DNA of 64,000 bases, taken from an uncultured Lentisphaeria bacterium (GTDB lineage: Bacteria; Verrucomicrobiota; Lentisphaeria; Victivallales; UBA1829). The notes under the pieces were generated by a model, which did not search any database, was not told the origin of the DNA, and was given only the letters and a program-made list of their open reading frames with translations. The stretch spans positions 1 through 64,000 of the forward strand of contig CASDPB010000035.1 in assembly GCA_949282305.1 (NCBI GenBank), read 5' to 3'. This document shows positions 1-64,000 of the stretch, one piece after another (positions within the stretch are counted from its first letter, which is position 1; each line of letters starts with the position of its first letter). The position numbers and the translations under genes were made by a program.

Positions 1-1438
1 AATTCGTCGGCGCGACGAGGTAGATGTCCGTGACGCCTCCCGAACGCAGTCCCTTGCAGAACTCCTGCAAGGTCGAAGTCTTTCCTGCGCCAGCCACGCC
101 GCGGAACAGGTTGAACCGGTCTTTGGAGCTCAACAGGCCGTGAATCAGCACCGCCTGCGCCTCCCGTGACTGATCTCCCGGAAACGCCTGAAACTCCGGC
201 GCAATCGCATCGAAAACATCCCGCTGCTGTTCCACCTGCTCGATCGCCGACAGTTCGCGCTCAATTACAAATTCCGGAGCATAATACGGATTCGCCTCAT
301 TGCCGCCCAGGTTCCGCAGTTCCGGAATCTCTTTGACGGCCTTTTTCAGCTCCTGCAACTTGATCCTGCCAAGGTTCCGGTTCAGCACTTCAGCCAGTAT
401 CTTGTCGAGCTTCAGAACGCTCTCCCGCTCGTACAGTTCATCGATCACATTCCGGATTTCCTCCACGGTCCTTTCGTGATCCAGCGTGCTTGTCACCGAA
501 CCATGTTCTTTGGCGCGCTTTGCCGCCGCGTACAACTGCGCTTCTTCCCGATGGCCCAACTGCCCCATCTGGAATTCCCGGACTTTCTCGCTTGTCGAAG
601 TCAGCATCTTATCCGTGCGTGTCGAAGTCGAAAGATAATTGTTCTCGCTCAACGTCGGCTTCCGACCATGCTCCGCGATGAACTCCGCCTCGGCTTTTTC
701 GATCTGCTGCCGACGCTTGGAAAACCGTTCCATCACGTCAGCCGGAACGCACGCCAGATCGTACCAGATGACATTGCCTTTCCGGTCCCGCGTTTCGACC
801 GTATCATAACCAAGTTCACGGCATTTCGACGCCATCGCATTATGATACACTTTCCCCGCGTAACGGATCGCCCGGCACATCTCCAATGTTTCCAGAGCCT
901 TGAATTTTCCATCATGCGAACGTGTCACATTGCAGACCACATTATAGGTATGTAGCTGAGGATCAAGTTCACGGCTTGTATCATGTGTAAACTCAGCATA
1001 AATCAGCTGCCCCGTCGTCTCATAATTGTTTGTTCGGACATTCTCTCCGTGCCGCACCCGAACCGCCGCAAATTTCTCCAATTCACTCATCGCAATACGG
1101 ACAGCTTCAACATGTGCTTCCATCAATCTCTCGTCGAACAGACTCATCACGGAAACAGATTTCGGCGCCGCACACTGAAAATCAAAAAATCTCGGACCGC
1201 CCGATATATTTTTCTGCGTCAGTTTCCCATACGTTTTCGGATTGATGTTCTTCTGAAACAAACTGAACTCCCCGCTTGTCACAATACCGCCACGCAAACC
1301 AAATACTTCCGCCAATTCTCCAAGCCAATAGCCCTGAACTCTTTCATGCTCAGAATAATAATCGTTGCTCGACAGATGATTTGCATAGAAACTTTTCCCG
1401 GAACCATGACTCGCACGGATCTTCGTCATGTTGAACAT
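1..1438 (-). CDS. MobF-family conjugative relaxase/helicase (TrwC/TraI-like), 3' end cut by window edge
   Basis: Nicks and covalently holds one DNA strand at oriT, then unwinds the plasmid or ICE during conjugation. About 479 residues are visible, reading off the left edge. I chose the ATG at 1438 because GAGAGGAG lies 8 nt upstream. The N-terminus has the MobF tyrosine arrangement (Y18, then Y27-Y28), followed by the relaxase block FFDFQCAAPKSVSV and the histidine-motif region HDTSRELDPQLHTY. Near the window edge is a Walker A loop, GVAGAGKTS, starting the RecD-like helicase. In well-studied MobF relaxases the last residue of the metal motif is His (LHTH); here it is Tyr, read directly as TAT. 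No coupling protein or other transfer gene is in the window, so the rest of the element must lie to the left. The family call is strong. Confidence 0.9.
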   Translation of the reverse strand, partial: MFNMTKIRASHGSGKSFYANHLSSNDYYSEHERVQGYWLGELAEVFGLRGGIVTSGEFSLFQKNINPKTYGKLTQKNISGGPRFFDFQCAAPKSVSVMSLFDERLMEAHVEAVRIAMSELEKFAAVRVRHGENVRTNNYETTGQLIYAEFTHDTSRELDPQLHTYNVVCNVTRSHDGKFKALETLEMCRAIRYAGKVYHNAMASKCRELGYDTVETRDRKGNVIWYDLACVPADVMERFSKRRQQIEKAEAEFIAEHGRKPTLSENNYLSTSTRTDKMLTSTSEKVREFQMGQLGHREEAQLYAAAKRAKEHGSVTSTLDHERTVEEIRNVIDELYERESVLKLDKILAEVLNRNLGRIKLQELKKAVKEIPELRNLGGNEANPYYAPEFVIERELSAIEQVEQQRDVFDAIAPEFQAFPGDQSREAQAVLIHGLLSSKDRFNLFRGVAGAGKTSTLQEFCKGLRSGGVTDIYLVAPTN

Positions 1439-1544
1439 TGCACCATGCTCCTCTCACTCTTGCCGTTCAAAATCCACATAAATAAATTTGCCCGGGTATA
1501 GTCTACGAGAAGCAATTGCAAACTGCAAGCAAAATCAAAATCGC

Positions 1545-1574
1545 GATGAGAAAAGCTCCGACGATTTTCTCATC
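1545..1574. repeat. 10-bp perfect inverted repeat upstream of the relaxase gene (oriT or terminator candidate)
   Basis: GATGAGAAAA and TTTTCTCATC flank a 10-nt loop. It lies in the non-coding stretch between the relaxase start (1438) and the next gene (1736). MobF relaxases bind a hairpin near their nick site, and oriT commonly sits beside the relaxase gene, so an oriT role is possible. A bidirectional terminator is also possible because both arms end in A/T runs. No nic site was identified. Confidence 0.4.
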
Positions 1575-1680
1575 AGAAATCAAAAGTCCAAAATAAAACG
1601 CAATACCCCGAAGATTTTCGGTTATCGCAGGAGAGCAGGAAGAGATGGACTCTGTCAAAAACGGTTCAGGAAAATTCCAT

Positions 1681-1708
1681 TTGATTTTTCCTCTTGATGA
1701 AGTATATT
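1681..1708 (+). promoter_or_regulatory. Sigma-70-like promoter of the AAA-like/PD-(D/E)XK gene
   Basis: TTGATT, 16-bp spacer, TATATT. Transcription would begin near 1715, downstream of the in-frame TTG/ATG codons at 1694-1699. This supports the ATG at 1736 as the real start. Confidence 0.5.
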
Positions 1709-1735
1709 GGACTGATGAACAAGGAGTGGATAATC

Positions 1736-3292
1736 ATGAAAGATCTGACCAGCTACACCTATTCTTTCGAGGAACTTATTCGAGGGCAATTCCTGTATGT
1801 GGATAAGACCGAATACATCTGGAATATGATCCGTCCAGCTACCGCAGGATATTTTCTTTCCCGGCCTCGCCGCTTCGGGAAGTCGCTGACCGTTTCCACT
1901 CTCAAGGCTGTATTCCAGGGAAAAAAAGAACTGTTCAAAGGGCTGGCTATTTATGATAAGCCTTACGATTGGAAGCAGTATCCGGTCATACATCTGGATA
2001 TGAACGGATTGGATTTCAGTTCCGTTGAGGAACTGGAAAGCAGTTTATGCGATTTGGTAACGGAAGTGGCTGTTTCGCATGAGCTGACGTTGGAATCGGC
2101 GAATGCCGCCAGTATGTTTCGAACACTAATCAATCGACTTGCAGAAGAAGAGCAAGTGGTTATTCTGATAGATGAATATGACAAGCCAATCTTGAACAAC
2201 TTAGGCAAGTCACATGCTCAAAAGATTCTGGATAAGTTGAAAGTATTTTATTCCGTCATCAAGGCATTTGAATCCAAAGAGCGTTTCGTCTTCGTCACTG
2301 GTGTGACGAAATTCTGCCACGTTTCGCTGTTCTCCGAGCTCAACAACCTGACCGACATCACGATGAATCGTGATTATGCCACAATGTTCGGCTATACCCA
2401 GGACGAGTTTGAGACGTATTTTGCCGACCGCATTGACGCAGCCTGTAAACAGCTGAATATGCCCCGCGAAGAACTTCTGCCGGAAATCAAAGCGTGGTAT
2501 GACGGTTACAGATTTCATGCCAAATCAGAGTCAGTTTACAATCCGGTGTCGCTCGCGCAATATTTTACAAATGATATGGAATTCAACAACTACTGGTTTT
2601 CAACGGGGACTCCGTCGTTTCTGATGGAGCTGATTAAGAAAACGCGTTTTGATTTTGAAAATGTCCTGTCGCGTCCCGTGTCCGCCGTGGCATTCGAGGC
2701 CTTTGAGGTCGATAAGATAGATCCGTTGTCACTGCTTCTGCAAACAGGTTATCTGACGATCAAATCGTTGGAAAAGAAATTCAATATGCCATGGTACTGG
2801 CTTGATTTTCCCAATCAGGAAGTCAGTGTTTCTTTCAATACCTATCTTCTGAACGCTTATGTGGAAAAATCCAGGAGCGATGTGACGAACTTCTGCGAAC
2901 TGCTGGCGGATTCCATGGTCAACGGAAATATTGAGCAGCTTCACAAGGCGCTGGAAGTCTTCTTCGCCGGGATTCCATATGATGTGCATCACAAGGACGA
3001 GAGCAACTTTCAGAACATCTTTTTTGCGATATTCCGTCTTCTCGGCTATTACATCAAAGCCGAGTCCCGCACCAGCGACGGGCGCATCGACGCGGTGACG
3101 GAGACCGATAAATGGATTTATCTGTTTGAATTCAAGTTGGACAAAGACGATTCCGCATTGGAACAGATCAAGGAAAAAGAATACTTCAAGCCATACTTGC
3201 TTTCGAATAAACGGATCATGCTGGTCGGAGTTAACTTTGACACGGGAACGGGGAAACTGTCCGACTGGAAGGACGAGGAAGTTGTCCGGTAA
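1736..3292 (+). CDS. AAA-ATPase-like / PD-(D/E)XK nuclease superfamily protein (DUF1703 type)
   Basis: A protein of 518 residues. Near the N-terminus it has a P-loop-like RPRRFGKS (GKS at 48-50), then a Walker-B-like LIDEYDKP near residue 150, and a C-terminal nuclease-fold signature D...EFK around residues 455-467. This two-part architecture defines a family abundant as multiple paralogues in gut Bacteroidetes, Lentisphaerota and Clostridia. Its biological role is unknown; defence or mobile-DNA roles have been suggested for PD-(D/E)XK relatives. The start is the ATG at 1736, with AAGGAG 9 nt upstream. The gene stands alone behind its own promoter, next to the relaxase, and looks more A+T-rich than the core genes, consistent with transfer. 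Confidence 0.85.
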   Translation: MKDLTSYTYSFEELIRGQFLYVDKTEYIWNMIRPATAGYFLSRPRRFGKSLTVSTLKAVFQGKKELFKGLAIYDKPYDWKQYPVIHLDMNGLDFSSVEELESSLCDLVTEVAVSHELTLESANAASMFRTLINRLAEEEQVVILIDEYDKPILNNLGKSHAQKILDKLKVFYSVIKAFESKERFVFVTGVTKFCHVSLFSELNNLTDITMNRDYATMFGYTQDEFETYFADRIDAACKQLNMPREELLPEIKAWYDGYRFHAKSESVYNPVSLAQYFTNDMEFNNYWFSTGTPSFLMELIKKTRFDFENVLSRPVSAVAFEAFEVDKIDPLSLLLQTGYLTIKSLEKKFNMPWYWLDFPNQEVSVSFNTYLLNAYVEKSRSDVTNFCELLADSMVNGNIEQLHKALEVFFAGIPYDVHHKDESNFQNIFFAIFRLLGYYIKAESRTSDGRIDAVTETDKWIYLFEFKLDKDDSALEQIKEKEYFKPYLLSNKRIMLVGVNFDTGTGKLSDWKDEEVVR

Positions 3293-3350
3293 TCGGCGGA
3301 ACAACCGATCAGTTTTTGCCAGGCAATTGACGTGAAAGCAGAATGATGCT

Positions 3351-4025
3351 CTAATAGATGGTTCCCTGTTCCCAGAAATAGGATCGCAGAACAAGGTTCG
3401 AACCTAAAAACCGATTGTTTGGCAATAAGGAAAAAATCTCATCGCGGCAATGTCCGTCCAGATAAAGAATGTTCACCCGGTCTCCATTCCCGTGACGTGG
3501 AGCAAGCTTGCTTTTCCCGTTCAACGGAGTTTCCTGATTTTCATCGGAATTCTCCTAACGATCGGCAACAATCATGCGGCGATCCGGATATCGGACCAAA
3601 CAAATAGTGCCATGCGGGATCACTGGTGGTTACGGCATTGCTGCTTTGATAAATGTTGATTCCAAAGTTGTTTTTTATATAGCGATTCAAGGAACCGTAT
3701 TCCGACGACAAATGATACCGGAAAGCAGGATGGGCTTTCCGTTTTCCCAATAATCGTTCCGTTTTATCCTCAAATATGGAAGAAGTGCATTCTGCCATGG
3801 GGGAAAGTAAACGGGAATACAATCATTGTAGTCAAATGCGTATTCCGATAACGCAAAACCGATATTGCGCAAATTACCCTGGCATCTGCCCGTCATTGCT
3901 TTTTGCCGGACTCGGATGAACATGGGCAATAAAAGCAAGCAAAGTATCGCGATAATCCCCAAGACAATCAGCAGCTCAAGCAAAGAAAAACAGGATTTGT
4001 TCCAGTGTTCTTTGATAACCTCTAT
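3351..4025 (-). pseudogene. Decayed type II/IV pseudopilin (prepilin N-terminus to H-X9-DG-like C-terminus)
   Basis: Read on the minus strand, three frames join into one pseudopilin-like protein. An N-terminal segment contains CFSLLELLIVLGIIAIL (prepilin hydrophobic helix). A middle segment in another frame includes SSEYGSLNRYIKNNFGINIY. A C-terminal segment in the third frame has an internal TAG and then RHGNGDRVNILYLDGH, the H-X9-DG-like motif, ending at the stop at 3351-3353. No ATG, GTG or TTG sits at the expected start; the open frame begins after the stop at 4026-4028. At least two frameshifts, one nonsense codon and a lost start make this a pseudogene rather than a sequencing slip. An intact relative lies at 37202-37906. 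Confidence 0.75.
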
Positions 4026-4121
4026 TTAGAAATAGAATCTTAGTATGAATATGAAAAAGACTCCTGCATAGAAGTTATTGCGGGAACCTGACATTTCAAT
4101 CATTACCCCCCAAAGCACAAT

Positions 4122-5135
4122 TCAATTTGAATGAGACTCCTGAGCATGAGCAAATATGGTTTTTCCACAATTTGAAACAGCTTTGGTTGCAATGTCCTGT
4201 ACTTTTTCATAGGCTTTTTCTTGACGGACCGTAAGTTCTTCTATCTGCTTTGCCTGGGTATCGACAAGTTCCTTGAGGGATGCTATCTTTGATTCAAAAA
4301 CTTTTTTATCCCCTTCAAAATCTTTGGACAGCAATTGTTCCTTCAGGGCAAATTCCTGATTGAGTTTATCCGAAAGTTCGGAACGTGCCTTGATTACTGC
4401 CGCATCAATTGCAGCAGGGAAATCTGCAACCTGCATTTCAAGTCGGGCAAATGCCTCTTCTTTCGAGCTGATGTCCGCTTCACGGGCATCAAGTTCTACT
4501 GTCCTTTTTTCTGTCGCTGCGTCAAATTCGGACTTTTCTGCAGCGATATTTTTCCGTAAACGCGACAATTCATCTTCGAGCAGAATTTTCTTACGTTCGC
4601 ATTCTCGTTTCCAGTTATAATCATATTCCTCCTGCTCACGTTTGCGCTTCTTTTCCGCTTCTGCCACTTCCTGCGCAAACTGTGCCTCGGCTTCAAGTTT
4701 TTTCCTGGCAAAATCGGAAGTCCATTTTGCTTCTTCTGCTTCAAACTCGTCCCGCTTCATTCGATGCGCTTCGATCAGCGCCAGCAGTGACGAAGCGGCT
4801 GCATCAATATCATAAATTTGCTTCAGTTCCGCCTCTTTGAGTTTGAGCGCTTCCTGAAGATTTTTATATTTTGCAGCTTCTGCCTCCAGTTTGGTGGATA
4901 AATCACTCAACTCACGGCAAATTGCATTTTTCAAAGCATCGACACATACCGCAATATCGGCGGATACGGCAGAATCTGCTTTTTCATAAATTTCTTTCCG
5001 AATCGCTGTTTCTCGGATTTTCTCCGGATTCAGAACATTTTCTTCATTTTCTGATAACGCCTTCTGGACAGGATCGACGGCTTCTTTCAGATCTTTTTTA
5101 GTCGTAGTCTTCGTTGATGTTTTACGTGGCGGCAT
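4122..5135 (-). CDS. Ala/Lys/Glu-rich coiled-coil protein, function unknown
   Basis: A protein of 337 residues starting at the ATG at 5135, with AAGGAG about 8 nt upstream. The first 15 residues are basic and Thr/Lys-rich (PPRKTSTKTTTKKD), suggesting nucleic-acid or surface contact. Roughly residues 40-320 are almost continuous charged heptad-like sequence rich in A, E, K, R, typical of a long coiled coil. There is no signal peptide, membrane segment or enzyme motif. I do not recognise a family; database hits to myosin-like or TolA-like coiled coils would be compositional only. It is a single gene with a good promoter just upstream. Confidence 0.7.
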   Translation of the reverse strand: MPPRKTSTKTTTKKDLKEAVDPVQKALSENEENVLNPEKIRETAIRKEIYEKADSAVSADIAVCVDALKNAICRELSDLSTKLEAEAAKYKNLQEALKLKEAELKQIYDIDAAASSLLALIEAHRMKRDEFEAEEAKWTSDFARKKLEAEAQFAQEVAEAEKKRKREQEEYDYNWKRECERKKILLEDELSRLRKNIAAEKSEFDAATEKRTVELDAREADISSKEEAFARLEMQVADFPAAIDAAVIKARSELSDKLNQEFALKEQLLSKDFEGDKKVFESKIASLKELVDTQAKQIEELTVRQEKAYEKVQDIATKAVSNCGKTIFAHAQESHSN

Positions 5136-5166
5136 GAATAATACTCCTTCTGCAATTTTCCAATTC

Positions 5167-5195
5167 AATATAAAATCACCTTGATATGATTTCAA
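5167..5195 (-). promoter_or_regulatory. Sigma-70-like promoter of the coiled-coil gene
   Basis: On the minus strand: TTGAAA (5195-5190), 17-bp spacer, TATATT (5172-5167), placing the start of transcription about 20-25 nt before the ATG at 5135. Confidence 0.55.
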
Positions 5196-5442
5196 ATGAG
5201 ATCGCTTTTTTTCTTTGAAAATGTACAGTGGAAAATCACGGAAGACAAGTCCGGGAACCTGTGGTTGAAGAACTATTTGACGATAAAAAATGGAAACAAC
5301 GAACTCTGAATACTAAAATGAACTTCCCCGGTAAAATACCCATCGGTGACTACGGAAACAGAAGTTTTTCTGAACCTAATGATTACATTGAACGCTGATG
5401 AGGCGGATTTCTGTCTCGGACCTTAAAAAAAGGAGGCGTGAA

Positions 5443-6900
5443 ATGAAGAAAAAAATCTTTTGGAGGATTGCATTTGCAATGTTGCTGTTCGCAGTGCCCG
5501 GCTGCAATGCGGAAGAGACGGCGAAAGTGCCCCCCGGCTCGAAAAAGATCCTGATTGCCGTATTCTCCTATACCGGCAACACACGGCAGGTTGCAGAGGC
5601 GATCCGGCAGAAAACCGGAGGCACGTTGATAGAAATCGAACCGGAAACGCCGTATTCCAAAGATTACCAGGCAGTGGTGAAGCAGGGCAGGGAGGAAGTC
5701 AACTCCGGCTTTCTGCCGAAACTGAAAACGAAAGTGGCGGACATTCGCGATTATGATGTGATTTTCGTCGGGTCGCCGATCTGGTGGTACACGATTGCGC
5801 CTCCCGTGGCAGCCTTTCTGCATAATCATGATTTTTCCGGCAAGACAATTGTTCCGTTCTTTACACATGGCGGTTACGGCATCGGGCACAGCCTGAAGGA
5901 CATCCGGAAATATGCGCCGGGAGCGATGCTGACCGGGGAATTCGAGCTGGACCGGGATTCCCTGAAAAAAATAGATGCCGGTGTAACAAAATGGCTTAAG
6001 GAGATCGGAGTCGGGAACATGACAGACAGCAGAGAGACGTCACACATCAGCACTGCGGATTCCATCCGCGACATCGTGAATCATCCGGCTTTCCGGGATT
6101 TCGGGCGGTGTCTCCTGCCGTGGGACGACAGCCGGCGGAATTACGATATTCCGCTGAACCGGGTCGCGACACTGCTTCCGTATCACAGCAACGTGAATCC
6201 GGAGGAAGCCGCCGCTTCGCTCAACCGTCTGATCGACGACGCCGATGCCGGGAAGAAAATCTTTTACGACATCTACACGGAACAGGAAAAAGCGGCGGTT
6301 CCGGCAAAACGCAACACGGGACTTTTCTTCTTCCGGGGAAAGCCGGGCGCACCGTTCGCTGTGGTGAATCCGGGCGGCGGATTTGCCTATGTCGGTTCCT
6401 TTCACGAGGGGTTTCCATACGCCGCCGAGATCAGCGGGAGAGGCTACAACGCTTTTGTTCTGAAGTACCGTACGGGAGGGGGACAGTATGCGGTCGAGGA
6501 TCTGGCGGCGGCGCTGAAATTCATCTTTCAGAATGCCGATGAACTTGGCGTCGGAACGAAACATTATTCGCTGTGGGGAAGTTCGGCGGGTGCGCGCATG
6601 GCGGCGTTCATCGGTTCTTCCGGTCTGTTCCCGAAACCAGCGGCGGTCGTGATGGCTTATACCGGTCAGGCGGAGTTCACGCAGAACGATCCGCCGACTT
6701 TTTCCGTGGTCGGTTCGGAGGACTGGATCGCCAGTCCTTCCGTGGTGGAACATCGGGCGCGGAGAATGAAGAACGCCGGAATTGATGTTGAATTTCATAA
6801 ATACCGCAATGTCGGACACGGTTTCGGCTCCGGCAGAGGAACGAGCGCGGAGGGCTGGATCGGCAACGCGGTCAAATTCTGGGAAAAACACATTTCATAA
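5443..6900 (+). CDS. Lipoprotein fusion: flavodoxin-like domain plus alpha/beta-hydrolase (esterase) domain
   Basis: A protein of 485 residues. The ATG at 5443 follows AAAGGAGG by 6 nt. Residues 1-21 form a lipoprotein-type signal ending in VPGC, with C21 the lipidation candidate. Residues about 34-190 are flavodoxin-like, with the phosphate-binding loop SYTGNT at 42-47 and the flavin-contact loop GSPIWWYT at 110-117. Residues about 225-485 form an alpha/beta-hydrolase of the BD-FAE/acetylesterase type: oxyanion loop NPGGGF at 309-314, nucleophile S381 in GSSAG, Asp near 427 and His459 in NVGHGF. It is first in a five-gene operon, 12 nt before the reductase. A flavodoxin domain is expected in the cytoplasm, so export as a lipoprotein is unusual. 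The substrate is unknown. Confidence 0.8.
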   Translation: MKKKIFWRIAFAMLLFAVPGCNAEETAKVPPGSKKILIAVFSYTGNTRQVAEAIRQKTGGTLIEIEPETPYSKDYQAVVKQGREEVNSGFLPKLKTKVADIRDYDVIFVGSPIWWYTIAPPVAAFLHNHDFSGKTIVPFFTHGGYGIGHSLKDIRKYAPGAMLTGEFELDRDSLKKIDAGVTKWLKEIGVGNMTDSRETSHISTADSIRDIVNHPAFRDFGRCLLPWDDSRRNYDIPLNRVATLLPYHSNVNPEEAAASLNRLIDDADAGKKIFYDIYTEQEKAAVPAKRNTGLFFFRGKPGAPFAVVNPGGGFAYVGSFHEGFPYAAEISGRGYNAFVLKYRTGGGQYAVEDLAAALKFIFQNADELGVGTKHYSLWGSSAGARMAAFIGSSGLFPKPAAVVMAYTGQAEFTQNDPPTFSVVGSEDWIASPSVVEHRARRMKNAGIDVEFHKYRNVGHGFGSGRGTSAEGWIGNAVKFWEKHIS

Positions 6901-6912
6901 GGGAGGTAGAAA

Positions 6913-7905
6913 ATGAAAACAAGAAAACTCGGCAATCTGGAAGTGTCGGCAATCGGAATGGGCTGCATGGGATTCAGTCATGGTTACGGGGCGATTCCCG
7001 CGGAGGAAGAATCCATTCGTCTGATCCGGAAGGCTTACGATCTCGGATGTACACTGTTTGACACGGCGGAAGCCTACGGGCCGTATGTGAATGAGGAACT
7101 GGTGGGAAAAGCGGTCAGGCCGTTCCGGGATAAAATTGTGCTGACAACCAAATTTGTTCCGGTTTCTCTTGCAGGACAGGAGATTCCGGAGGGCAAACTG
7201 AGCCGCCGGGGGGTGAGGAACGCTCTGGAGGCTTCGCTGAAACGGCTCCAGACGGATTATGTCGATCTGTATTATGAGCACCGGGTGCCGCTGGACAGCC
7301 GTGTCGAGGACGTCGCGGAGTGGATGGGCGAGCTGATCCGGGAAGGCAAGATCCGGGCATGGGGTCAATCCCAGTCCACGCCGGAACAGATACGCAGAGC
7401 GCATGTTGTGACGCCGCTTGCCGCAGTTCAGAGCGAATACTCCATCATGGAGCGGATGTTTGAAAAAGAGGTGATCCCGACATGCGGGGAACTGAAGATC
7501 GGCTTTGTCGCCTTTTCCCCCCTCGCCAGTGGCTTTTTGAGCGGGAAATATACAAAGGACATGCACTATTCCGGTGATGATGTGCGGCGGGTCATCACCC
7601 GTTTTTACAAGGAGAATGTGGAGGCGAACCAGCCGCTTCTGGATTTGCTTCACGAGTTCGCCCGGGAGAAACACGCGACACCTGCGCAGGTCTCGCTGGC
7701 ATGGATGCTGCACAAGAGGGATTTCATTGTCCCGATTCCGGGAATGAGGCGGGATGAACGGATTGTCGAGAACCTCGGCGCAGCGGAAGTGGAGCTCTCC
7801 GATGCGGAATTTGAACGCATCGAACAGGCGTTGAGCCGGATTGTCATTCATGGCAACCGGACGGATCAGGACATTGCCAAACTGGGAACCGTGAAATCGC
7901 AATAA
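6913..7905 (+). CDS. Aldo/keto reductase
   Basis: A protein of 330 residues with the full AKR (beta/alpha)8 length. It should reduce aldehydes or ketones with NADPH. The catalytic tetrad is visible: D50 and Y55 in FDTAEAY, K80 in LTTKF, and H123 in YYEHRVP. The C-terminal cofactor-binding segment reads IPGMRRDERIVENLGA. It resembles the YajO/YhdN-like aldo/keto reductases. GGGAGG lies 7 nt before the ATG. Unlike three of its operon partners it has no signal peptide, so it should be cytoplasmic. It sits 12 nt after the flavodoxin-esterase and 18 nt before the kinase. Confidence 0.9.
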   Translation: MKTRKLGNLEVSAIGMGCMGFSHGYGAIPAEEESIRLIRKAYDLGCTLFDTAEAYGPYVNEELVGKAVRPFRDKIVLTTKFVPVSLAGQEIPEGKLSRRGVRNALEASLKRLQTDYVDLYYEHRVPLDSRVEDVAEWMGELIREGKIRAWGQSQSTPEQIRRAHVVTPLAAVQSEYSIMERMFEKEVIPTCGELKIGFVAFSPLASGFLSGKYTKDMHYSGDDVRRVITRFYKENVEANQPLLDLLHEFAREKHATPAQVSLAWMLHKRDFIVPIPGMRRDERIVENLGAAEVELSDAEFERIEQALSRIVIHGNRTDQDIAKLGTVKSQ

Positions 7906-7923
7906 GCAGACGGAGGCGGAAAC

Positions 7924-10197
7924 ATGACATCATCGACCTCGTCTGACAAGGTGGAATTCACACAGGTCATCAGCAAACGGCCGGAAGGGGCATCCGCCGG
8001 TAATTCGGGAACTCATCTGAGCGATATTATCGGCGGTTCCGATCAGGCGATCGAAACGGTGGATCTCGCCGCCGATCCATCGGTTGAATTCCGCCGTATG
8101 CTTGAGAGGAGCGGCAGCCGCTACAAAATCCTGAAACTGATCGCGGAGGGCGGATTCGGGCGGATTTTTCTTGCGCAGGATCTGATCCTGGGACGGAAGG
8201 TCGTCATCAAGTCCCTGAAGGAAAACCACCTTGCCCGACCGGAGAGCGTCAGGAAGTTCATCGCGGAAGCCAAACTCAACGCCCAGCTTGACCATCCGGC
8301 GATTGTACCTTTGTACAGCCTCGACACCGACAGCGCAGACGGGCTTCATCTGGCGATGCAGCTCATCGATGGCATCACCTTGAAGGAGTATCTGAAACGC
8401 TGCCGGGAACGGATGCGGGAGGAGCCGCCGCGCAACCGGCGTTATGAACGTTCGCTCCAGGTGAGGCTCGAAAGTTTTCTCCGGGTCTGCGATGCGATTG
8501 AATACTGCCACAGCCGCGGAATCATCCATTGCGACCTGAAGCCGGAAAACATCATGCTCGGCCGTCACGGGGAAGTTTATGTGATGGACTGGGGAATTGC
8601 CTGTCCGGCGGGAACCGACCGCAGAGGGCATCTCGACGGAACGCCTTCTTACATTGCTCCCGAAGCGTTCCGGGACGGCGCCACTACGCCGCAGACCGAT
8701 GTGTTCGCACTCGGCATGATCCTGAATGAGATCGTCACCCTGCGCGATCCTGTCGCGGGGGCGGACTTCAAGGAGGTCATCGCCAGAGTCAGTGCGGGGG
8801 AATTCGAGCCTTCCACGCCGCTCAACCCCCGCATTCGGATTTCCAAGGCACTGCGGGCGGTCATTGAAAAAGCCCGCGCCGTCGATCCGGCGGATCGCTA
8901 CCGCAGCGTCAAACTGCTGGCGGCGGACGTCCGTCACTATCTTTTCAACGAAGAGGTGACAGCCCGACCGGACTCCCCGCTTCAGAAGCTCATGCGCTTT
9001 ATGTACCGCCACCGTTACGCGACGCTGTTGACGATGGCGGCGGTTTTCTGCATTTCCGCCGCTATGGCGATTTACGGCGCGCGCCGCGAACAATGCGTCG
9101 CAGAAAAGGTGAATCTTGAGATGCTGCGCCGCCTGAAAGTCCAGGGCGTGACGGAAAAAGCCGCGGCGGAGATCGACAACCGGCTGCTCCGCATTCGGGA
9201 ACAGCTCAAGGGACTTGCCACCGGCATGGGCATAGAACTTGCCAAGCCGGAGCCGGGCGGCGACACGGGGCGCTTTTACCTTTCGCAGGAATTTGCGCCC
9301 GGATCGAAAGAGCGTCCCTCCGGATTGTTCCGGATGCCGTTCTACAATCAGGAGATCAGTCTGGAAAACGCCGCCTATTTCAAGCCGGAATCCATGCCGC
9401 GTTCCGAGCTGGAACCGCTGGTCAGACAGCTTCGCGTTTCCCGCCGTCAGGGGCTTACGCTGATACTCGACCATGTCCAGAACGAGGAAGGAAAGGCGCT
9501 TTCCTCCGAAGAGAGCCTGCGCCGTTTCCGGCAGCGCGGAAGCCTGCTCCGGCGCATTACCTATCTCTTTGACAACGGCGCGGTTCTGCGTTTCCCCGGC
9601 ATGTATGAGCCTGTTGCCTCGCCTGACGAATTTCAATGTTCCTGGCTTCGGAGACAGCGGGAACGGGAGGTTACGCGGATGCTGTGGAGTCCTCCCTATC
9701 CGGACACCTCCGGTCATGCGGTCGTCTCCTGCTGGCTGCCGATCCTCAATCCGGCGGGAAAGGAGATCGGACTGACCGGGTTCGAGCTCTGTTTCCATGA
9801 GTTGGTCAAGCCGCTTTTCCGGCTGGCGCGCAATGAGAATTTCCAGACCGTTTGTTTCCTTCTGGATACGGACGGTAATCAGATATTCACAACGGAAGAC
9901 CGGGATTTTGAGGAGGCGCATTACCGGAATGTCGCGGAGACCGCCGCGGCGAAACGTCCTTTCCGTTATCCTGAACTGCTCTGCCGGTTCCGCGACGACA
10001 GCTCTCCCCAGTTCATTGCCCGGCTGGACAACCGGCTGGTCCGGGTCTCCTGGGCAAGGCTCCCGCAGTCCGGCTGGACCCTGGTGCGCATCGTGCCGCC
10101 CGGCACGGTTGACCGCATCAGCCGCACTCTGGACGAGGAGAACAGGAACAATATCGAACAGGAAATCAGACTCGAACGGGAACTGTTTGTCTGGTGA
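7924..10197 (+). CDS. Membrane Ser/Thr protein kinase with extracytoplasmic sensor domain
   Basis: A protein of 757 residues. A cytoplasmic Hanks-type kinase spans about 67-340: glycine loop EGGFGR at 75-80, K96, E115, catalytic loop HCDLKPEN at 202-209, DWG at 222-224 and APE at 245-247. The usual Arg before the catalytic Asp is Cys, so this is a non-RD kinase, and DWG replaces DFG, as seen in some planctomycete-group kinases. One transmembrane helix lies near 366-386, followed by about 370 extracytoplasmic residues that may form a Cache/PAS-like sensor. It sits third in the redox operon, 18 nt after the reductase and 47 nt before the flavodoxin-CMD-cupin gene, so it may sense or control that pathway. 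Targets are unknown. Confidence 0.85.
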   Translation: MTSSTSSDKVEFTQVISKRPEGASAGNSGTHLSDIIGGSDQAIETVDLAADPSVEFRRMLERSGSRYKILKLIAEGGFGRIFLAQDLILGRKVVIKSLKENHLARPESVRKFIAEAKLNAQLDHPAIVPLYSLDTDSADGLHLAMQLIDGITLKEYLKRCRERMREEPPRNRRYERSLQVRLESFLRVCDAIEYCHSRGIIHCDLKPENIMLGRHGEVYVMDWGIACPAGTDRRGHLDGTPSYIAPEAFRDGATTPQTDVFALGMILNEIVTLRDPVAGADFKEVIARVSAGEFEPSTPLNPRIRISKALRAVIEKARAVDPADRYRSVKLLAADVRHYLFNEEVTARPDSPLQKLMRFMYRHRYATLLTMAAVFCISAAMAIYGARREQCVAEKVNLEMLRRLKVQGVTEKAAAEIDNRLLRIREQLKGLATGMGIELAKPEPGGDTGRFYLSQEFAPGSKERPSGLFRMPFYNQEISLENAAYFKPESMPRSELEPLVRQLRVSRRQGLTLILDHVQNEEGKALSSEESLRRFRQRGSLLRRITYLFDNGAVLRFPGMYEPVASPDEFQCSWLRRQREREVTRMLWSPPYPDTSGHAVVSCWLPILNPAGKEIGLTGFELCFHELVKPLFRLARNENFQTVCFLLDTDGNQIFTTEDRDFEEAHYRNVAETAAAKRPFRYPELLCRFRDDSSPQFIARLDNRLVRVSWARLPQSGWTLVRIVPPGTVDRISRTLDEENRNNIEQEIRLERELFVW

Positions 10198-10244
10198 AAT
10201 GAAAATTGAAAATGCTTGCAATAACCAGAAATGGAGGGTAAAAA

Positions 10245-11789
10245 ATGATGAAGAAAGCAATGGTATGTGCAATCGCCGTATCGCTGATCAGCGGAGTGTC
10301 CGCATCTGTGCAGGGAGCGGAACCGGACAGGATTGAAACGCAGCCGGAAAAAGTTCTGATCGCCTATTACTCGTGGGGCGGAAACACCCGGACGGCGGCG
10401 GAAATGATTCAAAAAGCGACCGGGGGAACGCTGTTTGAAATCAAACCGGTCAAACCGTATCCGTCCGGATACCGGGAATGTGTGGAACAGGCGAAAAAAG
10501 AGATCAATTCCGGCTGGAAACCGGAACTTGCCGGAAAAATCGACCTGAAAAAGTATGACGTGATCTTCATCGGTTCCCCGAACTGGTGGGGAACCATGGC
10601 GCCGCCGGTGGCGACTTTCCTGACTGTGCACGAGCTGAAGGGAAAGACCGTCGTTCCGTTCTTCACGCACGGCGGAGGCGGAATGCAGCGCTGCGAGACC
10701 GACGTGCGGAAGCTCTGTCCCGCGTCCAGAGTGCTGAAAGCCGCGACTTTTTCCGGCGGGGGCATCCGTTCCGCGGAGGGAGCAGTTCGGAAATGGCTTG
10801 ATGAGATCATCTCCGTCAAGCCGGCGGCGCTTTCGGCAAAGGAACGGAGCGTTGCCGCGATCAGCATGTACACCGCGCGCGGCGATATGGAAAAGCTGAA
10901 AACATCTCTGAATGCCGGGCTTGACGCCGGACTGACCGTCAACGAGATCAAGGAGATTCTTGTTCAGCTCTACGCCTACTGCGGTTTCCCGCGCAGCCTG
11001 AACGCTCTCAACTGCTTCATGGCTCTGGTCGGGGAACGAGAGGCGAGGGGGATGAAAGATGTTCAGGGAAGACTGCCCGGCCCGCTTCCGGCAGGTTCAA
11101 ACATTGAGTTCGGCGGAGCCAACCAGACGAAACTCTGCGGCGTCGAAATCAAAGGGGCTGTCTATGAATTCGCTCCGGCAATCGACCGTTTCCTGAAAGG
11201 ACATCTGTTCGGAGACATCTTCGGTCGCGACAATCTCGACTGGAAGACCCGCGAACTTGCCACCGTCGCCGCGCTCGCCTCCATGGACGGCACCGAGCGT
11301 CAGCGCGATTCCCATATCCGCGTCGGCAGGCACAACGGACTTACCGAAGCGCAGATTGCGGAGGTGCTGGCGATGGCAGCGCCGCTGAAGCGCGGAGATG
11401 TCTTTCCGCAGGGAGAAAAAGTCAGCAGTCCCACATTCAGCGGAAATGCCTGGCTTGCGCCTCTGGTGAATAATAAGAATGCCGACCTCGCCGCCTCCAA
11501 TGTGACTTTTGCACCCGGTGTGCGCAACAACTGGCATTGCCATTCCATCGGTCAGATTCTGCTCTGCACTTCCGGCGTGGGATATTATCAGGAGCGCGGC
11601 AGGGCGGCGCGGCGGCTCCTGCCCGGCGATGTGGTCGATATTCCCGCCGGGGTGGATCATTGGCATGGCGCGGCTCCGGACAGTGAGTTTTCTCATCTTG
11701 CCGTGATGCCGAAGCGCAGTGAAAATAAAACCGTCTGGGGCGGTCCCGTCACGGACGCGGAGTATGAAAACGCCGTTTCCGGAAAATGA
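10245..11789 (+). CDS. Exported three-part fusion: flavodoxin, carboxymuconolactone-decarboxylase-like (CMD) and cupin domains
   Basis: A protein of 514 residues with GGAGG 7 nt before the ATG. Residues 1-25 are a Sec signal peptide (cleavage near VQGA). Flavodoxin-like residues 37-190 include SWGGNT and GSPNWWGT. CMD/AhpD-like residues about 195-385 occur as two repeats, one with YAYCGFPRSLNAL. The cupin at about 400-500 has WHCH near 429-432, a following GQ and DHWHGA as metal ligands. Separate genes for these three domains cluster in many gut bacteria; here they are one chain. It lies 46 nt before the alcohol dehydrogenase. The flavodoxin domain resembles that of the first operon gene. The reaction is unknown; AhpD-like redox or detoxification chemistry is a guess. 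Confidence 0.82.
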   Translation: MMKKAMVCAIAVSLISGVSASVQGAEPDRIETQPEKVLIAYYSWGGNTRTAAEMIQKATGGTLFEIKPVKPYPSGYRECVEQAKKEINSGWKPELAGKIDLKKYDVIFIGSPNWWGTMAPPVATFLTVHELKGKTVVPFFTHGGGGMQRCETDVRKLCPASRVLKAATFSGGGIRSAEGAVRKWLDEIISVKPAALSAKERSVAAISMYTARGDMEKLKTSLNAGLDAGLTVNEIKEILVQLYAYCGFPRSLNALNCFMALVGEREARGMKDVQGRLPGPLPAGSNIEFGGANQTKLCGVEIKGAVYEFAPAIDRFLKGHLFGDIFGRDNLDWKTRELATVAALASMDGTERQRDSHIRVGRHNGLTEAQIAEVLAMAAPLKRGDVFPQGEKVSSPTFSGNAWLAPLVNNKNADLAASNVTFAPGVRNNWHCHSIGQILLCTSGVGYYQERGRAARRLLPGDVVDIPAGVDHWHGAAPDSEFSHLAVMPKRSENKTVWGGPVTDAEYENAVSGK

Positions 11790-11835
11790 TGTCCTGCCCC
11801 CCGTGAAAAAATCAGCAAATTTGAGGAGATGAAAA

Positions 11836-12969
11836 ATGAAAAAAATGATGATGACCCTGATGTCCGCCGCGTCTCTTGTGTCTTCCGGTTTTGCCGCGGA
11901 GACGGAGTCCCGCATTCCCGCCAGAGGGCTTGCCCTCGACAAGCCGGGATCCGATTTCCGCGTGGTCGATTTCACCCGCGACGCGCTTGGACCGAAGGAT
12001 GTCCTGATTGAAATTGACTATTCCGGCATTTGCCACAGCGACATTCATTCTGCGCTCAACGAACACGCCGCACCCGGTTCCAGCCCCCTGTTCCCGATCA
12101 TTCCCGGCCATGAAATCGCGGGACATGTCGTAAGGGTGGGGAGCGATGTGAAGAAATTCGCGGTCGGAGACTTTGCCGGAGTCGGCTGCTTTGTCGATTC
12201 CTGCGGCGAATGCCGGGAATGCAAACGCGGGCTGGAACAGTTCTGCGAGGTTCGGGACCCGGTTCCGAATCTGCTGAAAGACGGCAGAAATTTCCGGGGC
12301 GGCTACTCCAACCGGATTGTTGTTCCGGAACGGAATGCGATCAGGATTCCGGCGGGTGTCGATCTTTCCCGCGTGCCGCCGCTGCTCTGTGCCGGTATCA
12401 CGGTCTGGTCGCCGATTCATTTCTCGAAGGTGAAGAAAGGCGATACGGTCGGCGTCGCCGGTTTCGGCGGACTCGGGCACATGGCGCTCAAATATCTGGT
12501 CGATCTCGGCGCGAAAGTGACGGTCTTCGACATCACCGAGGAGAAACGGAACGATGCGCTCCGCATGGGCGCCGAACGCTATGTGAACATGAAACAGCCG
12601 GATGCGGTCAAGGGACTGGCAGACTCCTTCGACTTCATCATTTCCACGATTCCGGCGGATTACAAGCTCACCGACTACACGAAACTGCTGAAATACGGCG
12701 TCGGGGAACTGGCTGTGGTGGGACTGCCTCCGACGGCGTCGGTCAGTGTGCTCGGGCTGTTCGCCGCGCCCAACCGCAAAATCTACACTTCGATTGTCGG
12801 CGGCATCCGGGAACACCAGGAGTGCATGGATTATTCCGTCGCGCATGGGATTTATCCCGATGTGAAGCTCATCCCCGCCACGCCGGAGGCTTTGAAGGAA
12901 GCCTACCGGAACGTGATTGACGGCAAGGTGAAATTCCGTTATGTGATCGACATGAAGACCTTGAAATAA
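11836..12969 (+). CDS. Zinc alcohol dehydrogenase (cinnamyl-alcohol dehydrogenase/YahK type) with Sec signal
   Basis: A protein of 377 residues of the medium-chain dehydrogenase family. Catalytic-zinc residues lie in GICHSDIH and PGHEIAGH, and the structural zinc Cys cluster in CGECRECKRGLEQFC. The nucleotide loop is GFGGLGH, typical of NADP-dependent CAD enzymes. Before the enzyme begins at about residue 28 there is an N-terminal extension, MKKMMMTLMSAASLVSSGFA, that reads as a signal peptide with cleavage near AFAA/FAAE. An exported nicotinamide-dependent dehydrogenase is unusual because the cofactor is cytoplasmic. It is the last gene of the redox operon. GAGGAG precedes the ATG at 11836. 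Confidence 0.85.
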   Translation: MKKMMMTLMSAASLVSSGFAAETESRIPARGLALDKPGSDFRVVDFTRDALGPKDVLIEIDYSGICHSDIHSALNEHAAPGSSPLFPIIPGHEIAGHVVRVGSDVKKFAVGDFAGVGCFVDSCGECRECKRGLEQFCEVRDPVPNLLKDGRNFRGGYSNRIVVPERNAIRIPAGVDLSRVPPLLCAGITVWSPIHFSKVKKGDTVGVAGFGGLGHMALKYLVDLGAKVTVFDITEEKRNDALRMGAERYVNMKQPDAVKGLADSFDFIISTIPADYKLTDYTKLLKYGVGELAVVGLPPTASVSVLGLFAAPNRKIYTSIVGGIREHQECMDYSVAHGIYPDVKLIPATPEALKEAYRNVIDGKVKFRYVIDMKTLK

Positions 12970-13350
12970 GTAAAGGCGGTTTTCCGGAACTTTCCTTCTG
13001 AAGGAATGTTTTCACTGACGGAAAGGAAATCCCGGGGCAGGGAGACGGCTGCTGTATTTGTCCCGGCTGACGGAATACACCATAGTTTCAAAAACTGGTT
13101 TGATGCGGCAATGTCCTGCACCGCAGGAAAAGGATCGCGCAGGAGCTTCAATCCTGCCGTGATCCGGCCGCGCAGACCGTGCGCCGGGGAAACGATTCCT
13201 CATCGGGGAATTCATTTCCCTGTTTTTACATGCGGGACATTCTTGTATTTTCTACGCGCTGTGATATATTCCGAAGTGACGATAGAAGATTCTCTGGAAG
13301 AGATGAACCTCTGAACACTATCAAAATAATAAAGAACTGGAGATTACAAA
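12970..13350 (+). promoter_or_regulatory. 381-bp intergenic region with the promoter of the second zinc dehydrogenase
   Basis: TTGTAT at 13243-13248, a 16-bp spacer and TATATT at 13265-13270 form a good sigma-70-like promoter, leaving an 80-nt leader. Just after the upstream stop is a small hairpin, TTCCTT-CTG-AAGGAA, followed by a short T-rich run. No convincing gene was seen in the rest. Confidence 0.5.
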
Positions 13351-14457
13351 ATGGCGGAAATGGCAAAATTGGCGTATCTGGTCAAACCCGGTGAATTTGA
13401 ATTCAGAGAATACCCGATTCCTGAAATCAATGATGACCAGATTCTCATCAAAGTGGAAGGTTGCGGCGTATGCGGAACCGACGGACATGAATATAAGCGC
13501 GACCCCTTCGGGCTCTGCCCGGTTGTTCTCGGGCATGAAGGTTCCGGCGAGATCATCAAGCTCGGCAGGAATGTGAAGACCGATTCCGCCGGAAAGCCTG
13601 TCAAGGTCGGCGACAAGCTGGTGACATGTATCATTCCCTGCGGCAAGTGTCCTGCGTGCAAGAACACTCCCGCCCGCACGAACCTCTGTGAAAACTGCGG
13701 AGTTTACGGGCTTTTCCCGGATGACGACATTCATCTGAACGGTTATTTTGCCACCCATATGGTGATCCGCAAAGGTTCCACATTCTTCAATGTGACCGGT
13801 ATGACGCTTGACCAGCGGATGCTGGTGGAACCCGCCGCAGTTGCCGTTCACGCCGTGGAACGTGCAAAAACAACGGGACTTCTCAAGTTCAACACAACGG
13901 TGCTGATCCAGGGATGCGGCCCCATCGGTCTGATGGTGATGGCGGTTGTCCGCACACTCGGCATTGAGAATATCATCGCGCTTGACGGCAATGACAACCG
14001 GCTTGAGATTGCCAGAACTCTTGGCGCTTCCCATACGTTCAACTTCACGAAATATCCGGATTTCAGCAAAATGCTGGAAGAGGTCAAGGCTGCGACGGAT
14101 GGTCTCGGCGCGGAATTCGCGTTCCAGTGCACCGGTGTTCCCGCCGCTCACGCGAGCGTGTGGAAGATGATTCGGCGCGGCGGCGGACTCTGTGAAGTCG
14201 GTTTCTTCCTGGATGGCGGAAACTGCTCCATCAATCCGCATTACGACCTCTGCAACAAAGAAGTTGCCGCCGTCGGTTCCTGGGTGTATACCCCGCAGGA
14301 TTACCCGACGACGTTTGATTTCCTCCGCAGGGCAAAGGCGATCGGGCTTCCTGTCGAGAAATTCGTCACGCACCACTTCCCGCTCTCCCAGATCAAGGAG
14401 GCGCTTGAAACGAATGTGCAGATGAAGGGAATCAAAGTTGCGGTTGTCAATGAATAA
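13351..14457 (+). CDS. Zinc-binding medium-chain dehydrogenase (threonine/sorbitol dehydrogenase-like)
   Basis: A protein of 368 residues. Catalytic zinc ligands lie in GCGVCGTDGHE and LGHEGSGE, structural-zinc cysteines in CGKCPACKNTPARTNLC, and the NAD loop in GCGPIGLM. The overall layout resembles threonine, sorbitol or polyol dehydrogenases, but substrate cannot be assigned from sequence. Unlike the dehydrogenase ending at 12969 it has no signal peptide. TGGAG lies 8 nt before the ATG. It has its own promoter and a strong terminator, so it is probably a single-gene unit, although its zinc-dehydrogenase class echoes the neighbouring operon. Confidence 0.87.
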   Translation: MAEMAKLAYLVKPGEFEFREYPIPEINDDQILIKVEGCGVCGTDGHEYKRDPFGLCPVVLGHEGSGEIIKLGRNVKTDSAGKPVKVGDKLVTCIIPCGKCPACKNTPARTNLCENCGVYGLFPDDDIHLNGYFATHMVIRKGSTFFNVTGMTLDQRMLVEPAAVAVHAVERAKTTGLLKFNTTVLIQGCGPIGLMVMAVVRTLGIENIIALDGNDNRLEIARTLGASHTFNFTKYPDFSKMLEEVKAATDGLGAEFAFQCTGVPAAHASVWKMIRRGGGLCEVGFFLDGGNCSINPHYDLCNKEVAAVGSWVYTPQDYPTTFDFLRRAKAIGLPVEKFVTHHFPLSQIKEALETNVQMKGIKVAVVNE

Positions 14458-14481
14458 GCGGCAGTGATTTCTTTCTGAGAG

Positions 14482-14510
14482 ACTCCCGGTTTTCCCCGGG
14501 AGTTTTTTTC
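14482..14510 (+). terminator. Rho-independent terminator after the zinc dehydrogenase
   Basis: ACTCCCGG and CCGGGAGT form a perfect 8-bp stem with a 6-nt loop, followed directly by seven T residues. It also insulates the tRNA gene downstream. Confidence 0.9.
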
Positions 14511-14594
14511 TTATTGCGATTATCAGGGAAAAAGACTTGAAAATCATGAAAAGAGGGAATATAGTATCTCTCTTCCTGAAAAACAGTGTTTTTC

Positions 14595-14670
14595 GCCCCG
14601 ATAGCTCAGGGGATAGAGCAGCAGTTTCCTAAACTGTTGGTCGCAGGTTCAAATCCTGTTCGGGGTACCA
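14595..14670 (+). tRNA. tRNA-Arg (anticodon CCT)
   Basis: 76 nt with an encoded CCA. The acceptor stem GCCCCGA pairs with TCGGGGT (one G-U). The D-arm region is TAGCTCAGGGGAT. The anticodon arm GCAGT-TTCCTAA-ACTGT gives anticodon CCT at loop positions 34-36, reading AGG. The T-arm is CAGGTTCAAATCCTG. A tyrosine recombinase begins 123 nt downstream, so its 3' end is a likely attachment site. Confidence 0.95.
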
Positions 14671-14729
14671 TTTATTTAGCCTCATTTTTTGATCTCGGAT
14701 AAAGGTAAGATCAACGGAGTGTAGCGAAT

Positions 14730-14761
14730 AATGTAACATTTTGCGGATTATGTGTTACATT
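14730..14761. repeat. 9-bp perfect inverted repeat between tRNA-Arg and the integrase
   Basis: AATGTAACA and TGTTACATT are separated by 14 nt, ending 31 nt before the integrase ATG. Position and symmetry suit an operator for integrase autoregulation or a recombinase/excisionase arm site. No function is proven. Confidence 0.5.
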
Positions 14762-14792
14762 GTTGCATATAAGAGAAAGAGAGGCGGTTTTT

Positions 14793-16109
14793 ATGGGAGT
14801 GTATCTACGAGGGAATATCTACTGGTGCAACTTTGCTGTCAATGGCAAACGTTATCAGATGAGCACCAAGAGAACTGTGGAGAAAGATGCTCTGGAGTTC
14901 GAAAAGTCTCAGATTAAAAGACTTAGCGGTAATCAGGCAAAGAAAGCTCTCCTTGAGAAAATCAAAGTAGGACTTGTGGAACAGTCTCTTTCTTTCAGTG
15001 GCGCATGGGAATATTTTATCAAGTATCCACGCAAAAAGACTCCCGGAAAAGAACAGACTGAACGATATTACAGTATTTGGGGGGATTTTGAAGCGTTTTG
15101 TCTGGAGCGCAAAATTACTGCCGTGGCATCTGTAACTGACAAAGATGCTGTTGCTTATGCCTCTTACATTCGCGAGATGGGACGTTATTCCAAAATCGTA
15201 TATGAGAGAAGTGGAAAGAAACTGGCTTTTCTGCCGAAGGTTAATTTGTTTTCCGCCAGTACTTACAATGCATATATCGGATGTCTCAAACTTATTTTTA
15301 CTGTCCTGACAAATGGTAAGTATGTGATTGAAAATCCTTTCTCCGGGATTCAGAAGATGGCTTCCGATGAGATTCCACGCGAAATTTTTACGGAAAGCGA
15401 AATTGCGTTACTGTTACAAAATCCGCTACATCCTCTGTATGGAGTTGTTATGATTGCTTTGTATACCGGGTTGCGCTTCGGGAACATGGCACATCTTACG
15501 TGGGATCGTGTCGATTTAACCAACGGGTGGATACGGGCGAAGCAAGAAAAGACCGGAAACAAGGTGGATATCCCGATTCTGCCGCCTTTGATGCAATATT
15601 TCAGGCGTCTGAAACAAACGTCTGAATTTGTCCTGCCTGACATTGCCGCCCGTTATGACAAGGATGAGTCGGATCTTTCCAAATCTTTCAAGTCGTATTT
15701 AAGGGAGTTGGGTATCAAAAATATTGTAGCAAAAGTTGAAGGTAGGTCAAAGTCCGCGTCTCTGAAAGATATCCACAGTCTGCGGCATACCTTTGCGTAT
15801 ATCGCCGGAAAGCATGGCGTGCCGCTTATGGTCGTGCAATCGGTGCTTGGTCATATGACTCCAGCCATGACACGACATTATATGGCGCACGCAACGGAGC
15901 AGGACAAGCAACAGGCGCTTGCCATCATTCCGGATTTATCAATCAGGATCGAACCATCAGGCGGGCGGGATGTGAAAAAAGAACTGCTCGGGATTATCGA
16001 AAGTATGAATTCTGAAAATCTCGAGCAGAAGAAATCGTTACTGCTCCGGATGCTGTCCTGTCTGTCTGTTTCGAGATGGGGAGATGGGGAACGCGGGGTA
16101 CCGGACTGA
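14793..16109 (+). CDS. Tyrosine recombinase (phage/ICE-type integrase)
   Basis: A protein of 438 residues, starting at the ATG at 14793 with GAGAGG 8 nt upstream. It has an N-terminal Arm/SAM-like region, a core-binding region and a C-terminal catalytic domain. Catalytic residues are R228 in TGLRFGN, H328 and R331 in HSLRHT, the LGHM histidine, and Y363 in TRHYMAH. It sits directly downstream of tRNA-Arg(CCT), the classical arrangement for integration into a tRNA 3' end. It looks A+T-rich beside its core neighbours. No structural phage or conjugation gene follows, only a toxin-antitoxin pair, so this is a small or decayed integrative element. The last codons contain CGGGGTACC (16094-16102), repeating the tRNA 3' end for only 9 bp. 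Confidence 0.93.
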   Translation: MGVYLRGNIYWCNFAVNGKRYQMSTKRTVEKDALEFEKSQIKRLSGNQAKKALLEKIKVGLVEQSLSFSGAWEYFIKYPRKKTPGKEQTERYYSIWGDFEAFCLERKITAVASVTDKDAVAYASYIREMGRYSKIVYERSGKKLAFLPKVNLFSASTYNAYIGCLKLIFTVLTNGKYVIENPFSGIQKMASDEIPREIFTESEIALLLQNPLHPLYGVVMIALYTGLRFGNMAHLTWDRVDLTNGWIRAKQEKTGNKVDIPILPPLMQYFRRLKQTSEFVLPDIAARYDKDESDLSKSFKSYLRELGIKNIVAKVEGRSKSASLKDIHSLRHTFAYIAGKHGVPLMVVQSVLGHMTPAMTRHYMAHATEQDKQQALAIIPDLSIRIEPSGGRDVKKELLGIIESMNSENLEQKKSLLLRMLSCLSVSRWGDGERGVPD

Positions 16110-16207
16110 ACAGACCTGACGGACAAGTCGGACAGCGCGGGAGGCGGAGCCGGAAGCGAGAGGACAGGGGGGAGTGGATGCCGGATGGTGTCGGCGGGGG
16201 AAATTTC

Positions 16208-16531
16208 TCAGCAGCCAGTCCGGAATATTCTGGTGTAATCTTTTTTGGCATTGAACACTGCATGAATAAAAACGGTTTTCCTGCTCTCGTTTACAGTATA
16301 AAAAGTCAAATATTCTCCTTTCACAAGGTATCGATATCCGGAAATCAGCAGAAAACGGTCCCTGGGCAATGCTCCGTATAAGGGGAATGTCTTCAGACGT
16401 TCCGTATCTGCCTGTAACTCACGGATCAGGCGGATTGCCGTTTCCGGACTCCCAGACTGTTCCAGAACATAAGTTGCAATATCTGCGTAATTCTGCCGCG
16501 CCGTTGCGGTAATTTCAAGTTTATAACTCAT
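16208..16531 (-). CDS. RelE/ParE-superfamily toxin
   Basis: A protein of 107 residues of the RelE/ParE fold. It has the N-terminal KLEITATARQNYADIATYV helix pattern, basic residues around GYRYLVKGEYLTFYTVNE and a C-terminal VFIHAVFNAKKDYTRIF strand region. Such toxins cleave mRNA at the ribosome or poison gyrase; the sequence does not decide which. Its start overlaps the antitoxin stop by 4 nt (ATGA), the normal coupled arrangement. With the antitoxin it probably stabilises the integrated element. Confidence 0.85.
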   Translation of the reverse strand: MSYKLEITATARQNYADIATYVLEQSGSPETAIRLIRELQADTERLKTFPLYGALPRDRFLLISGYRYLVKGEYLTFYTVNESRKTVFIHAVFNAKKDYTRIFRTGC

Positions 16532-16815
16532 TTTTTCAATCCGGATATGATTTCGCTGAAAACTTTATCCGCAGGATACGTCCTGCCGTTTTTGACATCA
16601 TCGGCGGCATCCGCCAGTGTGGAATACATCCGCAAACGTTCTTTCAGGTCATTCAGTTCCAACTGCATCCGGTTGAATTGTTCATGACTCATCAGGATGG
16701 TGTCCTCCCTGCCATTGACCGTAACTGCAACGGGATGCCGTCTGCAAAGCTTGGAGATTTCCGCGTAATTTGTCCGAATATCTCTTGACGGACGGATTGA
16801 TATCTCGGTTTCCAT
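16528..16815 (-). CDS. Phd/YefM-type antitoxin
   Basis: A protein of 95 residues, using the ATG at 16815 because GAGG lies 6 nt upstream. The N-terminus SIRPSRDIRTNYAEIS followed by VAVTVNGREDTILMSHEQF matches the Phd/YefM DNA-binding fold (xxR...S, then the strand-turn-strand with vaVT.nG). The C-terminal half is a charged helix expected to wrap the toxin. It usually represses its own promoter. A 13-nt A run on the coding strand lies between its promoter and ribosome-binding site; an upstream in-frame ATG (16866) would translate that run as lysines, but it falls at the transcription start and is unlikely to be used. Confidence 0.85.
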   Translation of the reverse strand: METEISIRPSRDIRTNYAEISKLCRRHPVAVTVNGREDTILMSHEQFNRMQLELNDLKERLRMYSTLADAADDVKNGRTYPADKVFSEIISGLKK

Positions 16816-16854
16816 GATATACCTCATTTCGTTTTTTTTTTTTTGCGTTGTCAT

Positions 16855-16883
16855 ATTATAACTCAATAATACAACGGTTTCAA
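16855..16883 (-). promoter_or_regulatory. Sigma-70-like promoter of the toxin-antitoxin operon
   Basis: On the minus strand: TTGAAA (16883-16878), 17-bp spacer, TATAAT (16860-16855). The A13 tract (T13 on the plus strand at 16832-16844) lies in the leader. The rest of the gap to 17028 holds two direct copies of GTTGACAGAA (16914 and 16941) with no evident role. Confidence 0.6.
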
Positions 16884-17027
16884 GTGTGGAAGCAGATTTT
16901 TTTTCAGTCAGGGGTTGACAGAAGTTTATGCGCGCGGAGAGTTGACAGAAATTACAGGTTGAAATTTGGAACGATGAGTCTGTTTCGGTCTTTTTCCCAA
17001 GCCCGTGGATTTATGAAAAACTTCTAT

Positions 17028-18824
17028 TCACAGCCATTGTTCAAAGAATCTTGAGGCGAGCGGTGCAGCGGTTTTTCCCCCGCCGACACCGTGCATGACC
17101 ATTACCGTGATGGCATAAGTTTTCCCTGTCCGGGGATCGGTTCCGAAACCGATAAACCAGGTGTTCTTGTAGCGGTTTTTCCCCGAACCGACTTCCGCCG
17201 TTCCTGTCTTTCCTGAGAGCTCGATTTTGCTGTTCCGTGCCTGCTTAGCTCCGCCGCCGGGAGCATTGACCGCCCGGTGCATTCCCTGCCGGATCAGCTC
17301 CAGCGTGCGCGGACTTGCCGCGAGGTGTCCGTTGGCTTCCGGTGCCGTGGTCTGAATGACGGCGGAATCGGTGGAGCGCAGCGTTTTGAGGAGATAGGGT
17401 TTCCAGAGAGTGCCTCCGTTGGCGATGGCAGCCGTATAAAGTGCCGCCTGAAGCGGGGTCACTTCAATTCGTCCCTGTCCGATGGAGACGAGCGCCGTAT
17501 CGAAGACGTTCCAGCGGCGGTTGTTCTGATTTCTTGACGGCAGGAGCCCGGCGGATTCGGACAGCGGGAAGCCTGTCTTGCTGCCGATTCCCGCGGAGGC
17601 GAATGTCACGGAAAGTTTGTCCACGCCGAGCTTCATTCCGTTTTCGATGAAGAAATCATTGCAGGAGATTTCCAGTCCGCGCAGGAGATCGACGGGACCG
17701 TGTCCGCCGGCATACCAGTTCCAGCAGCGGATGCGGGATTTGCCGATGCTGGTGAAGCCGTCGCAGATGATTTTGCGATCGGGCGGCATTCCGTTTTCAA
17801 GCATACAGATTCCGACCAGCGGCTTGGCGATGGAGCCCGGCATGTAGCTGCCTTGCGTCGCCTTGTTGAGAAAGGGTTTGCCCGGATTATTCAGGAGCTT
17901 GGAGTATTCCGCCGACGAGATGCGCGGGACAAAAAGATTCGGGTCGAAGCCGGGAGCGGACGCCATTGCAAGAACGGCACCGCTGGAAGCGTCCAGCAGC
18001 ACGATGGCACCGTTGGAATCTCCGAGCAGACGTTCCGCCAGATATTGGGCGCGGGAATCAATGGTGAGTTCCAGATCGAACCCGTTTTTTGCCGGAGTCG
18101 GCTTCCCGACGACTTCATGGACGAATCCCCTGTGGTTTACGAGCACCAGTTTCTTGCCGGGAGCCCCTTTGAGCTGGTCGTTGTAAAACTGTTCCAAGCC
18201 GCTCCTTCCTTTGATGTCGGGGATGTAATAGAAGTATTCGTTGCGGTCGTCTGCCTTGCTCGGATCGCTGGGGCCGACGTAGCCGATCAGCTGGGAGGCG
18301 AGCGGGCCGTAGGGATAATGCCGCGCCGTTTCCACCGTGACTTCCATTCCCTCCACGACAGGCGTGAGTTCGGAGACTTTCGCCAGTTCCGCAGGACTCA
18401 AATCCTTGAATACTGTAATGGGGAGCCCCGGATAATAATTCATGTGTTGGCGGATGGTCAGGGCGGTTACTTCACTGCGGCGTCCGAGGCAGTCGGATAC
18501 GCGCGCCAGCTCGTCCATGATGTGATTGATGGTCTTGCTCATGCGTCCCGGCTTGCGCATTTCGGAGAGATGGAACACCACGTCATAGGAGGCGCGGTTT
18601 TCCGCCAGCAGATTGCCGTCGGACGAGAAAATTCTTCCGCGAACCGCCGGAATCCGGATCTTGCGTGCATACTGCCGCGATGCCTTCGCCGTATATTTGT
18701 TGCCGGAGAGCACCTGGATGTACCAGAGCTTGATTCCGATTACGGCGTAAACCGCCATGACGAGAAACAGTATGATGCAGATTCTCAGAAAAGGCTGTAT
18801 GTTTTTCGGGTCAATGTCATTCAT
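17028..18824 (-). CDS. mrdA: Penicillin-binding protein 2 (elongasome transpeptidase)
   Basis: A protein of 598 residues. It cross-links peptidoglycan during cell elongation, working with RodA and MreC/D. An N-terminal membrane anchor spans about residues 11-35. A dimerisation region precedes the transpeptidase domain. Active-site motifs are S331-I-A-K334, SCN at 387-389 and K539-T-G. Its ATG at 18824 overlaps the end of mreD by 4 nt, so the two are translationally coupled. It is the last gene of the mre cluster here, and RodA is encoded 33 kb away after purA. Confidence 0.93.
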   Translation of the reverse strand: MNDIDPKNIQPFLRICIILFLVMAVYAVIGIKLWYIQVLSGNKYTAKASRQYARKIRIPAVRGRIFSSDGNLLAENRASYDVVFHLSEMRKPGRMSKTINHIMDELARVSDCLGRRSEVTALTIRQHMNYYPGLPITVFKDLSPAELAKVSELTPVVEGMEVTVETARHYPYGPLASQLIGYVGPSDPSKADDRNEYFYYIPDIKGRSGLEQFYNDQLKGAPGKKLVLVNHRGFVHEVVGKPTPAKNGFDLELTIDSRAQYLAERLLGDSNGAIVLLDASSGAVLAMASAPGFDPNLFVPRISSAEYSKLLNNPGKPFLNKATQGSYMPGSIAKPLVGICMLENGMPPDRKIICDGFTSIGKSRIRCWNWYAGGHGPVDLLRGLEISCNDFFIENGMKLGVDKLSVTFASAGIGSKTGFPLSESAGLLPSRNQNNRRWNVFDTALVSIGQGRIEVTPLQAALYTAAIANGGTLWKPYLLKTLRSTDSAVIQTTAPEANGHLAASPRTLELIRQGMHRAVNAPGGGAKQARNSKIELSGKTGTAEVGSGKNRYKNTWFIGFGTDPRTGKTYAITVMVMHGVGGGKTAAPLASRFFEQWL

Positions 18825-19333
18825 CGCTGGTTATGGAGCCGTATTTTTGCGTTCGTGTAGAGGTCGATTCCGAGCTTTTCGTTCATTGTGTCGAAAAGAA
18901 AGATTTCCAGCGGCAGCAGAAGTCCGCAGAGAAACGAGGCAATTACAATGTCCGGCAACTGCGCAAACAGATTCGACAGCAGCGCGCCGGGAAAAAACGG
19001 CAGAATGCAGAGCCAGACCAGCGGGGGGATCAGCGCGCCGGGGATCACATGCAGGAAGATGGATTCCGATTCCACCTTGTTCAGCCAGAACCACGACAGC
19101 GCGATCACCAGTCCGAATGCGGGCAGGGTGTAGGGATGGGGGTTGCCTGCCATGAAGTCAAGCCCGCAGGCTGCCAGAATCGCCGCCGCGGCTCCCGCCC
19201 GGTAGCCGAAGACGATCGCCGCATAGAACAGAAACAGCGCCGCCAGAGGCAGAGACAGCCCGAATGAGCGCAGTATCAGTTCGAGCATTACCGCAAAAGT
19301 CGTAAAGAATAGAATGTAAAGAGATTCTGTCAT
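18821..19333 (-). CDS. mreD: Rod shape-determining protein MreD
   Basis: A protein of 170 residues, almost entirely hydrophobic with about five membrane segments, the size and topology of MreD, which belongs to the elongasome with MreC, RodA and PBP2. Assignment rests on topology and its place between mreC and the PBP2 gene, because MreD sequence is poorly conserved. AAAAGGAAG precedes the ATG. It overlaps the PBP2 gene by 4 nt. A consensus-like promoter in the upstream gap suggests it can be expressed independently of mreC. Confidence 0.82.
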   Translation of the reverse strand: MTESLYILFFTTFAVMLELILRSFGLSLPLAALFLFYAAIVFGYRAGAAAAILAACGLDFMAGNPHPYTLPAFGLVIALSWFWLNKVESESIFLHVIPGALIPPLVWLCILPFFPGALLSNLFAQLPDIVIASFLCGLLLPLEIFLFDTMNEKLGIDLYTNAKIRLHNQR

Positions 19334-19462
19334 CGCTTCCTTTTCCGCAAGTTGAATTTAATCGCCTTGTCTCTGTTTTCCGCCCATGTTTTCCGAGATG
19401 CTGATCCTGCTTTCATAAGTGAGGGTAATAAAACAGATCGCCTTGCAAAATGGACAATATGT

Positions 19463-19491
19463 ATTATATCGCATCATTCCGGATTTTGCAA
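19463..19491 (-). promoter_or_regulatory. Internal promoter of mreD-PBP2 within the 374-bp mreC-mreD gap
   Basis: On the minus strand: TTGCAA (19491-19486), 17-bp spacer, TATAAT (19468-19463), about 130 nt before mreD. The gap 19334-19707 otherwise shows no convincing gene. Such a long gap inside an mre cluster is unusual. Confidence 0.65.
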
Positions 19492-19707
19492 TCATTTTTT
19501 TTAAATACGCGCGTTATCGGAAAATATATGTTTTTCCTGGCATGGATTGATTCGATGCTGAATTTTGCCGGAATGCAATGTGCATGAACGGCTTCCCGAC
19601 AGTGAAAGAGGATTCCGGGAGGAAAGGAAAATAGGCTGCGGACATGCCGACAGTGCGCGGATTGCGGCACAGGAACGGGAACAAAGGCGGCGGGTATCTG
19701 TCCGCCG

Positions 19708-20595
19708 TCATTGCTTCTCCTTGACATAAACCGCCACGAAACGAACGGAATCCGGCGTGACAAACGGTCTGATGCGCGCTTCCAGATAGACATGATCCTG
19801 TTCCCGTCCGACATGTTCGGAGTCCCATGCCACCACTTCACCGACCGGGATTCCCGGAGGATTGTTTCCTGAAAAAGAGTTGGTGAGCGCCAGTTCGCCG
19901 TTTCTCAAGATCGTTTTGATGGGAATGTATCGCATTCGCGAGAACTTCCCCGCGTTGCCTTCGCCTTCCAGAATGCCCGAGGCACGGGAACGGGAGAGGG
20001 TGACACTGATCTTGAAGTCCTGGCTGAGCACAGTGGAGACGACAGCCGTATGTCTGCTGACGGATTTGACGCGCCCGATCAGAACCGCCGTCGGCGCCGA
20101 CATGTTTCTTATGACGGTGGAGACCACGACCGGATCGCCTTCGGAGATTCCCGCATCGCTTCCGCGGTCGATGACGAACTGTTCGTTCCATGTCATCGGG
20201 TCGCGCGTCAATATTTCAGCGAAGACCGGTGCGAAGAAAGTTTTCCGGCGGAGACGCAGCGTGCGGCGCAGTTCCTCGTTTTCCTTGCGGAGATCCTGCA
20301 CGATGGCGTGTCCGGAGGTCAGTTCAAAGTTTTCCTTCTGCAGCTTGACGAGTGCGGCGGCGAGGGTTTTATTGTTCTGCATCAGCAGCGTCCCGTCCGC
20401 ATACGTGTCTTCCAGTCCGCGCACTGCCTTCAGGAAGGGATAGTAGAAATCGGCGGACATTCTTGCCGCGGTTCTGCGGACCATATGGTATGCGGCAAGC
20501 AGCAGAAGGAGGAAAGTCACGACGGCAATCGCATAGACAATGAACCGCAGGGGCGAGGTTTCCCTTCTCTGGATTTTTCTTCTTCTCGGATTCAT
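19708..20595 (-). CDS. mreC: Rod shape-determining protein MreC
   Basis: A protein of 295 residues: basic N-terminus, one transmembrane helix at about 20-40, a coiled coil near 65-115, then the beta-rich periplasmic domain (TRDPMTWNEQFVIDRGSDAGI, VGRVKSVSRHTAVV, IPVGEVV). MreC scaffolds the elongasome and links the MreB filaments to PBP2. The ATG at 20595 overlaps the TGA of the preceding gene (ATGA), indicating coupling. The usual mreB is not in the window. Confidence 0.9.
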   Translation of the reverse strand: MNPRRRKIQRRETSPLRFIVYAIAVVTFLLLLLAAYHMVRRTAARMSADFYYPFLKAVRGLEDTYADGTLLMQNNKTLAAALVKLQKENFELTSGHAIVQDLRKENEELRRTLRLRRKTFFAPVFAEILTRDPMTWNEQFVIDRGSDAGISEGDPVVVSTVIRNMSAPTAVLIGRVKSVSRHTAVVSTVLSQDFKISVTLSRSRASGILEGEGNAGKFSRMRYIPIKTILRNGELALTNSFSGNNPPGIPVGEVVAWDSEHVGREQDHVYLEARIRPFVTPDSVRFVAVYVKEKQ

Positions 20596-21929
20596 TGTCT
20601 GGCGCCTCCGGTGGTTTCGCCGTTCAGCAGAGCGTTGATGCCGGACACGGGGGAGGCTCCCCGCGCCTCCCATTGTCTCAGCACCTGGAATGTGATGAAA
20701 TACCTGGTTGCCGGAGGCAGCATACGTTTTTCCGTTGCGTTCAGAAAGTGTTCAATGGCAATGTGACGTTCCAGCTCGGTGAAAAAGGAAGCCTCCGCCT
20801 GCCTGAACTGCTGGAGGCTTTCTTCGGAACGGTCCGTCCGGAAGCGGGAAAGCGACGAACGGACTTCGGAGAGCGGAATTGCCAGATCCGGCGGGATGAG
20901 CTGCCCCAGGGCAAGCAGCTTGTCCATGACTGCGGTCAGAAGCTCATTGGGATTGTCCATCTTTTCCCATTGCGAGGCAAAATCCGGCGGGGTGCCGGTC
21001 AGTGTGGAACCCTCATGACGGTAGCGGAACCGGACCGCCTTGTGATATTCCGTTTCAATTCTCTGAACGGAGGCGGGAAGGAGGTTCCAGGTCAGGAGAC
21101 GTTCCAGTTCCCGCTGGAACCATTTGTCCAGCTCCCGTTCCCGCTCGGCGCCTTTGACGTTCTGCCTGAGAATTCCGGGATTGCGCTTGAGAATCTGTTC
21201 TCCGGCAGTTTCCGCAAACAGAAGGCAGCCGTCCGCTTCGGGAGACGCCAGGGTTTTCCGGATGATCTCTCCCAGGAACCCGCTTCGGAAGAGGCGGTTT
21301 CTGGAGCAGAATTCTATCAGCAGTTCGCTGTATTCTTCGTAAATCAGGCGGGGCGCGGAGTCATTGACCCGCAGCGGCACGGAAGTCACCTGCCGCAATG
21401 TGGGGGAGATTCCGTAGGATTCAAACAGATACGCCGCCGGATAATAATCGGAGAACGGCGAATTGATCAGACTCATTTCGCTGAGAGCTTTTCTGGCGAG
21501 TCCCGTGACATACCAGGAGTCGCGGATTTTGTCCGCGTGCTCGGGTTTGAGTCCGGCGTTGGCGAGCAGCAGCCACGACATCAGATTTGTGATGGAACGG
21601 ATATCCGGCTCTATCCTGCGGTAATCCTGCGGAATCGTGATGCGGAGAAGACGTTGCTTTTCAAGCTCTGCCTTGAAAACCTGCGGTGCATTCTTCTCCG
21701 CCAGAGTGATGATTGGGGTGTAAGCGTATCTGACGGGAGGGAGTGCCTGGCGCGCAAGACGCTTCATGCGCTCCCCGAAGTCCGACGCCTGTGCCCAGGA
21801 GGATACGGAAAGATCCTCGTAATGAAGCTCCAGGTATCGCCTTTCGCCTTGAAACAGCTGCGCGGAAAGAGAACCCGAAAGCGCCATCAGGAATAAAATA
21901 ATCAAGAATATTTCTGAAAAATGCCTCAT
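20592..21929 (-). CDS. Exported protein of unknown function, coupled to mreC
   Basis: A protein of 445 residues. A clear Sec signal peptide occupies about residues 1-23 (hydrophobic core FLIILFLMALSGSL, cleavage near LSA-QL). The mature part is largely helical and charged, with no motif I recognise. It is first in a run with mreC (ATGA overlap) behind its own promoter. Coupled translation with mreC suggests a periplasmic role in envelope or cell-wall growth, but this is inference from position only. Confidence 0.7.
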   Translation of the reverse strand: MRHFSEIFLIILFLMALSGSLSAQLFQGERRYLELHYEDLSVSSWAQASDFGERMKRLARQALPPVRYAYTPIITLAEKNAPQVFKAELEKQRLLRITIPQDYRRIEPDIRSITNLMSWLLLANAGLKPEHADKIRDSWYVTGLARKALSEMSLINSPFSDYYPAAYLFESYGISPTLRQVTSVPLRVNDSAPRLIYEEYSELLIEFCSRNRLFRSGFLGEIIRKTLASPEADGCLLFAETAGEQILKRNPGILRQNVKGAERERELDKWFQRELERLLTWNLLPASVQRIETEYHKAVRFRYRHEGSTLTGTPPDFASQWEKMDNPNELLTAVMDKLLALGQLIPPDLAIPLSEVRSSLSRFRTDRSEESLQQFRQAEASFFTELERHIAIEHFLNATEKRMLPPATRYFITFQVLRQWEARGASPVSGINALLNGETTGGARQ

Positions 21930-21959
21930 GCCGTTTGCCCTTTGTAAAATCAGGGTATA

Positions 21960-21988
21960 AATTTAACGTCTTTGACCGATGTTTGCAA
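21960..21988 (-). promoter_or_regulatory. Promoter of the exported protein-mreC unit
   Basis: On the minus strand: TTGCAA (21988-21983), 17-bp spacer, TAAATT (21965-21960), about 30 nt before the ATG at 21929. It lies in an 83-bp divergent gap shared with the OppB-like gene. Confidence 0.5.
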
Positions 21989-22012
21989 CATGAGAAAAGG
22001 TAAATCCGCAAA

Positions 22013-23323
22013 ATGTTTCGCTATGCGCTGAAAAGAATCCTGTATTCCCTGCTGATTATGGGGGGAGTCCTGATCCTTACTTTCGTGTTGTTCCGGCTTG
22101 CCGCGGGAGATCCGGCTTTGACGGTGCTCGGGAAAAATCCGAGTGCACAGGAGATTGAGGAGATGCGCCGTGTGCTGGGGTCGGACAAGCCGCTTTTCTG
22201 GGGACGCTGGCGGCATACGGAACTTTACGGCGGCGCCGATTTTTCGGATTCCCGCGTCATGTTTGCCGGAGTCGCGTTCCGCGGCGGATACCGTGCGCTT
22301 CCGCAGGGGGTGCTTCTGGAACCGGGAAGCGCAATCGTTTTCCGCCGGAACTTTGAGCTGCCGGACAAGGAGCGTTTCCGTATTGTGGTCAATACTTCCG
22401 CCGCATTGTCGGTCAACGGAAGGGAATATGTGCCGGAGGACGGAATCATTTCCGCGGAGCTGGCGCCGGCGCCGGAATCTCTGGAGCTCCGGGCGGGGAA
22501 TGAGTGTACGATTCGGAAGGTCGCGTTTTTCCGTCCGACCCGCGGATGGTTCGACACGCAGCTTGCGGACTCGTTCCGCGAGATCGTGACGTTTACGGAG
22601 GATTTCCCCTATGTCAGCTTTCTGAACTTCGGGAATACGCTTCAGACGCAGGAGCCGATCCGTGCCAAACTCTGGCATGGAATGCTGCCGTCGCTGATGC
22701 TGATGGTTCCGATTTTCCTCGGGGAGCTGGTCATCGGAATTATTCTGGCGATGTTTTCCTGCATTTTCCGGGGAAGACCGGCGGACCGCATCATTCTTTT
22801 TCTCTCCGTTGCCGGGATGAGCATCAGCTATCTGGCGCTGATTATCTTCGGACAGTGGTTCCTTGCCTATTACCTGAATCTGTTTCCCGTCTGGGGGTGG
22901 GGGACTCCGCGCCACCTGCTGCTGCCTGTGGTGATCGGGATCATCAGCGGCACCGGGAGCGGAGTCCGGTTTTACCGCACCGTGTTTCTGGATGAAATGA
23001 ACAAGGAGTATCTGCGGACAGCCGTCGCCAAGGGCGCTTCGCCGTTTTCGGTTTATTTCAGGCATCTTCTGAAGAATGCGATGATCCCGATCATTACCCG
23101 AGCCTCGACCGTCCTGCCGTTTCTTTTCACCGGAAGTCTGCTTCTGGAAACGTTTTTCGGGATTCCGGGGCTTGGCTATGAAGGGGTCAACGCCCTGAAC
23201 GACGCGGATCTGCAGATGCTGAAAGCGCTGGTGATCCTGAGCGCCTTCCTGTTCGTCGTCATCAACCTGATTACGGACTTGCTTTATGCCTGGGTTGATC
23301 CGCGTGTCCGCGTGGACAAGTGA
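22013..23323 (+). CDS. OppB/DppB-like ABC transporter permease with an inserted ectodomain
   Basis: A protein of 436 residues. The N-terminal 35 residues (YALKRILYSLLIMGGVLILTF) and the C-terminal half (about 210-436) match dipeptide/oligopeptide permease subunits: EYLRTAVAKGASPFSVYFRHLLKNAMIPI is the ATPase-coupling EAA-type loop and DLLYAWVDPRVR is the typical end. Between the first two helices, about residues 65-190, lies a beta-rich insertion (VMFAGVAFRGGYRALPQ, FRIVVNTSAALSVNGREY) that ordinary OppB lacks; it would face the periplasm. No partner permease, ATPase or binding protein is adjacent on either side. AAAAGG precedes the ATG. Confidence 0.85.
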   Translation: MFRYALKRILYSLLIMGGVLILTFVLFRLAAGDPALTVLGKNPSAQEIEEMRRVLGSDKPLFWGRWRHTELYGGADFSDSRVMFAGVAFRGGYRALPQGVLLEPGSAIVFRRNFELPDKERFRIVVNTSAALSVNGREYVPEDGIISAELAPAPESLELRAGNECTIRKVAFFRPTRGWFDTQLADSFREIVTFTEDFPYVSFLNFGNTLQTQEPIRAKLWHGMLPSLMLMVPIFLGELVIGIILAMFSCIFRGRPADRIILFLSVAGMSISYLALIIFGQWFLAYYLNLFPVWGWGTPRHLLLPVVIGIISGTGSGVRFYRTVFLDEMNKEYLRTAVAKGASPFSVYFRHLLKNAMIPIITRASTVLPFLFTGSLLLETFFGIPGLGYEGVNALNDADLQMLKALVILSAFLFVVINLITDLLYAWVDPRVRVDK

Positions 23324-23342
23324 TTTTTTCACTACTTCTTTG

Positions 23343-23381
23343 TCTTGCATACTTGCAAGAGCGGCAAAGTCATGGTATCTT
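23343..23381 (+). promoter_or_regulatory. serA promoter with overlapping inverted repeat
   Basis: TTGCAA (23353-23358), 17-bp spacer, TATCTT (23376-23381). A 7-bp perfect inverted repeat, TCTTGCA-TACT-TGCAAGA (23343-23360), covers the -35 element, a typical operator position. The regulator is unknown. Confidence 0.5.
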
Positions 23382-23428
23382 TTATCCCATTATTTTTTAT
23401 GGCACAAATCACAATACGGAGGTTGATT

Positions 23429-24988
23429 ATGAAGAAAGTTCTCATTCCGACAAAATTGGACAAGGTTGTCGCCAAAATTCTGGGCGATGCCGGATTTGAA
23501 GTTGTCCAGGTTCCCGACAAACCGGTTCTTGATCTTGCAAAGGAAAATGCCGATGCGCAAGTCGTCATTGTCAGAAGCGAAAAGGTCACTCCGGAAGTGA
23601 TGGATCAGCTTCCCGATCTCAAACTCGTGGTTCGCGCGGGCGCAGGATATGACAATATCGACACGAAATATGCCAGACGCCGCAACGTCGACGTCATGAA
23701 CACTCCCGGCGCCAATTCCAACGCCGTAGCGGAAGAGGTTGTCGCCCTGGCTCTCGCCGCATACCGCAAACTGGTTCCCGCCGATGAGTCCACCCGCGCC
23801 GGAAAATGGGAGAAATCCAAATTCATGGGACATGAGATCACCGGCAAGACGCTGGGGATTCTCGGTCTCGGCAATATCGGCAGACTCCTTGCGAAGAGAG
23901 TTTCCGGTTTCGATATGACCATTCTTGCGTTCGACCCCGTTCTTTCCGCCGATATGGCGAAATCGCTCGGCGTCAAACTCTGCTCCGTGGAAGAAATTTT
24001 TTCCCAGGCGGACATCATCAGTCTTCATATTCCGGAAAACGACGCCACACGCGGCATGGTCAACGCCAAGCTCCTCTCTCTCATGAAGAAAGGCGCGATG
24101 CTGATTAACTGTGCGCGTGCCGGAATCGTTGATGAAGAGGCAATCCGCGCGGTCAAGGCGGAAAAGGAGCTGATCTACTGCAACGACGTCTACAAGAAGG
24201 ATGCGGAAGGACCGAAGAGCGTTGCCGACATTGCCGACATCATGCTGCCGCACCTCGGCGCCAGCACGAAGGAGGCGAACTTCCTTGCCGCAAAACGCGC
24301 CGCCGATCAGACCGTCGCCTATTTCGCCGACGGAGTCACAACCTGCGTCGTCAACAAGGGCGTGCCCGATGGAATGGATGAGAAATACCAGACTCTCGCC
24401 TCTCTGCTTGCTGGTGTTTCCGCGGCATATCTCGGAGCGGACGCCCAGATCGCGCGTGTCGAAACCAGTTTCTACGGAAAGCTGCACCAGTTCGGCAAAT
24501 GGATGCTTGCCCCGATCACCGCTGGTATATGCAAGACTTTTGACCCCTATCTCGGGGCAAAGGACGCACTTGATTTCCTCAAGTCCCGCGGCATTGAAAT
24601 GATCGACCGTGCCGTAGACGATGAAAAACATTACGGCGAGTCCGTCACGATTGATCTCATCACAAACAAGGACACCGTGTCCGTTCGCGGAACGATCACC
24701 GAAAACCGCATGATGCTTTCCCGCATCAACAACTATGACAAGCTCTATCTCGAGCTCAGCGGCAACAATTTGTTTGTGGAATACAAGGATGCCACGGGCA
24801 TTATCGGGAAAATCGCAAGCATCCTCGGCGCAAACTCAATCAATATCATTGATATTCGCGCCCCGCAGGATCTTGAACGCAGCAGTTCCCTTGCCGTGAT
24901 AAAGACCAATGTTGCGGTTCCGGCGGACCTGATCGACAGGATCAGGGAGGAAGTCAAGGCGGAGAAGGCATTTTCCTTTTCATGCTGA
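23429..24988 (+). CDS. serA: D-3-phosphoglycerate dehydrogenase
   Basis: A protein of 519 residues, the long form of SerA. It oxidises 3-phosphoglycerate with NAD as the first step of serine synthesis. GGAGG lies 6 nt before the ATG at 23429. The substrate/NAD domains occupy 1-310, with the NAD loop LGILGLGNIGRLLAKR, catalytic Arg in INCARAG and the histidine in MLPHLGAST. An intervening ASB-like domain follows, then a C-terminal ACT domain (ATGIIGKIASILGANSINI) that binds serine for feedback inhibition. It overlaps folK by 7 nt. Confidence 0.95.
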   Translation: MKKVLIPTKLDKVVAKILGDAGFEVVQVPDKPVLDLAKENADAQVVIVRSEKVTPEVMDQLPDLKLVVRAGAGYDNIDTKYARRRNVDVMNTPGANSNAVAEEVVALALAAYRKLVPADESTRAGKWEKSKFMGHEITGKTLGILGLGNIGRLLAKRVSGFDMTILAFDPVLSADMAKSLGVKLCSVEEIFSQADIISLHIPENDATRGMVNAKLLSLMKKGAMLINCARAGIVDEEAIRAVKAEKELIYCNDVYKKDAEGPKSVADIADIMLPHLGASTKEANFLAAKRAADQTVAYFADGVTTCVVNKGVPDGMDEKYQTLASLLAGVSAAYLGADAQIARVETSFYGKLHQFGKWMLAPITAGICKTFDPYLGAKDALDFLKSRGIEMIDRAVDDEKHYGESVTIDLITNKDTVSVRGTITENRMMLSRINNYDKLYLELSGNNLFVEYKDATGIIGKIASILGANSINIIDIRAPQDLERSSSLAVIKTNVAVPADLIDRIREEVKAEKAFSFSC

Positions 24989-25551
24989 CAGCCGGAAAAC
25001 CATCTGAATTCGACGCGGATGCCCCGGAAGGGGTGTCCGCGTTTTTAGCTCTCGGCGGCAATCTCGGTGATCGGGAGGCGGTTTTCCGCGATGCATTACG
25101 GCGTTTGCGTGAGAACGGTTTTGCAGTCGATGCGGTATCTTCATTTTATGAAACCGCGCCTGTCGGGTGTGAGCCGGGGGCTCCTGCGTTTTATAATGCT
25201 GTGGTGCGCGGCAAATGGGCAGGGTCGCCGGAGGCTTTGCTGAAACTTTGCCTGAAACTGGAAGCGGAGGCGGGACGTCCTCCCGACCATCCGCATTGGC
25301 ACTCCCGGACTCTGGATCTGGATCTGATTCTTTTCGGAGACCGGGTTATCTGCACGGAAACTCTTACGGTTCCCCATCCCCATGCTCATGAACGTCTGTT
25401 TGTCATGGTGCCGCTGGCGGAGATTGCGCCGGAGATTGTCTTTCCCGTGCTGTATAAGAGCGCATCGGCGATTCTGCGTTCCCTGGAGTGTCGGGGGGAG
25501 GAGATGCCGCGCCCCGTGGTGAAATTGTTTCCGGAAACGTCTGCGGAATAA
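24982..25551 (+). CDS. folK: 2-amino-4-hydroxy-6-hydroxymethyldihydropteridine pyrophosphokinase
   Basis: A protein of 189 residues. It transfers pyrophosphate from ATP to the hydroxymethyl pterin in folate synthesis. Signatures are ALGGNLGDRE, FYETAPVG, FYNAVV, the HPPK motif RTLDLDLILFGD, and PHPHAHERLFVMVPLAEIAP. An N-terminal tail of about 18 residues precedes the fold. Its ATG lies inside the last codons of serA, so the two are coupled; serine-derived one-carbon units and folate make a logical pair. Confidence 0.93.
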   Translation: MLTAGKPSEFDADAPEGVSAFLALGGNLGDREAVFRDALRRLRENGFAVDAVSSFYETAPVGCEPGAPAFYNAVVRGKWAGSPEALLKLCLKLEAEAGRPPDHPHWHSRTLDLDLILFGDRVICTETLTVPHPHAHERLFVMVPLAEIAPEIVFPVLYKSASAILRSLECRGEEMPRPVVKLFPETSAE

Positions 25552-25647
25552 ATGAAATTTGCGGAATCCGCCGGAAGAAAGCCGGGGGATTTCATTCCTG
25601 GCATCCTTCCGGAGCGGCTTTGAGACGAAACAAGCGTGAGCATTCTT

Positions 25648-25678
25648 TCAGCCGGAGACCGCGGCGTGCTCCGGCTGA
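25648..25678. terminator. GC-rich hairpin between convergent folK and lpxD
   Basis: TCAGCCGGAG and CTCCGGCTGA, a perfect 10-bp stem with an 11-nt loop, lie 77 nt beyond the lpxD stop and 96 nt beyond the folK stop. No T run follows on either strand, so intrinsic termination is uncertain; the same core recurs at 27563 and 33548. Confidence 0.45.
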
Positions 25679-25754
25679 TGCCTCGGAAATACGGCAGTTC
25701 AATGACCTGCCGTTATGTGAATTACCGGTTTCCGGTCTGATTTTCCCGGCGGTA

Positions 25755-26801
25755 TTATTCCGCTTTGGCTTCTTTTTCAGCCAGAAGCGCTTCCAGTTTT
25801 TCAAGGCGTGCGGTCAGTTTCCGCACTTTGCGCGGAAGCATGTGACGCTCGATGAAGTCCTCTTCGCTTTCGGCGGGAGTTCCGAAAACCATTGCGCCCG
25901 GAGAGACACTGCGCTGAACGGCGGAGGCTCCGGCGACTTTGGAGCCGTCGCCGAGCGTGATATGCCCGTTGACACCGGATTGCGCGGCAACGATTACTCC
26001 GCGGCCGATTTCAGCGCTGCCGGCAATTCCGCATTGTCCGATCAGGGCGGAGGATTCCCCGACGATGACGTTGTGGGCGATGTGCACCAGATTGTCGATC
26101 TTGACGCCTTTCTTGATCCAGGTCTTGCCGAACCGCGCGCGGTCGATGGTGCTGTTTGCGCCGATTTCCACATCGTTGTCGATCTGGACAATTCCATTCT
26201 GCGGTACTTTCACAAGACCCGTGAAAGTCGTATTGTAGCCGAATCCGTCCGCGCCGATTGTGGCTCCGGCATGAATGATGATCCTGTTGCCGAGTCGGCA
26301 GTAGCGCATGATTGAGACATTCGGATAGATGAGGCAGTTCTCACCGATTGTGACGAAGGGGCCGACATAAACGCAGGCATTAATCACCGTTCCTTTGCCG
26401 ATGACCGCTCCCTCTTCCACGACTGCGGTCGGCCCGATATAGACGTCTTCCGCGATTTGCGCAGAGGGATGAACAACTGCGGACGGATGGATCCCCGGCG
26501 TATATTGAATCGGCGCCGGAGCAAAAACATTGCAGATTTTCGTGAATGCCTTGTCCGGATTCTGGCAGAGAATGAGGGTCTGCCCTTCTTTCGGATCGAA
26601 TTTCCAGTCGGAAACGACGAGCACCACGCCCGCTTTGCTGGCATCCATCTGGCTGCGGTATTTGATGTTGCTCAGAAAGGACGCCTCCGCCGCAGTCGCA
26701 AGTTTCAGCGAGTTGACGCCGCTGATTTCCGCATCAGGATTGCCCTTGACGGTGCCGCTTACCATTTCCGCGAGTTCGGATGCCTTGTATATTTTCTCCA
26801 T
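25755..26801 (-). CDS. lpxD: UDP-3-O-acylglucosamine N-acyltransferase
   Basis: A protein of 348 residues. It adds the second acyl chain in lipid A synthesis. The N-terminal uridine-binding region is about 1-105; left-handed beta-helix hexapeptide repeats span about 108-310 (AVVHPSAQIAEDVYIGPTA, GADGFGY near the acceptor site), and the catalytic histidine lies in IAHNVIVG. A short C-terminal helix (LTARLEKLEALLAEKEAKAE) is present. It follows skp by 18 nt, the common skp-lpxD order. Confidence 0.95.
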   Translation of the reverse strand: MEKIYKASELAEMVSGTVKGNPDAEISGVNSLKLATAAEASFLSNIKYRSQMDASKAGVVLVVSDWKFDPKEGQTLILCQNPDKAFTKICNVFAPAPIQYTPGIHPSAVVHPSAQIAEDVYIGPTAVVEEGAVIGKGTVINACVYVGPFVTIGENCLIYPNVSIMRYCRLGNRIIIHAGATIGADGFGYNTTFTGLVKVPQNGIVQIDNDVEIGANSTIDRARFGKTWIKKGVKIDNLVHIAHNVIVGESSALIGQCGIAGSAEIGRGVIVAAQSGVNGHITLGDGSKVAGASAVQRSVSPGAMVFGTPAESEEDFIERHMLPRKVRKLTARLEKLEALLAEKEAKAE

Positions 26802-26819
26802 GATGATGAGTCCTGTATG

Positions 26820-27404
26820 TTATTGGTTGGTTTTTTCTTTTTCGCCGAAACCCATGTTGAGGGTCTTGATGACGGGGGTTGTGATGTCCAGCGCGGGGTT
26901 GTGGTAGATCACCGTCGGAATGTTGTTGAGAGTCTTGCCGGACTTGTCGAGCACGAGCATGTAACCTTCCGTCACGCACTTTGCGGCGACGACTTTCTCA
27001 ATGTCCTTGATGATGCCGTCCCGCATTTTTTCATATTCCGTGCGCAGTTCCGCCTGCTTTTCCCGGTTGTAGTCGCGAAGTTCTTTTTCCTTTGCCGTGA
27101 CCTGGGCATACTTGTCCGCGGCGTTCAGACGGCGGTTCTCCCGCTCCGCGGCGGTGAAAGCCATGTTCTGAGAGGCGTCGCGGAGATCCTTGAACTCTTC
27201 CTGAAGTTTTTTGAGCTGATCGCTGAGACGAAGGGAATAATCTTTGAAGATTTCCGCCTGTTTTTTGAGTTTCGCCTCATTGATCTTGGTTTTACTGTAT
27301 TCCTGGAATACGCGGCCCATGTCAATTACCGCAATTTTCATTTCCGCGGCGGAAAGAGACGCCGCGCAAAGTGCACATGTCAGCATCAAGAACCATTTTT
27401 TCAT
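26820..27404 (-). CDS. skp: Periplasmic chaperone Skp/OmpH
   Basis: A protein of 194 residues that carries unfolded outer-membrane proteins across the periplasm. The signal peptide is about residues 1-20 (FLMLTCALCAASLSA). The mature part starts with MKIAVIDMGRVFQEYSKT, the Skp beta-strand, followed by two long charged helices forming the tentacle arms, and closes with a hydrophobic strand (MLVLDKSGKTLNNIPTVIYHNPALDIT). It lies 18 nt upstream of lpxD in the same direction. A bamA gene, often upstream, is not present here. Confidence 0.92.
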   Translation of the reverse strand: MKKWFLMLTCALCAASLSAAEMKIAVIDMGRVFQEYSKTKINEAKLKKQAEIFKDYSLRLSDQLKKLQEEFKDLRDASQNMAFTAAERENRRLNAADKYAQVTAKEKELRDYNREKQAELRTEYEKMRDGIIKDIEKVVAAKCVTEGYMLVLDKSGKTLNNIPTVIYHNPALDITTPVIKTLNMGFGEKEKTNQ

Positions 27405-27562
27405 TTTTCAGCCTTTCATTAAAATTAAACCTCATAGTTTATACGCGAAAGTGCGAAAAGTCAATAGGGGGCAGGGCGGAGTCGTGCTTTTTTTATTCGA
27501 TTGGGGGACTGGGAGGGGAGGAGAGGGACATTCGTTTCGGTTCAGGGCGCAAACGGAGAAAC

Positions 27563-27591
27563 GCCGCCGGAAGAATTTCTCCTCCGGCGGC
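27563..27591. terminator. GC-rich hairpin downstream of the META lipoprotein gene
   Basis: GCCGCCGGA and TCCGGCGGC, a 9-bp stem with an 11-nt loop, lie 61 nt past the stop of the minus-strand gene at 27652. No T run follows. See the similar hairpins at 25648 and 33548. Confidence 0.4.
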
Positions 27592-27651
27592 TCATGCGTC
27601 GCCATGCGGATTCCGGATTTTTCCCGGCTTTCCGCTGTCTGCCGCGGACAG

Positions 27652-28119
27652 TTATTTTTTTGCGTTGTTCAGAACCGCAACCACTTTGCCGTTGGATTTC
27701 AGCAGAAGTCTGCCGCCGGCGATTTCATAGGAATCGACAGTGGCAAGAGTTTTGAGGAACGCCGTTTCGTAATCAAGTCCCCGCCCCGCCATCATGGTGC
27801 ATCCGAGCGGACTGAATTTCAGTTTGCAGCCGTCTTCCGTGATTTCAGCCGTTCCGAAATAGTTGTTGACTCCGGCGCAGCCATGGACTTTCCCCCCTTT
27901 GCCGAGAATCAGAGTGACGGCTTTCTCCGGCTTTTCCGCGTTTTCCTTGACGCCGGAAAGTGACGTGAGGTCAAGAGACCATGTCGAGTCCGTCAGACTG
28001 CAACGGGAGACTGCGGGAAGATCACCTGTCCGATGATGTTCGTGGCTGTTGCAGCAGCCCTGTGTCAGAAGCATTGCCGCGGAGACTGCCGCCAGCGTGA
28101 AAAATTTTGTGTGTTTCAT
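27652..28119 (-). CDS. META-domain (HslJ-like) lipoprotein
   Basis: A protein of 155 residues. The lipoprotein signal ends in LLTQGC (C about 22), followed by a His/Cys-rich stretch (CNSHEHH). The rest matches a META/HslJ domain: the opening TWSLDLTSLSG and the conserved glycine/Cys segment GKVHGCAGVNNYFGTAEITEDG, then LGCTMMAG. In other bacteria HslJ relatives are heat-inducible or linked to novobiocin and motility phenotypes; the molecular role is unknown. It is a single gene. Confidence 0.85.
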   Translation of the reverse strand: MKHTKFFTLAAVSAAMLLTQGCCNSHEHHRTGDLPAVSRCSLTDSTWSLDLTSLSGVKENAEKPEKAVTLILGKGGKVHGCAGVNNYFGTAEITEDGCKLKFSPLGCTMMAGRGLDYETAFLKTLATVDSYEIAGGRLLLKSNGKVVAVLNNAKK

Positions 28120-28211
28120 TTGAAAAACTCCTTTCCGTTTTACTATATCTCATGACGATTGAAAACTCTTTTTCTTAGGGGAAAAAGATGAAATTTCATC
28201 TTTTGTCCGGG

Positions 28212-28251
28212 AAAAGAAAAACCTGTCTCCGTTTTGCGGGAAGACAGGTTT
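28212..28251 (-). terminator. Rho-independent terminator downstream of pnp
   Basis: Read on the minus strand, AACCTGTCT and AGACAGGTT form the stem, followed by TTTTTCTTTTC, about 25 nt after the pnp stop. Confidence 0.8.
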
Positions 28252-28275
28252 CTGTTTTCAGTCAGAAGATGACAA

Positions 28276-30399
28276 TTATTTTTTTGCCTCTTCCTTGTCG
28301 AGGTCTTCCAGAGCCGCTTTCCGGCTGAGGCGGATCTTTCCGGTGCGGTCAATGTCAATCACTTTGACCGTGACGTAATCGCCTTCCTTGCAGATGTCGC
28401 TGACCTCCTTGACGCGGTAGTTCGCCATCTCGGAAATATGGAGAAGCCCGTCCTGTCCGGGGAGAATTTCGACGAATGCGCCGAAATCGCGGACTGTCTT
28501 GACAAGACCGCGGTAAATCTTTCCGATTTCCGCTTCGGACGTATAGGATTCGACTTTGCGTTTGACTTCATCAAGAACCGCCTTGTTCCTGGCGAGGATC
28601 GTAACCGTTCCGTCGTCTTCGATATTGACCTCGGACTTCGTGGACTCGGTAATTTCCTTGATGTTCTTTCCGCCGGTGCCGATCAGAGCGCCGATCTTGT
28701 CCGGATTGATCTTCATTTTCGCCATCTGCGGCGCGTTCGGGCTGAGCTCGGCGCGCGGTGCGGGAATGCAGTCGCGGATGACTCCGAGAATCTTGGTTCT
28801 GGCGCGCTTGTTCTGTTCCATGGCTCTTGCCATCAGGTCAATGGAGACGCCGGGGAGTTTGAGGTCGAGCTGGAAGCCCGTGATGCCGGTGTCGGTTCCG
28901 CAGACCTTGAAGTCCATGTCTCCGAAGTGGTCTTCGGCGCCGATGATGTCGGTCAGGATCAGTTCCTTGCCGTTGTCGCCCGTGACAAGTCCGCAGGAGA
29001 TGCCGGCAACCGGAGACTTGATCGGAACACCCGCATCCATCAGGGCGAGGGTGCCGCCGCAGACGCTCGCCATGGAGGTCGAGCCGTTGGAGGACATGAT
29101 CTCGGAAACACAGCGGACGGTATACGGGAAGTCCGCCGGAATCACCTGCGCAAGAGAACGCTCCGCAAGGTTTCCATGCCCGATTTCACGTCTGCCCGGA
29201 CCGGAAATTCTTCCGACTTCGCCGACAGAGTAGTTCGGGAAATTGTAATGCAGATAGAATTTTTTGGTGGTATCCGCGTTGTAGATGCTGTCGCTTTCCT
29301 GCGCATCGCCGGGACCGCCGAGGGTGGCGATGACGAGCGCCTGTGTTTCGCCGCGTGTGAAGAGCCCTGTTCCGTGGACAACGGGGAGCACTCCGACTTC
29401 AGCCGTAAGCGGGCGGATGTCTTCAATGCCGCGTCCGTCGGGGCGGAATCCTTTCTCCAGAATCGCCGTGCGGATGGTTTTCTGGACAAGTTTGTCAAAT
29501 CCCATGTTGACGGTGTTGTTGAAATCTTCCTCGCCCATTTCCGCTTCATACTTCGGCTTGAGACCTTCCACGATCAGAGTCTTGAGCTCGTCAAGGGCTT
29601 TCAGTCTTTCCTCTTTGCCGGGAACGGTGCATGCCGCTTCCAGCTTTTCGCCCGCAATCTCGATCATTCCGGCTGTCATTTCCGCCGGGACGAGATGCAG
29701 TTCCGGCGTCTTTTTGGGGCGTCCGGCGCGTTTCATCAGGTCAAGCTGGGCTTCCACCTGCTTCTTGACGATTTCATTTGCGAACTCCATTGCCGCGACA
29801 AGCACGGACTCGGGAAGCTCTTTTGCTTCGCCTTCGATCATGATGACCTTGTCCGGGAGCCCCGCGTAAATCAGTTCCAGAGTGCTCTTCTTCATTTCCG
29901 CGTAGGTCGGATTGGCGACAAACTGTCCGTCGATGCAGCCGACGCGGAGCGCGCCGATCGGTCCCATGAACGGGAGATCGGAAAGGCAGAGCGCAACGGA
30001 TGCGCCGAGAATGCTGAGAACGTCGCCTTCATTTTCGCCGTCGGCGCTGAGGAGCAGCCCGGAAATCTGGACTTCATCGAAGAAACCTTCGGGGAAGAGC
30101 GGGCGGAGCGGACGGTCTGTCATGCGGCAGGTCAGGATTTCCTTGTCGGTGGGACGCCCTTCGCGCTTGATGTAGCCGCCGGGGAAACGTCCCGCCGCAG
30201 AGTATTTTTCGCGGTAGTCCACCTGAAGCGGAAAGAAATCCTGCCCCGGTTTTGCCGCTCCGGAACATGCCGCCACAAGCACGGTTGTATCGCCGAGCCT
30301 GAGTGTGCAGGAGCCGTTTGCGAGTTTTGCGATTTTCCCGGTGGAGATTTCAATGTCTTTTCCCGGACCGATGTTTACAATTACTTTTTCTTCCGGCAT
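28276..30399 (-). CDS. pnp: Polyribonucleotide nucleotidyltransferase (PNPase)
   Basis: A protein of 707 residues. It degrades RNA 3' to 5' by phosphorolysis as part of mRNA turnover. The ATG at 30399 has GGGAGG 5 nt upstream; an in-frame extension to 30594 is not supported. Two RNase PH domains (first about 10-230, second about 310-545 with GQTQALV-type motif RGETQALVIATLG and the catalytic GDMDFKV), then a KH domain (KIGALIGTGGKNIKEI) and a C-terminal S1 domain (VKTVRDFGAFVEILPGQDGLLHISE). It follows rpsO, the usual gene order. Its leader carries a hairpin like those cut by RNase III in other species. Confidence 0.96.
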   Translation of the reverse strand: MPEEKVIVNIGPGKDIEISTGKIAKLANGSCTLRLGDTTVLVAACSGAAKPGQDFFPLQVDYREKYSAAGRFPGGYIKREGRPTDKEILTCRMTDRPLRPLFPEGFFDEVQISGLLLSADGENEGDVLSILGASVALCLSDLPFMGPIGALRVGCIDGQFVANPTYAEMKKSTLELIYAGLPDKVIMIEGEAKELPESVLVAAMEFANEIVKKQVEAQLDLMKRAGRPKKTPELHLVPAEMTAGMIEIAGEKLEAACTVPGKEERLKALDELKTLIVEGLKPKYEAEMGEEDFNNTVNMGFDKLVQKTIRTAILEKGFRPDGRGIEDIRPLTAEVGVLPVVHGTGLFTRGETQALVIATLGGPGDAQESDSIYNADTTKKFYLHYNFPNYSVGEVGRISGPGRREIGHGNLAERSLAQVIPADFPYTVRCVSEIMSSNGSTSMASVCGGTLALMDAGVPIKSPVAGISCGLVTGDNGKELILTDIIGAEDHFGDMDFKVCGTDTGITGFQLDLKLPGVSIDLMARAMEQNKRARTKILGVIRDCIPAPRAELSPNAPQMAKMKINPDKIGALIGTGGKNIKEITESTKSEVNIEDDGTVTILARNKAVLDEVKRKVESYTSEAEIGKIYRGLVKTVRDFGAFVEILPGQDGLLHISEMANYRVKEVSDICKEGDYVTVKVIDIDRTGKIRLSRKAALEDLDKEEAKK

Positions 30400-30533
30400 A
30401 ATGCCTCCCTGTTGGATTCCGGTTCCGATGCAGCGGCAAGGAACCGTTCGCGGACCAGATCGGGGCCGCAATTTGTTTCTGTGAAAGGCGGGGGAGGAAT
30501 GGGGAAAACCCCATGCGGTCTGTTGCGGAATAG

Positions 30534-30580
30534 CGGTATCAAACTCCGGACTTTCCCATGCCGCCCGGGGGCTGATACCG
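30534..30580 (-). other. pnp leader hairpin within the 339-bp rpsO-pnp gap
   Basis: CGGTATCA and TGATACCG pair across 31 nt in the pnp 5' leader, and GGGG-AAAA-CCCC (30501-30512) makes a second small hairpin. In E. coli a leader stem-loop is cut by RNase III and PNPase for autoregulation; a similar role here is inference. TATAAT on the minus strand at 30641-30636 is a possible pnp promoter -10 without a good -35. Nothing else was seen in 30400-30738. Confidence 0.45.
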
Positions 30581-30669
30581 ACCGAATTCCACAAAACGAA
30601 CCGTCTTGAAAGTGTTCCAGCCTGCGCCTTGTATCATTATATATGCTGTAAATATAGCACCGTCTTTTA

Positions 30670-30711
30670 AAAAAGCAAGCAGTCACCTGCAAAAAAGATT
30701 GAAGGTGACTG
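30670..30711 (-). terminator. Rho-independent terminator of rpsO
   Basis: On the minus strand CAGTCACCT and AGGTGACTG form a perfect 9-bp stem with a 14-nt loop, followed by CTTGCTTTTTT, 28 nt after the rpsO stop. Confidence 0.85.
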
Positions 30712-30738
30712 ATGCGATAAAAGTATTCTTCAGCAGAA

Positions 30739-31017
30739 TTACTTGGAAATTGCGGTGCCGCGAATTCCGAATGCTTCGGAGAGTTCAAGATATTTGGCAT
30801 GGTTTTCGGATGCCAGATATTTCAGAAGACGTTTTCTTCTGTTGACCATTGCCATGAGTCCGCGCCTTGTGCTGTGGTCTTTCTTGTTGGCGCGCATGTG
30901 CTCCGTGATCTCGGCGATGCGCTGAGAGAGAAGAGCAATCTGAACTTCCGAAGAACCTGTATCACCCTCTTTGCGGGCATACTTTCCAATAATTTCCGAT
31001 TTAGTAGCTTTTTCCAT
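30739..31017 (-). CDS. rpsO: 30S ribosomal protein S15
   Basis: A protein of 92 residues, one helix turn longer at the N-terminus than many S15 proteins. It binds the central domain of 16S rRNA. Signatures are DTGSSEVQIALLSQRI, LTEHM-like ITEHMRANKKDHSTRRGL, and VNRRKRLLKYL. The ATG at 31017 has AAAGGA 5 nt upstream; the longer frame to 31050 is not needed. It has a good promoter, and a terminator before pnp, so read-through and a second promoter probably set pnp levels. Confidence 0.96.
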   Translation of the reverse strand: MEKATKSEIIGKYARKEGDTGSSEVQIALLSQRIAEITEHMRANKKDHSTRRGLMAMVNRRKRLLKYLASENHAKYLELSEAFGIRGTAISK

Positions 31018-31120
31018 TTTGTCCTTTTCCTGGTTTTTATGCGAAGGCAAGGAAGTAATTTACTGCATGATTCCGCTTTTGCAAACCGAAAATTTCTTTT
31101 TCCGGAATTTTTTGCTTCTT

Positions 31121-31149
31121 TTTATGGGTGCGGCATTTGAAACAGTCAA
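31121..31149 (-). promoter_or_regulatory. rpsO promoter
   Basis: On the minus strand: TTGACT (31149-31144), 17-bp spacer, CATAAA (31126-31121), leaving a leader of about 95 nt. Confidence 0.5.
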
Positions 31150-31229
31150 TGAACGGCGGAAGATAGAGCAGGTATTTTTCAAAAACGTCCGACTTTGCCC
31201 GCCGTCTGATAAATTTTCGGAAAGACCAG

Positions 31230-31258
31230 TTGACATATCTGTCTTCACAGGTTATCAT
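31230..31258 (+). promoter_or_regulatory. Strong sigma-70-like promoter far upstream of the phosphoesterase gene
   Basis: TTGACA, exact 17-bp spacer, TATCAT. The nearest downstream gene starts 270 nt later. The leader 31265-31527 has several GC-rich stems, such as AAGCGG-CGT-CCGCTT, but matches no riboswitch class I recognise. The 510-bp gap 31018-31527 holds this promoter and the rpsO promoter; no convincing gene was seen. Confidence 0.6.
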
Positions 31259-31527
31259 AAATGCCAGGCTGAAGAAGCAGATGCGGCGGCACGGGGAAGC
31301 GGCGTCCGCTTGGGGAAGGGGTGTGTGCGGTATTGTCCGGCATGGCGTTGCCGGGAACATTTCCGCTTCCGGGGGGAGGTTTCGGGCGGAGCCAATGCGC
31401 ATGACGCTGTGATGTCAGATTTCAGTGCTGAAGGAGTCAGCAGAAGCGGATGCCCGGAGCCGGAAAGGGCGTTTATCTCTGCAATATTGTGACGGGTGAG
31501 CCGACTGTTAAACGGGAAAGGATTGGA

Positions 31528-33378
31528 ATGATGCGGAGTTGGAGCTGGAAATGTTTTTTCATACTGTTTTTATGCTGGTGCTGTTCCTGTGTCCGTGCGG
31601 AGCGCTTTGCGCTGCTGACCGATCTTCATGTGAGTCCCGGGACGCCGAATGACGCGGCTCTGGGAAGAGCTGTCGATGAGATCAACCGGAGCGGCTTTGA
31701 TTTCGTGATCGTTTCCGGCGATGTCTCCAATCAGGGGACGGACGCCGAACTGGAAGCGGTGAAGAGGCGTCTTTCCGGATTGCGCGTCCCTTATTATCTT
31801 GTTCCGGGAAATCATGAGACAAACTGGTCGGAAAGTGCCGGATTGACGATCAACCGTCTTTGGGGCGGCGACCGCTTCCGGTTCAAAAGCGGGAAATGGC
31901 TGTTTGTCGGATTCAATACGGGCCCTTACATGAAGATGGGGGATGGGCATGTGAAAGCGGAGGATCTTCTGTGGATGGAGAAGGTTCTGCAATCGGAACT
32001 GAAGGAGGGGGAGCGTCCCGTCTGCGTTGCGCATTATCCCGCGAATGAATGGCTGAGCAACGGGGGGGCGGTCATTGCGCTGATGAAGAAATATCATGCC
32101 GCGGCGATGTTCTTCGGTCACGGTCATGCGCTCCGCGCCTGTAATCTGGACGGCATTCCCGGAGTGATGGGGCGCGCCCTGTATATGCCGAAGGACCGTT
32201 CTTTCGGATATACCGTGGTGGAGATGAACGGCGATCTTTTTGAAATTTATGAGAAGAAACTCGGAGAACCGCTCTCCGGAAGGATCTATGCGTTCAGGGC
32301 AGGGGAGACATTTCGTGAACTGCCGCCTCCTCCGCCGTCCGCACCACCCGGCGGCAGACTGCCGGAAGGCTGGAGCGGAAAAACGGTTCTGAGCGCGGAT
32401 GCCTCCATCTTCACCGGACTTGCCTTTCGAGGGACTGTTCTGTATTATGGAACTTCCACCGGGGAACTCCGCGCGTATGACTGGAAAAAGCGGAAGACGC
32501 TGTGGACGCTCGATCTCGGCGGGACGGTCCATTCCACGCCGCTGTATGACCGCGGCGTGGTGATTGCGGGCAGCATCGGAAACGAGATTGTCGGAGTTGA
32601 CGCGGACACGGGAAAGGTTCTCTGGCGGCTTTCCGCCCGGGCTCCGGTTGTCAATGACGGGCTGATTCACGACGGTTCCCTTTATATGGGGCTGGGGAAA
32701 GAGGAATTCTGCCGGATTGACGTGAAAACCGGACGGAAAATCTGGAGCTGGAACGGGGCGCGGGGAATCTTTCAGGCGCAGCCCGCGGTAGCCTGCGGGA
32801 AAGTCGTGTTCGGCGCATGGGACCGCCATCTCTATTGTCTGAACGAGTCGGACGGCGCACTGCTCTGGAGCTGGAACAACGGGCACCCGCAGAAACTCTA
32901 TTCTCCGGGAAACTGTGTCCCCGTCATCAGCCGCGGCAAAGTGTTTCTCGTTGCGCCGGACCGCTTTATGACCGCATTGGATTTGCAGACGGGACGTCAG
33001 CTCTGGCGTTCCGGGAAGTTTGCCGTCCGTGAGTCCCAGTGCGGTTCCGCCGACGGAAAGCGGGTTTACGGCAAGACGATGAACGGGCTGATCGTTGCCG
33101 TGGATGCCGCCGCGCCTGAATACCGCGCTCTCTGGAGCGTCGATGCGAAGTTCGGTTATGAACACAATCCATGTCCTCTGCTGGAACATGACGGGAGTGT
33201 GTTTGCAGGATCGCGCCAGGGGGTTCTCGCGGCGGTGGACGCCGGAACGCGGGAACTGCTCTGGACATATAAATGCGGCAGTTCCTCAATCAATAAGATT
33301 GCCGTCGGTCCGGACGGCGGAATCTGGGTGACTCTGATCGAAGGGAAGATTTGCCGCTTCTCCGGAACGGGAAAATAA
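31528..33378 (+). CDS. Secreted metallophosphoesterase fused to a PQQ-type beta-propeller
   Basis: A protein of 616 residues, ATG at 31528 with AAAGGA upstream (31531 also possible). The signal peptide is about residues 1-24. The calcineurin-like phosphoesterase at about 26-250 has its metal motifs in order: D32-L-H34, GD at 64-65, GNHE at 94-97, a later AHYP histidine and GHGHA near 196-200. A proline-rich linker (about 270) joins a C-terminal beta-propeller built from PQQ/WD-like repeats ending in motifs such as DADTGKVLWRL, DVKTGRKIWSW, DLQTGRQLWRS and DAGTRELLWTY. This suggests an extracytoplasmic phosphoesterase with a ligand- or surface-binding propeller. The substrate is unknown. Confidence 0.85.
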   Translation: MMRSWSWKCFFILFLCWCCSCVRAERFALLTDLHVSPGTPNDAALGRAVDEINRSGFDFVIVSGDVSNQGTDAELEAVKRRLSGLRVPYYLVPGNHETNWSESAGLTINRLWGGDRFRFKSGKWLFVGFNTGPYMKMGDGHVKAEDLLWMEKVLQSELKEGERPVCVAHYPANEWLSNGGAVIALMKKYHAAAMFFGHGHALRACNLDGIPGVMGRALYMPKDRSFGYTVVEMNGDLFEIYEKKLGEPLSGRIYAFRAGETFRELPPPPPSAPPGGRLPEGWSGKTVLSADASIFTGLAFRGTVLYYGTSTGELRAYDWKKRKTLWTLDLGGTVHSTPLYDRGVVIAGSIGNEIVGVDADTGKVLWRLSARAPVVNDGLIHDGSLYMGLGKEEFCRIDVKTGRKIWSWNGARGIFQAQPAVACGKVVFGAWDRHLYCLNESDGALLWSWNNGHPQKLYSPGNCVPVISRGKVFLVAPDRFMTALDLQTGRQLWRSGKFAVRESQCGSADGKRVYGKTMNGLIVAVDAAAPEYRALWSVDAKFGYEHNPCPLLEHDGSVFAGSRQGVLAAVDAGTRELLWTYKCGSSSINKIAVGPDGGIWVTLIEGKICRFSGTGK

Positions 33379-33547
33379 TGCCGTGACGCGAATCCGTTCC
33401 GGGGGACGGTGCGGCGGCAGGAATGTGCCCCTGTCTCATGGCATCCGCCGGACGGTCTTTGCCGCAGCCTGTCTCCTTGCGCGAAATGGGAAGACTTCCG
33501 CAGAGAGTGTTCGGGATTTCTTTCCTCCCCTTGAGCGTTTGGAACTG

Positions 33548-33573
33548 CCGCCGGAGTGTGCTGCCTCCGGCGG
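33548..33573. terminator. GC-rich hairpin between convergent genes
   Basis: CCGCCGGAG and CTCCGGCGG form a perfect 9-bp stem with an 8-nt loop, 63 nt past the stop of the minus-strand glycosidase gene and 170 nt past the phosphoesterase stop. No T run follows. Confidence 0.4.
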
Positions 33574-33635
33574 TCAGTTTGTGCCGTGGAATCGCGGCAG
33601 GGCAAATATTGGGAAACCGCCGCTGTCTGCGGAAT

Positions 33636-35957
33636 TCACTTTGTCAGTATGACGTCAAGAAACATCGCGGGATCTTTGCCGAGGCCGATTCCGGGAGTGA
33701 GTTCCAGCCATCCCAGCCGTCCTTTTCCGTTGTTCAAATTGGCAAGAATGCTCCAGCGCATACTGGAACCTTCTTTCAGAATGAAAGGACTGACGGCACG
33801 CTTTGCAAGAGCAAACTCATAGATCGTCTTTCCGGGGAGACTGCGGACTGCCAGCCTGACTTCCCCGTCATCCAGCAGTCCGGTTTTCTTCGGCAGACTG
33901 TCGTAGTTGGAGCTTGAGGCAAAGTGCCGCAGAACTGCCGGTTTGTCTTCCCACGTGCCGAAGGTGTATTCAAAATCGTCATCGTCATATCCCTTGCCTT
34001 GTTTTGCGTTTTTCAGCGGGTCGAAGGCGAACTGTATGGAATCGGTCATCCACAAGGTGTTCAGCGAGTCCGCCTTCGCAAAGTATACCGGTTTGTGGAC
34101 GGTGATTGCGCAGTAGAGATGTTCCGGGGTCCACTGCGCCTGAAAATCCGCACGGATTTTTTCGTCTTCTTTTGTCCAGAGTCCGGGATTTTTGCGAACC
34201 GCGTTTGCGGGAACTGCAAGAGTTGTGACGGGGACAGCTTTCCATTCCCGGAGGTCTCCGTCGATCGAAACCTGTCCGGCAGCCTGCGGAACAGTCATGG
34301 CGCGCAGTTGGAATGTGCCCGGATAATGCTTTCCTCCGGTGGAGATGTCCGCCTGAATGGTTTGTGCTTCAACTCCGATTTTCCGCGCGGTGTGAAACAG
34401 TTCGGAAACTTTGCCTTCCGGGGGGATGCTGCGCAGTTCCCGCCTGCTTTTCACGCCGTCGATGATGGTGGACAGGGTGCCGGAAGCCGGACGGTTTCCA
34501 TGATTTCGGACGTCCAGAGCGAAACTTTCGCTTCCTGTGATGCGCGGCTGAACCGTCAGCGGCGGCAGATGACTGGGAATTTCCAGGCGTGAACAGAGCT
34601 CTTTCAGTTCGGGGAGTGTCTTGCCGGTCATATAATAAAGCGGCTGATTGTCAAGAATGACCTGTCCGGCGGCAACGGGGTTGCCCATGATGTCGAAGAA
34701 ACTGCCGTGCTGTTCCATTTCCCGCGAATTGATTTTTGCGGAGGCGCCTTTCCACTTCCAAAGCACGGCGATCCGGGATTTTCCCCCGTCGAAGACAACG
34801 CACCGCGATTCCGTTCCGATCCGGCAGCTTCCGATGAACGGGGCATTTCCCACGAGGTCGGCGAACGTGCGGATTGCATATCCGACGGGATGAAGCACCG
34901 GCGTGTAGTTGTTTCCCGGGTTTCCCCCGAGGACGATATTCCACGAGGTCTGCGTCCCGTAGGGAATCAGTTTGAAATGAGTGTAGACTTCGGCGCCGCC
35001 GGCAAATGCAAGGATCATGGTGCGCAGATCTTCCGCCGTGCAGATGCGGCTTTTTTCATCAATGAGATTATTGGGCAGGATTGCTGAATATTGTTTTCCG
35101 TTTTCCGAGCACCAGACGGGAATTTTCTTCCTGAAATCTCTCCGGATCGTATCGTTCAGCGTGTCCAGGCGCTCTTTCAGTTCATATTCTTCCGGCGTGA
35201 TGCAGTAAGGGTGAAGCGTGATGATGTCCAGAAGCGTGTCGCCGCCGTTCTGCAGCATCTGATGAATCCATGTCGCGTCCACAGTGCATGCCGCGGGACC
35301 GGCAAGTCTGGTCTCCGGTGCGATTTCCTTCAGAGTCCGCCGGACTTCTTTCAGATATTTGACATAAACTTTTTCCGTCATAGCCTCCATCGTGTCGGGG
35401 TTGAGGAGGCGCGGCTGCCAGATGTTCGGTTCGTTGCAGAATTCCAGAACATCCAGTTTTGAGGCATAGGGCGCAAGGCGTCTGCGGTATTCCGAAGTGG
35501 TTGCGGACGTATCCTTGCGGACCGCGCCGTTTTCCATGCCGAGGGGTCCCGCGCAGAGAAGAGTCCGGATTCCGCCGTCGTGAATCCGCGCCATATACTC
35601 CAGGGATGAGTTTTCCTCTCCCAGCCGGAACTGCGCCCAGATTCGCGCGGTTCCGGCACGGATGAGCTTCAGCAGGTCAAGTGTCATCTGCGAGTTGGAA
35701 CGGTAGGTGAGATCCATTGCGATGCGCGGTATCGACGGAGCGGTGCCGCGCATGCGCCCGAACAGATAGCCATGTTCCATGACCTCGCCCGAATTTCTGT
35801 CGCGGACGCTGACAATCAGATTCTGCGCTCCCAGCAGAGTCTCTTCTTCCGCAAGCGGCAGCTGAAGCGTCCGTTTTTCCCCGGGGGCGCACTCGTAAAC
35901 ACCCGCCTTTTTCCGCCAGCGCACGGTTCCGTAATAATCGACGAGGCGTGAAGTCAC
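33636..35957 (-). CDS. Glycoside hydrolase (clan GH-A-like) with C-terminal CBM9-like domain; 3' part of a frameshifted gene
   Basis: A frame of 773 codons that opens with GTG inside the stop region of the 35954-37183 frame. It continues the same protein: joined at the A8 run, the chain reads ...NLSKKNSIYEVTSRLVDYYG. About residues 70-420 look like a (beta/alpha)8 glycosidase, with acid/base candidate E in EFCNEPN and nucleophile candidate E in VWCSENGK, the clan GH-A spacing. After a beta domain, the last 180 residues (VSIDGDLREWKAVPV, DSIQFAFDPLKN, YEFALAKRAVSPF) resemble a CBM9/DOMON module. The family (GH39-, GH5- or other-like) cannot be settled by eye. A GTGA overlap could permit independent initiation. 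Confidence 0.8.
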   Translation of the reverse strand: MTSRLVDYYGTVRWRKKAGVYECAPGEKRTLQLPLAEEETLLGAQNLIVSVRDRNSGEVMEHGYLFGRMRGTAPSIPRIAMDLTYRSNSQMTLDLLKLIRAGTARIWAQFRLGEENSSLEYMARIHDGGIRTLLCAGPLGMENGAVRKDTSATTSEYRRRLAPYASKLDVLEFCNEPNIWQPRLLNPDTMEAMTEKVYVKYLKEVRRTLKEIAPETRLAGPAACTVDATWIHQMLQNGGDTLLDIITLHPYCITPEEYELKERLDTLNDTIRRDFRKKIPVWCSENGKQYSAILPNNLIDEKSRICTAEDLRTMILAFAGGAEVYTHFKLIPYGTQTSWNIVLGGNPGNNYTPVLHPVGYAIRTFADLVGNAPFIGSCRIGTESRCVVFDGGKSRIAVLWKWKGASAKINSREMEQHGSFFDIMGNPVAAGQVILDNQPLYYMTGKTLPELKELCSRLEIPSHLPPLTVQPRITGSESFALDVRNHGNRPASGTLSTIIDGVKSRRELRSIPPEGKVSELFHTARKIGVEAQTIQADISTGGKHYPGTFQLRAMTVPQAAGQVSIDGDLREWKAVPVTTLAVPANAVRKNPGLWTKEDEKIRADFQAQWTPEHLYCAITVHKPVYFAKADSLNTLWMTDSIQFAFDPLKNAKQGKGYDDDDFEYTFGTWEDKPAVLRHFASSSNYDSLPKKTGLLDDGEVRLAVRSLPGKTIYEFALAKRAVSPFILKEGSSMRWSILANLNNGKGRLGWLELTPGIGLGKDPAMFLDVILTK

Positions 35958-37183
35958 CTCATATATGGAGTTTTTTTTGAGAGATTGGAGATGACGACTT
36001 CCGCGGAGATTTTTTCTCCCGGGGCGTAATTGCAGTCGGGATCGTTCATGGTTCCGGAAACTGCGAACGGCGTTTGGACAAACGGAACCTCTCCGGTTCC
36101 CGTCGATGCGGTAATGTCGTCAATCCAGAAAGTTGCATCCGTCTGCGGGGAAAAGCAGAGATAAGTCTCATTGTGCACATTCATGTTGCCGTCCAGCCCG
36201 ACTCCTCCCCGTCCCCATGTCGGAACCAGAAGAGATATTTTTTTCCATTCGGCGCCGACGTTCTGGCTGGCTGCCGGAAAACCGTACGCCGCGCCGGAGT
36301 TGCAGACCAGGAACATGCCGACACCGGCATTGGGCTTGGAGGCTTTTGCCCAGTAGGTGATGCGCAGCGGCTGACCGGGCATCACCTTCACCGGGCCGAT
36401 GTAAAGACGGTTCGCCGCATTGGGCTTTGCTTCGATGCGGAAGGATGTCCTGCCGGAATGAAATTCCTCCGTGTCCAGGAAGAAGTTGCGGTCGGCGGTC
36501 TGCCAGGAACCGTCGAACCACTGAAGACGGTTGCTGTCACTTTGCACTTTCAGCGGATCCCCGTAAGCGCCGAGCCACCCGCGTTCCGCTCCGCCATTGG
36601 GGAGCTGGCTGCCGGATACGGCGGACTTTTCCTCGCGGAAGGTTTCCAGGCGCATCTCCTCGATCGTGTAGACCGCTGGAGTGTGGAACCCGATGCGCGG
36701 AGAAAAGCCGGTCAGACCGGGCAGCGCCTGGGCCTCATAGAGAAGAGTGACGGGAGTGTCCTTATTGATTTTGAACCGCCTGGAACCGCCTTTCCATGTG
36801 TTCTGCTTCTGCATCATCATGAGCATGACTTCCGCATCGCAGTCCGCTTTCAGGCGAACGGTGAAACGGACTTTCTGACCGCTTAACTCCGCCGGGGAGA
36901 CTGACGGCGGCAATTGAAAGGACAGCGGCAGATTCCGTTTGGTCGTGACGGTGCTGTTCCGCACATCCACGACCAGTGCCTTGTCTTTTATCTGCACCGC
37001 TGCCTTGCTGTCCGGCGGAATCGTCAGAACAGCAAGAATCTGCTTGTCCTGATTCCTGCAGACGATGCTTCTGCCGTCGCGGCTGGCGGCGACGGTATCG
37101 GAGTCCTGATAGTTTTGGGTGACGGTTGCCGCGGAACAGAGTGAAAATGCCGCCAGCAGGTTGCAGAGCAAGATTGCTTTCAT
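35954..37183 (-). CDS. N-terminal part of the frameshifted glycoside hydrolase (signal peptide and carbohydrate-binding-like region)
   Basis: A frame of 409 residues with a Sec signal peptide (about 1-19, LLCNLLAAFSLCSA). It consists of beta-rich modules; residues about 200-370 (NGGAERGWLG, FHSGRTSFRIEA, FWIDDITAST) resemble a CBM4/9 or CBM22-type binding domain, and the end (YAPGEKISAEVVISNLSKK) begins another beta domain that is cut off by the frame change. The frame stops at TGA 35954-35956 just after eight A residues on the coding strand. It begins 18 nt after the pseudopilin gene and is the third gene of the LacI-pseudopilin-glycosidase operon. Full-length product would be about 1180 residues. 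Confidence 0.8.
   Translation of the reverse strand: MKAILLCNLLAAFSLCSAATVTQNYQDSDTVAASRDGRSIVCRNQDKQILAVLTIPPDSKAAVQIKDKALVVDVRNSTVTTKRNLPLSFQLPPSVSPAELSGQKVRFTVRLKADCDAEVMLMMMQKQNTWKGGSRRFKINKDTPVTLLYEAQALPGLTGFSPRIGFHTPAVYTIEEMRLETFREEKSAVSGSQLPNGGAERGWLGAYGDPLKVQSDSNRLQWFDGSWQTADRNFFLDTEEFHSGRTSFRIEAKPNAANRLYIGPVKVMPGQPLRITYWAKASKPNAGVGMFLVCNSGAAYGFPAASQNVGAEWKKISLLVPTWGRGGVGLDGNMNVHNETYLCFSPQTDATFWIDDITASTGTGEVPFVQTPFAVSGTMNDPDCNYAPGEKISAEVVISNLSKKTPYMR
35971..35978 (-). other. A8 run (coding strand) at the frame junction of the glycosidase
   Basis: The coding strand reads TCA AAA AAA ACT. A -1 slip on the A run, or one extra A in RNA or DNA, gives AAA AAC TCC ATA TAT GAG and enters the downstream frame precisely. 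It could be a programmed frameshift, transcriptional slippage, phase variation, or a base-call error. Confidence 0.6.
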
Positions 37184-37201
37184 AGTTCTCCTTTCCTAAG
37201 T

Positions 37202-37906
37202 TTAATCTTCGATAATCAGTTGATTGAGATCGGTATCTTCCGGCAGTCGGTTGATTGCGGAGGCGTGTCCGTCAAGATAAACCGTGATCCAGCCCGGGGA
37301 GCCGTGGCGTCTTCTGCCGTATCCGTCAAAAGAATTCAGCAGATTTTTCCCGTCTGTCCGGAAATTCATGACGCATGTCGCCTGATAAGTGGGCGCGAAT
37401 TCATTGTGATCCAGAAAATACCAGGTTTTTGAGGGGATGAATCTTTTGTCGCCCAGGAATTCCTTCGGCGGATTGGTGGCGCGGAAGATGCTTTTTCCGG
37501 AACCGCAGAACGTCCAGCGCTGAACGATCAGATAGGAGAGTTTCGCCGTCGTTTCATTGTAGCCGCCGGCTTTTCTTCTGTCTTCCGGACAGGAAAATAC
37601 CGGCCATGAACCGGGAGGGGCGATCTGTTTGTACTGCATGTAGCATGTGCCGAAATAAAAGCTCCACTGGTGATTGCCGGGAGACGCCATGGCGCCGGAA
37701 CTGTTGATGTCCGGCGCGGCATAGTCGCTGTTGTCATTTTGATACTGGGTTCCGCAGAGCCCGATCTGGCGCAGATTGTTTTTGCAGAAAGTCGTGCGGG
37801 CATAAGACTGCGCCCTGTTCAGCGCGGGCAGAAGAAGCCCCGCAAGAACCACGATGATTGATATTACGGTCAGAAGCTCTATCAGTGTGAATGGTCTTCT
37901 CATCAT
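37202..37906 (-). CDS. Type II secretion-like pseudopilin with H-X9-DG-like C-terminus
   Basis: A protein of 234 residues. The N-terminus [31 protein letters not shown] is a prepilin peptidase site (cleavage before F, conserved E at mature position 5) followed by the hydrophobic helix. The body has the cysteine-bearing [11 protein letters not shown] and FSCPEDRRK segments typical of the DUF1559-like group, and near the end [17 protein letters not shown], the H-X9-DG-type motif. Such genes occur in very large numbers in Victivallis-type genomes, often beside polysaccharide-degrading enzymes. It lies 9 nt after the LacI gene and 18 nt before the glycosidase. A role in secreting or displaying the enzyme is inference. 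Confidence 0.9.
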
Positions 37907-37915
37907 TCCTCTCCA

Positions 37916-38962
37916 TCAGGTTTCGGCTGCCTCCGGCTTGAAATACGGATTGCAGCATTCATTCATCAGAACGGCATAATACGGATCGGCGATTTGCCGG
38001 CGGCAATATGCCTGCAGCTGCCGCACATCAAGGAAGTCCGCGGGGATTTCTATCGTCTGAACGGGGGAATCCGGAGCGTCGATGATTTCCATCAGGCGCT
38101 TCACTCTCAGGGAAACATATTCCTGAAAGGGATTGACAATCGCTCCGACGATGCTGTCATGGAGAATCAGGTCATGCGGAAGCGTATAATCGTAAATGAT
38201 CTTAGGCAGATTGCGGATGCCGTTTCTGTCGCACTCCTGAAGAAAACGGATCGTGCTCCTGCTGTCGCGCGCGATCAGCGCATCCGCATGACAGTCGCAG
38301 ATCGCCTTCCGGATCCGCTGCGCTGCGAGCTGCTCATGCAGATCACAGTTCCGGTAGAATATTCCGGCTTCTTTGAAGAGAGTGCGGTACAGAGCGATTT
38401 CCTGCTCATGCATGGTTTCCGAGAACAGGGACAGGGCACGTCTGCATCCGGACTTCTGCAGCAGTTCCACCGCCGCTTTGCCTGCCCGCGTCTGCGATAT
38501 GATGCTGGAATTCACATTTTTCTGAGGGCCCTTGGCAAGAATGGGATAATTTTGCAGCGCTTCCGGCACCTTCCAGTCCGGCGGCAGATAAAAACCGTAA
38601 AGTGTTCCTGCCGTCTGGGAGGCAAGATCCAGCAGACATTGCATTTCACGTTTTCGGTCATATCTTGTCAGAGAGATCAGAAGCCGGCAATGATATTTTT
38701 CAACTTCCTGAAACAGCTTTTCTATGTAGAGTCCGGAATAGATGCTGGCGACTTCGCAGAGCACTACGCCGATGAAATTGTTTTTGCCGCGGTTCAGTGC
38801 TCTTGCCATTGCCGAGGGACGGTAATTGAATTTGCGGACCGCCTCCTCTATCCTGCTTCGCGTTTTGGGGTTCGTTGCAAGCGGATTGTTGTTCAAATAC
38901 ATGGAAACCAGTGCCTTGGAAACTCCGGCGTAATTTGCAATGTCTTTGATTGTCGCACGCAT
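37916..38962 (-). CDS. LacI-family transcriptional regulator
   Basis: A protein of 348 residues. The N-terminal helix-turn-helix (TIKDIANYAGVSKALVSMYLNN, then FNYRPSAMARALNRGKNNFIGVV) is standard LacI, with the sugar-binding periplasmic-protein-like domain at about 62-330. It is first in an operon with the pseudopilin and glycosidase. A 15-bp near-palindrome with a central CCGG lies between its promoter and ribosome-binding site, so it probably represses its own operon and responds to a breakdown sugar. The inducer is unknown. Confidence 0.93.
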   Translation of the reverse strand: MRATIKDIANYAGVSKALVSMYLNNNPLATNPKTRSRIEEAVRKFNYRPSAMARALNRGKNNFIGVVLCEVASIYSGLYIEKLFQEVEKYHCRLLISLTRYDRKREMQCLLDLASQTAGTLYGFYLPPDWKVPEALQNYPILAKGPQKNVNSSIISQTRAGKAAVELLQKSGCRRALSLFSETMHEQEIALYRTLFKEAGIFYRNCDLHEQLAAQRIRKAICDCHADALIARDSRSTIRFLQECDRNGIRNLPKIIYDYTLPHDLILHDSIVGAIVNPFQEYVSLRVKRLMEIIDAPDSPVQTIEIPADFLDVRQLQAYCRRQIADPYYAVLMNECCNPYFKPEAAET

Positions 38963-38974
38963 ACCGCAATCTCC

Positions 38975-39024
38975 TTTAACCGGTTCAAATATTAATATTA
39001 TATTCCGGTTTTTCTTTTTGTCAA
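38975..39024 (-). promoter_or_regulatory. Promoter and LacI-type operator of the LacI-pseudopilin-glycosidase operon
   Basis: On the minus strand: TTGACA (39024-39019), 16-bp spacer, TATAAT (39002-38997), both perfect consensus hexamers. Downstream, TTTGAACCGGTTAAA (38989-38975) is nearly symmetric around CC|GG, the form typical of LacI-family operators, and abuts the GGAG ribosome-binding site. Confidence 0.75.
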
Positions 39025-39196
39025 GGGGTTCCCGGAGAATTTGCGGGAAGTTTTCGGGGAAACTCGGGGGATGTCATCCCGACCGGGCGGAGCGGAGCAG
39101 AAACCCTGCTGCCGGTTTCCGGACACGATGGAATACGGCGGCAATCAGGGGGAGGGGAAACATGTCCGCCCCCGCGGCGCGGGAGCGGAGGACGGG

Positions 39197-40348
39197 TTAT
39201 CGCCTGGCAAGAATGTCCTTGATGGCGTCAATGACGTCATCCTGATCCTTTTCGGTCATGTCGGGAAACAGCGGAATGGAGCAGATCCGGTCGGAGTTCC
39301 ATTCCGTATTCGGGAACATTCCCGGTTTATAGCCGAGCACATCACGGTAGTATTTCTGGAGATGGGTGCAGCGGAAATGGAGGCCGGTTCCGATGTTGCG
39401 TTTCTTGAGTTCGCTCATGAACTCGTCGCGGGAGACGCCTGCCTTGTCTGTGACGCGGACTACAAAAAGATGCCAGGAATGCTTCATCCGGTAATCCGGG
39501 TCTTTGAGCGGAAGGATTTCGTCGATGTCCGCGAATTTTTCGCGGTAACGGAGAGCCAGCGCCTCCCGTTTCGCGTTGAATTCATTGATTCGTGCAAGCT
39601 GACGCACTCCGAGCACTGCCTGCATGTCCGGCATATTGAACTTGAAGCCCGGTTCCACAACCTGCGCCTGAGGCGCGCGTCCGTGCGTCTGACGATCGTA
39701 GGCATCTACGCCGAGACCGTGAAATTTGAGGCTGCGGACTTTGCCGGCAAGCTGCGGGTCATCCGTCGTGAACATGCCGCCTTCGCCCGTTGTGATGTTC
39801 TTGATCGGATGAAACGAAAACATGCAGGTGCCCCTGGAGCCGATTCTCTCGCCGTTCCATTCACTGCCGAGCGCGTGCGCGGCGTCCTCGACGAGCATGA
39901 TGTTGTGTTTTTCCGCGATTTTGCGGATCGGTCCCATATTCAGGGCGGCGCCGGCAAAATGAACGGGAACGATCAGCCTGGTTTTCGGTGTGATTTTCTC
40001 TTCGATCGCTTCCGGCGTAACCATCAGGGTGTCGCGGTCCACGTCGGCGAAGACGGGAGTCGCTCCGAAAAGAAGAACCGTGTTCGGAAGGGACACCCAG
40101 GTCATGGACGGAGTGATGACTTCGTCGCCGGGGCCGATGCCGAGAGCGCGCAGCAGGGCGTGCATGACGGATGTTTCGGAGGTCATGCTGACCGCTTCGC
40201 CGCAGGAGACATATTTTTTGAAATCGTCTTCAAAGCGGGCGACCTGGGGACCGGTTGTGACCCAGCCGGAACGCAGAACATCGGCCACAGCCGCAATATC
40301 CTCTTCATTGATGGACGGTCTGGAAAAAGGAAGAAAATCGTTTCTCAT
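39197..40348 (-). CDS. DegT/DnrJ/EryC1/StrS-family aminotransferase, ArnB-like
   Basis: A protein of 383 residues. A PLP-dependent sugar aminotransferase. The ATG at 40348 has AAGGAG 9 nt upstream, so the longer frame to 40525 is rejected. PLP residues are K183 in HPIKNITTGEGG and the E154-D155 pair in VEDAAHALGS. The HPIKNITT segment and length closely resemble ArnB (UDP-4-amino-4-deoxy-L-arabinose:oxoglutarate aminotransferase), which modifies lipid A. No other arn gene is adjacent, so another surface sugar is possible. It is a single gene with flanking hairpins. Confidence 0.88.
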   Translation of the reverse strand: MRNDFLPFSRPSINEEDIAAVADVLRSGWVTTGPQVARFEDDFKKYVSCGEAVSMTSETSVMHALLRALGIGPGDEVITPSMTWVSLPNTVLLFGATPVFADVDRDTLMVTPEAIEEKITPKTRLIVPVHFAGAALNMGPIRKIAEKHNIMLVEDAAHALGSEWNGERIGSRGTCMFSFHPIKNITTGEGGMFTTDDPQLAGKVRSLKFHGLGVDAYDRQTHGRAPQAQVVEPGFKFNMPDMQAVLGVRQLARINEFNAKREALALRYREKFADIDEILPLKDPDYRMKHSWHLFVVRVTDKAGVSRDEFMSELKKRNIGTGLHFRCTHLQKYYRDVLGYKPGMFPNTEWNSDRICSIPLFPDMTEKDQDDVIDAIKDILARR

Positions 40349-40571
40349 TGGTTCAGCTCCTTGTAAAATAATCTGACAGACATGTAAGATAGCATGTCCT
40401 GCCCGGATTTTCCAGTCCTGAGCGTCAAGTTGCCGGAGAGAGTTGCTGGATAATACGGTGCCGTGCCGCGGTTCCGCGGTCTGAAAAAGGAAACTCCGGA
40501 TGCCTGTGCCGCCGGAAAGGGGCATGGGCAGCCGGAGAGAAAGGCATCTGCCGGGAGACTTTTTTTCTTTA

Positions 40572-42296
40572 TTATTTTTTCTTCATCCAGACCGTGAGTC
40601 TGTTGTCCAGGGAAAAACGGTTTCCGGCGGACGCATAGTCACAGAGAAGCGTGCCGTCCGAAAGACGCTTGACAAGGTGGAATTCGTCACCCGGTGTTTC
40701 CGCGTCCTGAACGATTCCGTCTGCCGGAATGGGACGGTTCACCTCTCCGAGGCGGGAATCCTGCGCCAGAACGACCGGCCCCGCGACACAGCCTGTCCGA
40801 CTGATGTCGGGAGAGAGAACCAGTTCCGGCGTCAGATCGAACCGGAGCTCAATTTTGTCCGTATGACTCCAGTTCCGCTTCAGAAGCAGGTAGTCGCCGG
40901 GAACGACCTCGAGTTTTCCGCCGTTCAGCAGGAAAGCGGAATTTCCTTTCCACCAGCACGGAATCCGGAAACGGATTGCAAACTCCTCCGCCTTGTCCAG
41001 GTGAAGCGTGACTGCGACGTCTCCTTTCCACGGGTATTCCCCCCGGACTTCCAGCCGTGCAGTCTGTCCGCGTGGAGTCCGGAAGGAGCAGACGAGGGGC
41101 TCATATGCATTGAGGACAATGCCGTCGGGACTTCCGAGAACCGCGGTATAGGAAGCCATGGCGATTCCTTCCGGTCCCTGCGCCAGACAGCAGTCTTCGC
41201 CGAATCCCGGCAGCTGGTCAGGGGCGGCCTGTTTGAAACACGCGCCGGAAAGCGGGGAGGGATTTGCGTGGATGTACCAGCTGCCGTCCGGTTTCATGGA
41301 ACCGAGCATGGCATTGTAGAAGGCGCGCTCCATGCAGTCCGCGGCGGTGGCGGAACCGGTCAGCTTCAGAATCCGGTCGCAGTAGTGGAGCCATGTGGCG
41401 GTGACGCAGGTTTCGCCGTGATTTCCGGAGTCGTCGCGCGTCTGCCGCATTGCGCCGTAATACCAGTATTCCCCGACGACGTCTTTGAGTCCTCCTCCTC
41501 CGGTGATGAATATTTCCTGTTCCCGCACCATGCGGAAGAGTTCCATCACGGCGTTCAGATATTCCTCTTCCGGTTCCATAAGATAAAATTCCGAAAGTCC
41601 CTGAAAACAGGAGAGCATTTCATAGGCTTTGCCGTTTCCGATCTCCGCCGGGGGAACATGCCTGCGCGCGGCCTGGAAGATATTGTGTTTCAGCGAGCAG
41701 CCGGAATCAACGATTCCGCGCGCATAGTCGCGGTAGCGCTGTTCTCCGCTTGCCGCCGCGACTCCGCAGACCGCGCCGAGAATCGAACATGCGGCGAGTC
41801 CTTCATGCCAGCCGTAATGCGGCATGGACTGTCCTGCCGGGGGAATCTGCCGCATCAGGTGGTCGAGAACGCCGCAGCAGGCTTTCAGCACCCGTTCGTC
41901 GCGTTCGATGAGGTTGTAGTAACGGAGCAGGGCGAGGATCACATATTTCCGTCCCCAGATGTCCCAGCCTTCGGTCTGCATTTCCGCCGGATAGGAACTG
42001 ATGCAGCCGTCCGGCGTCTGCGTGGAAAGCATGTCGTCAACCGTTTCCCGGATGATTTGCAGGAGTTCCGCATCCTGGGTTCCGTGCCATGCGAGGATCG
42101 CCGAACGGACGATCTTTCCCCAGAATTCGCAGCGCCAGAGATTGTCTTTTTCATTCCTGAAACGAAACGGGTCGACCAGTTTTCTGTAATCGACTTTTTT
42201 CAGCCGGTTTTCTGTGGTTTGTCTGAGCGCTTTTCCCATGGTGCCGCGGAGCTGAACCGCGCCTGCCGGAAGAGAGTGGAAACGATCCTGATTCAT
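40572..42296 (-). CDS. GH127-like beta-L-arabinofuranosidase (DUF1680)
   Basis: A protein of 574 residues with the alpha/alpha-barrel of the GH127 family. E295 and C297 in HGETCVTATWL, and C369-C370 in DCCLAQGPEG, match the zinc-thiolate site of characterised GH127 enzymes, in which one of the paired cysteines is the nucleophile. The MERAFYNAMLGS segment is also characteristic. There is no signal peptide, so it acts in the cytoplasm on imported oligosaccharides. It neighbours an AraC regulator (minus strand, 115 nt upstream) and an L-fucose/L-arabinose isomerase-like gene. Specificity within GH127/GH146-type families is not certain. Confidence 0.88.
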   Translation of the reverse strand: MNQDRFHSLPAGAVQLRGTMGKALRQTTENRLKKVDYRKLVDPFRFRNEKDNLWRCEFWGKIVRSAILAWHGTQDAELLQIIRETVDDMLSTQTPDGCISSYPAEMQTEGWDIWGRKYVILALLRYYNLIERDERVLKACCGVLDHLMRQIPPAGQSMPHYGWHEGLAACSILGAVCGVAAASGEQRYRDYARGIVDSGCSLKHNIFQAARRHVPPAEIGNGKAYEMLSCFQGLSEFYLMEPEEEYLNAVMELFRMVREQEIFITGGGGLKDVVGEYWYYGAMRQTRDDSGNHGETCVTATWLHYCDRILKLTGSATAADCMERAFYNAMLGSMKPDGSWYIHANPSPLSGACFKQAAPDQLPGFGEDCCLAQGPEGIAMASYTAVLGSPDGIVLNAYEPLVCSFRTPRGQTARLEVRGEYPWKGDVAVTLHLDKAEEFAIRFRIPCWWKGNSAFLLNGGKLEVVPGDYLLLKRNWSHTDKIELRFDLTPELVLSPDISRTGCVAGPVVLAQDSRLGEVNRPIPADGIVQDAETPGDEFHLVKRLSDGTLLCDYASAGNRFSLDNRLTVWMKKK

Positions 42297-42411
42297 GAAA
42301 ACTCCTGTTGTTGAAATTTCTGTTTCGGATGTGAATTAAGATAGAGGTTTTTTCCGCCGAATTCTATAACAAACCGGAAAAAAAACAGGACAATTTATTC
42401 CGAACCGGGCT

Positions 42412-43281
42412 TCAGGCGCTCTTCTGTTTCCTGCGGAAAGCCAGAGGGGAGGTCTTCATCTGTTTTTTAAATAACCGTATAAAATACGATGTGTCGTGAA
42501 AACCGCATGCCTCGGCGATGTCCGTCACGTTCATGTCCGGTTCGGAGACGAGGAGGCGGCAGGCTTCGCTGATCCGGAGCAGATTTGTGTGGGCAAGCAG
42601 GGACATTCCGGTGTTTTTTGCAAAAAAGCGGCTTACGCTGTTGGGCGTCATTCCCATCATTTCGGCAAGTTGTTCCAGATGGAAAGGCGAACGGTAATGC
42701 GCCGCAAGATAACTTGTCAGCTTCGAGAGCTTCCGTGCCGTCGTCCTCTTCATCCTGCCGAAGTCATGGAGCCGTTCGGCTTTCCGGCAGATTTCCGCGA
42801 GAATCAGCAGAGTGCGCGCGTGAAGCTCTGCCGCATAACCGGGAGTGCGCCCTTCCAGCGCCTTGTGGATTTCTGTCATCATGTCCGCTATCTCCATGCT
42901 GTTGGGCGCGGAGAGATGAAGGCATCTGCCGCCGTTGTTCTGCTTCATGAAGATTTCGGAAAAATTGGCGTATTCCTGCAGGGAATCCAGCTCCAGACGC
43001 GAAAACGCCCGGAAATCGACCTGGAGATTGCAGGTGACTGCCTGATGGGTGATGCGGAAGGTGTGGAGCGTTTCCGGGGGAATGACGTAAATATCTCCGG
43101 GAATGATCGGGTAGTCGGAGTCGGCGATCGTATTGACGCCGCTTCCGCTCTGAATATAGAGGATTTCCGTATAATTATGGAGATGGGGGGCTTCGTAATA
43201 TCCGGCAGGCGCGGACTGACGGACGAGATGGAGGTAGAGCCCGGATGTTTTGCAGAAATCTTCGAGTCTGAATGTTTTCAT
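42412..43281 (-). CDS. AraC-family transcriptional regulator
   Basis: A protein of 289 residues. An N-terminal cupin sugar-sensing domain (PHLHNYTEILYIQSGSG, then IIPGDIYVIPPETLHTF) is followed by two helix-turn-helix motifs in the last 100 residues (LEQLAEMMGMTPNSVSRFFAKNTG and VTDIAEACGFHDTSYFIRLFKKQMKTSPLAFRRK). It is divergent from the isomerase-like gene, and the intervening region holds an 18-bp direct repeat that suits an AraC dimer. It probably activates the isomerase gene and perhaps the GH127 gene in response to an arabinose- or fucose-related sugar. Confidence 0.92.
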   Translation of the reverse strand: MKTFRLEDFCKTSGLYLHLVRQSAPAGYYEAPHLHNYTEILYIQSGSGVNTIADSDYPIIPGDIYVIPPETLHTFRITHQAVTCNLQVDFRAFSRLELDSLQEYANFSEIFMKQNNGGRCLHLSAPNSMEIADMMTEIHKALEGRTPGYAAELHARTLLILAEICRKAERLHDFGRMKRTTARKLSKLTSYLAAHYRSPFHLEQLAEMMGMTPNSVSRFFAKNTGMSLLAHTNLLRISEACRLLVSEPDMNVTDIAEACGFHDTSYFIRLFKKQMKTSPLAFRRKQKSA

Positions 43282-43428
43282 GTATTTTTCCCCGGTGAAA
43301 ATGAAGTCTGCTGTATCATACTCTTTCCCGTCGGAGATTGCAAGTGCGGGCAGTCATATTCCCGCGGACATTTGCTTTGCATCCGGTGCCATGAGTCTCC
43401 GGGGATGCCGCGTGACAAGGGTGCCGTC

Positions 43429-43498
43429 TGCGCCAAAAGTCCGGTTTTTGCGCCAAAAATCCGGTTGCGGGCTATGGCGTCGGCTGTATTTTTATGAT
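43429..43498 (+). promoter_or_regulatory. AraC-type direct repeat and activator-dependent promoter of the isomerase-like gene
   Basis: TGCGCCAAAAGTCCGGTT (43429-43446) and TGCGCCAAAAATCCGGTT (43449-43466) match at 17 of 18 positions with a 20-bp period, placing both on nearly the same DNA face. A -10 TATGAT (43493-43498) lacks a good -35, and the repeats end just upstream of it, as in activator-dependent promoters. Confidence 0.7.
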
Positions 43499-43521
43499 AA
43501 CGTCAAACAGTGGAGGATGTT

Positions 43522-44865
43522 ATGGAAAAAGTGAAAGTCGGTTATCTTTCTCTGGTCAAGGGATCCTGGATCAATGATAAGCTCGCCGGGCAGCGCACGG
43601 ATGCCCTGAACATGCTGAAATCGCTCGATATTGAGCTGACCGACTGCGGGGATCTGATTCAGAATGAGGCGCAGGCGGCGGAGGCAATCGAAAAATTCGC
43701 AGACGCCGGAGTGGACTGTCTGGTGGTTCACTTTCTGACGTTCGCACTGGGCGCCTGTGCGCCGTCCGCGGCGAAGAAACTGGGCGTCCCGGTGATTTTC
43801 TGGTCCGTTCCCGAACCTCCGATGCAGGGAGGACGTCTCCAGGCAAACAGTTTTTGCGCAGCCAACATGAATGCGCACGCACTATGGCGGATGGGGCTGA
43901 ACTACTCCTTTGTCTATGGCGACAGGGAGGCGGTGAAAGAGAGGCTGACTGAAAAGTTTTCCGTAGTCCGCGCAATCCGTGAACTTGGCAAACTGCGCAT
44001 CGGTTCCGTCGGCGGGCGCGTTCCCGGATTCTATACGTCCAATTACGATGAACTGGCGCTTTGTGCGAAATTCGGGGTCGAAACCGAAAAAATCACTCTG
44101 CTGGAGGTCGTGGACAGAGCGGAAAAGATTCTGGAACGTTCCGCGGAGCCTGTCTGCGAAGCGGCGGACAAAGTCTGCGTCAAAGACATTACCGGAGAAG
44201 AACACCGCAGGCTGAAGGCGCTTTACCAGGCGTTGACGGAGACCGCCGTGAAATATCGGCTGTCCGCCTTTGCGCTCCGCTGCTGGCCGGATGTGAATGA
44301 CATTTACGGACTCGGCATCTGCGGTTTGATCGGGATGCTGAACGAAACCGGATATATTACCGCGTGCGAGGGAGATGTGCTCGGCGCTGTGGCAATGAAA
44401 CTCGGCGAATGGCTTGCGGACGGCGCGATTCCCTTTTTCTGCGACTGGATCTGTTTTGATGAAAAAGAGAATACCGGAGTCGTATGGCATTGCGGTGCGG
44501 CGGCTCCGTCCCTTTGCCGCGCCGGATGCACTCCGCAGTTCTGCAAGTCTTCGATTATCGACGGCGGCGGCGTCAAGGGTGTGACCTGTGAATTTCCGTT
44601 GAAACCCGGCCGTGTCACGATGATGCGTCTCGGGGAAACACGGGAGCGCGGGAAATACCGGATTTTCGCCGCCGCCGGAACGGCGCTGGAGACGGAACAG
44701 ATTCTGCGCGGCAATCCGCTGAAGGTGAAGTTCGACCGCCGGATACCTGAAATGGTCAGTACCGTGATCGAAAACGGGGTTGAACATCACTACGTTGTAG
44801 TTTATGGAGACATTACGGACAAGCTCAGGCAGTTTGCCGGCTGGATGGATCTTGAGATGCTGTAA
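43522..44865 (+). CDS. L-fucose/L-arabinose isomerase-family protein
   Basis: A protein of 447 residues, ATG at 43522 with TGGAGG 5 nt upstream. It has the FucI/AraA-like fold of three domains: N-terminal KVKVGYLSLVKGSWINDKL and DAGVDCLVVHFLTFALG, a middle domain with GSVGGRVPGFYTSNYDE, and a C-terminal region with CWPDVNDIYGLGICGLIGMLNETGY, EGDVLGAVAMKLGEW and FCDWICFDEKENTGVVWHCGAAA. The conserved acidic and His metal-ligand positions lie in EGD, FDE and WHCG. It would interconvert an aldose and a ketose in the cytoplasm. Context (GH127, AraC) points to an arabinose-type sugar. Confidence 0.82.
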   Translation: MEKVKVGYLSLVKGSWINDKLAGQRTDALNMLKSLDIELTDCGDLIQNEAQAAEAIEKFADAGVDCLVVHFLTFALGACAPSAAKKLGVPVIFWSVPEPPMQGGRLQANSFCAANMNAHALWRMGLNYSFVYGDREAVKERLTEKFSVVRAIRELGKLRIGSVGGRVPGFYTSNYDELALCAKFGVETEKITLLEVVDRAEKILERSAEPVCEAADKVCVKDITGEEHRRLKALYQALTETAVKYRLSAFALRCWPDVNDIYGLGICGLIGMLNETGYITACEGDVLGAVAMKLGEWLADGAIPFFCDWICFDEKENTGVVWHCGAAAPSLCRAGCTPQFCKSSIIDGGGVKGVTCEFPLKPGRVTMMRLGETRERGKYRIFAAAGTALETEQILRGNPLKVKFDRRIPEMVSTVIENGVEHHYVVVYGDITDKLRQFAGWMDLEML

Positions 44866-44887
44866 TACCACCTCTGAGGACAAAAAA

Positions 44888-44923
44888 AACGCACGGACCG
44901 GAGAAGATGCCGTGCGTTTTTTT
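44888..44923. terminator. Bidirectional terminator between the isomerase-like gene and fabZ
   Basis: AAACGCACGG and CCGTGCGTTT form a 10-bp stem, flanked by T runs on both strands, between convergent genes. Confidence 0.9.
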
Positions 44924-44941
44924 ACAGATGCCGGTCACGGA

Positions 44942-45862
44942 TCAGGGATCGACAATTGCGAAGAGCATGCAGGTGTGGGATGCCAGCTTGTCGCCGACGT
45001 ACATGTAACCTTCGCCCTTGCCGAATTTTGACTTGCCGTCGGGAATGTCGACTTCAAGGCGGAGCTGGTCGCCGGGGAAGACCGGAGCGAACATTTCAGA
45101 TTTGTCAATGCCCATGAAGTAGGCGATTTTCCCTTTGTTGTTTTCATGGGAAAGCATGTAAATCGCTCCGACCTGCGCGATGATTTCCGCCTGAACCGCC
45201 CCCATGAGCACCGTATAGCCGTCCTTGTACTGGCGGAAGATCGGTTCGCTTTCTGTCGTATTCTTGACGCCGGTCACATGACTGCCTTCGATTTTGGAGA
45301 CATAATCCACGAAGAGGAAAGGATAGCGGTGCGGGATCAGCCCCATGATCTGATTGACGGTCATAACACTGCTTTCCCCTTTGTCGAATTCATTGTAAGG
45401 CATGATCGGTTCCGCTGCCGCGATCTTCGGGCGGATTGCGACCACACCGTTTGCATTGCAGGCGATGCCGGAATTGTTTTTGACCGTGGCTTTGAATTCC
45501 GCGCTGTCCGTGCCGATGTTGGAAAGTTCAACCTCGATGATAAGACGGTCTCCGGGATTGTTGGGGCGGCGGAACTTGATCTTGTGAAGTTCCTTGATGT
45601 AGAAATCTCCCTTGCGTTCCGGGTCGAGGCGCTTCCAGAGCCCGACTTCGGCAAGCTGTGCGATTGCCTCCACCTGCAGGACTCCCGGCAGGATCGGATG
45701 TCCGGGGAAATGTCCCATGAAACACGGTTCATTCATGGAGATGGATTTGAGTCCGACCAGTTTGTTTTCGCTCTCCACGAATACCCGGTCGAGCAGGAGC
45801 ATGGAGGGGCGGCAGGGCAGGATATCTCTGAGGGCGGAAACGCCGATAATTTCTCCTGACAT
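44942..45862 (-). CDS. fabZ: Tandem FabZ-like protein: active 3-hydroxyacyl-ACP dehydratase plus a degenerate hot-dog repeat
   Basis: A protein of 306 residues, twice the usual FabZ length. The first half (about 1-150) keeps the active site: H51 in MGHFPGHPILPG and E65 in VLQVEAIAQ. The second half (about 165-306) repeats the fold (PHRYPFLFVDYVSKI, TVLMGAVQAEIIAQVGAIYML) but the HFPGHP loop is replaced by FRQYKDGYT, so the catalytic His is lost. The second domain may complete a pseudo-dimer. It follows lpxC by 15 nt, linking fatty-acid elongation to lipid A synthesis; lpxC-fabZ fusions exist in other phyla. Confidence 0.88.
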   Translation of the reverse strand: MSGEIIGVSALRDILPCRPSMLLLDRVFVESENKLVGLKSISMNEPCFMGHFPGHPILPGVLQVEAIAQLAEVGLWKRLDPERKGDFYIKELHKIKFRRPNNPGDRLIIEVELSNIGTDSAEFKATVKNNSGIACNANGVVAIRPKIAAAEPIMPYNEFDKGESSVMTVNQIMGLIPHRYPFLFVDYVSKIEGSHVTGVKNTTESEPIFRQYKDGYTVLMGAVQAEIIAQVGAIYMLSHENNKGKIAYFMGIDKSEMFAPVFPGDQLRLEVDIPDGKSKFGKGEGYMYVGDKLASHTCMLFAIVDP

Positions 45863-45877
45863 AGCATTTTCCTTTCT

Positions 45878-46723
45878 TTATTTTTGAGCGGTTTCCCGGG
45901 CAATCATGAGCTTCGCGAGCTGTACATTTGTGGGATGCCCGGGTTTGATTGCGATGACATGGGCGCGGACTCTTTTTCCGGTCAGATAGAGGTCTCCGAC
46001 CATGTCCATGATTTTATGTCTGACCAGTTCATTCGGGAACCGCAGACCGTCGTTGCTGATAATGGCTCCTTCGTGAAGAATGACCGCATTGTCAAGGCTT
46101 CCCCCTTTGGCGAGCCCCGCCGCGATCAGCTGTGCAAGATCGCGGTATGCGGCGAATGTGCGGCACGGACCGAGTTCTTTCTCAAAACTCTCCGGTGTGA
46201 TTTCAAGACTGTGGAACTGGGTGTCCAATGCCGTTTCCCCGAATGCGACAGTACACGATATTTTGAAGACATCGGAGGGCAGGACGACCATTGAGGTGAC
46301 CCCGTTTTCCACGTAAAGCGGCGCATCGGTCGTCCAGAACTGTGCAGGGACGTTCTGGCTCTGGATTCCCGCCTGTTTTATCATTCGGAAATAGGGACCG
46401 GCGCTGCCGTCCGTGATCGGAGGTTCGGCATTGTCCATTTCCACGTATACGTTGTCCACCTGTGCCGCATGAAGCGCCGCCATGATGTGTTCGACCGTGA
46501 CGACATACGCCTTGGAGGGCGCCGCGATCGTCGTGGCACGGCGGACGTCGATCACATTCTGCGCACATGCCCTGACTTCGGGTGCGCCCGGCATGTCCGT
46601 CCTCCGGAAGACGATTCCGGTATTTTCCGGCGCGGGCTTCATCCGCAGATGGACGCGGACGCCTGTATGAAGAGCGATTCCGCTGATCGCGGTTTCTGTC
46701 TTGATCGTATTCTGCATTTCCAT
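45878..46723 (-). CDS. lpxC: UDP-3-O-acyl-N-acetylglucosamine deacetylase
   Basis: A protein of 281 residues, slightly shorter than average. It catalyses the committed, zinc-dependent step of lipid A synthesis. Motifs are SGIALHTGVRVHLRMKPA, TVEHIMAALHAAQVDN with the first zinc His, ELVRHKIMDMVGDL with the other His and Asp ligands, and KPGHPTN with the catalytic His. It lies upstream of and co-directional with fabZ, and divergent from miaA. Confidence 0.95.
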   Translation of the reverse strand: MEMQNTIKTETAISGIALHTGVRVHLRMKPAPENTGIVFRRTDMPGAPEVRACAQNVIDVRRATTIAAPSKAYVVTVEHIMAALHAAQVDNVYVEMDNAEPPITDGSAGPYFRMIKQAGIQSQNVPAQFWTTDAPLYVENGVTSMVVLPSDVFKISCTVAFGETALDTQFHSLEITPESFEKELGPCRTFAAYRDLAQLIAAGLAKGGSLDNAVILHEGAIISNDGLRFPNELVRHKIMDMVGDLYLTGKRVRAHVIAIKPGHPTNVQLAKLMIARETAQK

Positions 46724-46780
46724 GGTTTTTTCCGACTCTCAAGTTAAATATTTGAAAATTTTCTATAATTTAACTCCAAA

Positions 46781-46808
46781 AACGCATGATTACCAGTTGA
46801 TATGCGTT
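46781..46808. repeat. 7-bp inverted repeat between divergent lpxC and miaA
   Basis: AACGCAT and ATGCGTT separated by 14 nt, so about two helical turns centre to centre, in the 143-bp divergent gap. It may be an operator. TTATAT (46807-46812) overlaps its right end and is a possible miaA -10. Confidence 0.4.
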
Positions 46809-46866
46809 ATATTTAGAAAGATAGATGCTGAAATTTGCATGTTTTTTGGAGAAAAACGGGTTTTTT

Positions 46867-47862
46867 ATGAGCGATGAAATAAAAGTTATTGTGATTCTCG
46901 GACCTACCGCATGTGGGAAAACGTCATTTGCAGTCCGCCTGGCGGCGCAGATCAACGGCGCGATTGTCAGCGTCGATTCCCGCCAGCTTTACCGCGGGCT
47001 TGATCTCGGGAGCGGAAAGGACATCGGAGAATATACGCTGCCTTCCGGCGAGACCGTGGAGCATCGCCTGATTGATATTGCGGAGCCGGACAGCGAATAC
47101 AATCTTGCGGAATTCATGCGCGACTGCCGGAAGGCGGTGCAGGACATCCATGCGGAACAGCGGGTGCCGGTGCTGGCAGGCGGGACTGCGCTGTATCTTG
47201 ATGCGGTTCTGCGCAATTATTCGCTTCAGGGCGGTGCGCCGGATTCGGCGGAGCGGGCGGTGCTGCGTTCCATGAGCCTCGGCGAACTGCAGGCAAAATT
47301 ACGGGAGCTGGAGCCGGATTCCGTGATCCTGCGCAGGGAACCGGACAACCGGACACGTGTCATACGCCGGATTGAAATCCTGACGGGACGGCCGGATGAA
47401 TCTCTGCTCGCGGAGGCGAATGCGCCGTCCGCAGACTGGAAATTCCTGGTGATCGGTGTCCTGCGCGACCGTGCGGAGGTGCATCGGAGGATTGAGGAGC
47501 GTCTGGACGCCCGGCTGAATGCCGGAATGCTGGACGAGGCGCGTTATCTTCATGATGTCAGGGGACTCTCCTGGGAGCGCCTGGAGTTTTTCGGTCTGGA
47601 ATACCGTTATATGGCGCTTCATCTTCAGGAAAAGCTGACTTGCCGGGAAATGCGGGATCAGCTTCTGGTCAAAATACGCCAGTTCGCAAAGAGGCAGGAT
47701 TCCTGGTTCCGCAATATGGAGCGCAACGGCATTCCGATTCACTGGATCCGCCCGGAGGCATTCGCCGAGGCGGAGACGCTGTCCCGGGACTTCCTTGCCG
47801 GAAAAGAGCTCCCGGAACCGGAATTCAGGCTGTCGGAGACTTTTTACGGACCGAAAAGCTGA
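46867..47862 (+). CDS. miaA: tRNA dimethylallyltransferase
   Basis: A protein of 331 residues from the ATG at 46867 (an ATG at 46825 adds 14 residues; neither has an ideal ribosome-binding site). It adds a dimethylallyl group to A37 of tRNAs reading U-starting codons. Motifs: P-loop ILGPTACGKTSFAVRLA, VSVDSRQLYRGLDLGSGK, HRLIDIAEPDSEYNLAEF, LAGGTALYLDAVL, NRTRVIRRIEI and GLEYRYM. It stands alone, divergent from lpxC. Confidence 0.94.
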   Translation: MSDEIKVIVILGPTACGKTSFAVRLAAQINGAIVSVDSRQLYRGLDLGSGKDIGEYTLPSGETVEHRLIDIAEPDSEYNLAEFMRDCRKAVQDIHAEQRVPVLAGGTALYLDAVLRNYSLQGGAPDSAERAVLRSMSLGELQAKLRELEPDSVILRREPDNRTRVIRRIEILTGRPDESLLAEANAPSADWKFLVIGVLRDRAEVHRRIEERLDARLNAGMLDEARYLHDVRGLSWERLEFFGLEYRYMALHLQEKLTCREMRDQLLVKIRQFAKRQDSWFRNMERNGIPIHWIRPEAFAEAETLSRDFLAGKELPEPEFRLSETFYGPKS

Positions 47863-47928
47863 CTGCATCCTCCGCAAGGCGTTTTTTTCGCATTGGACGG
47901 GTCATGCTGCCGTTTTTCCCCGCGGCGG

Positions 47929-48960
47929 TTATTTCCAGAATGCGCCGACCCGTTCTCTGGCGTTGTCCGCAAGATTGCGGTAGAAAAAGTAGATGTCGTT
48001 CATGTGGTAGACACCTTTCCCCATCAGTTCGGAGTCGTATTTGCCCGGTTTTGCGGGAACGACGATCAATGCGCCTGTTTCCGGGTTGATGACCGCGCTG
48101 CAGAAATTCTTCTCTTCTGAGACGATGTGGTTTTTCCCGTCGAAGAAGACCGCGCCCCTGTTCATGGAGGCATCCGCCTTGCTGTCGTCCGTGCGCCAGT
48201 TCAGCGGATTGATGCAATAGGTGTCCGGACCGGTGAAAATTGACTTGACCGCGTCCGGAGATTCCGAATTGTAGCAGATGACGACGCCGGTGTCGCAGGC
48301 GCCGCGTGCAAGGCGGATGTGCGGATGATCGGGGAACGTTTTCGGCATTTTCGGATAGCCGATCAGGTAGGCGGCGACGAGCCTGCCGCGGATTTTCGGA
48401 TCTCTGAATTCGCTTTTCATGAGTTCCAGCAGAACCATGGCGCCCTGACTGTGCCCGAAGAGAATGAACGGACGACCCTTGTTGTAATGTTCCAGGTAAT
48501 AGCGGAACGCCTTGCGGATGTCTTCGATTCCGAGTCTGGTGTAGACCTGATCTTCCGGTTTTGCCGCCGCTTCCCTGATGACCCTGAAATACTCGCCCTG
48601 ACGGTAATAGGGGGCGTAAATCGTGCCGATGTCTGAAAAAACGCCTGTCTGCTGCGCCGCAATGTTTACGGCTTTTTCCCGGACGGACGGGCTGCTCCAG
48701 TCCATATAGGGATGATCTTCATGGGCGACAATTGTCGGGTAAACGTAAAAGACGTCGACTTCGCGCGGCGGAGTATGGGCATCCGGCAGGATGATCCAGT
48801 TCCCCGGACGGGAGTAATCGACGGAGACATTGACGTTGCGCAGCTCCTCCGAGGACGGGACGCCGCCGGCACAGCCGCCCGCGATGAACATTGCGGGCAG
48901 AAGAAGCAGCGCCGCCGGGAGAAGCCGGAGAAACAGAAATTTTCTGATGCGGGAGATCAT
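47929..48960 (-). CDS. DUF3089-type alpha/beta-hydrolase lipoprotein
   Basis: A protein of 343 residues. The lipoprotein signal ends in FIAGGC (C about 30). VDVFYVYPTIV and the nucleophile elbow FGHSQGAMVLLEL are characteristic of the DUF3089 alpha/beta-hydrolase family, with downstream CDTGVVICYNSE and INPLNWRTD. It is probably an envelope esterase or lipase; substrate unknown. It begins one base after the stop of the SGNH hydrolase gene, so the two hydrolases form an operon. Confidence 0.87.
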   Translation of the reverse strand: MISRIRKFLFLRLLPAALLLLPAMFIAGGCAGGVPSSEELRNVNVSVDYSRPGNWIILPDAHTPPREVDVFYVYPTIVAHEDHPYMDWSSPSVREKAVNIAAQQTGVFSDIGTIYAPYYRQGEYFRVIREAAAKPEDQVYTRLGIEDIRKAFRYYLEHYNKGRPFILFGHSQGAMVLLELMKSEFRDPKIRGRLVAAYLIGYPKMPKTFPDHPHIRLARGACDTGVVICYNSESPDAVKSIFTGPDTYCINPLNWRTDDSKADASMNRGAVFFDGKNHIVSEEKNFCSAVINPETGALIVVPAKPGKYDSELMGKGVYHMNDIYFFYRNLADNARERVGAFWK

Positions 48961-48961
48961 T

Positions 48962-49573
48962 TTACATTCTCCATGCCCTGACGATGGTTTCGGAGATCAG
49001 CCTGTAGCCATCCTCCGTCGGATGCGTGCCGTCGCGGGTGAGCAGGAGTCCGGTATGCCCCGGATGCTTCGCCCATTCCTCCCGGAACATGGCGTCCAGC
49101 GGGACGAAACGCGCTTTTGTTTCATTTGCCGCCTGGCGCGCCGCCAGACAATACAGCGAAAGAATGTCCCCCTGTTCTTCGAAGGTTGCGCCCTCGAATG
49201 CCGCAAGCGGAGTCGCAATTGAGACTTTACGGATTCCCGCCTGACGCGCCAGATGGGTCATCCAGACGAGGTTGCAGCGGTAGGCTTCCGGGGAAATCAT
49301 CGGTTCATCCGCCCAGCACCCGCGCCCGACTGCGGCGTCATTGGCGCCGAGCAGGATGGAAAGCGCATCCGGTTTTCTGTCCAGGACATCCGCCTGGAAT
49401 CGTGTCAGCGCCCATGGCGTCTTGTCGCCGCCGCGCCCGGCGTTGACAACCTGGTTTTCCGTCAGTTTTTCCTGCAGGAATGAAACATATCCCGGAGTTG
49501 CCGCCGTAAGGCTGTCTCCGAAACATACGACTGTCTCACCGGGTTCCAGAAATCTGTGTTCAAGGTCAAGCAT
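48962..49573 (-). CDS. SGNH/GDSL-type esterase
   Basis: A protein of 203 residues without a signal peptide. The four SGNH blocks are present: CFGDSLTA (Ser), NAGRGGDKT (Gly), LLGANDAA (Asn) and TRDGTHPTEDGY (Asp/His). Such enzymes remove acyl groups from sugars or lipids. It is first in a two-gene operon with the DUF3089 lipoprotein, with a 1-nt gap, so the pair may deacylate the same substrate on either side of the membrane. This last point is inference. Confidence 0.9.
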   Translation of the reverse strand: MLDLEHRFLEPGETVVCFGDSLTAATPGYVSFLQEKLTENQVVNAGRGGDKTPWALTRFQADVLDRKPDALSILLGANDAAVGRGCWADEPMISPEAYRCNLVWMTHLARQAGIRKVSIATPLAAFEGATFEEQGDILSLYCLAARQAANETKARFVPLDAMFREEWAKHPGHTGLLLTRDGTHPTEDGYRLISETIVRAWRM

Positions 49574-49608
49574 ACATCGTCTCCTTGGTGTTAATCGCTG
49601 AATGCGGT

Positions 49609-49654
49609 TTGATTTTTCAATGGAAAAATACTATACTACCATGTCCATGGACAT
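49609..49654 (+). promoter_or_regulatory. Promoter and perfect 14-bp palindrome before the DNA glycosylase gene
   Basis: TTGATT (49609-49614), 17-bp spacer, TATACT (49632-49637), then ATGTCCATGGACAT (49641-49654), a perfect palindrome at the expected transcription start. This is a classic repressor position; the gene is a DNA-repair enzyme, so a damage-response repressor is one possibility. Confidence 0.65.
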
Positions 49655-49675
49655 TTCAAGAAGGAGTCGGAAAAT

Positions 49676-50182
49676 ATGGATGAAAAAACATCGTTCCCGC
49701 CCTGTGCGGAAAACGGTGCGGAGGTGCTTCTGCTGGGGTCGATGCCGGGGGAGGAATCACTGCGCCGGCAGGAATATTACGCATACCGGCATAATGCGTT
49801 CTGGAAGATCATGGGGATTCTGTTTTCCTTTGACCCCGGACTGCCCTATGAGGAGCGTCTTGCCGCATTGAAACGGAACCGGATCGCCTTGTGGGATACC
49901 CTGAAATACTGCAGACGGGAAGGAAGCCTGGATACAAAAATCAGGGAGCCCGTCCCCAATGACATCCCGGGGCTTTTGAAACGCTGTCCGACGATTCGCC
50001 ATATTTTCTGCAACGGGACGGCTTCTCATAATTTCCTGAAACGGTTTCTGCCGGAAGTGTTCCACGGTCCGATTCCCGTGACGCGCCTCCCGTCGACGAG
50101 CCCTGCCGCCGCAGTCTATTCCTTTGAACAGAAACTGAACGCCTACCGGATCATTGCCGACGTTCTTGCCGGAAAGCCGTGA
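49676..50182 (+). CDS. Hypoxanthine-DNA glycosylase (uracil-DNA glycosylase superfamily, family 6)
   Basis: A protein of 168 residues. It removes deaminated adenine (hypoxanthine) from DNA. The family signature is LLLGSMPGEESLRRQEYYAYRHNAFWKI, followed by YEERLAALKRNRIALWDTLKYCRREGSLD and the C-terminal loop RLPSTSPAAA. The catalytic-loop sequence differs from family 1 uracil glycosylases, matching the family 6 (HDG) pattern. AAGGAG lies 10 nt before the ATG at 49676. It is a single gene with a palindromic operator candidate. Confidence 0.87.
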   Translation: MDEKTSFPPCAENGAEVLLLGSMPGEESLRRQEYYAYRHNAFWKIMGILFSFDPGLPYEERLAALKRNRIALWDTLKYCRREGSLDTKIREPVPNDIPGLLKRCPTIRHIFCNGTASHNFLKRFLPEVFHGPIPVTRLPSTSPAAAVYSFEQKLNAYRIIADVLAGKP

Positions 50183-50333
50183 GAAGTTTTTGGAATCATC
50201 ATCCGGATTTGAATCTGCAAATTTCATTTTTTCATTTGCTTTTTCCGGAGAGCGGGTTAGGTTATGGACAGAAAGAAACTGTTTTCCGTTTTGAAATGCG
50301 GCGGAGAACGGACAACCAAAGGGGGATCGCATC

Positions 50334-51806
50334 ATGTTTCGCAAATCAGCAGCTTTGTTTCCGCGGACTGCGGGCATTTTTCTTGTTTCCGCGTTTTTTC
50401 TCTTTCAGGTTTCCGCGGAGGAGGAACAGCCTGTTCCGAAGTTCCGTGTTTTCAAGCTGGCACATAAGCAGGCGCATGAACGGACATTCACGGGAGAAGT
50501 CTCGTATGCGAAGACGGCGGATATTTCTTTTGAATGCAAGGGGCGCCTGACGTATGTCGCGCCGCTGGGGAAATACGTCCAATGCGAAGTGCTCGACATG
50601 GAGGGCGGCATTGCATTGAAGGGAGATCTGCTGGCTCGTCTGGACACCGATATACCGCAGAGCGACGTCAAGATTGCAAAAGTCCTTCTTGACAGGGCGT
50701 CCGCGGTTCTCAAGGACAAGGCGGACAACTATGAGCGCGACCGCGCCCTTTCGCAGAAAAATGTCGTAAGCAGAAGGCAATATGACGAAACGACCATGCT
50801 CTATACCACGGCTCTCAGCGACAAGGAGAAAGCGGCGCTTGACCTGGTGCGGGCGCAGCAGGTGCTGGATGCGTGTTTCATCTGGGCGCCGTTCAATGCG
50901 GTGATAACGGAGGTCTACCGTTCGGAGGGCGGTTCGGTCGATGTCGGAGATCCGATATTGAAGATCAGCATGATTGATCCCGTCAAGATCACGATCGCTC
51001 TGCCGCAGGAGGCGCTGGCACAGTTTTCCGGCGCAACCCGGATTCTTGTTTATCCGCTGGATTCGGAGGAGCCTGTCATCGCATGGAGCGAGGGACCCGA
51101 TCTTTCCGTAGGCAAGGTGGTCTGCTATGCCAACAATCCCCTGATGGAACCCGAGGTGGTTGCGCCGGACGGCAGGAAAATTGCAATCGTCGATAACTTG
51201 AGCGGCATTCGGATCATTCCGGAGAAATTGAAGATTGCGCCTGTCTGGGTTGCGGATGAGACGATCAGGAAGGACCGGGACGGATATTTTGTCTGGAGGA
51301 TCAGGGATCTGAAGGAGAGATACCCCGAACATGCGATTCCGAAGATCATGCGGCTGGAGAAAGTGCGGGTGGTTCCGCAGAATCTGATTATGCAGTACGG
51401 AAATAACTTCCTCCGCGGTTTGAAGACGGACGCCGGACTGAAGAAAAACGACATCCTGGTCGGGGATGTTCCGGCGGGAGTCCAGCCGGGGGATAAGGTG
51501 GTGTACCATCGCAAGAGACACCGTTTCCAGATCGGGGAAAAGGTGACTGTGCGTTTTGCCAGCGGTTATAACAGCAACGTGTTCACGGTTCCTGAAAGTC
51601 TCCTTTCCAGAAGCGGAACGGGTTCCGGTTATCATGTGACACTCCGGGACGGCGGCCGCACCCGCGTGCTTCCCGTTACGCTGCTGGGGAAATTCGAGGG
51701 GAAGGCGCGAATCTATTCCGCAGACCTGAAGGAGGGAATGGAGTTGCTGGAACCTGTCGCGGGGCGGAATATTTCCGACGGAGACCGCGTTGCTGCGGAG
51801 CAATGA
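50334..51806 (+). CDS. RND/HlyD-type periplasmic adaptor (membrane fusion) protein, orphan
   Basis: A protein of 490 residues. The signal peptide is about residues 1-28 (IFLVSAFFLFQVSA). The mature chain reads like an efflux adaptor: a split lipoyl/barrel-sandwich domain (FTGEVSYAKTADISFECKGRL and DACFIWAPFNAVITEVYRSEGGSVDVGDPILKI) around an alpha-hairpin (LLDRASAVLKDKADNYERDRALSQKNVVSRRQYDE), then beta-barrel regions. The C-terminal part is longer than usual and includes DILVGDVPAGVQPGDKVVYHRK. No RND pump or outer-membrane channel is adjacent, so its partner must be elsewhere. AAAGGGGGA precedes the ATG. Confidence 0.85.
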   Translation: MFRKSAALFPRTAGIFLVSAFFLFQVSAEEEQPVPKFRVFKLAHKQAHERTFTGEVSYAKTADISFECKGRLTYVAPLGKYVQCEVLDMEGGIALKGDLLARLDTDIPQSDVKIAKVLLDRASAVLKDKADNYERDRALSQKNVVSRRQYDETTMLYTTALSDKEKAALDLVRAQQVLDACFIWAPFNAVITEVYRSEGGSVDVGDPILKISMIDPVKITIALPQEALAQFSGATRILVYPLDSEEPVIAWSEGPDLSVGKVVCYANNPLMEPEVVAPDGRKIAIVDNLSGIRIIPEKLKIAPVWVADETIRKDRDGYFVWRIRDLKERYPEHAIPKIMRLEKVRVVPQNLIMQYGNNFLRGLKTDAGLKKNDILVGDVPAGVQPGDKVVYHRKRHRFQIGEKVTVRFASGYNSNVFTVPESLLSRSGTGSGYHVTLRDGGRTRVLPVTLLGKFEGKARIYSADLKEGMELLEPVAGRNISDGDRVAAEQ

Positions 51807-51823
51807 ATCCGGGAGTGTCCCTG

Positions 51824-53011
51824 TCAGAGGTCAATCATGGATTGTTTTTCCCTATGGACATAGATGGAGTGAACGATTCCGAGGTAGATCAGCGTCGCCA
51901 CCAGAAACGTTCCCCCGTAACTGACCAGGGGGAGGGGAAGCCCGGTAACAGGAGTCAGGCGGATGCTCATTCCGATGTTGATGACGGAATGGAAGAAGAT
52001 TACAGTTGCGACTCCGATGCACAGATAGCGCCCGAAATCGTCAGCCGCCAGCAACGCGGTTCGCAGAATGGAAAACAGCAGGAGCATGAACATCAGCACG
52101 ACGAACAGCGAGCCGATGAATCCTGTTTCCTCCGCGATGACGGGAAAGATGAAGTCGGAGTTGGAAACCGTCTGCGGCAGATACCCCATGGGATTCTGCG
52201 TGCTCTGCATGAATCCTTTCCCCGTGAGCCCGCCGCTTCCGATTGCCATTTCCGCCTGCAGCTGATTCCAGCCGCGGTTCTGCGGATCGCGTTCGGGCTG
52301 AAGAAAAACCAGGATGCGTTCTTTCTGATAATCCTTCAGTGAAAAATATGCCGCCGGAAGGACGATGAGGGCGACTGCCCCCAGAATGATGAGATAGCGC
52401 CATTTCAGGCGTGCCGCAAATGCCATGAACCCGACGATCGGAATCAGGATGACCGCGGTTCCAAGATCCGGCTGCTTCTTGATCAGGAAAAACGGCACCG
52501 CGACGATTGCGAGAACCGGGAGCATCCAGAGAAATTTATTGATGTCCGCACCTTTCATGGAAAGAATCCACGCACATGCGAGAACGATTGACAGTTTTGC
52601 GACTTCCGCCGGCTGGAAGTTGATCGGTCCGAACTCAATCCAGCTGCGTGCACCGAAATACTTGACTCCGTGAAACAGCACGTAGACCAGCAGAAGCACA
52701 CTGACCGGATACAGAAACGCGGAGGCGGGCCCGAACCAGCGGTAATCAATGAACGAGAACGCAATCCAGAAAGTCAGACCGATTCCCATGTAAAGCAGGT
52801 GGCGTTTCCAGAAGGTCGCCGCGGCGAATCCTCCGACCTGCTGTCCTATTCCGTAAACAAAGAGTGCGCCGATTGCCAGAAGAATCAGCATGGGAATGAT
52901 CTGCAGCAGATCTATGTGATAAAAGAAATTGGCGCAGAATGACCGGAACCGGCCGGGAGCGTCGTGTTTACCCTGTTGCAGGTCATAATTTTGTGGAACA
53001 GAATGTTTCAT
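51824..53011 (-). CDS. rodA: Rod shape-determining protein RodA (SEDS glycosyltransferase)
   Basis: A protein of 395 residues with about ten transmembrane helices. It polymerises glycan strands during elongation together with PBP2. Conserved SEDS features are YFGARSWIEFGPINFQPAEVAKLSIVLACAW, KKQPDLGTAVILIPI, ERDPQNRGWNQLQAEMAIGSGGLTGKGF, FIFPVIAEETGFIG and TGLPLPLVSYGGT. RodA rather than FtsW is favoured by the IEFGPINFQP and LTPVTGLPLP segments. It lies 76 nt after purA in the same direction, separated from mreCD and the PBP2 gene. Confidence 0.92.
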   Translation of the reverse strand: MKHSVPQNYDLQQGKHDAPGRFRSFCANFFYHIDLLQIIPMLILLAIGALFVYGIGQQVGGFAAATFWKRHLLYMGIGLTFWIAFSFIDYRWFGPASAFLYPVSVLLLVYVLFHGVKYFGARSWIEFGPINFQPAEVAKLSIVLACAWILSMKGADINKFLWMLPVLAIVAVPFFLIKKQPDLGTAVILIPIVGFMAFAARLKWRYLIILGAVALIVLPAAYFSLKDYQKERILVFLQPERDPQNRGWNQLQAEMAIGSGGLTGKGFMQSTQNPMGYLPQTVSNSDFIFPVIAEETGFIGSLFVVLMFMLLLFSILRTALLAADDFGRYLCIGVATVIFFHSVINIGMSIRLTPVTGLPLPLVSYGGTFLVATLIYLGIVHSIYVHREKQSMIDL

Positions 53012-53050
53012 GAAGCCGCCACCGCAGAGGAAAATGCAAGGATCAGGAAC

Positions 53051-53076
53051 GCGGAACCGCCGGAAGACGGTTCCGC
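53051..53076 (-). terminator. Hairpin between purA and rodA
   Basis: GCGGAACCG and CGGTTCCGC form a 9-bp stem with an 8-nt loop, 12 nt after the purA stop. There is no strong T run, so it may attenuate rather than stop transcription into rodA. Confidence 0.45.
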
Positions 53077-53087
53077 GCGGGAAAACG

Positions 53088-54359
53088 TTATTTTCTGAAT
53101 GTCTGCTCGCGCTTCGGTCCGACTGAAATAATGCCGATCCTGGCGTCCAGCAGTTCCGCTACACGATTGAGATATTTCCGCGCGTTTTCGGGCAGGTCAT
53201 CCCAGGAGCGTGCGGCGCTTGTAGACTGTTTCCAGCCGGGGAGCGTCTCGTAAACGGGCTCAATGCGTTTCATGAGTTCCGTATCCGCCGGAGAATGTTC
53301 CGTGATTTCTCCGTCGATTCTGTATGCGGTGCAGATTTTGATTTCATCCAGATCATCCAGGACGTCGAGCTTTGTCACGGCGAGATAATCCACGCCGTTG
53401 ATCATGCAGCTGTGACGGGAGCCGACAATGTCGAGCCAGCCGCAGCGGCGGGGGCGTCCGGTCGTCGCGCCGAATTCGCCGCCTTTTGTGCGGAGATGTT
53501 CTCCGAGCTCATCGTTCAGTTCTGTGGGGAAGGGACCTTCGCCGACGCGGGTCGTGTAGGCTTTCAGAACGCCCCATACCATGTCTATTGCCTTCGGCGG
53601 AACTCCGGCGCCGGTGCAGGCGGCGCCGCTGATGGTATTGCTGCTTGTGACATAGGGATAAGTTCCGTGGTCAATGTCGAGGAACATCGCCTGTGCGCCT
53701 TCAAAGAGAATGTTGCGTCCGGCTTTGATTGCCGCGTTGACCTCGACAACGGAGTCCTTGATGTAGGGTTTCAGGTATTCACATGCCGCCCATACCTTTT
53801 CAAATGCGGAGTCGGCGTCGACGGCAGCGGCTCCGTGCGGGACGTAGAGTTTGTTGTAATAAGCGGCTTCATCGCGGAAGTGCTTTTCAAAACGTGCCTT
53901 GTCGAGAATTTCACAGGCGCGGAGACCGGTGCGCGCCATTTTTGCCATGTAAGAGGGACCGATGCCCTTTTTGGTGGTTCCGATTTTCTTGGAGGGATCC
54001 GCCGTGTTTTCATTGAATGCGTCCAGCTCCTTGTGCCAGGGCATGATGAGCTGGCAGCGTGCGGAAAGCTGAATGTGGGAGAGATCGACGCCGCGCGCCG
54101 CAAGCCCCTTCATCTCTTCCATCAGCCCGACGGGATCCACCACGACGCCGTTTGCGATGACGCAGTCTGTGCCTTGATAAAGAATTCCGGATGGAACCAG
54201 ATGAAGCACAAATTTTTCCGTGCCGTTTTCGACCGTGTGTCCAGCATTGTTCCCACCTTGAAAACGGACAACCATATCCACTGATTTTGTAAGGACATCA
54301 ATGATTTTGCCCTTGCCTTCGTCGCCCCATTGTAATCCAACAAGAATGCTAACAGACAT
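53088..54359 (-). CDS. purA: Adenylosuccinate synthetase
   Basis: A protein of 423 residues. It joins IMP and aspartate using GTP, the first step to AMP. Motifs: the GTP loop LVGLQWGDEGKGKIID, FQGGNNAGHTV, the catalytic GTTKKGIGPSY, GAQAMFLDIDHGTYPYVTSSN and GATTGRPRRCGWLD. The ATG at 54359 is at the expected family start; the frame extends to 54506 but is not needed and crosses the promoter. rodA follows in the same direction. Confidence 0.96.
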   Translation of the reverse strand: MSVSILVGLQWGDEGKGKIIDVLTKSVDMVVRFQGGNNAGHTVENGTEKFVLHLVPSGILYQGTDCVIANGVVVDPVGLMEEMKGLAARGVDLSHIQLSARCQLIMPWHKELDAFNENTADPSKKIGTTKKGIGPSYMAKMARTGLRACEILDKARFEKHFRDEAAYYNKLYVPHGAAAVDADSAFEKVWAACEYLKPYIKDSVVEVNAAIKAGRNILFEGAQAMFLDIDHGTYPYVTSSNTISGAACTGAGVPPKAIDMVWGVLKAYTTRVGEGPFPTELNDELGEHLRTKGGEFGATTGRPRRCGWLDIVGSRHSCMINGVDYLAVTKLDVLDDLDEIKICTAYRIDGEITEHSPADTELMKRIEPVYETLPGWKQSTSAARSWDDLPENARKYLNRVAELLDARIGIISVGPKREQTFRK

Positions 54360-54411
54360 TTTTCTAAATTCCAGATTTTGCAGTTTAGTGTTTAAAAACG
54401 AAACATCAGTC

Positions 54412-54439
54412 ACTATATAACAAACCAGCGCTTTTTCAA
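54412..54439 (-). promoter_or_regulatory. purA promoter
   Basis: On the minus strand: TTGAAA (54439-54434), 16-bp spacer, TATAGT (54417-54412), about 45 nt before the ATG at 54359. Confidence 0.6.
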
Positions 54440-54543
54440 TCCCGGATTGCAGAAAAATTGTGGAAAGAAAATCACTGGATTCCGCATTTTTACAGTGTCC
54501 GGGCAAAGCCCGGGACAGCCCCGGACTTGTCGGAAGAGACCGC

Positions 54544-55197
54544 TTACCGCTTTATCTGCGTTCCCTTTGTCCTGCCGGATGCGTCGCGGTAAATGACCCG
54601 GTTCCCGACTTTCGTCGAGGAGCCTGTGACTCTTCCGGATGCGTCGCGATAGGTCGTGATGTTTCCGTTGGTTGTCGCAGACCCCGTGATTCTGCCGGAT
54701 GCGTCGCGGTATGTCGTGCGGTTGCCGGTTGTGGTGGAGGAGCCGACGGCGGCACCGCGATCATTGCGGTATGTCGTGTAGTCGCCGCTGGTCGTCGCCG
54801 TTCCCACCGTGGCGCCCTGCGCATTGCTGTAACGTGTCACGTTGCCTGTTGTCGTCGCTCTGCCCCGAGTCGCTCCGCGGCTGTCGAGGAAGGTGGAACC
54901 GGACGGTTCCCCGCCGGTCAGGGCAAAGGCGCCGAGAATGAGAAACACGATCACGACAACCAGCAGAACGGACGGCAGACAGCCGGAAGAGCTTCTGTCA
55001 TGCTTACCCGGTTCCCAGCGGGCGCCGCAGTTGGCGCAGACCATTTCCACATCTCCGCCTCCGAGAAGTCCGAGCAGGAGCCCGATCCAGCCGAACAGAA
55101 CCAGGCCCAGACAGCCGCATCCCATGTCATAATTCTTGCGAACCGGCGAAAACTGTGTCGAACCGCACTGCGGACAGCGAACTTGAGTCTCTTCCAT
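54544..55197 (-). CDS. Zinc-ribbon membrane protein with C-terminal 20-residue tandem repeats, function unknown
   Basis: A protein of 217 residues. Two CxxC pairs (C8/C11 and C54/C57) form a zinc ribbon. Two hydrophobic segments lie at about 30-47 and 76-94. The C-terminus from about residue 103 is six imperfect copies of a 20-residue unit with consensus YRDASGR.TGS.TT.GN.TT, resembling YD/Rhs-like or other beta-hairpin repeats. If the second segment spans the membrane, the repeats would be exposed outside. The unit pattern suggests growth by DNA duplication. It lies 29 nt after aroA in the same direction. I do not recognise a named family. Confidence 0.8.
   Translation of the reverse strand: MEETQVRCPQCGSTQFSPVRKNYDMGCGCLGLVLFGWIGLLLGLLGGGDVEMVCANCGARWEPGKHDRSSSGCLPSVLLVVVIVFLILGAFALTGGEPSGSTFLDSRGATRGRATTTGNVTRYSNAQGATVGTATTSGDYTTYRNDRGAAVGSSTTTGNRTTYRDASGRITGSATTNGNITTYRDASGRVTGSSTKVGNRVIYRDASGRTKGTQIKR
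54547..54891 (-). repeat. 60-bp tandem coding repeats (about six copies)
   Basis: The 3' half of the zinc-ribbon gene is a run of 60-nt units encoding YRDASGR.TG.-type repeats. The three units nearest the 3' end are the most alike, suggesting recent duplication; the last unit is truncated to 15 codons. Confidence 0.75.
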
Positions 55198-55226
55198 AAT
55201 TGTTTCTCCTTTCCAAGTCTGAAAAT

Positions 55227-56507
55227 TCAGACGGTGAATTCTGTGATTTTCGCTCCCAGATTCCGGAAGTCATGGATGAAATCGGGATATGTCACGCCGG
55301 CGCATTCCGCATCCTTGATGACGGATTCGCCGTCCGCCGCCATTGCCGCGATCGTGAGCGCCATGGCAATGCGGTGATCCTTGTGACTGTCAAGTTCCGC
55401 GGAGGCTTTCAGCTTTGTCCCCGTAATTGCCATGCCGTCGTGGAACTCCTCCACCTGCGCCCCCATTTTGCGCAGTTCCTCCGCCATGCAGAAAATGCGG
55501 TCGGTCTCCTTCATGCGTGCCTGCGGAACATTTCTGAGATAACTGATTCCCTCGGCACAGGCTCCGGCGACAGCCAGGACCGGAAGCGCATCGGGGGTTG
55601 CGTTGAGGTCAATGTCGAAGGCTTTCAGCTTCTTCGGACCTTTGATCGTCGTGATATTGTCCTTCGTTTCGATTCTGACTCCCATGTCGCTCATATAGTC
55701 GAAAATCATTTTGTCGCCCTGCGCGTCCTTGAAGTCGAGATTCGGAATCTGGACTTCGCCTCCGGTCAGTGCCGCCGCGACGAGCGGGAAGGACGCCGTC
55801 GAGAAATCGACCGGAATCCTCACGGAAAAGGGATGATACTGCTGGGAACCGAAAACCTTGATGGCGGAAAGATCTTTTTCCGCTTCGTAGCGGATGCCCT
55901 GGCGGTCCAGCCATTCCAGCGTGATCCTGACATAAGGCTGTTCGTTCAGACCTTCCACATGGATGACCGTGTCGCGCTCCAGAAGCGGCGCCGTAAAAAG
56001 CAGAGAGGACAGATACTGCGACGTCTTGCCTTCAATCACAACCTCAGCCCCGTTGATCGGCCCCGTGATGGAGAACGGGCATTTCCCGTTGGCGGATTCC
56101 ACTTTTGCGCCCATCGTCTGAAGCGCCGCAAGCAGAGATTCCATCGGGCGTGTGCGGAGCGATTCATCTCCGTCAAAGGAAATCCGGAAGTCGGCACGTG
56201 CCGCAACGGAGGTGAAGAGGCGCAGTCCCGTGCCGGAATTTCCCATGTCAATGGTGCCCGCCGGCTGGAGAAGTTTTCCGCCCGTGCCTGAAATACGCCA
56301 GATCGTATCATCGCCGCGCTTGATCCACGCGCCGAGGGTCGAAGCCGCCTGAAGACAGGAAACGGTGTCTTCGGAAACCAGAGGCGCCTTGATTGTGGAA
56401 GTGCCTTTTGCAAGGGACGCCAGCACGATTGCGCGGATGGTATGTGATTTTGAACCGGGAATTTCTATATGTCCCGAGATTTTCGATTTGCTTACAGCGA
56501 TTTCCAT
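55227..56507 (-). CDS. aroA: 3-phosphoshikimate 1-carboxyvinyltransferase (EPSP synthase)
   Basis: A protein of 426 residues. It makes EPSP from shikimate-3-phosphate and phosphoenolpyruvate. The N-terminal SKSHTIRA lysine, PEP-loop GNSGTGLRLF (89-98), SFDGDESLRTRPM, the S-Q-Y substrate loop GKTSQYLSSL, RIPVDFSTASF, and KETDRIFCMAEELRKMGA are present. The conserved loop is normally GNAGTAMRP; here the second Ala is Gly and Pro is Leu (L97). Its promoter is strong. The zinc-ribbon gene follows in the same direction. Confidence 0.94.
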   Translation of the reverse strand: MEIAVSKSKISGHIEIPGSKSHTIRAIVLASLAKGTSTIKAPLVSEDTVSCLQAASTLGAWIKRGDDTIWRISGTGGKLLQPAGTIDMGNSGTGLRLFTSVAARADFRISFDGDESLRTRPMESLLAALQTMGAKVESANGKCPFSITGPINGAEVVIEGKTSQYLSSLLFTAPLLERDTVIHVEGLNEQPYVRITLEWLDRQGIRYEAEKDLSAIKVFGSQQYHPFSVRIPVDFSTASFPLVAAALTGGEVQIPNLDFKDAQGDKMIFDYMSDMGVRIETKDNITTIKGPKKLKAFDIDLNATPDALPVLAVAGACAEGISYLRNVPQARMKETDRIFCMAEELRKMGAQVEEFHDGMAITGTKLKASAELDSHKDHRIAMALTIAAMAADGESVIKDAECAGVTYPDFIHDFRNLGAKITEFTV

Positions 56508-56546
56508 ATTTCAGAACCTTTCAAGTTGTAAAAATCTTCATGCGGC

Positions 56547-56575
56547 AATATACGTCATAAATGCGCGAATGTCAA
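56547..56575 (-). promoter_or_regulatory. aroA promoter
   Basis: On the minus strand: TTGACA (56575-56570), 17-bp spacer, TATATT (56552-56547), about 35 nt before the ATG. Confidence 0.7.
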
Positions 56576-56606
56576 TCTGCTTTCAGCGGTTTGTTCTCTG
56601 AGGCGG

Positions 56607-58331
56607 TTACGGGGGAAGGACGATGTGGAAAATCTGCACCGTGAAAAATTTCAGGCGTTCCCGGCGGAAAAGTTCTCCCGGAGTTCCCCGGCAGGTCTGG
56701 AAGACGCGGGCGATGGACTCATTGGACAGAACACGGGAATACTGCCCCAGAACGGCATGGAAGTCCCTGATGCCGTTTGCCTTGCAGAGAGCGGCGACAT
56801 GTTCCAGGGAATTGTCTTCGGTCATGAAGATGACTCTGACGTCCCGCGGCAGCCACGCGAGTTCCTCCGGCAGCCAGAAAACATCCGTGACAATTGTCCT
56901 GATTTCCGGCTTGTCCAGGGCATCAAAGAGTTCCTGTGAGAAATGCTTCTTATAGGAGAGCACCCCGTAACCGACCGCGTTGGCTGTCACGGACGCGAAG
57001 ATCAAGGCGCAGGCTCCGTACTTTGCAGCGCGGGTGAGCCTGTCCGAAGAAAGCAGAACGACTGTCAGAACGCAGAGGACCGGTATGATGTTCATGAAGT
57101 GCCGTCCCCCCCAGAACATTCCGATCAGCTCTTCGTTCAGCATTGCCGGCGGAATCAGGATCGCCGCGGCGGAGGTCCACGCCAGAAAACGGATTTTCCG
57201 GTCGCTGTTTCTGAAGAGGACGGGAATGGAGAAGACGCAGACTGCGATGATGGGCAGGTGATCCAGGAGCGACTGAAAAATGAACACCCCCCTGGTGTCT
57301 CCGAGCAGATTGTAGAAAGTGCTGAACAGGCACAGCGCCGCAATCAGAGGGTAGCAGACGTATTCCGCATACTTCGCCGTTTTCTTCAGGGAGCAGAGAA
57401 TGCCGCCGGCGGCAAGCAGGAGTGCCGGAAGTCCGTTCAGGATGGGAATGGGCATGCAGAGCAGTGCCAGATACATGATGTAGTCCCGCAGTTTCGCAAT
57501 GAAAAGCGGATTGTTCCTGACCGCTCCGATTCCGGAATAGACGACGGAGTGCATTCCGAACACGGATCCGGAATCCTGGCAGTTGAAGATCATCAGCGGA
57601 AGGATGACCACCCACGCGCCCGCGCTGAAGGCGATCAGCCGTTTCCATGAAAAACAGGCTGCCGCGATTCCCAGAAAGATGCCGGCAGCAAGGACAAAGC
57701 CCTCTTCCCGGAACAGGGAGGAAACGCCGACGAGGAGTCCTCCGGCAAAGAACAGCACGAGCCCGGAAGGGGAGTCCATTGCTTTCAGGACGAGCCAGAT
57801 TCCCATTGCCGCAAGAAATGCCGCGGTCGTGGTTTCCAGGAACACACCGGAATAAAAAAGAAACGGAGTCCCGAATGCGCACAGCAGCATGGCGAACGAG
57901 GCTTTCAGATTGTCCAGCCCCAGCGTTTTTGCAGTCATTCCGGCGGCAAGGATGCCGAGCAGCCCCGCAATCACCGGAAGCAGAACCAGTCCCGGTCGTC
58001 CCGATGCCCGGTAAAGAAAAGAAGTGATCCAGGGGAAGAATGCCGAATATGCGGAACGCCACTTCCCGTCTTTTTCCTGTATGAAATAAGGCTTCGGATA
58101 GGCGCGCAGTCCCTGTTCCGGAACCTGTTGGAGTCCGGCAAGAGGATCCGGAAGGTATTTCTGCGAGGTGTCCGCATAGGCTCTGACGGCGGCGATGCGG
58201 TTGCCTTCATCGCTGATCCAGATGGAGTCATGCGGCAGGATCGTGACAAACAGAAACACATAGAGAACCGTGATTCCGAGAAATGTAAACATGAATGACT
58301 TTTGCTGTATGGATTTCTGTTCCGGTGACAT
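56607..58331 (-). CDS. Polytopic membrane protein, GT-C glycosyltransferase-like (PMT/ArnT-like)
   Basis: A protein of 574 residues, ATG at 58331 with AAAGGA upstream. About 11 to 12 hydrophobic helices are followed by a soluble C-terminal tail of about 120 residues. The first external loop after helix 1 carries ISDEGNR, fitting the acidic catalytic motif seen after helix 1 in GT-C enzymes that use lipid-linked sugars; FREEGF in a later loop is another conserved-looking acidic site. These features suggest a transferase acting on the outer face of the inner membrane, but no family can be named confidently. It is divergent from the DeoR regulator. Confidence 0.7.
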   Translation of the reverse strand: MSPEQKSIQQKSFMFTFLGITVLYVFLFVTILPHDSIWISDEGNRIAAVRAYADTSQKYLPDPLAGLQQVPEQGLRAYPKPYFIQEKDGKWRSAYSAFFPWITSFLYRASGRPGLVLLPVIAGLLGILAAGMTAKTLGLDNLKASFAMLLCAFGTPFLFYSGVFLETTTAAFLAAMGIWLVLKAMDSPSGLVLFFAGGLLVGVSSLFREEGFVLAAGIFLGIAAACFSWKRLIAFSAGAWVVILPLMIFNCQDSGSVFGMHSVVYSGIGAVRNNPLFIAKLRDYIMYLALLCMPIPILNGLPALLLAAGGILCSLKKTAKYAEYVCYPLIAALCLFSTFYNLLGDTRGVFIFQSLLDHLPIIAVCVFSIPVLFRNSDRKIRFLAWTSAAAILIPPAMLNEELIGMFWGGRHFMNIIPVLCVLTVVLLSSDRLTRAAKYGACALIFASVTANAVGYGVLSYKKHFSQELFDALDKPEIRTIVTDVFWLPEELAWLPRDVRVIFMTEDNSLEHVAALCKANGIRDFHAVLGQYSRVLSNESIARVFQTCRGTPGELFRRERLKFFTVQIFHIVLPP

Positions 58332-58433
58332 ATTTTTTCCTTTATGTTTCAAGTGACACTGCCGGAAGATAGTCTGGCATTCCCGGAAATTCAAGCGGGG
58401 ATGAAATTTTTTCCGAAGAAGTGCCGCCGCAGA

Positions 58434-58462
58434 TTGACAAGCAGGGTGTATTTGTGTATATT
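58434..58462 (+). promoter_or_regulatory. Promoter of the DeoR-family gene
   Basis: TTGACA (58434-58439), 17-bp spacer, TATATT (58457-58462), about 33 nt before the ATG at 58495. Confidence 0.7.
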
Positions 58463-58494
58463 TCATTCTGACATTACCGGGGAAACGATGAAGA

Positions 58495-59274
58495 ATGAAA
58501 AGTCTGCGCGCATTTGAGATTGTGGAGTATATCGAAGAACATAAGTTCTGTTCCTTGACGGAGCTTATGGAAAAATTCCATGTTTCGCAGGCGACGATTC
58601 ACCGTGACATCTCGGCGCTTGTCCGGGACGGCAGAATCCGCAAAGTCCACGGAGGCGTCGCTTCGCTTTCTTCCGCGCAGACTCCGCAGATTCCGGGCAA
58701 GGACATCATGCCGTCCCATTACCGCGAGCGGATGAACATCGACATGCCCGCCAAGGAGGCGATTGCGCGGAAAGCTCTCCGCGAAATCCGCGACGGCGAC
58801 ATTATTTTTCTGGACTCTTCCACGACGGTGTATTATCTGGCGCATCTGCTTCAGAAATCCTCTTTTGCGAATCTGACCATCATAACGAATTCCGTTCTGA
58901 TTATACAGGAGTTCACGAACTTTCCCGCAAATTATTTCCTTGTCGCCCTCGGCGGAAACTACGATCTTCAGCTCAATGCTTTTCTGGGGCAGGCCGCCAT
59001 GCGTGAACTGGAGCATCTGCAGATCGACAAATCCTTTATTTCCGGTGTCGGAATCACGGAGGCGGGCGTGTTTTCCCGTCATGAGAATCATACCTTTTTT
59101 CTCCGCCGGATGCTGGAGCTTTCCAAAATCAACTACCTGCTTCTGAATGGAACCAAGTTCGGGAAGGGCGGTCTTTATTCCATTGCGCCGCTGAGCATGT
59201 TCGACAAGGTGATTTCCGAACAGAGGCTCCCGGATTATGCCGAAACCGTCTGCTTCCGCAACGGGGGCCGCTGA
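58495..59274 (+). CDS. DeoR-family transcriptional regulator
   Basis: A protein of 259 residues. The N-terminal winged helix (CSLTELMEKFHVSQATIHRDISALVRDGRIRKVHGG) is typical of DeoR regulators. The C-terminal effector domain carries DGDIIFLDSSTTVYYLAHLL and the later ISGVGITEAGVF and LLLNGTKFG segments of the sugar-phosphate isomerase-like fold. It should respond to a phosphorylated sugar. No sugar-kinase operon is next to it; the divergent membrane protein is the only close candidate target. Ribosome-binding site is weak. Confidence 0.92.
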   Translation: MKSLRAFEIVEYIEEHKFCSLTELMEKFHVSQATIHRDISALVRDGRIRKVHGGVASLSSAQTPQIPGKDIMPSHYRERMNIDMPAKEAIARKALREIRDGDIIFLDSSTTVYYLAHLLQKSSFANLTIITNSVLIIQEFTNFPANYFLVALGGNYDLQLNAFLGQAAMRELEHLQIDKSFISGVGITEAGVFSRHENHTFFLRRMLELSKINYLLLNGTKFGKGGLYSIAPLSMFDKVISEQRLPDYAETVCFRNGGR

Positions 59275-59452
59275 AGTTTCCGCCGGAACGTCCGGGTGTT
59301 TCCGGATGCAGAAACATTGAATTGTTTACGGTATTGCACAGAAGACTGCAAACGAATTGTTTGTTGTTTTCTGTTTTTTATTAACATATTGACGTTGAGA
59401 GGAAAGGGGATTCGGATGAGCGTGAAAAAATAAAAAAAATATCGGATTCCGG

Positions 59453-59481
59453 TTGCAATCTTTTTATTTCGGCATTAAATT
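59453..59481 (+). promoter_or_regulatory. Promoter of the HNR-repeat gene
   Basis: TTGCAA (59453-59458), 17-bp spacer, TAAATT (59476-59481), in an A+T-rich stretch about 45 nt before the ATG at 59530. Confidence 0.55.
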
Positions 59482-59529
59482 ATTATGATGACATGTTATA
59501 GTTCAATAAATCTGATAGGATTGTGCAAT

Positions 59530-60159
59530 ATGTTTCAAAGAATATGGACCCCGGAAATGATTAAGGAATACATCATTTCCAGCAACGGGAAGGAGCCGTT
59601 GAATTCTCATTACTATTCAACGAATCATCCCAGTATTTATGCCGCTGCGGAACGAATCTTCGGGTCATGGGGAAATGCAATCAGCGCCGCAGGGCTGGAT
59701 TACAACGCGATCCGTAAATATAAAGTCTGGACCCGCATGAGGATTGTGCAGACGATCCGCAGAAAAAGCAGGGCGGGGGAACAGCTCTCCAGCCAGTATG
59801 CGCAGAATAATTTCAAGTCTCTGTACATGGCGGCGGTTCATCATTTCAAGTCATGGGGCAAAGCGATTCAGGCAGCCGGTCTGGACTATAGCAAAATCCG
59901 TATGCGCCGCAGCATGACGGAAGAGCAGATCCGTGCCGAGATCATTCGCCTTTACAAGAGCGGCGAAGATATGGCATACTCCAATATCCGTAAGAAACAT
60001 CAGTATCTGCTTGCCTACGGAATGAAGAAGCTGGGCGGGGGAAGCTGGGCGGAGGCGCGCCGTGCATGTGGGATTACGGAGAACTTCCGTCTGCCGAAGG
60101 AAAAGCGCCGTCCTTCCAGAATCAGAATGAAAAAATGCTGGCAGCCCGGATTGTTCTGA
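59530..60159 (+). CDS. Three-repeat HNR (homing endonuclease-associated repeat) protein without a nuclease domain
   Basis: A protein of 209 residues, ATG at 59530 with AGGA 8 nt upstream. It consists of three copies of a unit of about 53-54 residues at roughly 6-58, 67-120 and 129-182. Each has an aromatic or Thr start (WTPEMIKEYI, WTRMRIVQTI, MTEEQIRAEI), then a basic helix and a closing FGSWGNAISAAGLDY-like segment (SWGKAIQAAGLDY, SWAEARRACGI). This matches the DNA-binding repeats found next to homing endonucleases. The C-terminus is strongly basic. No HNH, GIY-YIG or LAGLIDADG domain is in the gene or its neighbours, so it is probably a stand-alone DNA-binding protein. Confidence 0.75.
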   Translation: MFQRIWTPEMIKEYIISSNGKEPLNSHYYSTNHPSIYAAAERIFGSWGNAISAAGLDYNAIRKYKVWTRMRIVQTIRRKSRAGEQLSSQYAQNNFKSLYMAAVHHFKSWGKAIQAAGLDYSKIRMRRSMTEEQIRAEIIRLYKSGEDMAYSNIRKKHQYLLAYGMKKLGGGSWAEARRACGITENFRLPKEKRRPSRIRMKKCWQPGLF

Positions 60160-60229
60160 GCTGAGAGCGGGTCCGCGCGGGGAAACTGGCGGATTCTGAT
60201 GTTTTTTTGTTTTTTCCGTCTGAAAGTAT

Positions 60230-60257
60230 TTGATTTTACGGCGGGACGGATTATTTT
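60230..60257 (+). promoter_or_regulatory. Promoter upstream of the riboswitch
   Basis: TTGATT (60230-60235), 16-bp spacer, TATTTT (60252-60257). Transcription would start about 18 nt before the aptamer. Confidence 0.45.
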
Positions 60258-60269
60258 ACCTGCAGAAAT

Positions 60270-60380
60270 TTGGAAATACCCCATGAGGGAGTAGTTAGCG
60301 TGCCTTCTGCACGCGGCAAGTCAACATACCGGCCCGTCAGGTCTGGCTTGCCTTAAATAATGAGACTCATGTATGACCGG
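60270..60380 (+). ncRNA. yybP-ykoY-type (Mn2+-sensing) riboswitch aptamer
   Basis: The 311-bp gap 60160-60470 holds a structured leader. CATGAG (60282-60287) pairs with CTCATG (60366-60371) as the closing stem; inside are GAGGGAGTAG, a GCGTGC-CTTCT-GCACGC hairpin (60298-60314), GGCAAG-TCAACATACCGGCC closing with CTTGCC, and ATGAGAC before the closing strand. GGGAGTAG, CAACATAC and ATGAGAC are the conserved features I know from the yybP-ykoY class, which senses Mn2+ and controls Mn exporters and P-type ATPases. The gene downstream is a P2A-type ATPase, which fits. Confidence 0.82.
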
Positions 60381-60411
60381 ATATTGGTTGTACAGAGTCT
60401 TTTTGCGTTTT

Positions 60412-60448
60412 AAGACCCGTGCCGCTGTCCGGTGGAAACGGGTCTTTT
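60412..60448 (+). terminator. Riboswitch expression-platform terminator
   Basis: AAGACCCGT and ACGGGTCTT form a perfect 9-bp stem with a 17-nt loop, followed by TTCCTTG. It lies between the aptamer and the ATPase ribosome-binding site, the position expected of a metal-controlled terminator. The T run is short. Confidence 0.65.
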
Positions 60449-60470
60449 CCTTGTACAAATCGGAGGTATG

Positions 60471-63116
60471 ATGAAAGAAGTTTTCATGGAGTCGCCGCAG
60501 GAGGTGCTGACGCGGCTGGGGGTGGATGGCGCGAACGGACTGAGTCCGGAACAGGCGGAGGAGAACAGGCGTCTTTACGGATGCAACGCATTTACCCGGA
60601 AAAAACCGGATTCTCTGCTGAAACGGATCTGGGAGGCTTCCTGCGAGCCGATGCTGATTATGCTGATTCTCGCCGCTGTAATCGCATTGGGTGTCAACAT
60701 TGCCCGTGCCTGTTCCGGCGGCGAGGCGAATTTTCTGGAGTGTCTGGGGATTTTTGCGGCGATCTTTCTTTCCGTGGTGATTACGGTTGTGATGGAGGGC
60801 AGGAGCGCCAAGGCGTTTGAGGCACTGAACAAGATCAATGAAGATACGAAGGTGAAGGCGCTTCGCGGCGGCGAGCTTCGGCTTGTGCCGCAGCGCGAGA
60901 TTGTCGTCGGAGACATCCTGTGCGTGGAGACCGGTGACAAGCTGCCCGCGGACGGGCGTCTGCTGTCCTGTGTGGAACTTCATGCGGACGAATCCTCCCT
61001 GACCGGTGAGAGTGTGCCTGTCGGCAAGGATGCGGAAGCCGTGTTCGAGTGTGCCGGCATTCCGCTGGCGGAGCGGCGCAATATGCTTTATTCCGGCACG
61101 TTCATCACCGCCGGGCATGGCAGAATGGTCGTTTCCGCTGTCGGCGACCGGACGGAATTCGGGCGGATTGCGGGAGAACTTGCCAGTGTGGAGAAGAGCG
61201 ATACGCCATTGCAGGAAAAGATGGCGAAACTCGGCAAGCGGATTACGCTTCTCGGTTCCTGTGCCGCCGCGCTTGTCTTTGCAATCCAGGTCATTACGTT
61301 CATTGCAAACGGGACCGCTTCACTGGATACGATTTCGGAGGCGTTCATCACCAGCATTGTGCTGATCGTCGCCGCCGTGCCGGAGGGGCTTCCGACCATT
61401 GTGGCTGTTTCTCTGGCAATCACGATCATCAAAATGTCCAGGCAGAATACGCTGGTTAAAAAGATGATCGCCTGTGAAACGATCGGCTGCATCAATGTGA
61501 TCTGTTCGGACAAGACCGGGACCTTGACGGAAAACCGGATGACTGTGACGGATGTTTATTCCGGCGGTGCATTTTTTCCGCCAGAGAAACTGAAAAATGA
61601 TTTTCTGGCGGAGAACTTCTGCGTCAACTCCACGGCGGAAGTGTATTTCCGGGAGAATGGCGCCCCCCGCTTCATCGGCAATCCGACGGAGTGTGCCCTG
61701 CTGACGGCGGCTCATAAGAGCGGAGTGGAGTATCAGGCGCGCCGTGCCGCCGCGGAACAGCTTTATGTCTTCCCTTTTTCCTCCGAGACCAAAAACATGA
61801 CGACCATTCTGAAAGGGAACGGCGGAGTCCGTGTCTACTCGAAGGGCAGTCCGGAAAAAATTCTTTCCATGTGCAGGACAACCGGACAGGAGAAAAATGC
61901 GGCGGAGACGGCGATCCGCGAATTCCAGAAAAAGGCGGGGCGTGTTCTTGCGTTTGCGCACCGCGATATGCGGGAACTTGACAACTATGCCTGCCGCAGA
62001 GATGAAATCGAACGGGAAATGATCTTCGACGGTTTTGCCGTGATCTCCGACCCGCTGCGCTTCGATGTGCCGGACGCCGTGGAACGATGCAGAAATGCCG
62101 GTATTGATCTGAAGATTCTGACCGGCGACAATATTGTGACGGCTTCCGCAATCGCATCCGAGCTGAATCTGCTGGATGATGCCCACATCGCGGCGGAAGC
62201 CGGTGAACTGGAGAATATGAATGACCGTGAATTTGCCGATGCCCTGTCGAGAGTCCGGGTGATTGCGCGCAGCACTCCGCTGGTCAAGATGCGCGTCGTC
62301 AACACCCTGAAGTCTCTTGGAAATGTCGTGGCCGTGACCGGCGACGGGATCAACGACGCGCCGGCAATCAAAAACGCGGACGTCGGCGTGGCGATGGGAA
62401 TTACCGGAACGGAAGTTTCAAAGGAAGCCGGCGATATTGTGCTGCTGGATGATTCTTTTTCGACGATTGTCCGGGCGGTGCAGTGGGGGCGCGGAATCTA
62501 TGAGAACTTCCAGCGTTTCATACAGTTCCAGCTGACGGTCAATCTTTCTTCGGTGGCGGTTGTCCTTGCCTCGATCCTGCTGGGGTTCAAGACGCCGTTC
62601 ACGGCACTTCAGCTGCTCTGGGTGAATATCATCATGGACGGACCGCCCGCACTGACTCTCGGGCTGGAGCCGATCCGCGACGACCTGATGAAGCGGCGGC
62701 CCGTCGCCCGGAATTCAAACATTGTCTCAAACGGGATGCTCTGGAATATTGCATTGAACGGCATTTTCATCGCTTTGGTGTTTCTTGCGCAGGAACGCTG
62801 GAATTTTCTCGGCGCGGCGCCGGAACAGAAAAGCACGGTTCTTTTCACGTTGTTTGTCGTGTTCCAGCTGTTCAACGCATTCAACAGCAGGGAGCTTTCC
62901 GATACAAGCATCTTCCTGAATCTGAGCAAGAATCATCTGATGCTCGGCGTTTTCGCCTTGACCTTCGGGCTGCAGGTGATTATCACGCAATGGGGAGGGG
63001 CGTTCTTCAATACACAGCCTCTTCCGCTGTCCGTATGGGCGGGAATTCTCGGCACGGGTTTTTCCGTGATTCTTTTTGCCGAACTTATCAAGGCAATACG
63101 CCGGATTGCAAGATGA
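60471..63116 (+). CDS. P2A-type cation-transporting ATPase (Ca2+/Mn2+)
   Basis: A protein of 881 residues. GGAGG lies 4 nt before the ATG at 60471 (60468 is too close). It moves a cation out of the cytoplasm using ATP. Signatures in order: ESSLTGESVPVGK, AAVPEGLPTIVAV in the fourth helix, the phosphorylation motif CSDKTGTLTENRM, KGSPEKIL, TGDGINDAPAIKNADVGVAMG, and WVNIIMDGPPALTLG with the N and D ligands of P2A calcium pumps. The upstream Mn2+-type riboswitch suggests that manganese, or calcium plus manganese, is the cargo. Lactococcus YoaB is a precedent for this pairing. Confidence 0.94.
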   Translation: MKEVFMESPQEVLTRLGVDGANGLSPEQAEENRRLYGCNAFTRKKPDSLLKRIWEASCEPMLIMLILAAVIALGVNIARACSGGEANFLECLGIFAAIFLSVVITVVMEGRSAKAFEALNKINEDTKVKALRGGELRLVPQREIVVGDILCVETGDKLPADGRLLSCVELHADESSLTGESVPVGKDAEAVFECAGIPLAERRNMLYSGTFITAGHGRMVVSAVGDRTEFGRIAGELASVEKSDTPLQEKMAKLGKRITLLGSCAAALVFAIQVITFIANGTASLDTISEAFITSIVLIVAAVPEGLPTIVAVSLAITIIKMSRQNTLVKKMIACETIGCINVICSDKTGTLTENRMTVTDVYSGGAFFPPEKLKNDFLAENFCVNSTAEVYFRENGAPRFIGNPTECALLTAAHKSGVEYQARRAAAEQLYVFPFSSETKNMTTILKGNGGVRVYSKGSPEKILSMCRTTGQEKNAAETAIREFQKKAGRVLAFAHRDMRELDNYACRRDEIEREMIFDGFAVISDPLRFDVPDAVERCRNAGIDLKILTGDNIVTASAIASELNLLDDAHIAAEAGELENMNDREFADALSRVRVIARSTPLVKMRVVNTLKSLGNVVAVTGDGINDAPAIKNADVGVAMGITGTEVSKEAGDIVLLDDSFSTIVRAVQWGRGIYENFQRFIQFQLTVNLSSVAVVLASILLGFKTPFTALQLLWVNIIMDGPPALTLGLEPIRDDLMKRRPVARNSNIVSNGMLWNIALNGIFIALVFLAQERWNFLGAAPEQKSTVLFTLFVVFQLFNAFNSRELSDTSIFLNLSKNHLMLGVFALTFGLQVIITQWGGAFFNTQPLPLSVWAGILGTGFSVILFAELIKAIRRIAR

Positions 63117-63126
63117 GATGGAAAAG

Positions 63127-63171
63127 CCGCGGGGAAATGCGTTTCCGCTTCCCGCGGGTTCCGTTTTCTTT
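63127..63171 (+). terminator. Terminator of the cation ATPase gene
   Basis: CCGCGGGGAA pairs with TTCCCGCGG (one bulged G), followed by GTTCCGTTTTCTTT, 10 nt after the stop. Confidence 0.7.
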
Positions 63172-63175
63172 CCCG

Positions 63176-64000
63176 TCACTCCGGACGGCGGACCGCCAGC
63201 AGTTTCAGGACTTGTTTCGTATCGGATGTGACGGGGGCAAAGGCGGAGTTCCTGACGAAGGGAATCCAGAGGATTGTTCCGGAACCGTTCCTGACGACGG
63301 GCAGGAGATGTTTCCTTTCCGCCGGTATGGCGGCATTCGAAAACAGCTTCTTCAGCGTGACCGGACTCCTTTTCCCGAATGGAACCATGCGGTCGCCTGC
63401 CTTCCATGTTGAAACCGTCAGCATGCCGTCCAGTTCCGAGGCGTCGAAGAATGCGGCGCTTTTATCCGTTGTGAACAGCATTTCCTCCGGAGAGATGATC
63501 TCCGCCGTCAATACCGTCATCCCGTATTCCATGCGGGGGTCCTGCGGATAATTCCAGAAGACATCGCGCAGTTTCCGCGCCGGGGGCTTTTTCCCGCAGG
63601 TGACTTCCCCGGCTTTCACTGCAAGACGATACTCCTTGAGTCCGCCGATCGGAATGAGCCGGCGGCGGCCGGAGTCGGGCAAGGCGAGAGTCCTGGTAAA
63701 GCGTTCAATCAGCTTGGAGTCCGGGATGGTGTCATTGCCGGTTGTTTCTGTCAGAAAACGGCGGAGCACACGCGGCAGGAGCGCCGGCGGAAGCGCCCGC
63801 CATGCCGCCGCGGAGGAGGCGGAACGGAGCTCCCGGTATGCCTTGTCCGCCGACTCCTCCAGAAATGCCGAATCTTCGGTGAGGGTGCGGATGGATTGCA
63901 GGATTCCCGCTTCGGCAAACGGGAACTCCTTCCGGATTTCCGGCAGGAGTTCGTTCCGGATCAGGTTGCGTTTGTAGACGGAGGAATCATTAGTGGAATC
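63176..64000 (-). CDS. tilS: tRNA(Ile)-lysidine synthase, 5' end beyond window edge
   Basis: It attaches lysine to C34 of tRNA-Ile(CAU). The visible 274 residues are the C-terminal part. At the edge the frame reads DSTNDSSVYKRNLIRNELLPEIRKEFP, the conserved TilS segment (DxSNxxxxYxRNxIRxxllP). The end has the C-terminal TilS domain KAGDRMVPFGKRSPVTLKKLFSNAAIPAERKHLLPVV, then GTILWIPFVRNSAFAPV. The N-terminal ATP-binding (SGGxDS) domain lies outside the window. It is convergent with the cation ATPase. Confidence 0.92.
   Translation of the reverse strand, partial: DSTNDSSVYKRNLIRNELLPEIRKEFPFAEAGILQSIRTLTEDSAFLEESADKAYRELRSASSAAAWRALPPALLPRVLRRFLTETTGNDTIPDSKLIERFTRTLALPDSGRRRLIPIGGLKEYRLAVKAGEVTCGKKPPARKLRDVFWNYPQDPRMEYGMTVLTAEIISPEEMLFTTDKSAAFFDASELDGMLTVSTWKAGDRMVPFGKRSPVTLKKLFSNAAIPAERKHLLPVVRNGSGTILWIPFVRNSAFAPVTSDTKQVLKLLAVRRPE

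Follow-up and report, generated by a model that had tools for sequence, protein, structure and literature searches.

Flavodoxins are textbook cytoplasmic electron carriers; the one described here is apparently exported and joined covalently to PcaC-like and hydroxynitrile-lyase-like domains, an association that occurs in several orders. A separate-gene pair in Akkermansia, Victivallales and relatives (contig C121 of our source genome, that of a gut-type bacterium; loci L057 and L058) resembles the fusion in domains, their order, apparent export and sequence (about 60-69% identity), differing from it in comprising two genes with two signal peptides. The Akkermansia gene of this pair is, at a guess, Amuc_1806, which, in the relevant passage of a review, figures as a gamma-CMD of untested activity that includes a quercetinase-like domain (PMC9820369). 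The same three parts, with export signals recognized by eye, occur in Enterobacteriaceae (pSCU-111-1, a K. pneumoniae plasmid and E. coli chromosomes) as adjacent, overlapping or near-overlapping genes, the cupin being annotated as (R)-mandelonitrile lyase; this trio differs in its cupin-CMD-flavodoxin order, Tat-type flavodoxin signal, identity of about 40% and the heavy-metal-type two-component pair alongside. The cupin fold and the motif H-x-H-xxx-Q ... H are common to the fusion, the Mn-dependent hydroxynitrile lyase of Granulicella tundricola (4bif, 4uxa, 8oz8) and TM1010 (2f4p), although the latter two are single-domain proteins with 38-47% identity to the fusion cupin, while PcaC shares the CMD fold, the fusion departing from PcaC by a double repeat, apparent export and a score far below cut-off. 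As for the flavodoxin family itself, the relevant part of one study contrasts flavinylated extracytosolic Flavodoxin_4 proteins, associated with DUF4405, with unflavinylated cytosolic members, and describes the ApbE-flavinylated ones as carrying a flavinylation-motif insert between strand 1 and helix 1 (PMC11334425). Compared with the flavinylated proteins of that description, the fusion is alike in family and in predicted extracytoplasmic place, and DUF4405 adjoins the related clusters of Desulfovibrio and K. pneumoniae, but the fusion has no such insert and DUF4405 was not found in the source genome. A search of the open literature, with subscription journals mostly outside its reach, returned no paper on a flavodoxin-CMD-cupin trio or fusion; the folds are known, and their combination is undescribed and repeatedly fused.

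The window, i.e., the whole stretch of 64,000 nucleotides analysed here, carries at positions 10245-11789 of the plus strand one open reading frame of 514 amino acids without internal stop, with an ATG start preceded by GGAGG as a good ribosome site. The original prediction of a flavodoxin-CMD-cupin triple fusion in a single protein was confirmed with one amendment: there are four modules, CMD being a double repeat. They follow the predicted export signal in the order Flavodoxin_4, CMD, CMD and metal-type cupin, and are located as follows.

10245-10316, plus strand: Sec-type signal peptide, residues 1-24, the only one remaining (sequence, pLDDT below 50, Sec-like by heuristic)
10350-10805, plus strand: Flavodoxin_4 domain, residues 36-187 (Pfam, alignment to 3klb, Foldseek, conservation)
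10806-10832, plus strand: fusion joint, flavodoxin tail '..IISVK' running into mature CMD '..PAALSAKE' (alignment of separate-gene homologue, nucleotide view)
10824-11069, plus strand: first CMD repeat, residues 194-275 (Pfam in two stretches, model)
11145-11408, plus strand: second CMD repeat, residues 301-388 (Pfam, conservation)
11409-11786, plus strand: cupin domain, residues 389-514 (PDB matches, conservation, Foldseek)

The domain boundaries hold in the structure predicted by AlphaFold2 (mean pLDDT 89.8 with 55 alignment rows), which places the flavodoxin at approximately 30-191, CMD helices at 198-381 and cupin strands at 402-498, and leaves residues 1-24 disordered at pLDDT below 50, as a signal peptide would be; the domain-domain orientation in the model is unsettled because pTM is only 0.64. 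The N-terminus is Sec-like both by eye and by a simple heuristic, and the signal is conserved in homologues, where the same heuristic scored signal-like N-termini in 95 of 97 flavodoxin-first, 52 of 56 CMD-first and 7 of 25 AKR-first ORFs. We infer an extracytoplasmic protein that would bind FMN and metal; since the signal is Sec-like, not Tat, loading of FMN would occur outside. ApbE is present in the source genome.

The flavodoxin domain scores above its Pfam cut-off (Flavodoxin_4, residues 36-187, E 6e-26, 91.2 bits against a cut-off of 24). The fold matches FMN-bound 3klb and 3edo, with target TM of 0.81-0.87 to Bacteroides flavoproteins (Foldseek), and the FMN phosphate loop S43-x-x-G46-N47-T48 is intact and conserved among 31 alignment rows (S43 and N47 in 31, G46 and T48 in 30). 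The alignment with 3klb is ungapped between strand 1 and helix 1, the place where an ApbE-type flavinylation insert would lie, and the domain is apparently an exported family member devoid of this insert. CMD is detected in two stretches (E 3e-28, 97.9 bits against the Pfam cut-off of 23), with 4g9q as the Foldseek match (TM 0.59) and with E337, Q353 and H357 of the second repeat invariant in all 27 rows. No CxxC, which we take to be the redox pair defining AhpD-type alkylhydroperoxidases, is present in residues 194-388, and the single cysteine of the CMD region, C246, is replaced by T in the E. coli homologue; an AhpD-type alkylhydroperoxidase was rejected on the lack of CxxC. To judge from its sequence, the CMD part is PcaC-like rather than AhpD-like, even though it stays far below the cut-offs of both the PcaC model TIGR02425 (71.1 versus 155.7 bits, E 9e-20) and PcaDC (E 2e-21). 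For the cupin, the Cupin_2 score at residues 420-483 falls just short of the Pfam cut-off (E 5e-6, 26.5 versus 27.2 bits), and its identity is secured by PDB matches to TM1010 (2f4p, E 6e-34, Foldseek target TM 0.92) and hydroxynitrile lyase (4bif, E 1e-22, TM 0.83). The putative metal ligands H431, H433, Q437 and H472 are conserved in 27 of 27 rows and aligned with those of 4bif, which corresponds to a GtHNL-type site, presumably composed of three His and one Gln, whereas the model of GtHNL-type (R)-mandelonitrile lyases, NF049940, gave 124.4 bits versus a cut-off of 140.

The origin of this arrangement can be read from contig C121 of the same genome, where a flavodoxin gene is directly followed by a CMD-CMD-cupin gene. 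Its flavodoxin is identical to that of the fusion by 69.0% over the 158 residues of the domain (61% over residues 1-195), and its CMD-CMD-cupin protein is 64% identical to the fused counterpart. The flavodoxin gene ends with '..VKK' and TGA, after which 8 bases precede the ATG of the signal-peptide-bearing CMD-CMD-cupin protein, so that only a stop codon, a spacer and a second signal peptide of the pair are absent from the fusion. As judged by alignment of the two forms, this shows that the fusion protein arose by joining adjacent genes for a flavodoxin and a CMD-CMD-cupin protein, both apparently exported. The expectation that the pieces exist elsewhere as separate clustered genes was borne out even within the source genome, and Rosetta-stone evidence comes further from E. 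coli, K. pneumoniae and Desulfosarcina, in each of which all three parts are separate genes. Among 80 distinct double-CMD ORFs (duplicates collapsed, one short ORF with reversed-order CMD matches dropped), 41 are accompanied by a same-strand flavodoxin gene no more than 300 bp away (upstream in 29, downstream in 12), 4 are fused to flavodoxin, and 35, a few of which lie at contig ends, have no adjoining flavodoxin gene; these figures are no unbiased census, the loci having been collected for their resemblance to the fusion protein. In a genome of thousands of genes, chance adjacency of flavodoxin and CMD genes should, by estimate, be well below one in 100. We rejected stop-codon readthrough in two genomes (G055 and G043), as the stop is the end of the flavodoxin gene and a separate start opens the gene that follows.

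With its domains in this order, the full-length fusion was found in three genomes of one family: the source genome, one of the same genus and one of a sister genus. These three were the only carriers among 61 near relatives, among 197 genomes of the class and among 387 genomes sampled from the phylum. A scan of 84,980 species genomes, which may leave out the source genome's own record, gave 72 related loci and, in this domain order, only the fusions of the two relatives just named. All domains are under purifying selection, with dN/dS of 0.16-0.18 for flavodoxin, 0.07-0.10 for CMD and 0.13-0.17 for cupin. As to the separate form, DNA of the trio was matched in 73 of 5426 E. coli genomes (over at least 80% of the trio in 8), and the fusion protein in 516 of 72,556 plasmid records (at least 80% covered in one place in 22).

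The same parts are joined in other ways as well. A 510-aa CMD-CMD-cupin-flavodoxin protein with one N-terminal and no internal signal occurs in one genome of the order; two phylum members encode flavodoxin-cupin proteins with a Tat-type signal, one of which has a signal-bearing ADH as its neighbor; and a DUF362-cupin-flavodoxin protein of 652 aa, adjoining CMD-CMD and AKR genes, was found in two buffalo-gut genomes, the second copy being cut at a contig end. Cupin-CMD-CMD proteins are present in Rugamonas, Fusobacterium and two members of the phylum, CMD-CMD-alpha/beta hydrolase in Phocaeicola and CMD-CMD-ABM-cupin in a Bacteroidia MAG. The flavodoxin family of the fusion is also joined to glutathione peroxidase in genus g5 of the same family (L026-L031 and L034) and in a rumen MAG (L111); 3 of these 8 ORFs were scanned with Pfam (GSHPx, E of about 1e-37), and the C-terminal sequence of the remaining five is, by eye, the same. 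In L104:9608-10666, an ORF truncated at the edge of its locus, Flavodoxin_4 is followed by a partial MBL-fold domain. Tree comparison of the CMD-cupin parts rejected a single origin of the window type and CMD-CMD-cupin-flavodoxin (AU p 0.0004), making the independence of these two fusions well supported by their sequences. With the cupin domain, a single origin with the window type was rejected for DUF362-cupin-flavodoxin (p 0.022) and not rejected for flavodoxin-cupin (p 0.0975), while the flavodoxin-only tree separates no fusions (AU p 0.496 and 0.769 for CMD-CMD-cupin-flavodoxin and flavodoxin-cupin, each with the window type). An apparent AKR-ADH fusion (L173:3383-5314) was discarded as probably a product of recombination or misassembly, its joint lying inside a stretch alike in both genes.

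In the window, the fusion gene belongs to an operon with gaps of 12, 18, 47 and 46 bp, whose other members are listed below.

5443-6900, plus strand: first gene, exported flavodoxin fused to alpha/beta hydrolase (Pfam Flavodoxin_4 and Abhydrolase_3)
6913-7905, plus strand: aldo-keto reductase (AKR) without signal peptide (Pfam; 12-bp gap to the previous gene)
7924-10197, plus strand: Ser/Thr protein kinase with a large C-terminal region (Pfam Pkinase) and, by eye, a transmembrane segment
11836-12969, plus strand: zinc-type alcohol dehydrogenase (ADH) with a Sec-like signal peptide (Pfam, heuristic)
13351-14457, plus strand: second zinc-type dehydrogenase, 381 bp further, of uncertain operon membership (Pfam, gap)

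All three genomes with the fusion have the same operon of flavodoxin-hydrolase, AKR, kinase, fusion and exported ADH, with an extra flavodoxin gene before the kinase in one of them (G001), and the operon ADH was found at E 1e-80 in the same 3 of 197 genomes of the class. The C-terminal region of the kinase matched only dCache_1, below cut-off (E 0.036), and its model (pLDDT 37.5 with 3 rows) is too poor for use. The flavodoxin domain of the fusion had been predicted to be a paralogue of that in the first gene. The relationship is real, with 48.1% identity over 154 aligned residues and an alignment score of 396 versus a shuffled maximum of 48, yet it holds only weakly, since the two domains are distant and the closest paralogue is the C121 copy, separated from the fusion flavodoxin by a tree path of 0.57 as compared with 1.8 for the first gene. 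A recent tandem copy of the first-gene flavodoxin was rejected by these paths and by its placement in a clade of its own (SH-aLRT 99).

The C121 pair is surrounded by genes for a divergent LysR regulator, a signal-bearing nitroreductase, a cyclophilin-like lipoprotein, a Tat-signal FMN reductase and a dienelactone-type hydrolase, with a Tat-type AKR further along, and the Akkermansia locus encodes a MerR protein closest to NmlR, though below the NmlR cut-off. Three-gene versions in Enterobacteriaceae and Desulfobacterota adjoin reductases, hydrolases, efflux pumps or a DUF4405 cytochrome: the locus of Desulfovibrio kirbyi holds flavodoxin, DUF4405, cupin, AKR pieces and CMD, and in E. coli and Klebsiella plasmids cupin, CMD and flavodoxin are three separate genes in a row. 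The locus of the K. pneumoniae plasmid comprises a heavy-metal-type two-component system, a flavodoxin with an ApbE-like motif (by eye), DUF4405, cupin, CMD, a Tat-type flavodoxin, hydrolases, AKRs, an NAD(P)-ADH and RND/MFS efflux.

The explanation we find best, held tentatively as it falls a little short of an even chance, is that of an exported reductive detoxification enzyme for electrophiles or oxidants in which flavodoxin serves as built-in reductant. Working outside the cytoplasm, FMN of the flavodoxin domain would pass electrons from some envelope donor to an electrophile or oxidant such as a quinone or peroxide, or else maintain the metal cupin in its reduced state; CMD and cupin, kin of 4-carboxymuconolactone decarboxylase and Mn-dependent hydroxynitrile lyase, would rearrange or cleave the product, and AKR, exported ADH and hydrolase of the operon would finish aldehydes or esters. 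Covalent fusion may hold a labile intermediate or the reductant near and fix stoichiometry where soluble reductant is scarce. We count in favor the C121 pair, the clean joint, dN/dS, the other joinings, the adjacency in 41 of 80 cases, the reductase and efflux context and the glutathione peroxidase fusion, and against it the absence of DUF4405 from the source genome, the Sec-like signal with the loading of FMN outside that it would demand, the 35 ORFs with no flavodoxin gene adjoining, which imply that CMD-cupin can work alone or with a flavodoxin encoded elsewhere, and the failure of the named CMD and cupin family models to reach their cut-offs. The original prediction that one substrate is processed by the domains in turn is weakened to a possibility by the other partners of flavodoxin (glutathione peroxidase, alpha/beta hydrolase, partial MBL-fold domain), whose variety makes it look more like a shared reducing partner than a step of a fixed three-step pathway.

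By analogy with PcaC and PcaD, the modules might instead perform successive envelope steps of an aromatic or lactone catabolic pathway: the flavodoxin would reduce a quinone, the cupin would catalyse an opening or isomerisation, CMD would decarboxylate, and a lactone would be opened by the alpha/beta hydrolase. We consider this unlikely: the PcaC-like CMD sequence (with both models far below cut-off), the Phocaeicola and Bacteroidia MAG joinings and the dienelactone-type hydrolase close to the C121 pair speak for it, but the operon is devoid of a transporter and of ring-activating or CoA steps, and the two-component system, NmlR-like MerR (under cut-off), efflux pumps and nitroreductases found elsewhere resemble a stress response. 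Alternatively, flavodoxin may meet no small substrate and only reduce the metal center of the cupin or another group. Joining of its family to glutathione peroxidase, to cupin alone and to alpha/beta hydrolase is what a plug-in reductant would display; nevertheless, the hydrolase fused to flavodoxin needs no electrons, the CMD ORFs with no adjoining flavodoxin gene tell against it, and the short linker and pTM of the model lend no support to FMN-metal contact, rendering such a role improbable. Chance deletion between genes for co-exported and co-regulated proteins, tolerated without functional coupling, would agree with the confinement of the window order to 3 genomes of one family and with the common, evidently working separate form; we regard it as quite improbable given that these parts have been joined in several further orders, that all domains are under purifying selection and that the internal signal peptide was lost cleanly. 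An assembly artefact, conceivable insofar as the other two fused copies are titled MAGs and the source genome is a draft of 132 contigs, deserves almost no credence given three assemblies with 82-95% protein identity, identical length and joint, and the coexistence of the separate pair in the source genome.

A broader reading suggests itself, which we find doubtful though worth stating: exported Flavodoxin_4 may be a general plug-in envelope reductase module, welded repeatedly to detoxifying enzymes in need of electrons (CMD-cupin, cupin, DUF362-cupin, glutathione peroxidase, hydrolase), and the trio may be the core of an unrecognised, horizontally spread envelope system against electrophiles and oxidants that would range from Victivallales to Enterobacteriaceae plasmids. 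Through the fusions, three families about which little is understood become functionally linked at one stroke, which is rare, and joinings in varied orders among related bacteria point to unstudied cell-envelope chemistry. The separate-gene version is carried by E. coli, an organism open to genetic work, and by Klebsiella plasmids, there beside efflux pumps, so that its role is directly testable.

Several observations concern the operon and its surroundings. The operon ADH (11836-12969) is of NAD(P) type, and the four homologues from Bacteroidota and Enterobacteriaceae that were inspected have no signal peptide. The Ser/Thr kinase (7924-10197) is retained in all three fusion genomes, and a truncated relative in G027 (L050:6326-7153), 69% identical over the kinase domain, overlaps a CMD-cupin gene. 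Comparison of positions 5443-12969 with the corresponding loci L037 and L038 revealed a mosaic, in which AKR is 99.4% identical to that of the sister-genus genome G024 and 47% to that of the same-genus G001, while the fusion is 82-83% identical to both and the fusions of G001 and G024 are 94.6% identical to each other; these sequence relations suggest recombination or transfer across genera. Downstream, at 14595-16866, tRNA-Arg(CCT) is followed by a tyrosine integrase and by a ParE/RelE-like toxin with a Phd-like antitoxin, the latter two recognized by eye.

Follow-up and report, generated by a model that had tools for sequence, protein, structure and literature searches.

The question raised by this locus was how a P2-type cation-transporting ATPase of an uncultured Lentisphaeria bacterium is controlled, and which metal its leader RNA senses. 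The window, i.e. the whole stretch of 64,000 nucleotides that was analysed, had been described in a first-pass annotation as carrying a yybP-ykoY riboswitch ahead of a calcium-type pump. The reading that best accounts for the results, to which a probability of about 0.9 can be given, is a yybP-ykoY-type riboswitch that responds to Mn2+ as a transcriptional ON switch, is built on a three-way junction lacking helix P4, and controls a P2-type ATPase, most likely an exporter of Mn2+. The features of the locus and its flanking genes are collected in Table 1.

Table 1. Coordinates of the leader, the pump gene and the flanking genes in the window
Feature	Position	Strand	Description
DeoR-type regulator	58495–59274	+	upstream flank
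Protein with homing-endonuclease-associated repeat (HNH_repeat, PF18780)	59485–60159	+	directly upstream of the riboswitch
Promoter-like TTGATT-16-TATTTT	60230–60235, 60252–60257	+	by eye; weak
Aptamer	60282–60371	+	~91-nt core, closed by P1.1
P1.1	60282–60287, 60366–60371	+	CATGAG with CTCATG
L1	60288–60294, 60361–60365	+	5' strand GGAGTAG; 3' strand TGAGA
P1.2	60295–60297, 60358–60360	+	5' strand TTA with TAA
P2 hairpin	60298–60314	+	GCGTGC-CTTCT-GCACGC; compensatory changes among relatives
P3	60315–60352	+	P3.1 GGCAAGTCA/TGGCTTGCC; P3.2 GGCC/GGTC; covariation
L3	60324–60330	+	ACATACC, between P3.1 and P3.2
Linker TTAAA	60353–60357	+	occupies the place of P4, giving a three-way junction
Terminator T1	60364–60404	+	T tract 60400–60404; stem −18.3 kcal/mol
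Possible antiterminator	60390–60422	+	T1 3' arm GTACAGAGTCTT (60390–60401) with T2 5' arm AAGACCCGTGC (60412–60422)
Terminator-like hairpin T2	60412–60450	+	AAGACCCGT.../...ACGGGTCTT, then TTCC; −20.5 kcal/mol; recurs in related leaders
Shine-Dalgarno GGAGG	60462–60466	+	read from sequence
P2-type cation-transporting ATPase	60471–63116	+	881 aa; YoaB/MgtA/LMCA1-like
TilS, C-terminal part	63176–64000	−	downstream flank

The leader motifs named in the first-pass annotation were recovered in the order it gave, with CAACATAC at 60322–60329 and TGAGAC at 60361–60366 lying between the CATGAG and GGAGTAG strands and the closing CTCATG. The fold that it had described as closed by CATGAG and CTCATG was borne out by the P1.1 pairing, and the predicted fold of the leader (60270–60450) was 7.6 standard deviations better than dinucleotide shuffles (z = −7.6). 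L1 and L3 showed full identity with the core that senses Mn2+, and the invariant adenine of this core was present. Solved structures revealed that Mn2+ is held by phosphates of L1 and L3 together with the N7 of one invariant adenine (PMC6754395), and comparison of the window L3, ACAUACC, with that of X. oryzae, ACA48UACU (PMC6754395), indicated that A60326 corresponds to the Mn2+-binding adenine. The junction of the leader has three helices, not four, with 5 nt, UUAAA, at the place of P4 in the canonical aptamer. No promoter was reported by a consensus promoter scan of the window; the promoter-like element resembles TTGACT-16-TATGTT at two related loci (L003 and L004). A leader peptide read from the AUG in P1.1/T1 was also considered and rejected, with an early stop in the window and a shifted frame in L004; in some relatives this frame runs open into the ATPase.

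The check set by the first-pass annotation was a covariance-model search with the yybP-ykoY family. The family model RF00080 gave 15.8 bits on the window leader, below the gathering cut-off of 45 and over the P3 arm only, and 14.8–20.4 bits on its relatives. No match above the cut-off was obtained over the organism's own genome and 198 genomes of its class, and none of 12 sampled clostridial loci passed. Weak RF00080 matches in the class were set aside as noise lacking the L1/L3 motifs, except for the known leader in one genome (G037, locus L009). The low score can be attributed to the replacement of P4, which is present between P3.1 and P1.2 in solved yybP-ykoY aptamers (PMC11087558), by UUAAA in a three-helix junction. 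Taking such a score as a refutation, as the first-pass annotation proposed, is misleading because RF00080 does not recognise the P4-less subclass at the loci sampled, those ahead of MntP included. RF00080 riboswitches such as L. lactis yoaB, E. coli mntP/alx and X. oryzae yebN share L1, L3, P1.1, P1.2, P2, P3 and the P1.1/terminator switch with the window RNA, which differs from them in the absence of P4. The leader is very probably a Mn2+ riboswitch of a compact three-armed type, one that the standard model of the RNA database overlooks.

When the phylum was scanned for the pattern, this leader was recovered ahead of the same ATPase in two congeners, and in a sister genus ahead of that ATPase and also of MntP; within the window's family, the leader was found in only two genera. 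Compensatory changes were evident among these relatives, P1.2 reading UUA/UAA, UUG/CAA or UUU/AAA and P2 changing in step. A pattern scan of genome contigs produced at least 118 loci, mostly from Clostridia. As the clostridial loci were selected by exact L1 and L3 motifs, conservation of these motifs, including the GGAGTAG/TGAGA L1 identical in 81 clostridial leaders, belongs to the search pattern and does not count as evidence; covariation is not a search artefact, since only the L1 and L3 motifs were fixed. In an alignment of the 81 three-way-junction clostridial leaders, compensatory changes could be observed in 15 of the 19 predicted consensus pairs. Anchored pair counts were made on 61 leaders from Clostridia and the window's family, and many pairs exceeded every shuffle, with the shuffles ignoring relatedness and the invariant pairs being uninformative. 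The three P1.2 pairs were paired in 98, 84 and 84% of these leaders against 73, 47 and 62% when shuffled, and the second pair of P3.2 in 98% against 81%; the linker was TTAAA or TTAAT in 50 of the 61.

An independent covariance model was built from the 81 clostridial three-way-junction leaders alone, with their own RNAalifold structure and no sequence from the window's lineage. With this model, positions 60279–60374 of the window scored 90.8 bits (E about 1e-20), and the window leader was its sole match over the 4.36-Mb own genome. The same model scored four canonical four-way aptamers at 15–25 bits. The earlier assignment to a yybP-ykoY-type aptamer could be upheld by L1, L3, covariation and the 90.8-bit match. 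As judged from sequence, membership of the yybP-ykoY riboswitches in the wide sense is supported by L1, the L3 adenine, the sharing of a strand between P1.1 and the expression platform, and the Mn2+ homeostasis genes that follow leaders of this subclass.

Several further loci were recorded during the scans. A second three-way-junction match (50 bits) occurs at L043 3233–3332 (−), on the strand opposite to that of the first match (83 bits) in this contig. At L001 the motif pattern is present and the aptamer pairing absent, and the weak R1 matches L034–L036 were rejected, being without L1/L3. In another family of this phylum (f25; L155–L157 and L159–L164), the aptamer also stands ahead of the ATPase, with a natural L3 variant, ACAGUC, replacing ACAUAC and retaining the metal-binding adenine.

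In the description given by reviews, S. pneumoniae mgtA has a three-way-junction yybP-ykoY RNA ahead of a Mn2+/Ca2+ P-type ATPase (PMC9495176, PMC11434433), and a further case is predicted for C. difficile CD2503 (PMC11477304). The window shares the three-way junction and the P-type ATPase with mgtA as so described, in a different phylum, and its P4-less, three-helix, ATPase-linked leader supports assignment to the mgtA type on that description. Because Streptococcus mgtA already provides a published Mn2+ riboswitch with a three-way junction ahead of a Mn2+/Ca2+ ATPase, the window switch is a variant of this published kind and not a new kind. New with this analysis are the three-way junction of this leader, the failure of RF00080 on the subclass, the apparent transfer of leader and pump as a cassette, and the second terminator, for which an antiterminator is possible. 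In Rfam, RF02617 (SSRC10, 'Streptococcus sRNA 10') is annotated as an sRNA, with the consensus GGGAGuag...CGUCaaUAC...CUgAAACAGCgaGaCc and a terminator; it matched a clostridial locus (L074 3815–3927, −) at 30.9 bits, below its cut-off of 56. By its consensus, RF02617 resembles a three-way-junction Mn2+ riboswitch with its terminator, and it probably represents the mgtA leader. If SSRC10 is the mgtA RNA, the L3 of mgtA (UCAAUAC in the SSRC10 consensus) differs from that of the window; the SSRC10 model has one terminator whereas the window has two.

Among the matches listed, the ORF downstream of the aptamer was MntP in 75 of 116 and a P2A ATPase in 12 of 116, and some of the remainder were UPF0016-like or exchanger-like, as named by eye from sequence motifs. 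At L037, L089, L112 and L141 (also L038 and L110), the aptamer precedes an ABC-transporter ATP-binding protein or another envelope protein; the ATP-binding proteins are LolD/MacB-like by eye and a possible new Mn2+ riboswitch target.

The cation ATPase ORF was confirmed to end where the first-pass annotation had placed its end, and its start was corrected, the best being the ATG given in Table 1. The P2A label proposed for this target also stood, from the domain architecture and the resemblance to PMR1 and LMCA1. The protein is a full-length P2-type cation ATPase, with the Pfam domains Cation_ATPase_N, E1-E2, Hydrolase and Cation_ATPase_C, representing the N, A, P and C-terminal parts, all above cut-off. 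The relatives in the PDB were LMCA1, SPCA1 and PMCA. The pump contains CSDKTGTLT and retains PEGLP in M4, N in M5, and N and D in M6. These M4–M6 residues presumably fit a one-metal-site pump, as we take it from SERCA and PMR1. In its full-length homology, DKTGT, PEGLP, M5 N and M6 N/D, the pump resembles LMCA1 (Listeria lmo0841), SPCA1 and the YoaB/MgtA-type P2A ATPases; unlike these, its best NCBIfam model, above cut-off, is the PMCA-type Ca2+ model TIGR01517. Export of Mn2+, possibly also of Ca2+, is the most likely function. A search of the own genome for MntP found none, so that, as far as MntP represents the exporters, the pump may be the main Mn2+ exporter of this genome.

The first-pass annotation had placed one terminator hairpin before the ATPase; T1 was confirmed as such, and two terminator-like hairpins, not one, were present. 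The 5' arm of T1 overlaps the 3' strand of P1.1, CUCAUG being common to both in mutually exclusive pairings, which agrees with the terminator-based control suggested earlier. In L. lactis, P1.1 is stabilised by Mn2+ and the terminator is thereby blocked (PMC11087558). An ON switch is predicted here because the P1.1 3' strand doubles as part of T1, and by analogy with L. lactis the window leader should act likewise. Without Mn2+, CUCAUG would leave P1.1 and enter T1, with T2 as a second stop ahead of the ribosome site. Binding of Mn2+ between L1 and L3 would stabilise P1.1, leaving T1 unable to close at its base, and the T1 3' arm freed in this way could pair with the T2 5' arm, so that the polymerase proceeds into the pump gene. 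In this serial arrangement, closure of P1.1 would release the T1 3' arm as the antiterminator of T2, and one binding event would gate two stops. We infer the direction of the response, the T2 antiterminator and the export of Mn2+ by the pump.

Of 21 ATPase leaders, which came from Clostridia, family f25 and the family of the window, 19 contained a further hairpin followed by a T tract downstream, its distance being similar in almost all of them; many MntP leaders contained one as well. The matched pairing of T1 3' arm with T2 5' arm was stronger than permuted pairings across 55 leaders (z = −7; 0 of 5000 as low). In MntP leaders this pairing was far stronger than the mirror pairing. In ATPase leaders the antiterminator reached p of about 0.04 with the mirror pairing equally strong, which means that T2 may simply duplicate T1 in these leaders; f25 was not significant. 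In a nascent-fold test, the T1/T2 antiterminator barely exceeded the swapped-T2 control. When the RNA downstream of a closed P1.1 was folded alone, the antiterminator was predicted at −21.6 kcal/mol until the T2 3' arm is made; once T2 is complete, a fold of T2 together with the upper part of the T1 stem (−26.3) is predicted to be favoured over the antiterminator. A serial two-terminator platform is likely in the MntP leaders and plausible in the window.

Mn2+ as the ligand, and induction by Mn2+, are what we infer from the conserved core and the associated genes, and other explanations of the leader were weighed against this. That the same fold is tuned chiefly to Ca2+, or jointly to both Ca2+ and Mn2+, and controls a Ca2+ pump appears unlikely. 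The closest solved pumps are indeed Ca2+ ATPases, the NCBIfam match is to a Ca2+ model, and the S. pneumoniae mgtA aptamer, as a review describes it, binds Ca2+ tighter than Mn2+ (PMC9495176); however, the same description has mgtA transcription activated more by Mn2+ than by Ca2+ (PMC9495176), the soft-ligand adenine is retained in the window, and among the matches listed the leader subclass stands mostly ahead of the Mn2+ exporter MntP. Drift of the aptamer to another transition metal, such as Cd2+, Co2+ or Ni2+, is far less probable still. Mn2+ riboswitches do bind Co2+, Cd2+ and Ni2+ in vitro (PMC11477304), but the L1 and L3 sequences agree with the consensus for Mn2+ sensing, the associated genes are Mn2+ exporters, and the pump is P2-type, not of the heavy-metal P1B type. 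The reading of the leader as a terminator region that resembles a riboswitch by chance, for which the RF00080 score below cut-off could be cited, is in effect already refuted by the fold z of −7.6, the 90.8-bit match to the independent model and the compensatory changes.

The Mn2+ riboswitch and its pump appear to share a history. The ATPase was 78–80% identical to those of its own genus and the sister genus, 60–66% to four clostridial riboswitch-linked ATPases and 54% to a fifth, 50–58% to the f25 ATPases (N-terminal half), and no more than 40% to those ATPases of its class that lack the riboswitch. In a phylogenetic tree, 21 of 22 riboswitch-linked ATPases formed one clade (100/99; midpoint root, limited sampling), the exception being L060 on a long branch. 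The window's group was placed beside [Clostridium] asparagiforme (98/97), and the pump nests among riboswitch-linked clostridial pumps. Together with the restriction of the leader to two genera of the family, these identities and the tree suggest that leader and pump were transferred together from Clostridia.

The broader proposal, that the window is part of a large subclass of Mn2+ riboswitches which lacks P4, is common among Clostridia and can switch two terminators serially, and that leader and pump move together between phyla, is put forward tentatively, at slightly less than even odds. The two-terminator platform offers a concrete and easily tested prediction, in which one ligand controls two stops, and the cassette appears to be an instance of a riboswitch that has moved between phyla along with the gene it controls. 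Annotation based on RF00080 overlooks P4-less RNA ahead of manganese exporters; a P4-less model would add to the manganese regulon known in Clostridia and in the lineage of the window.
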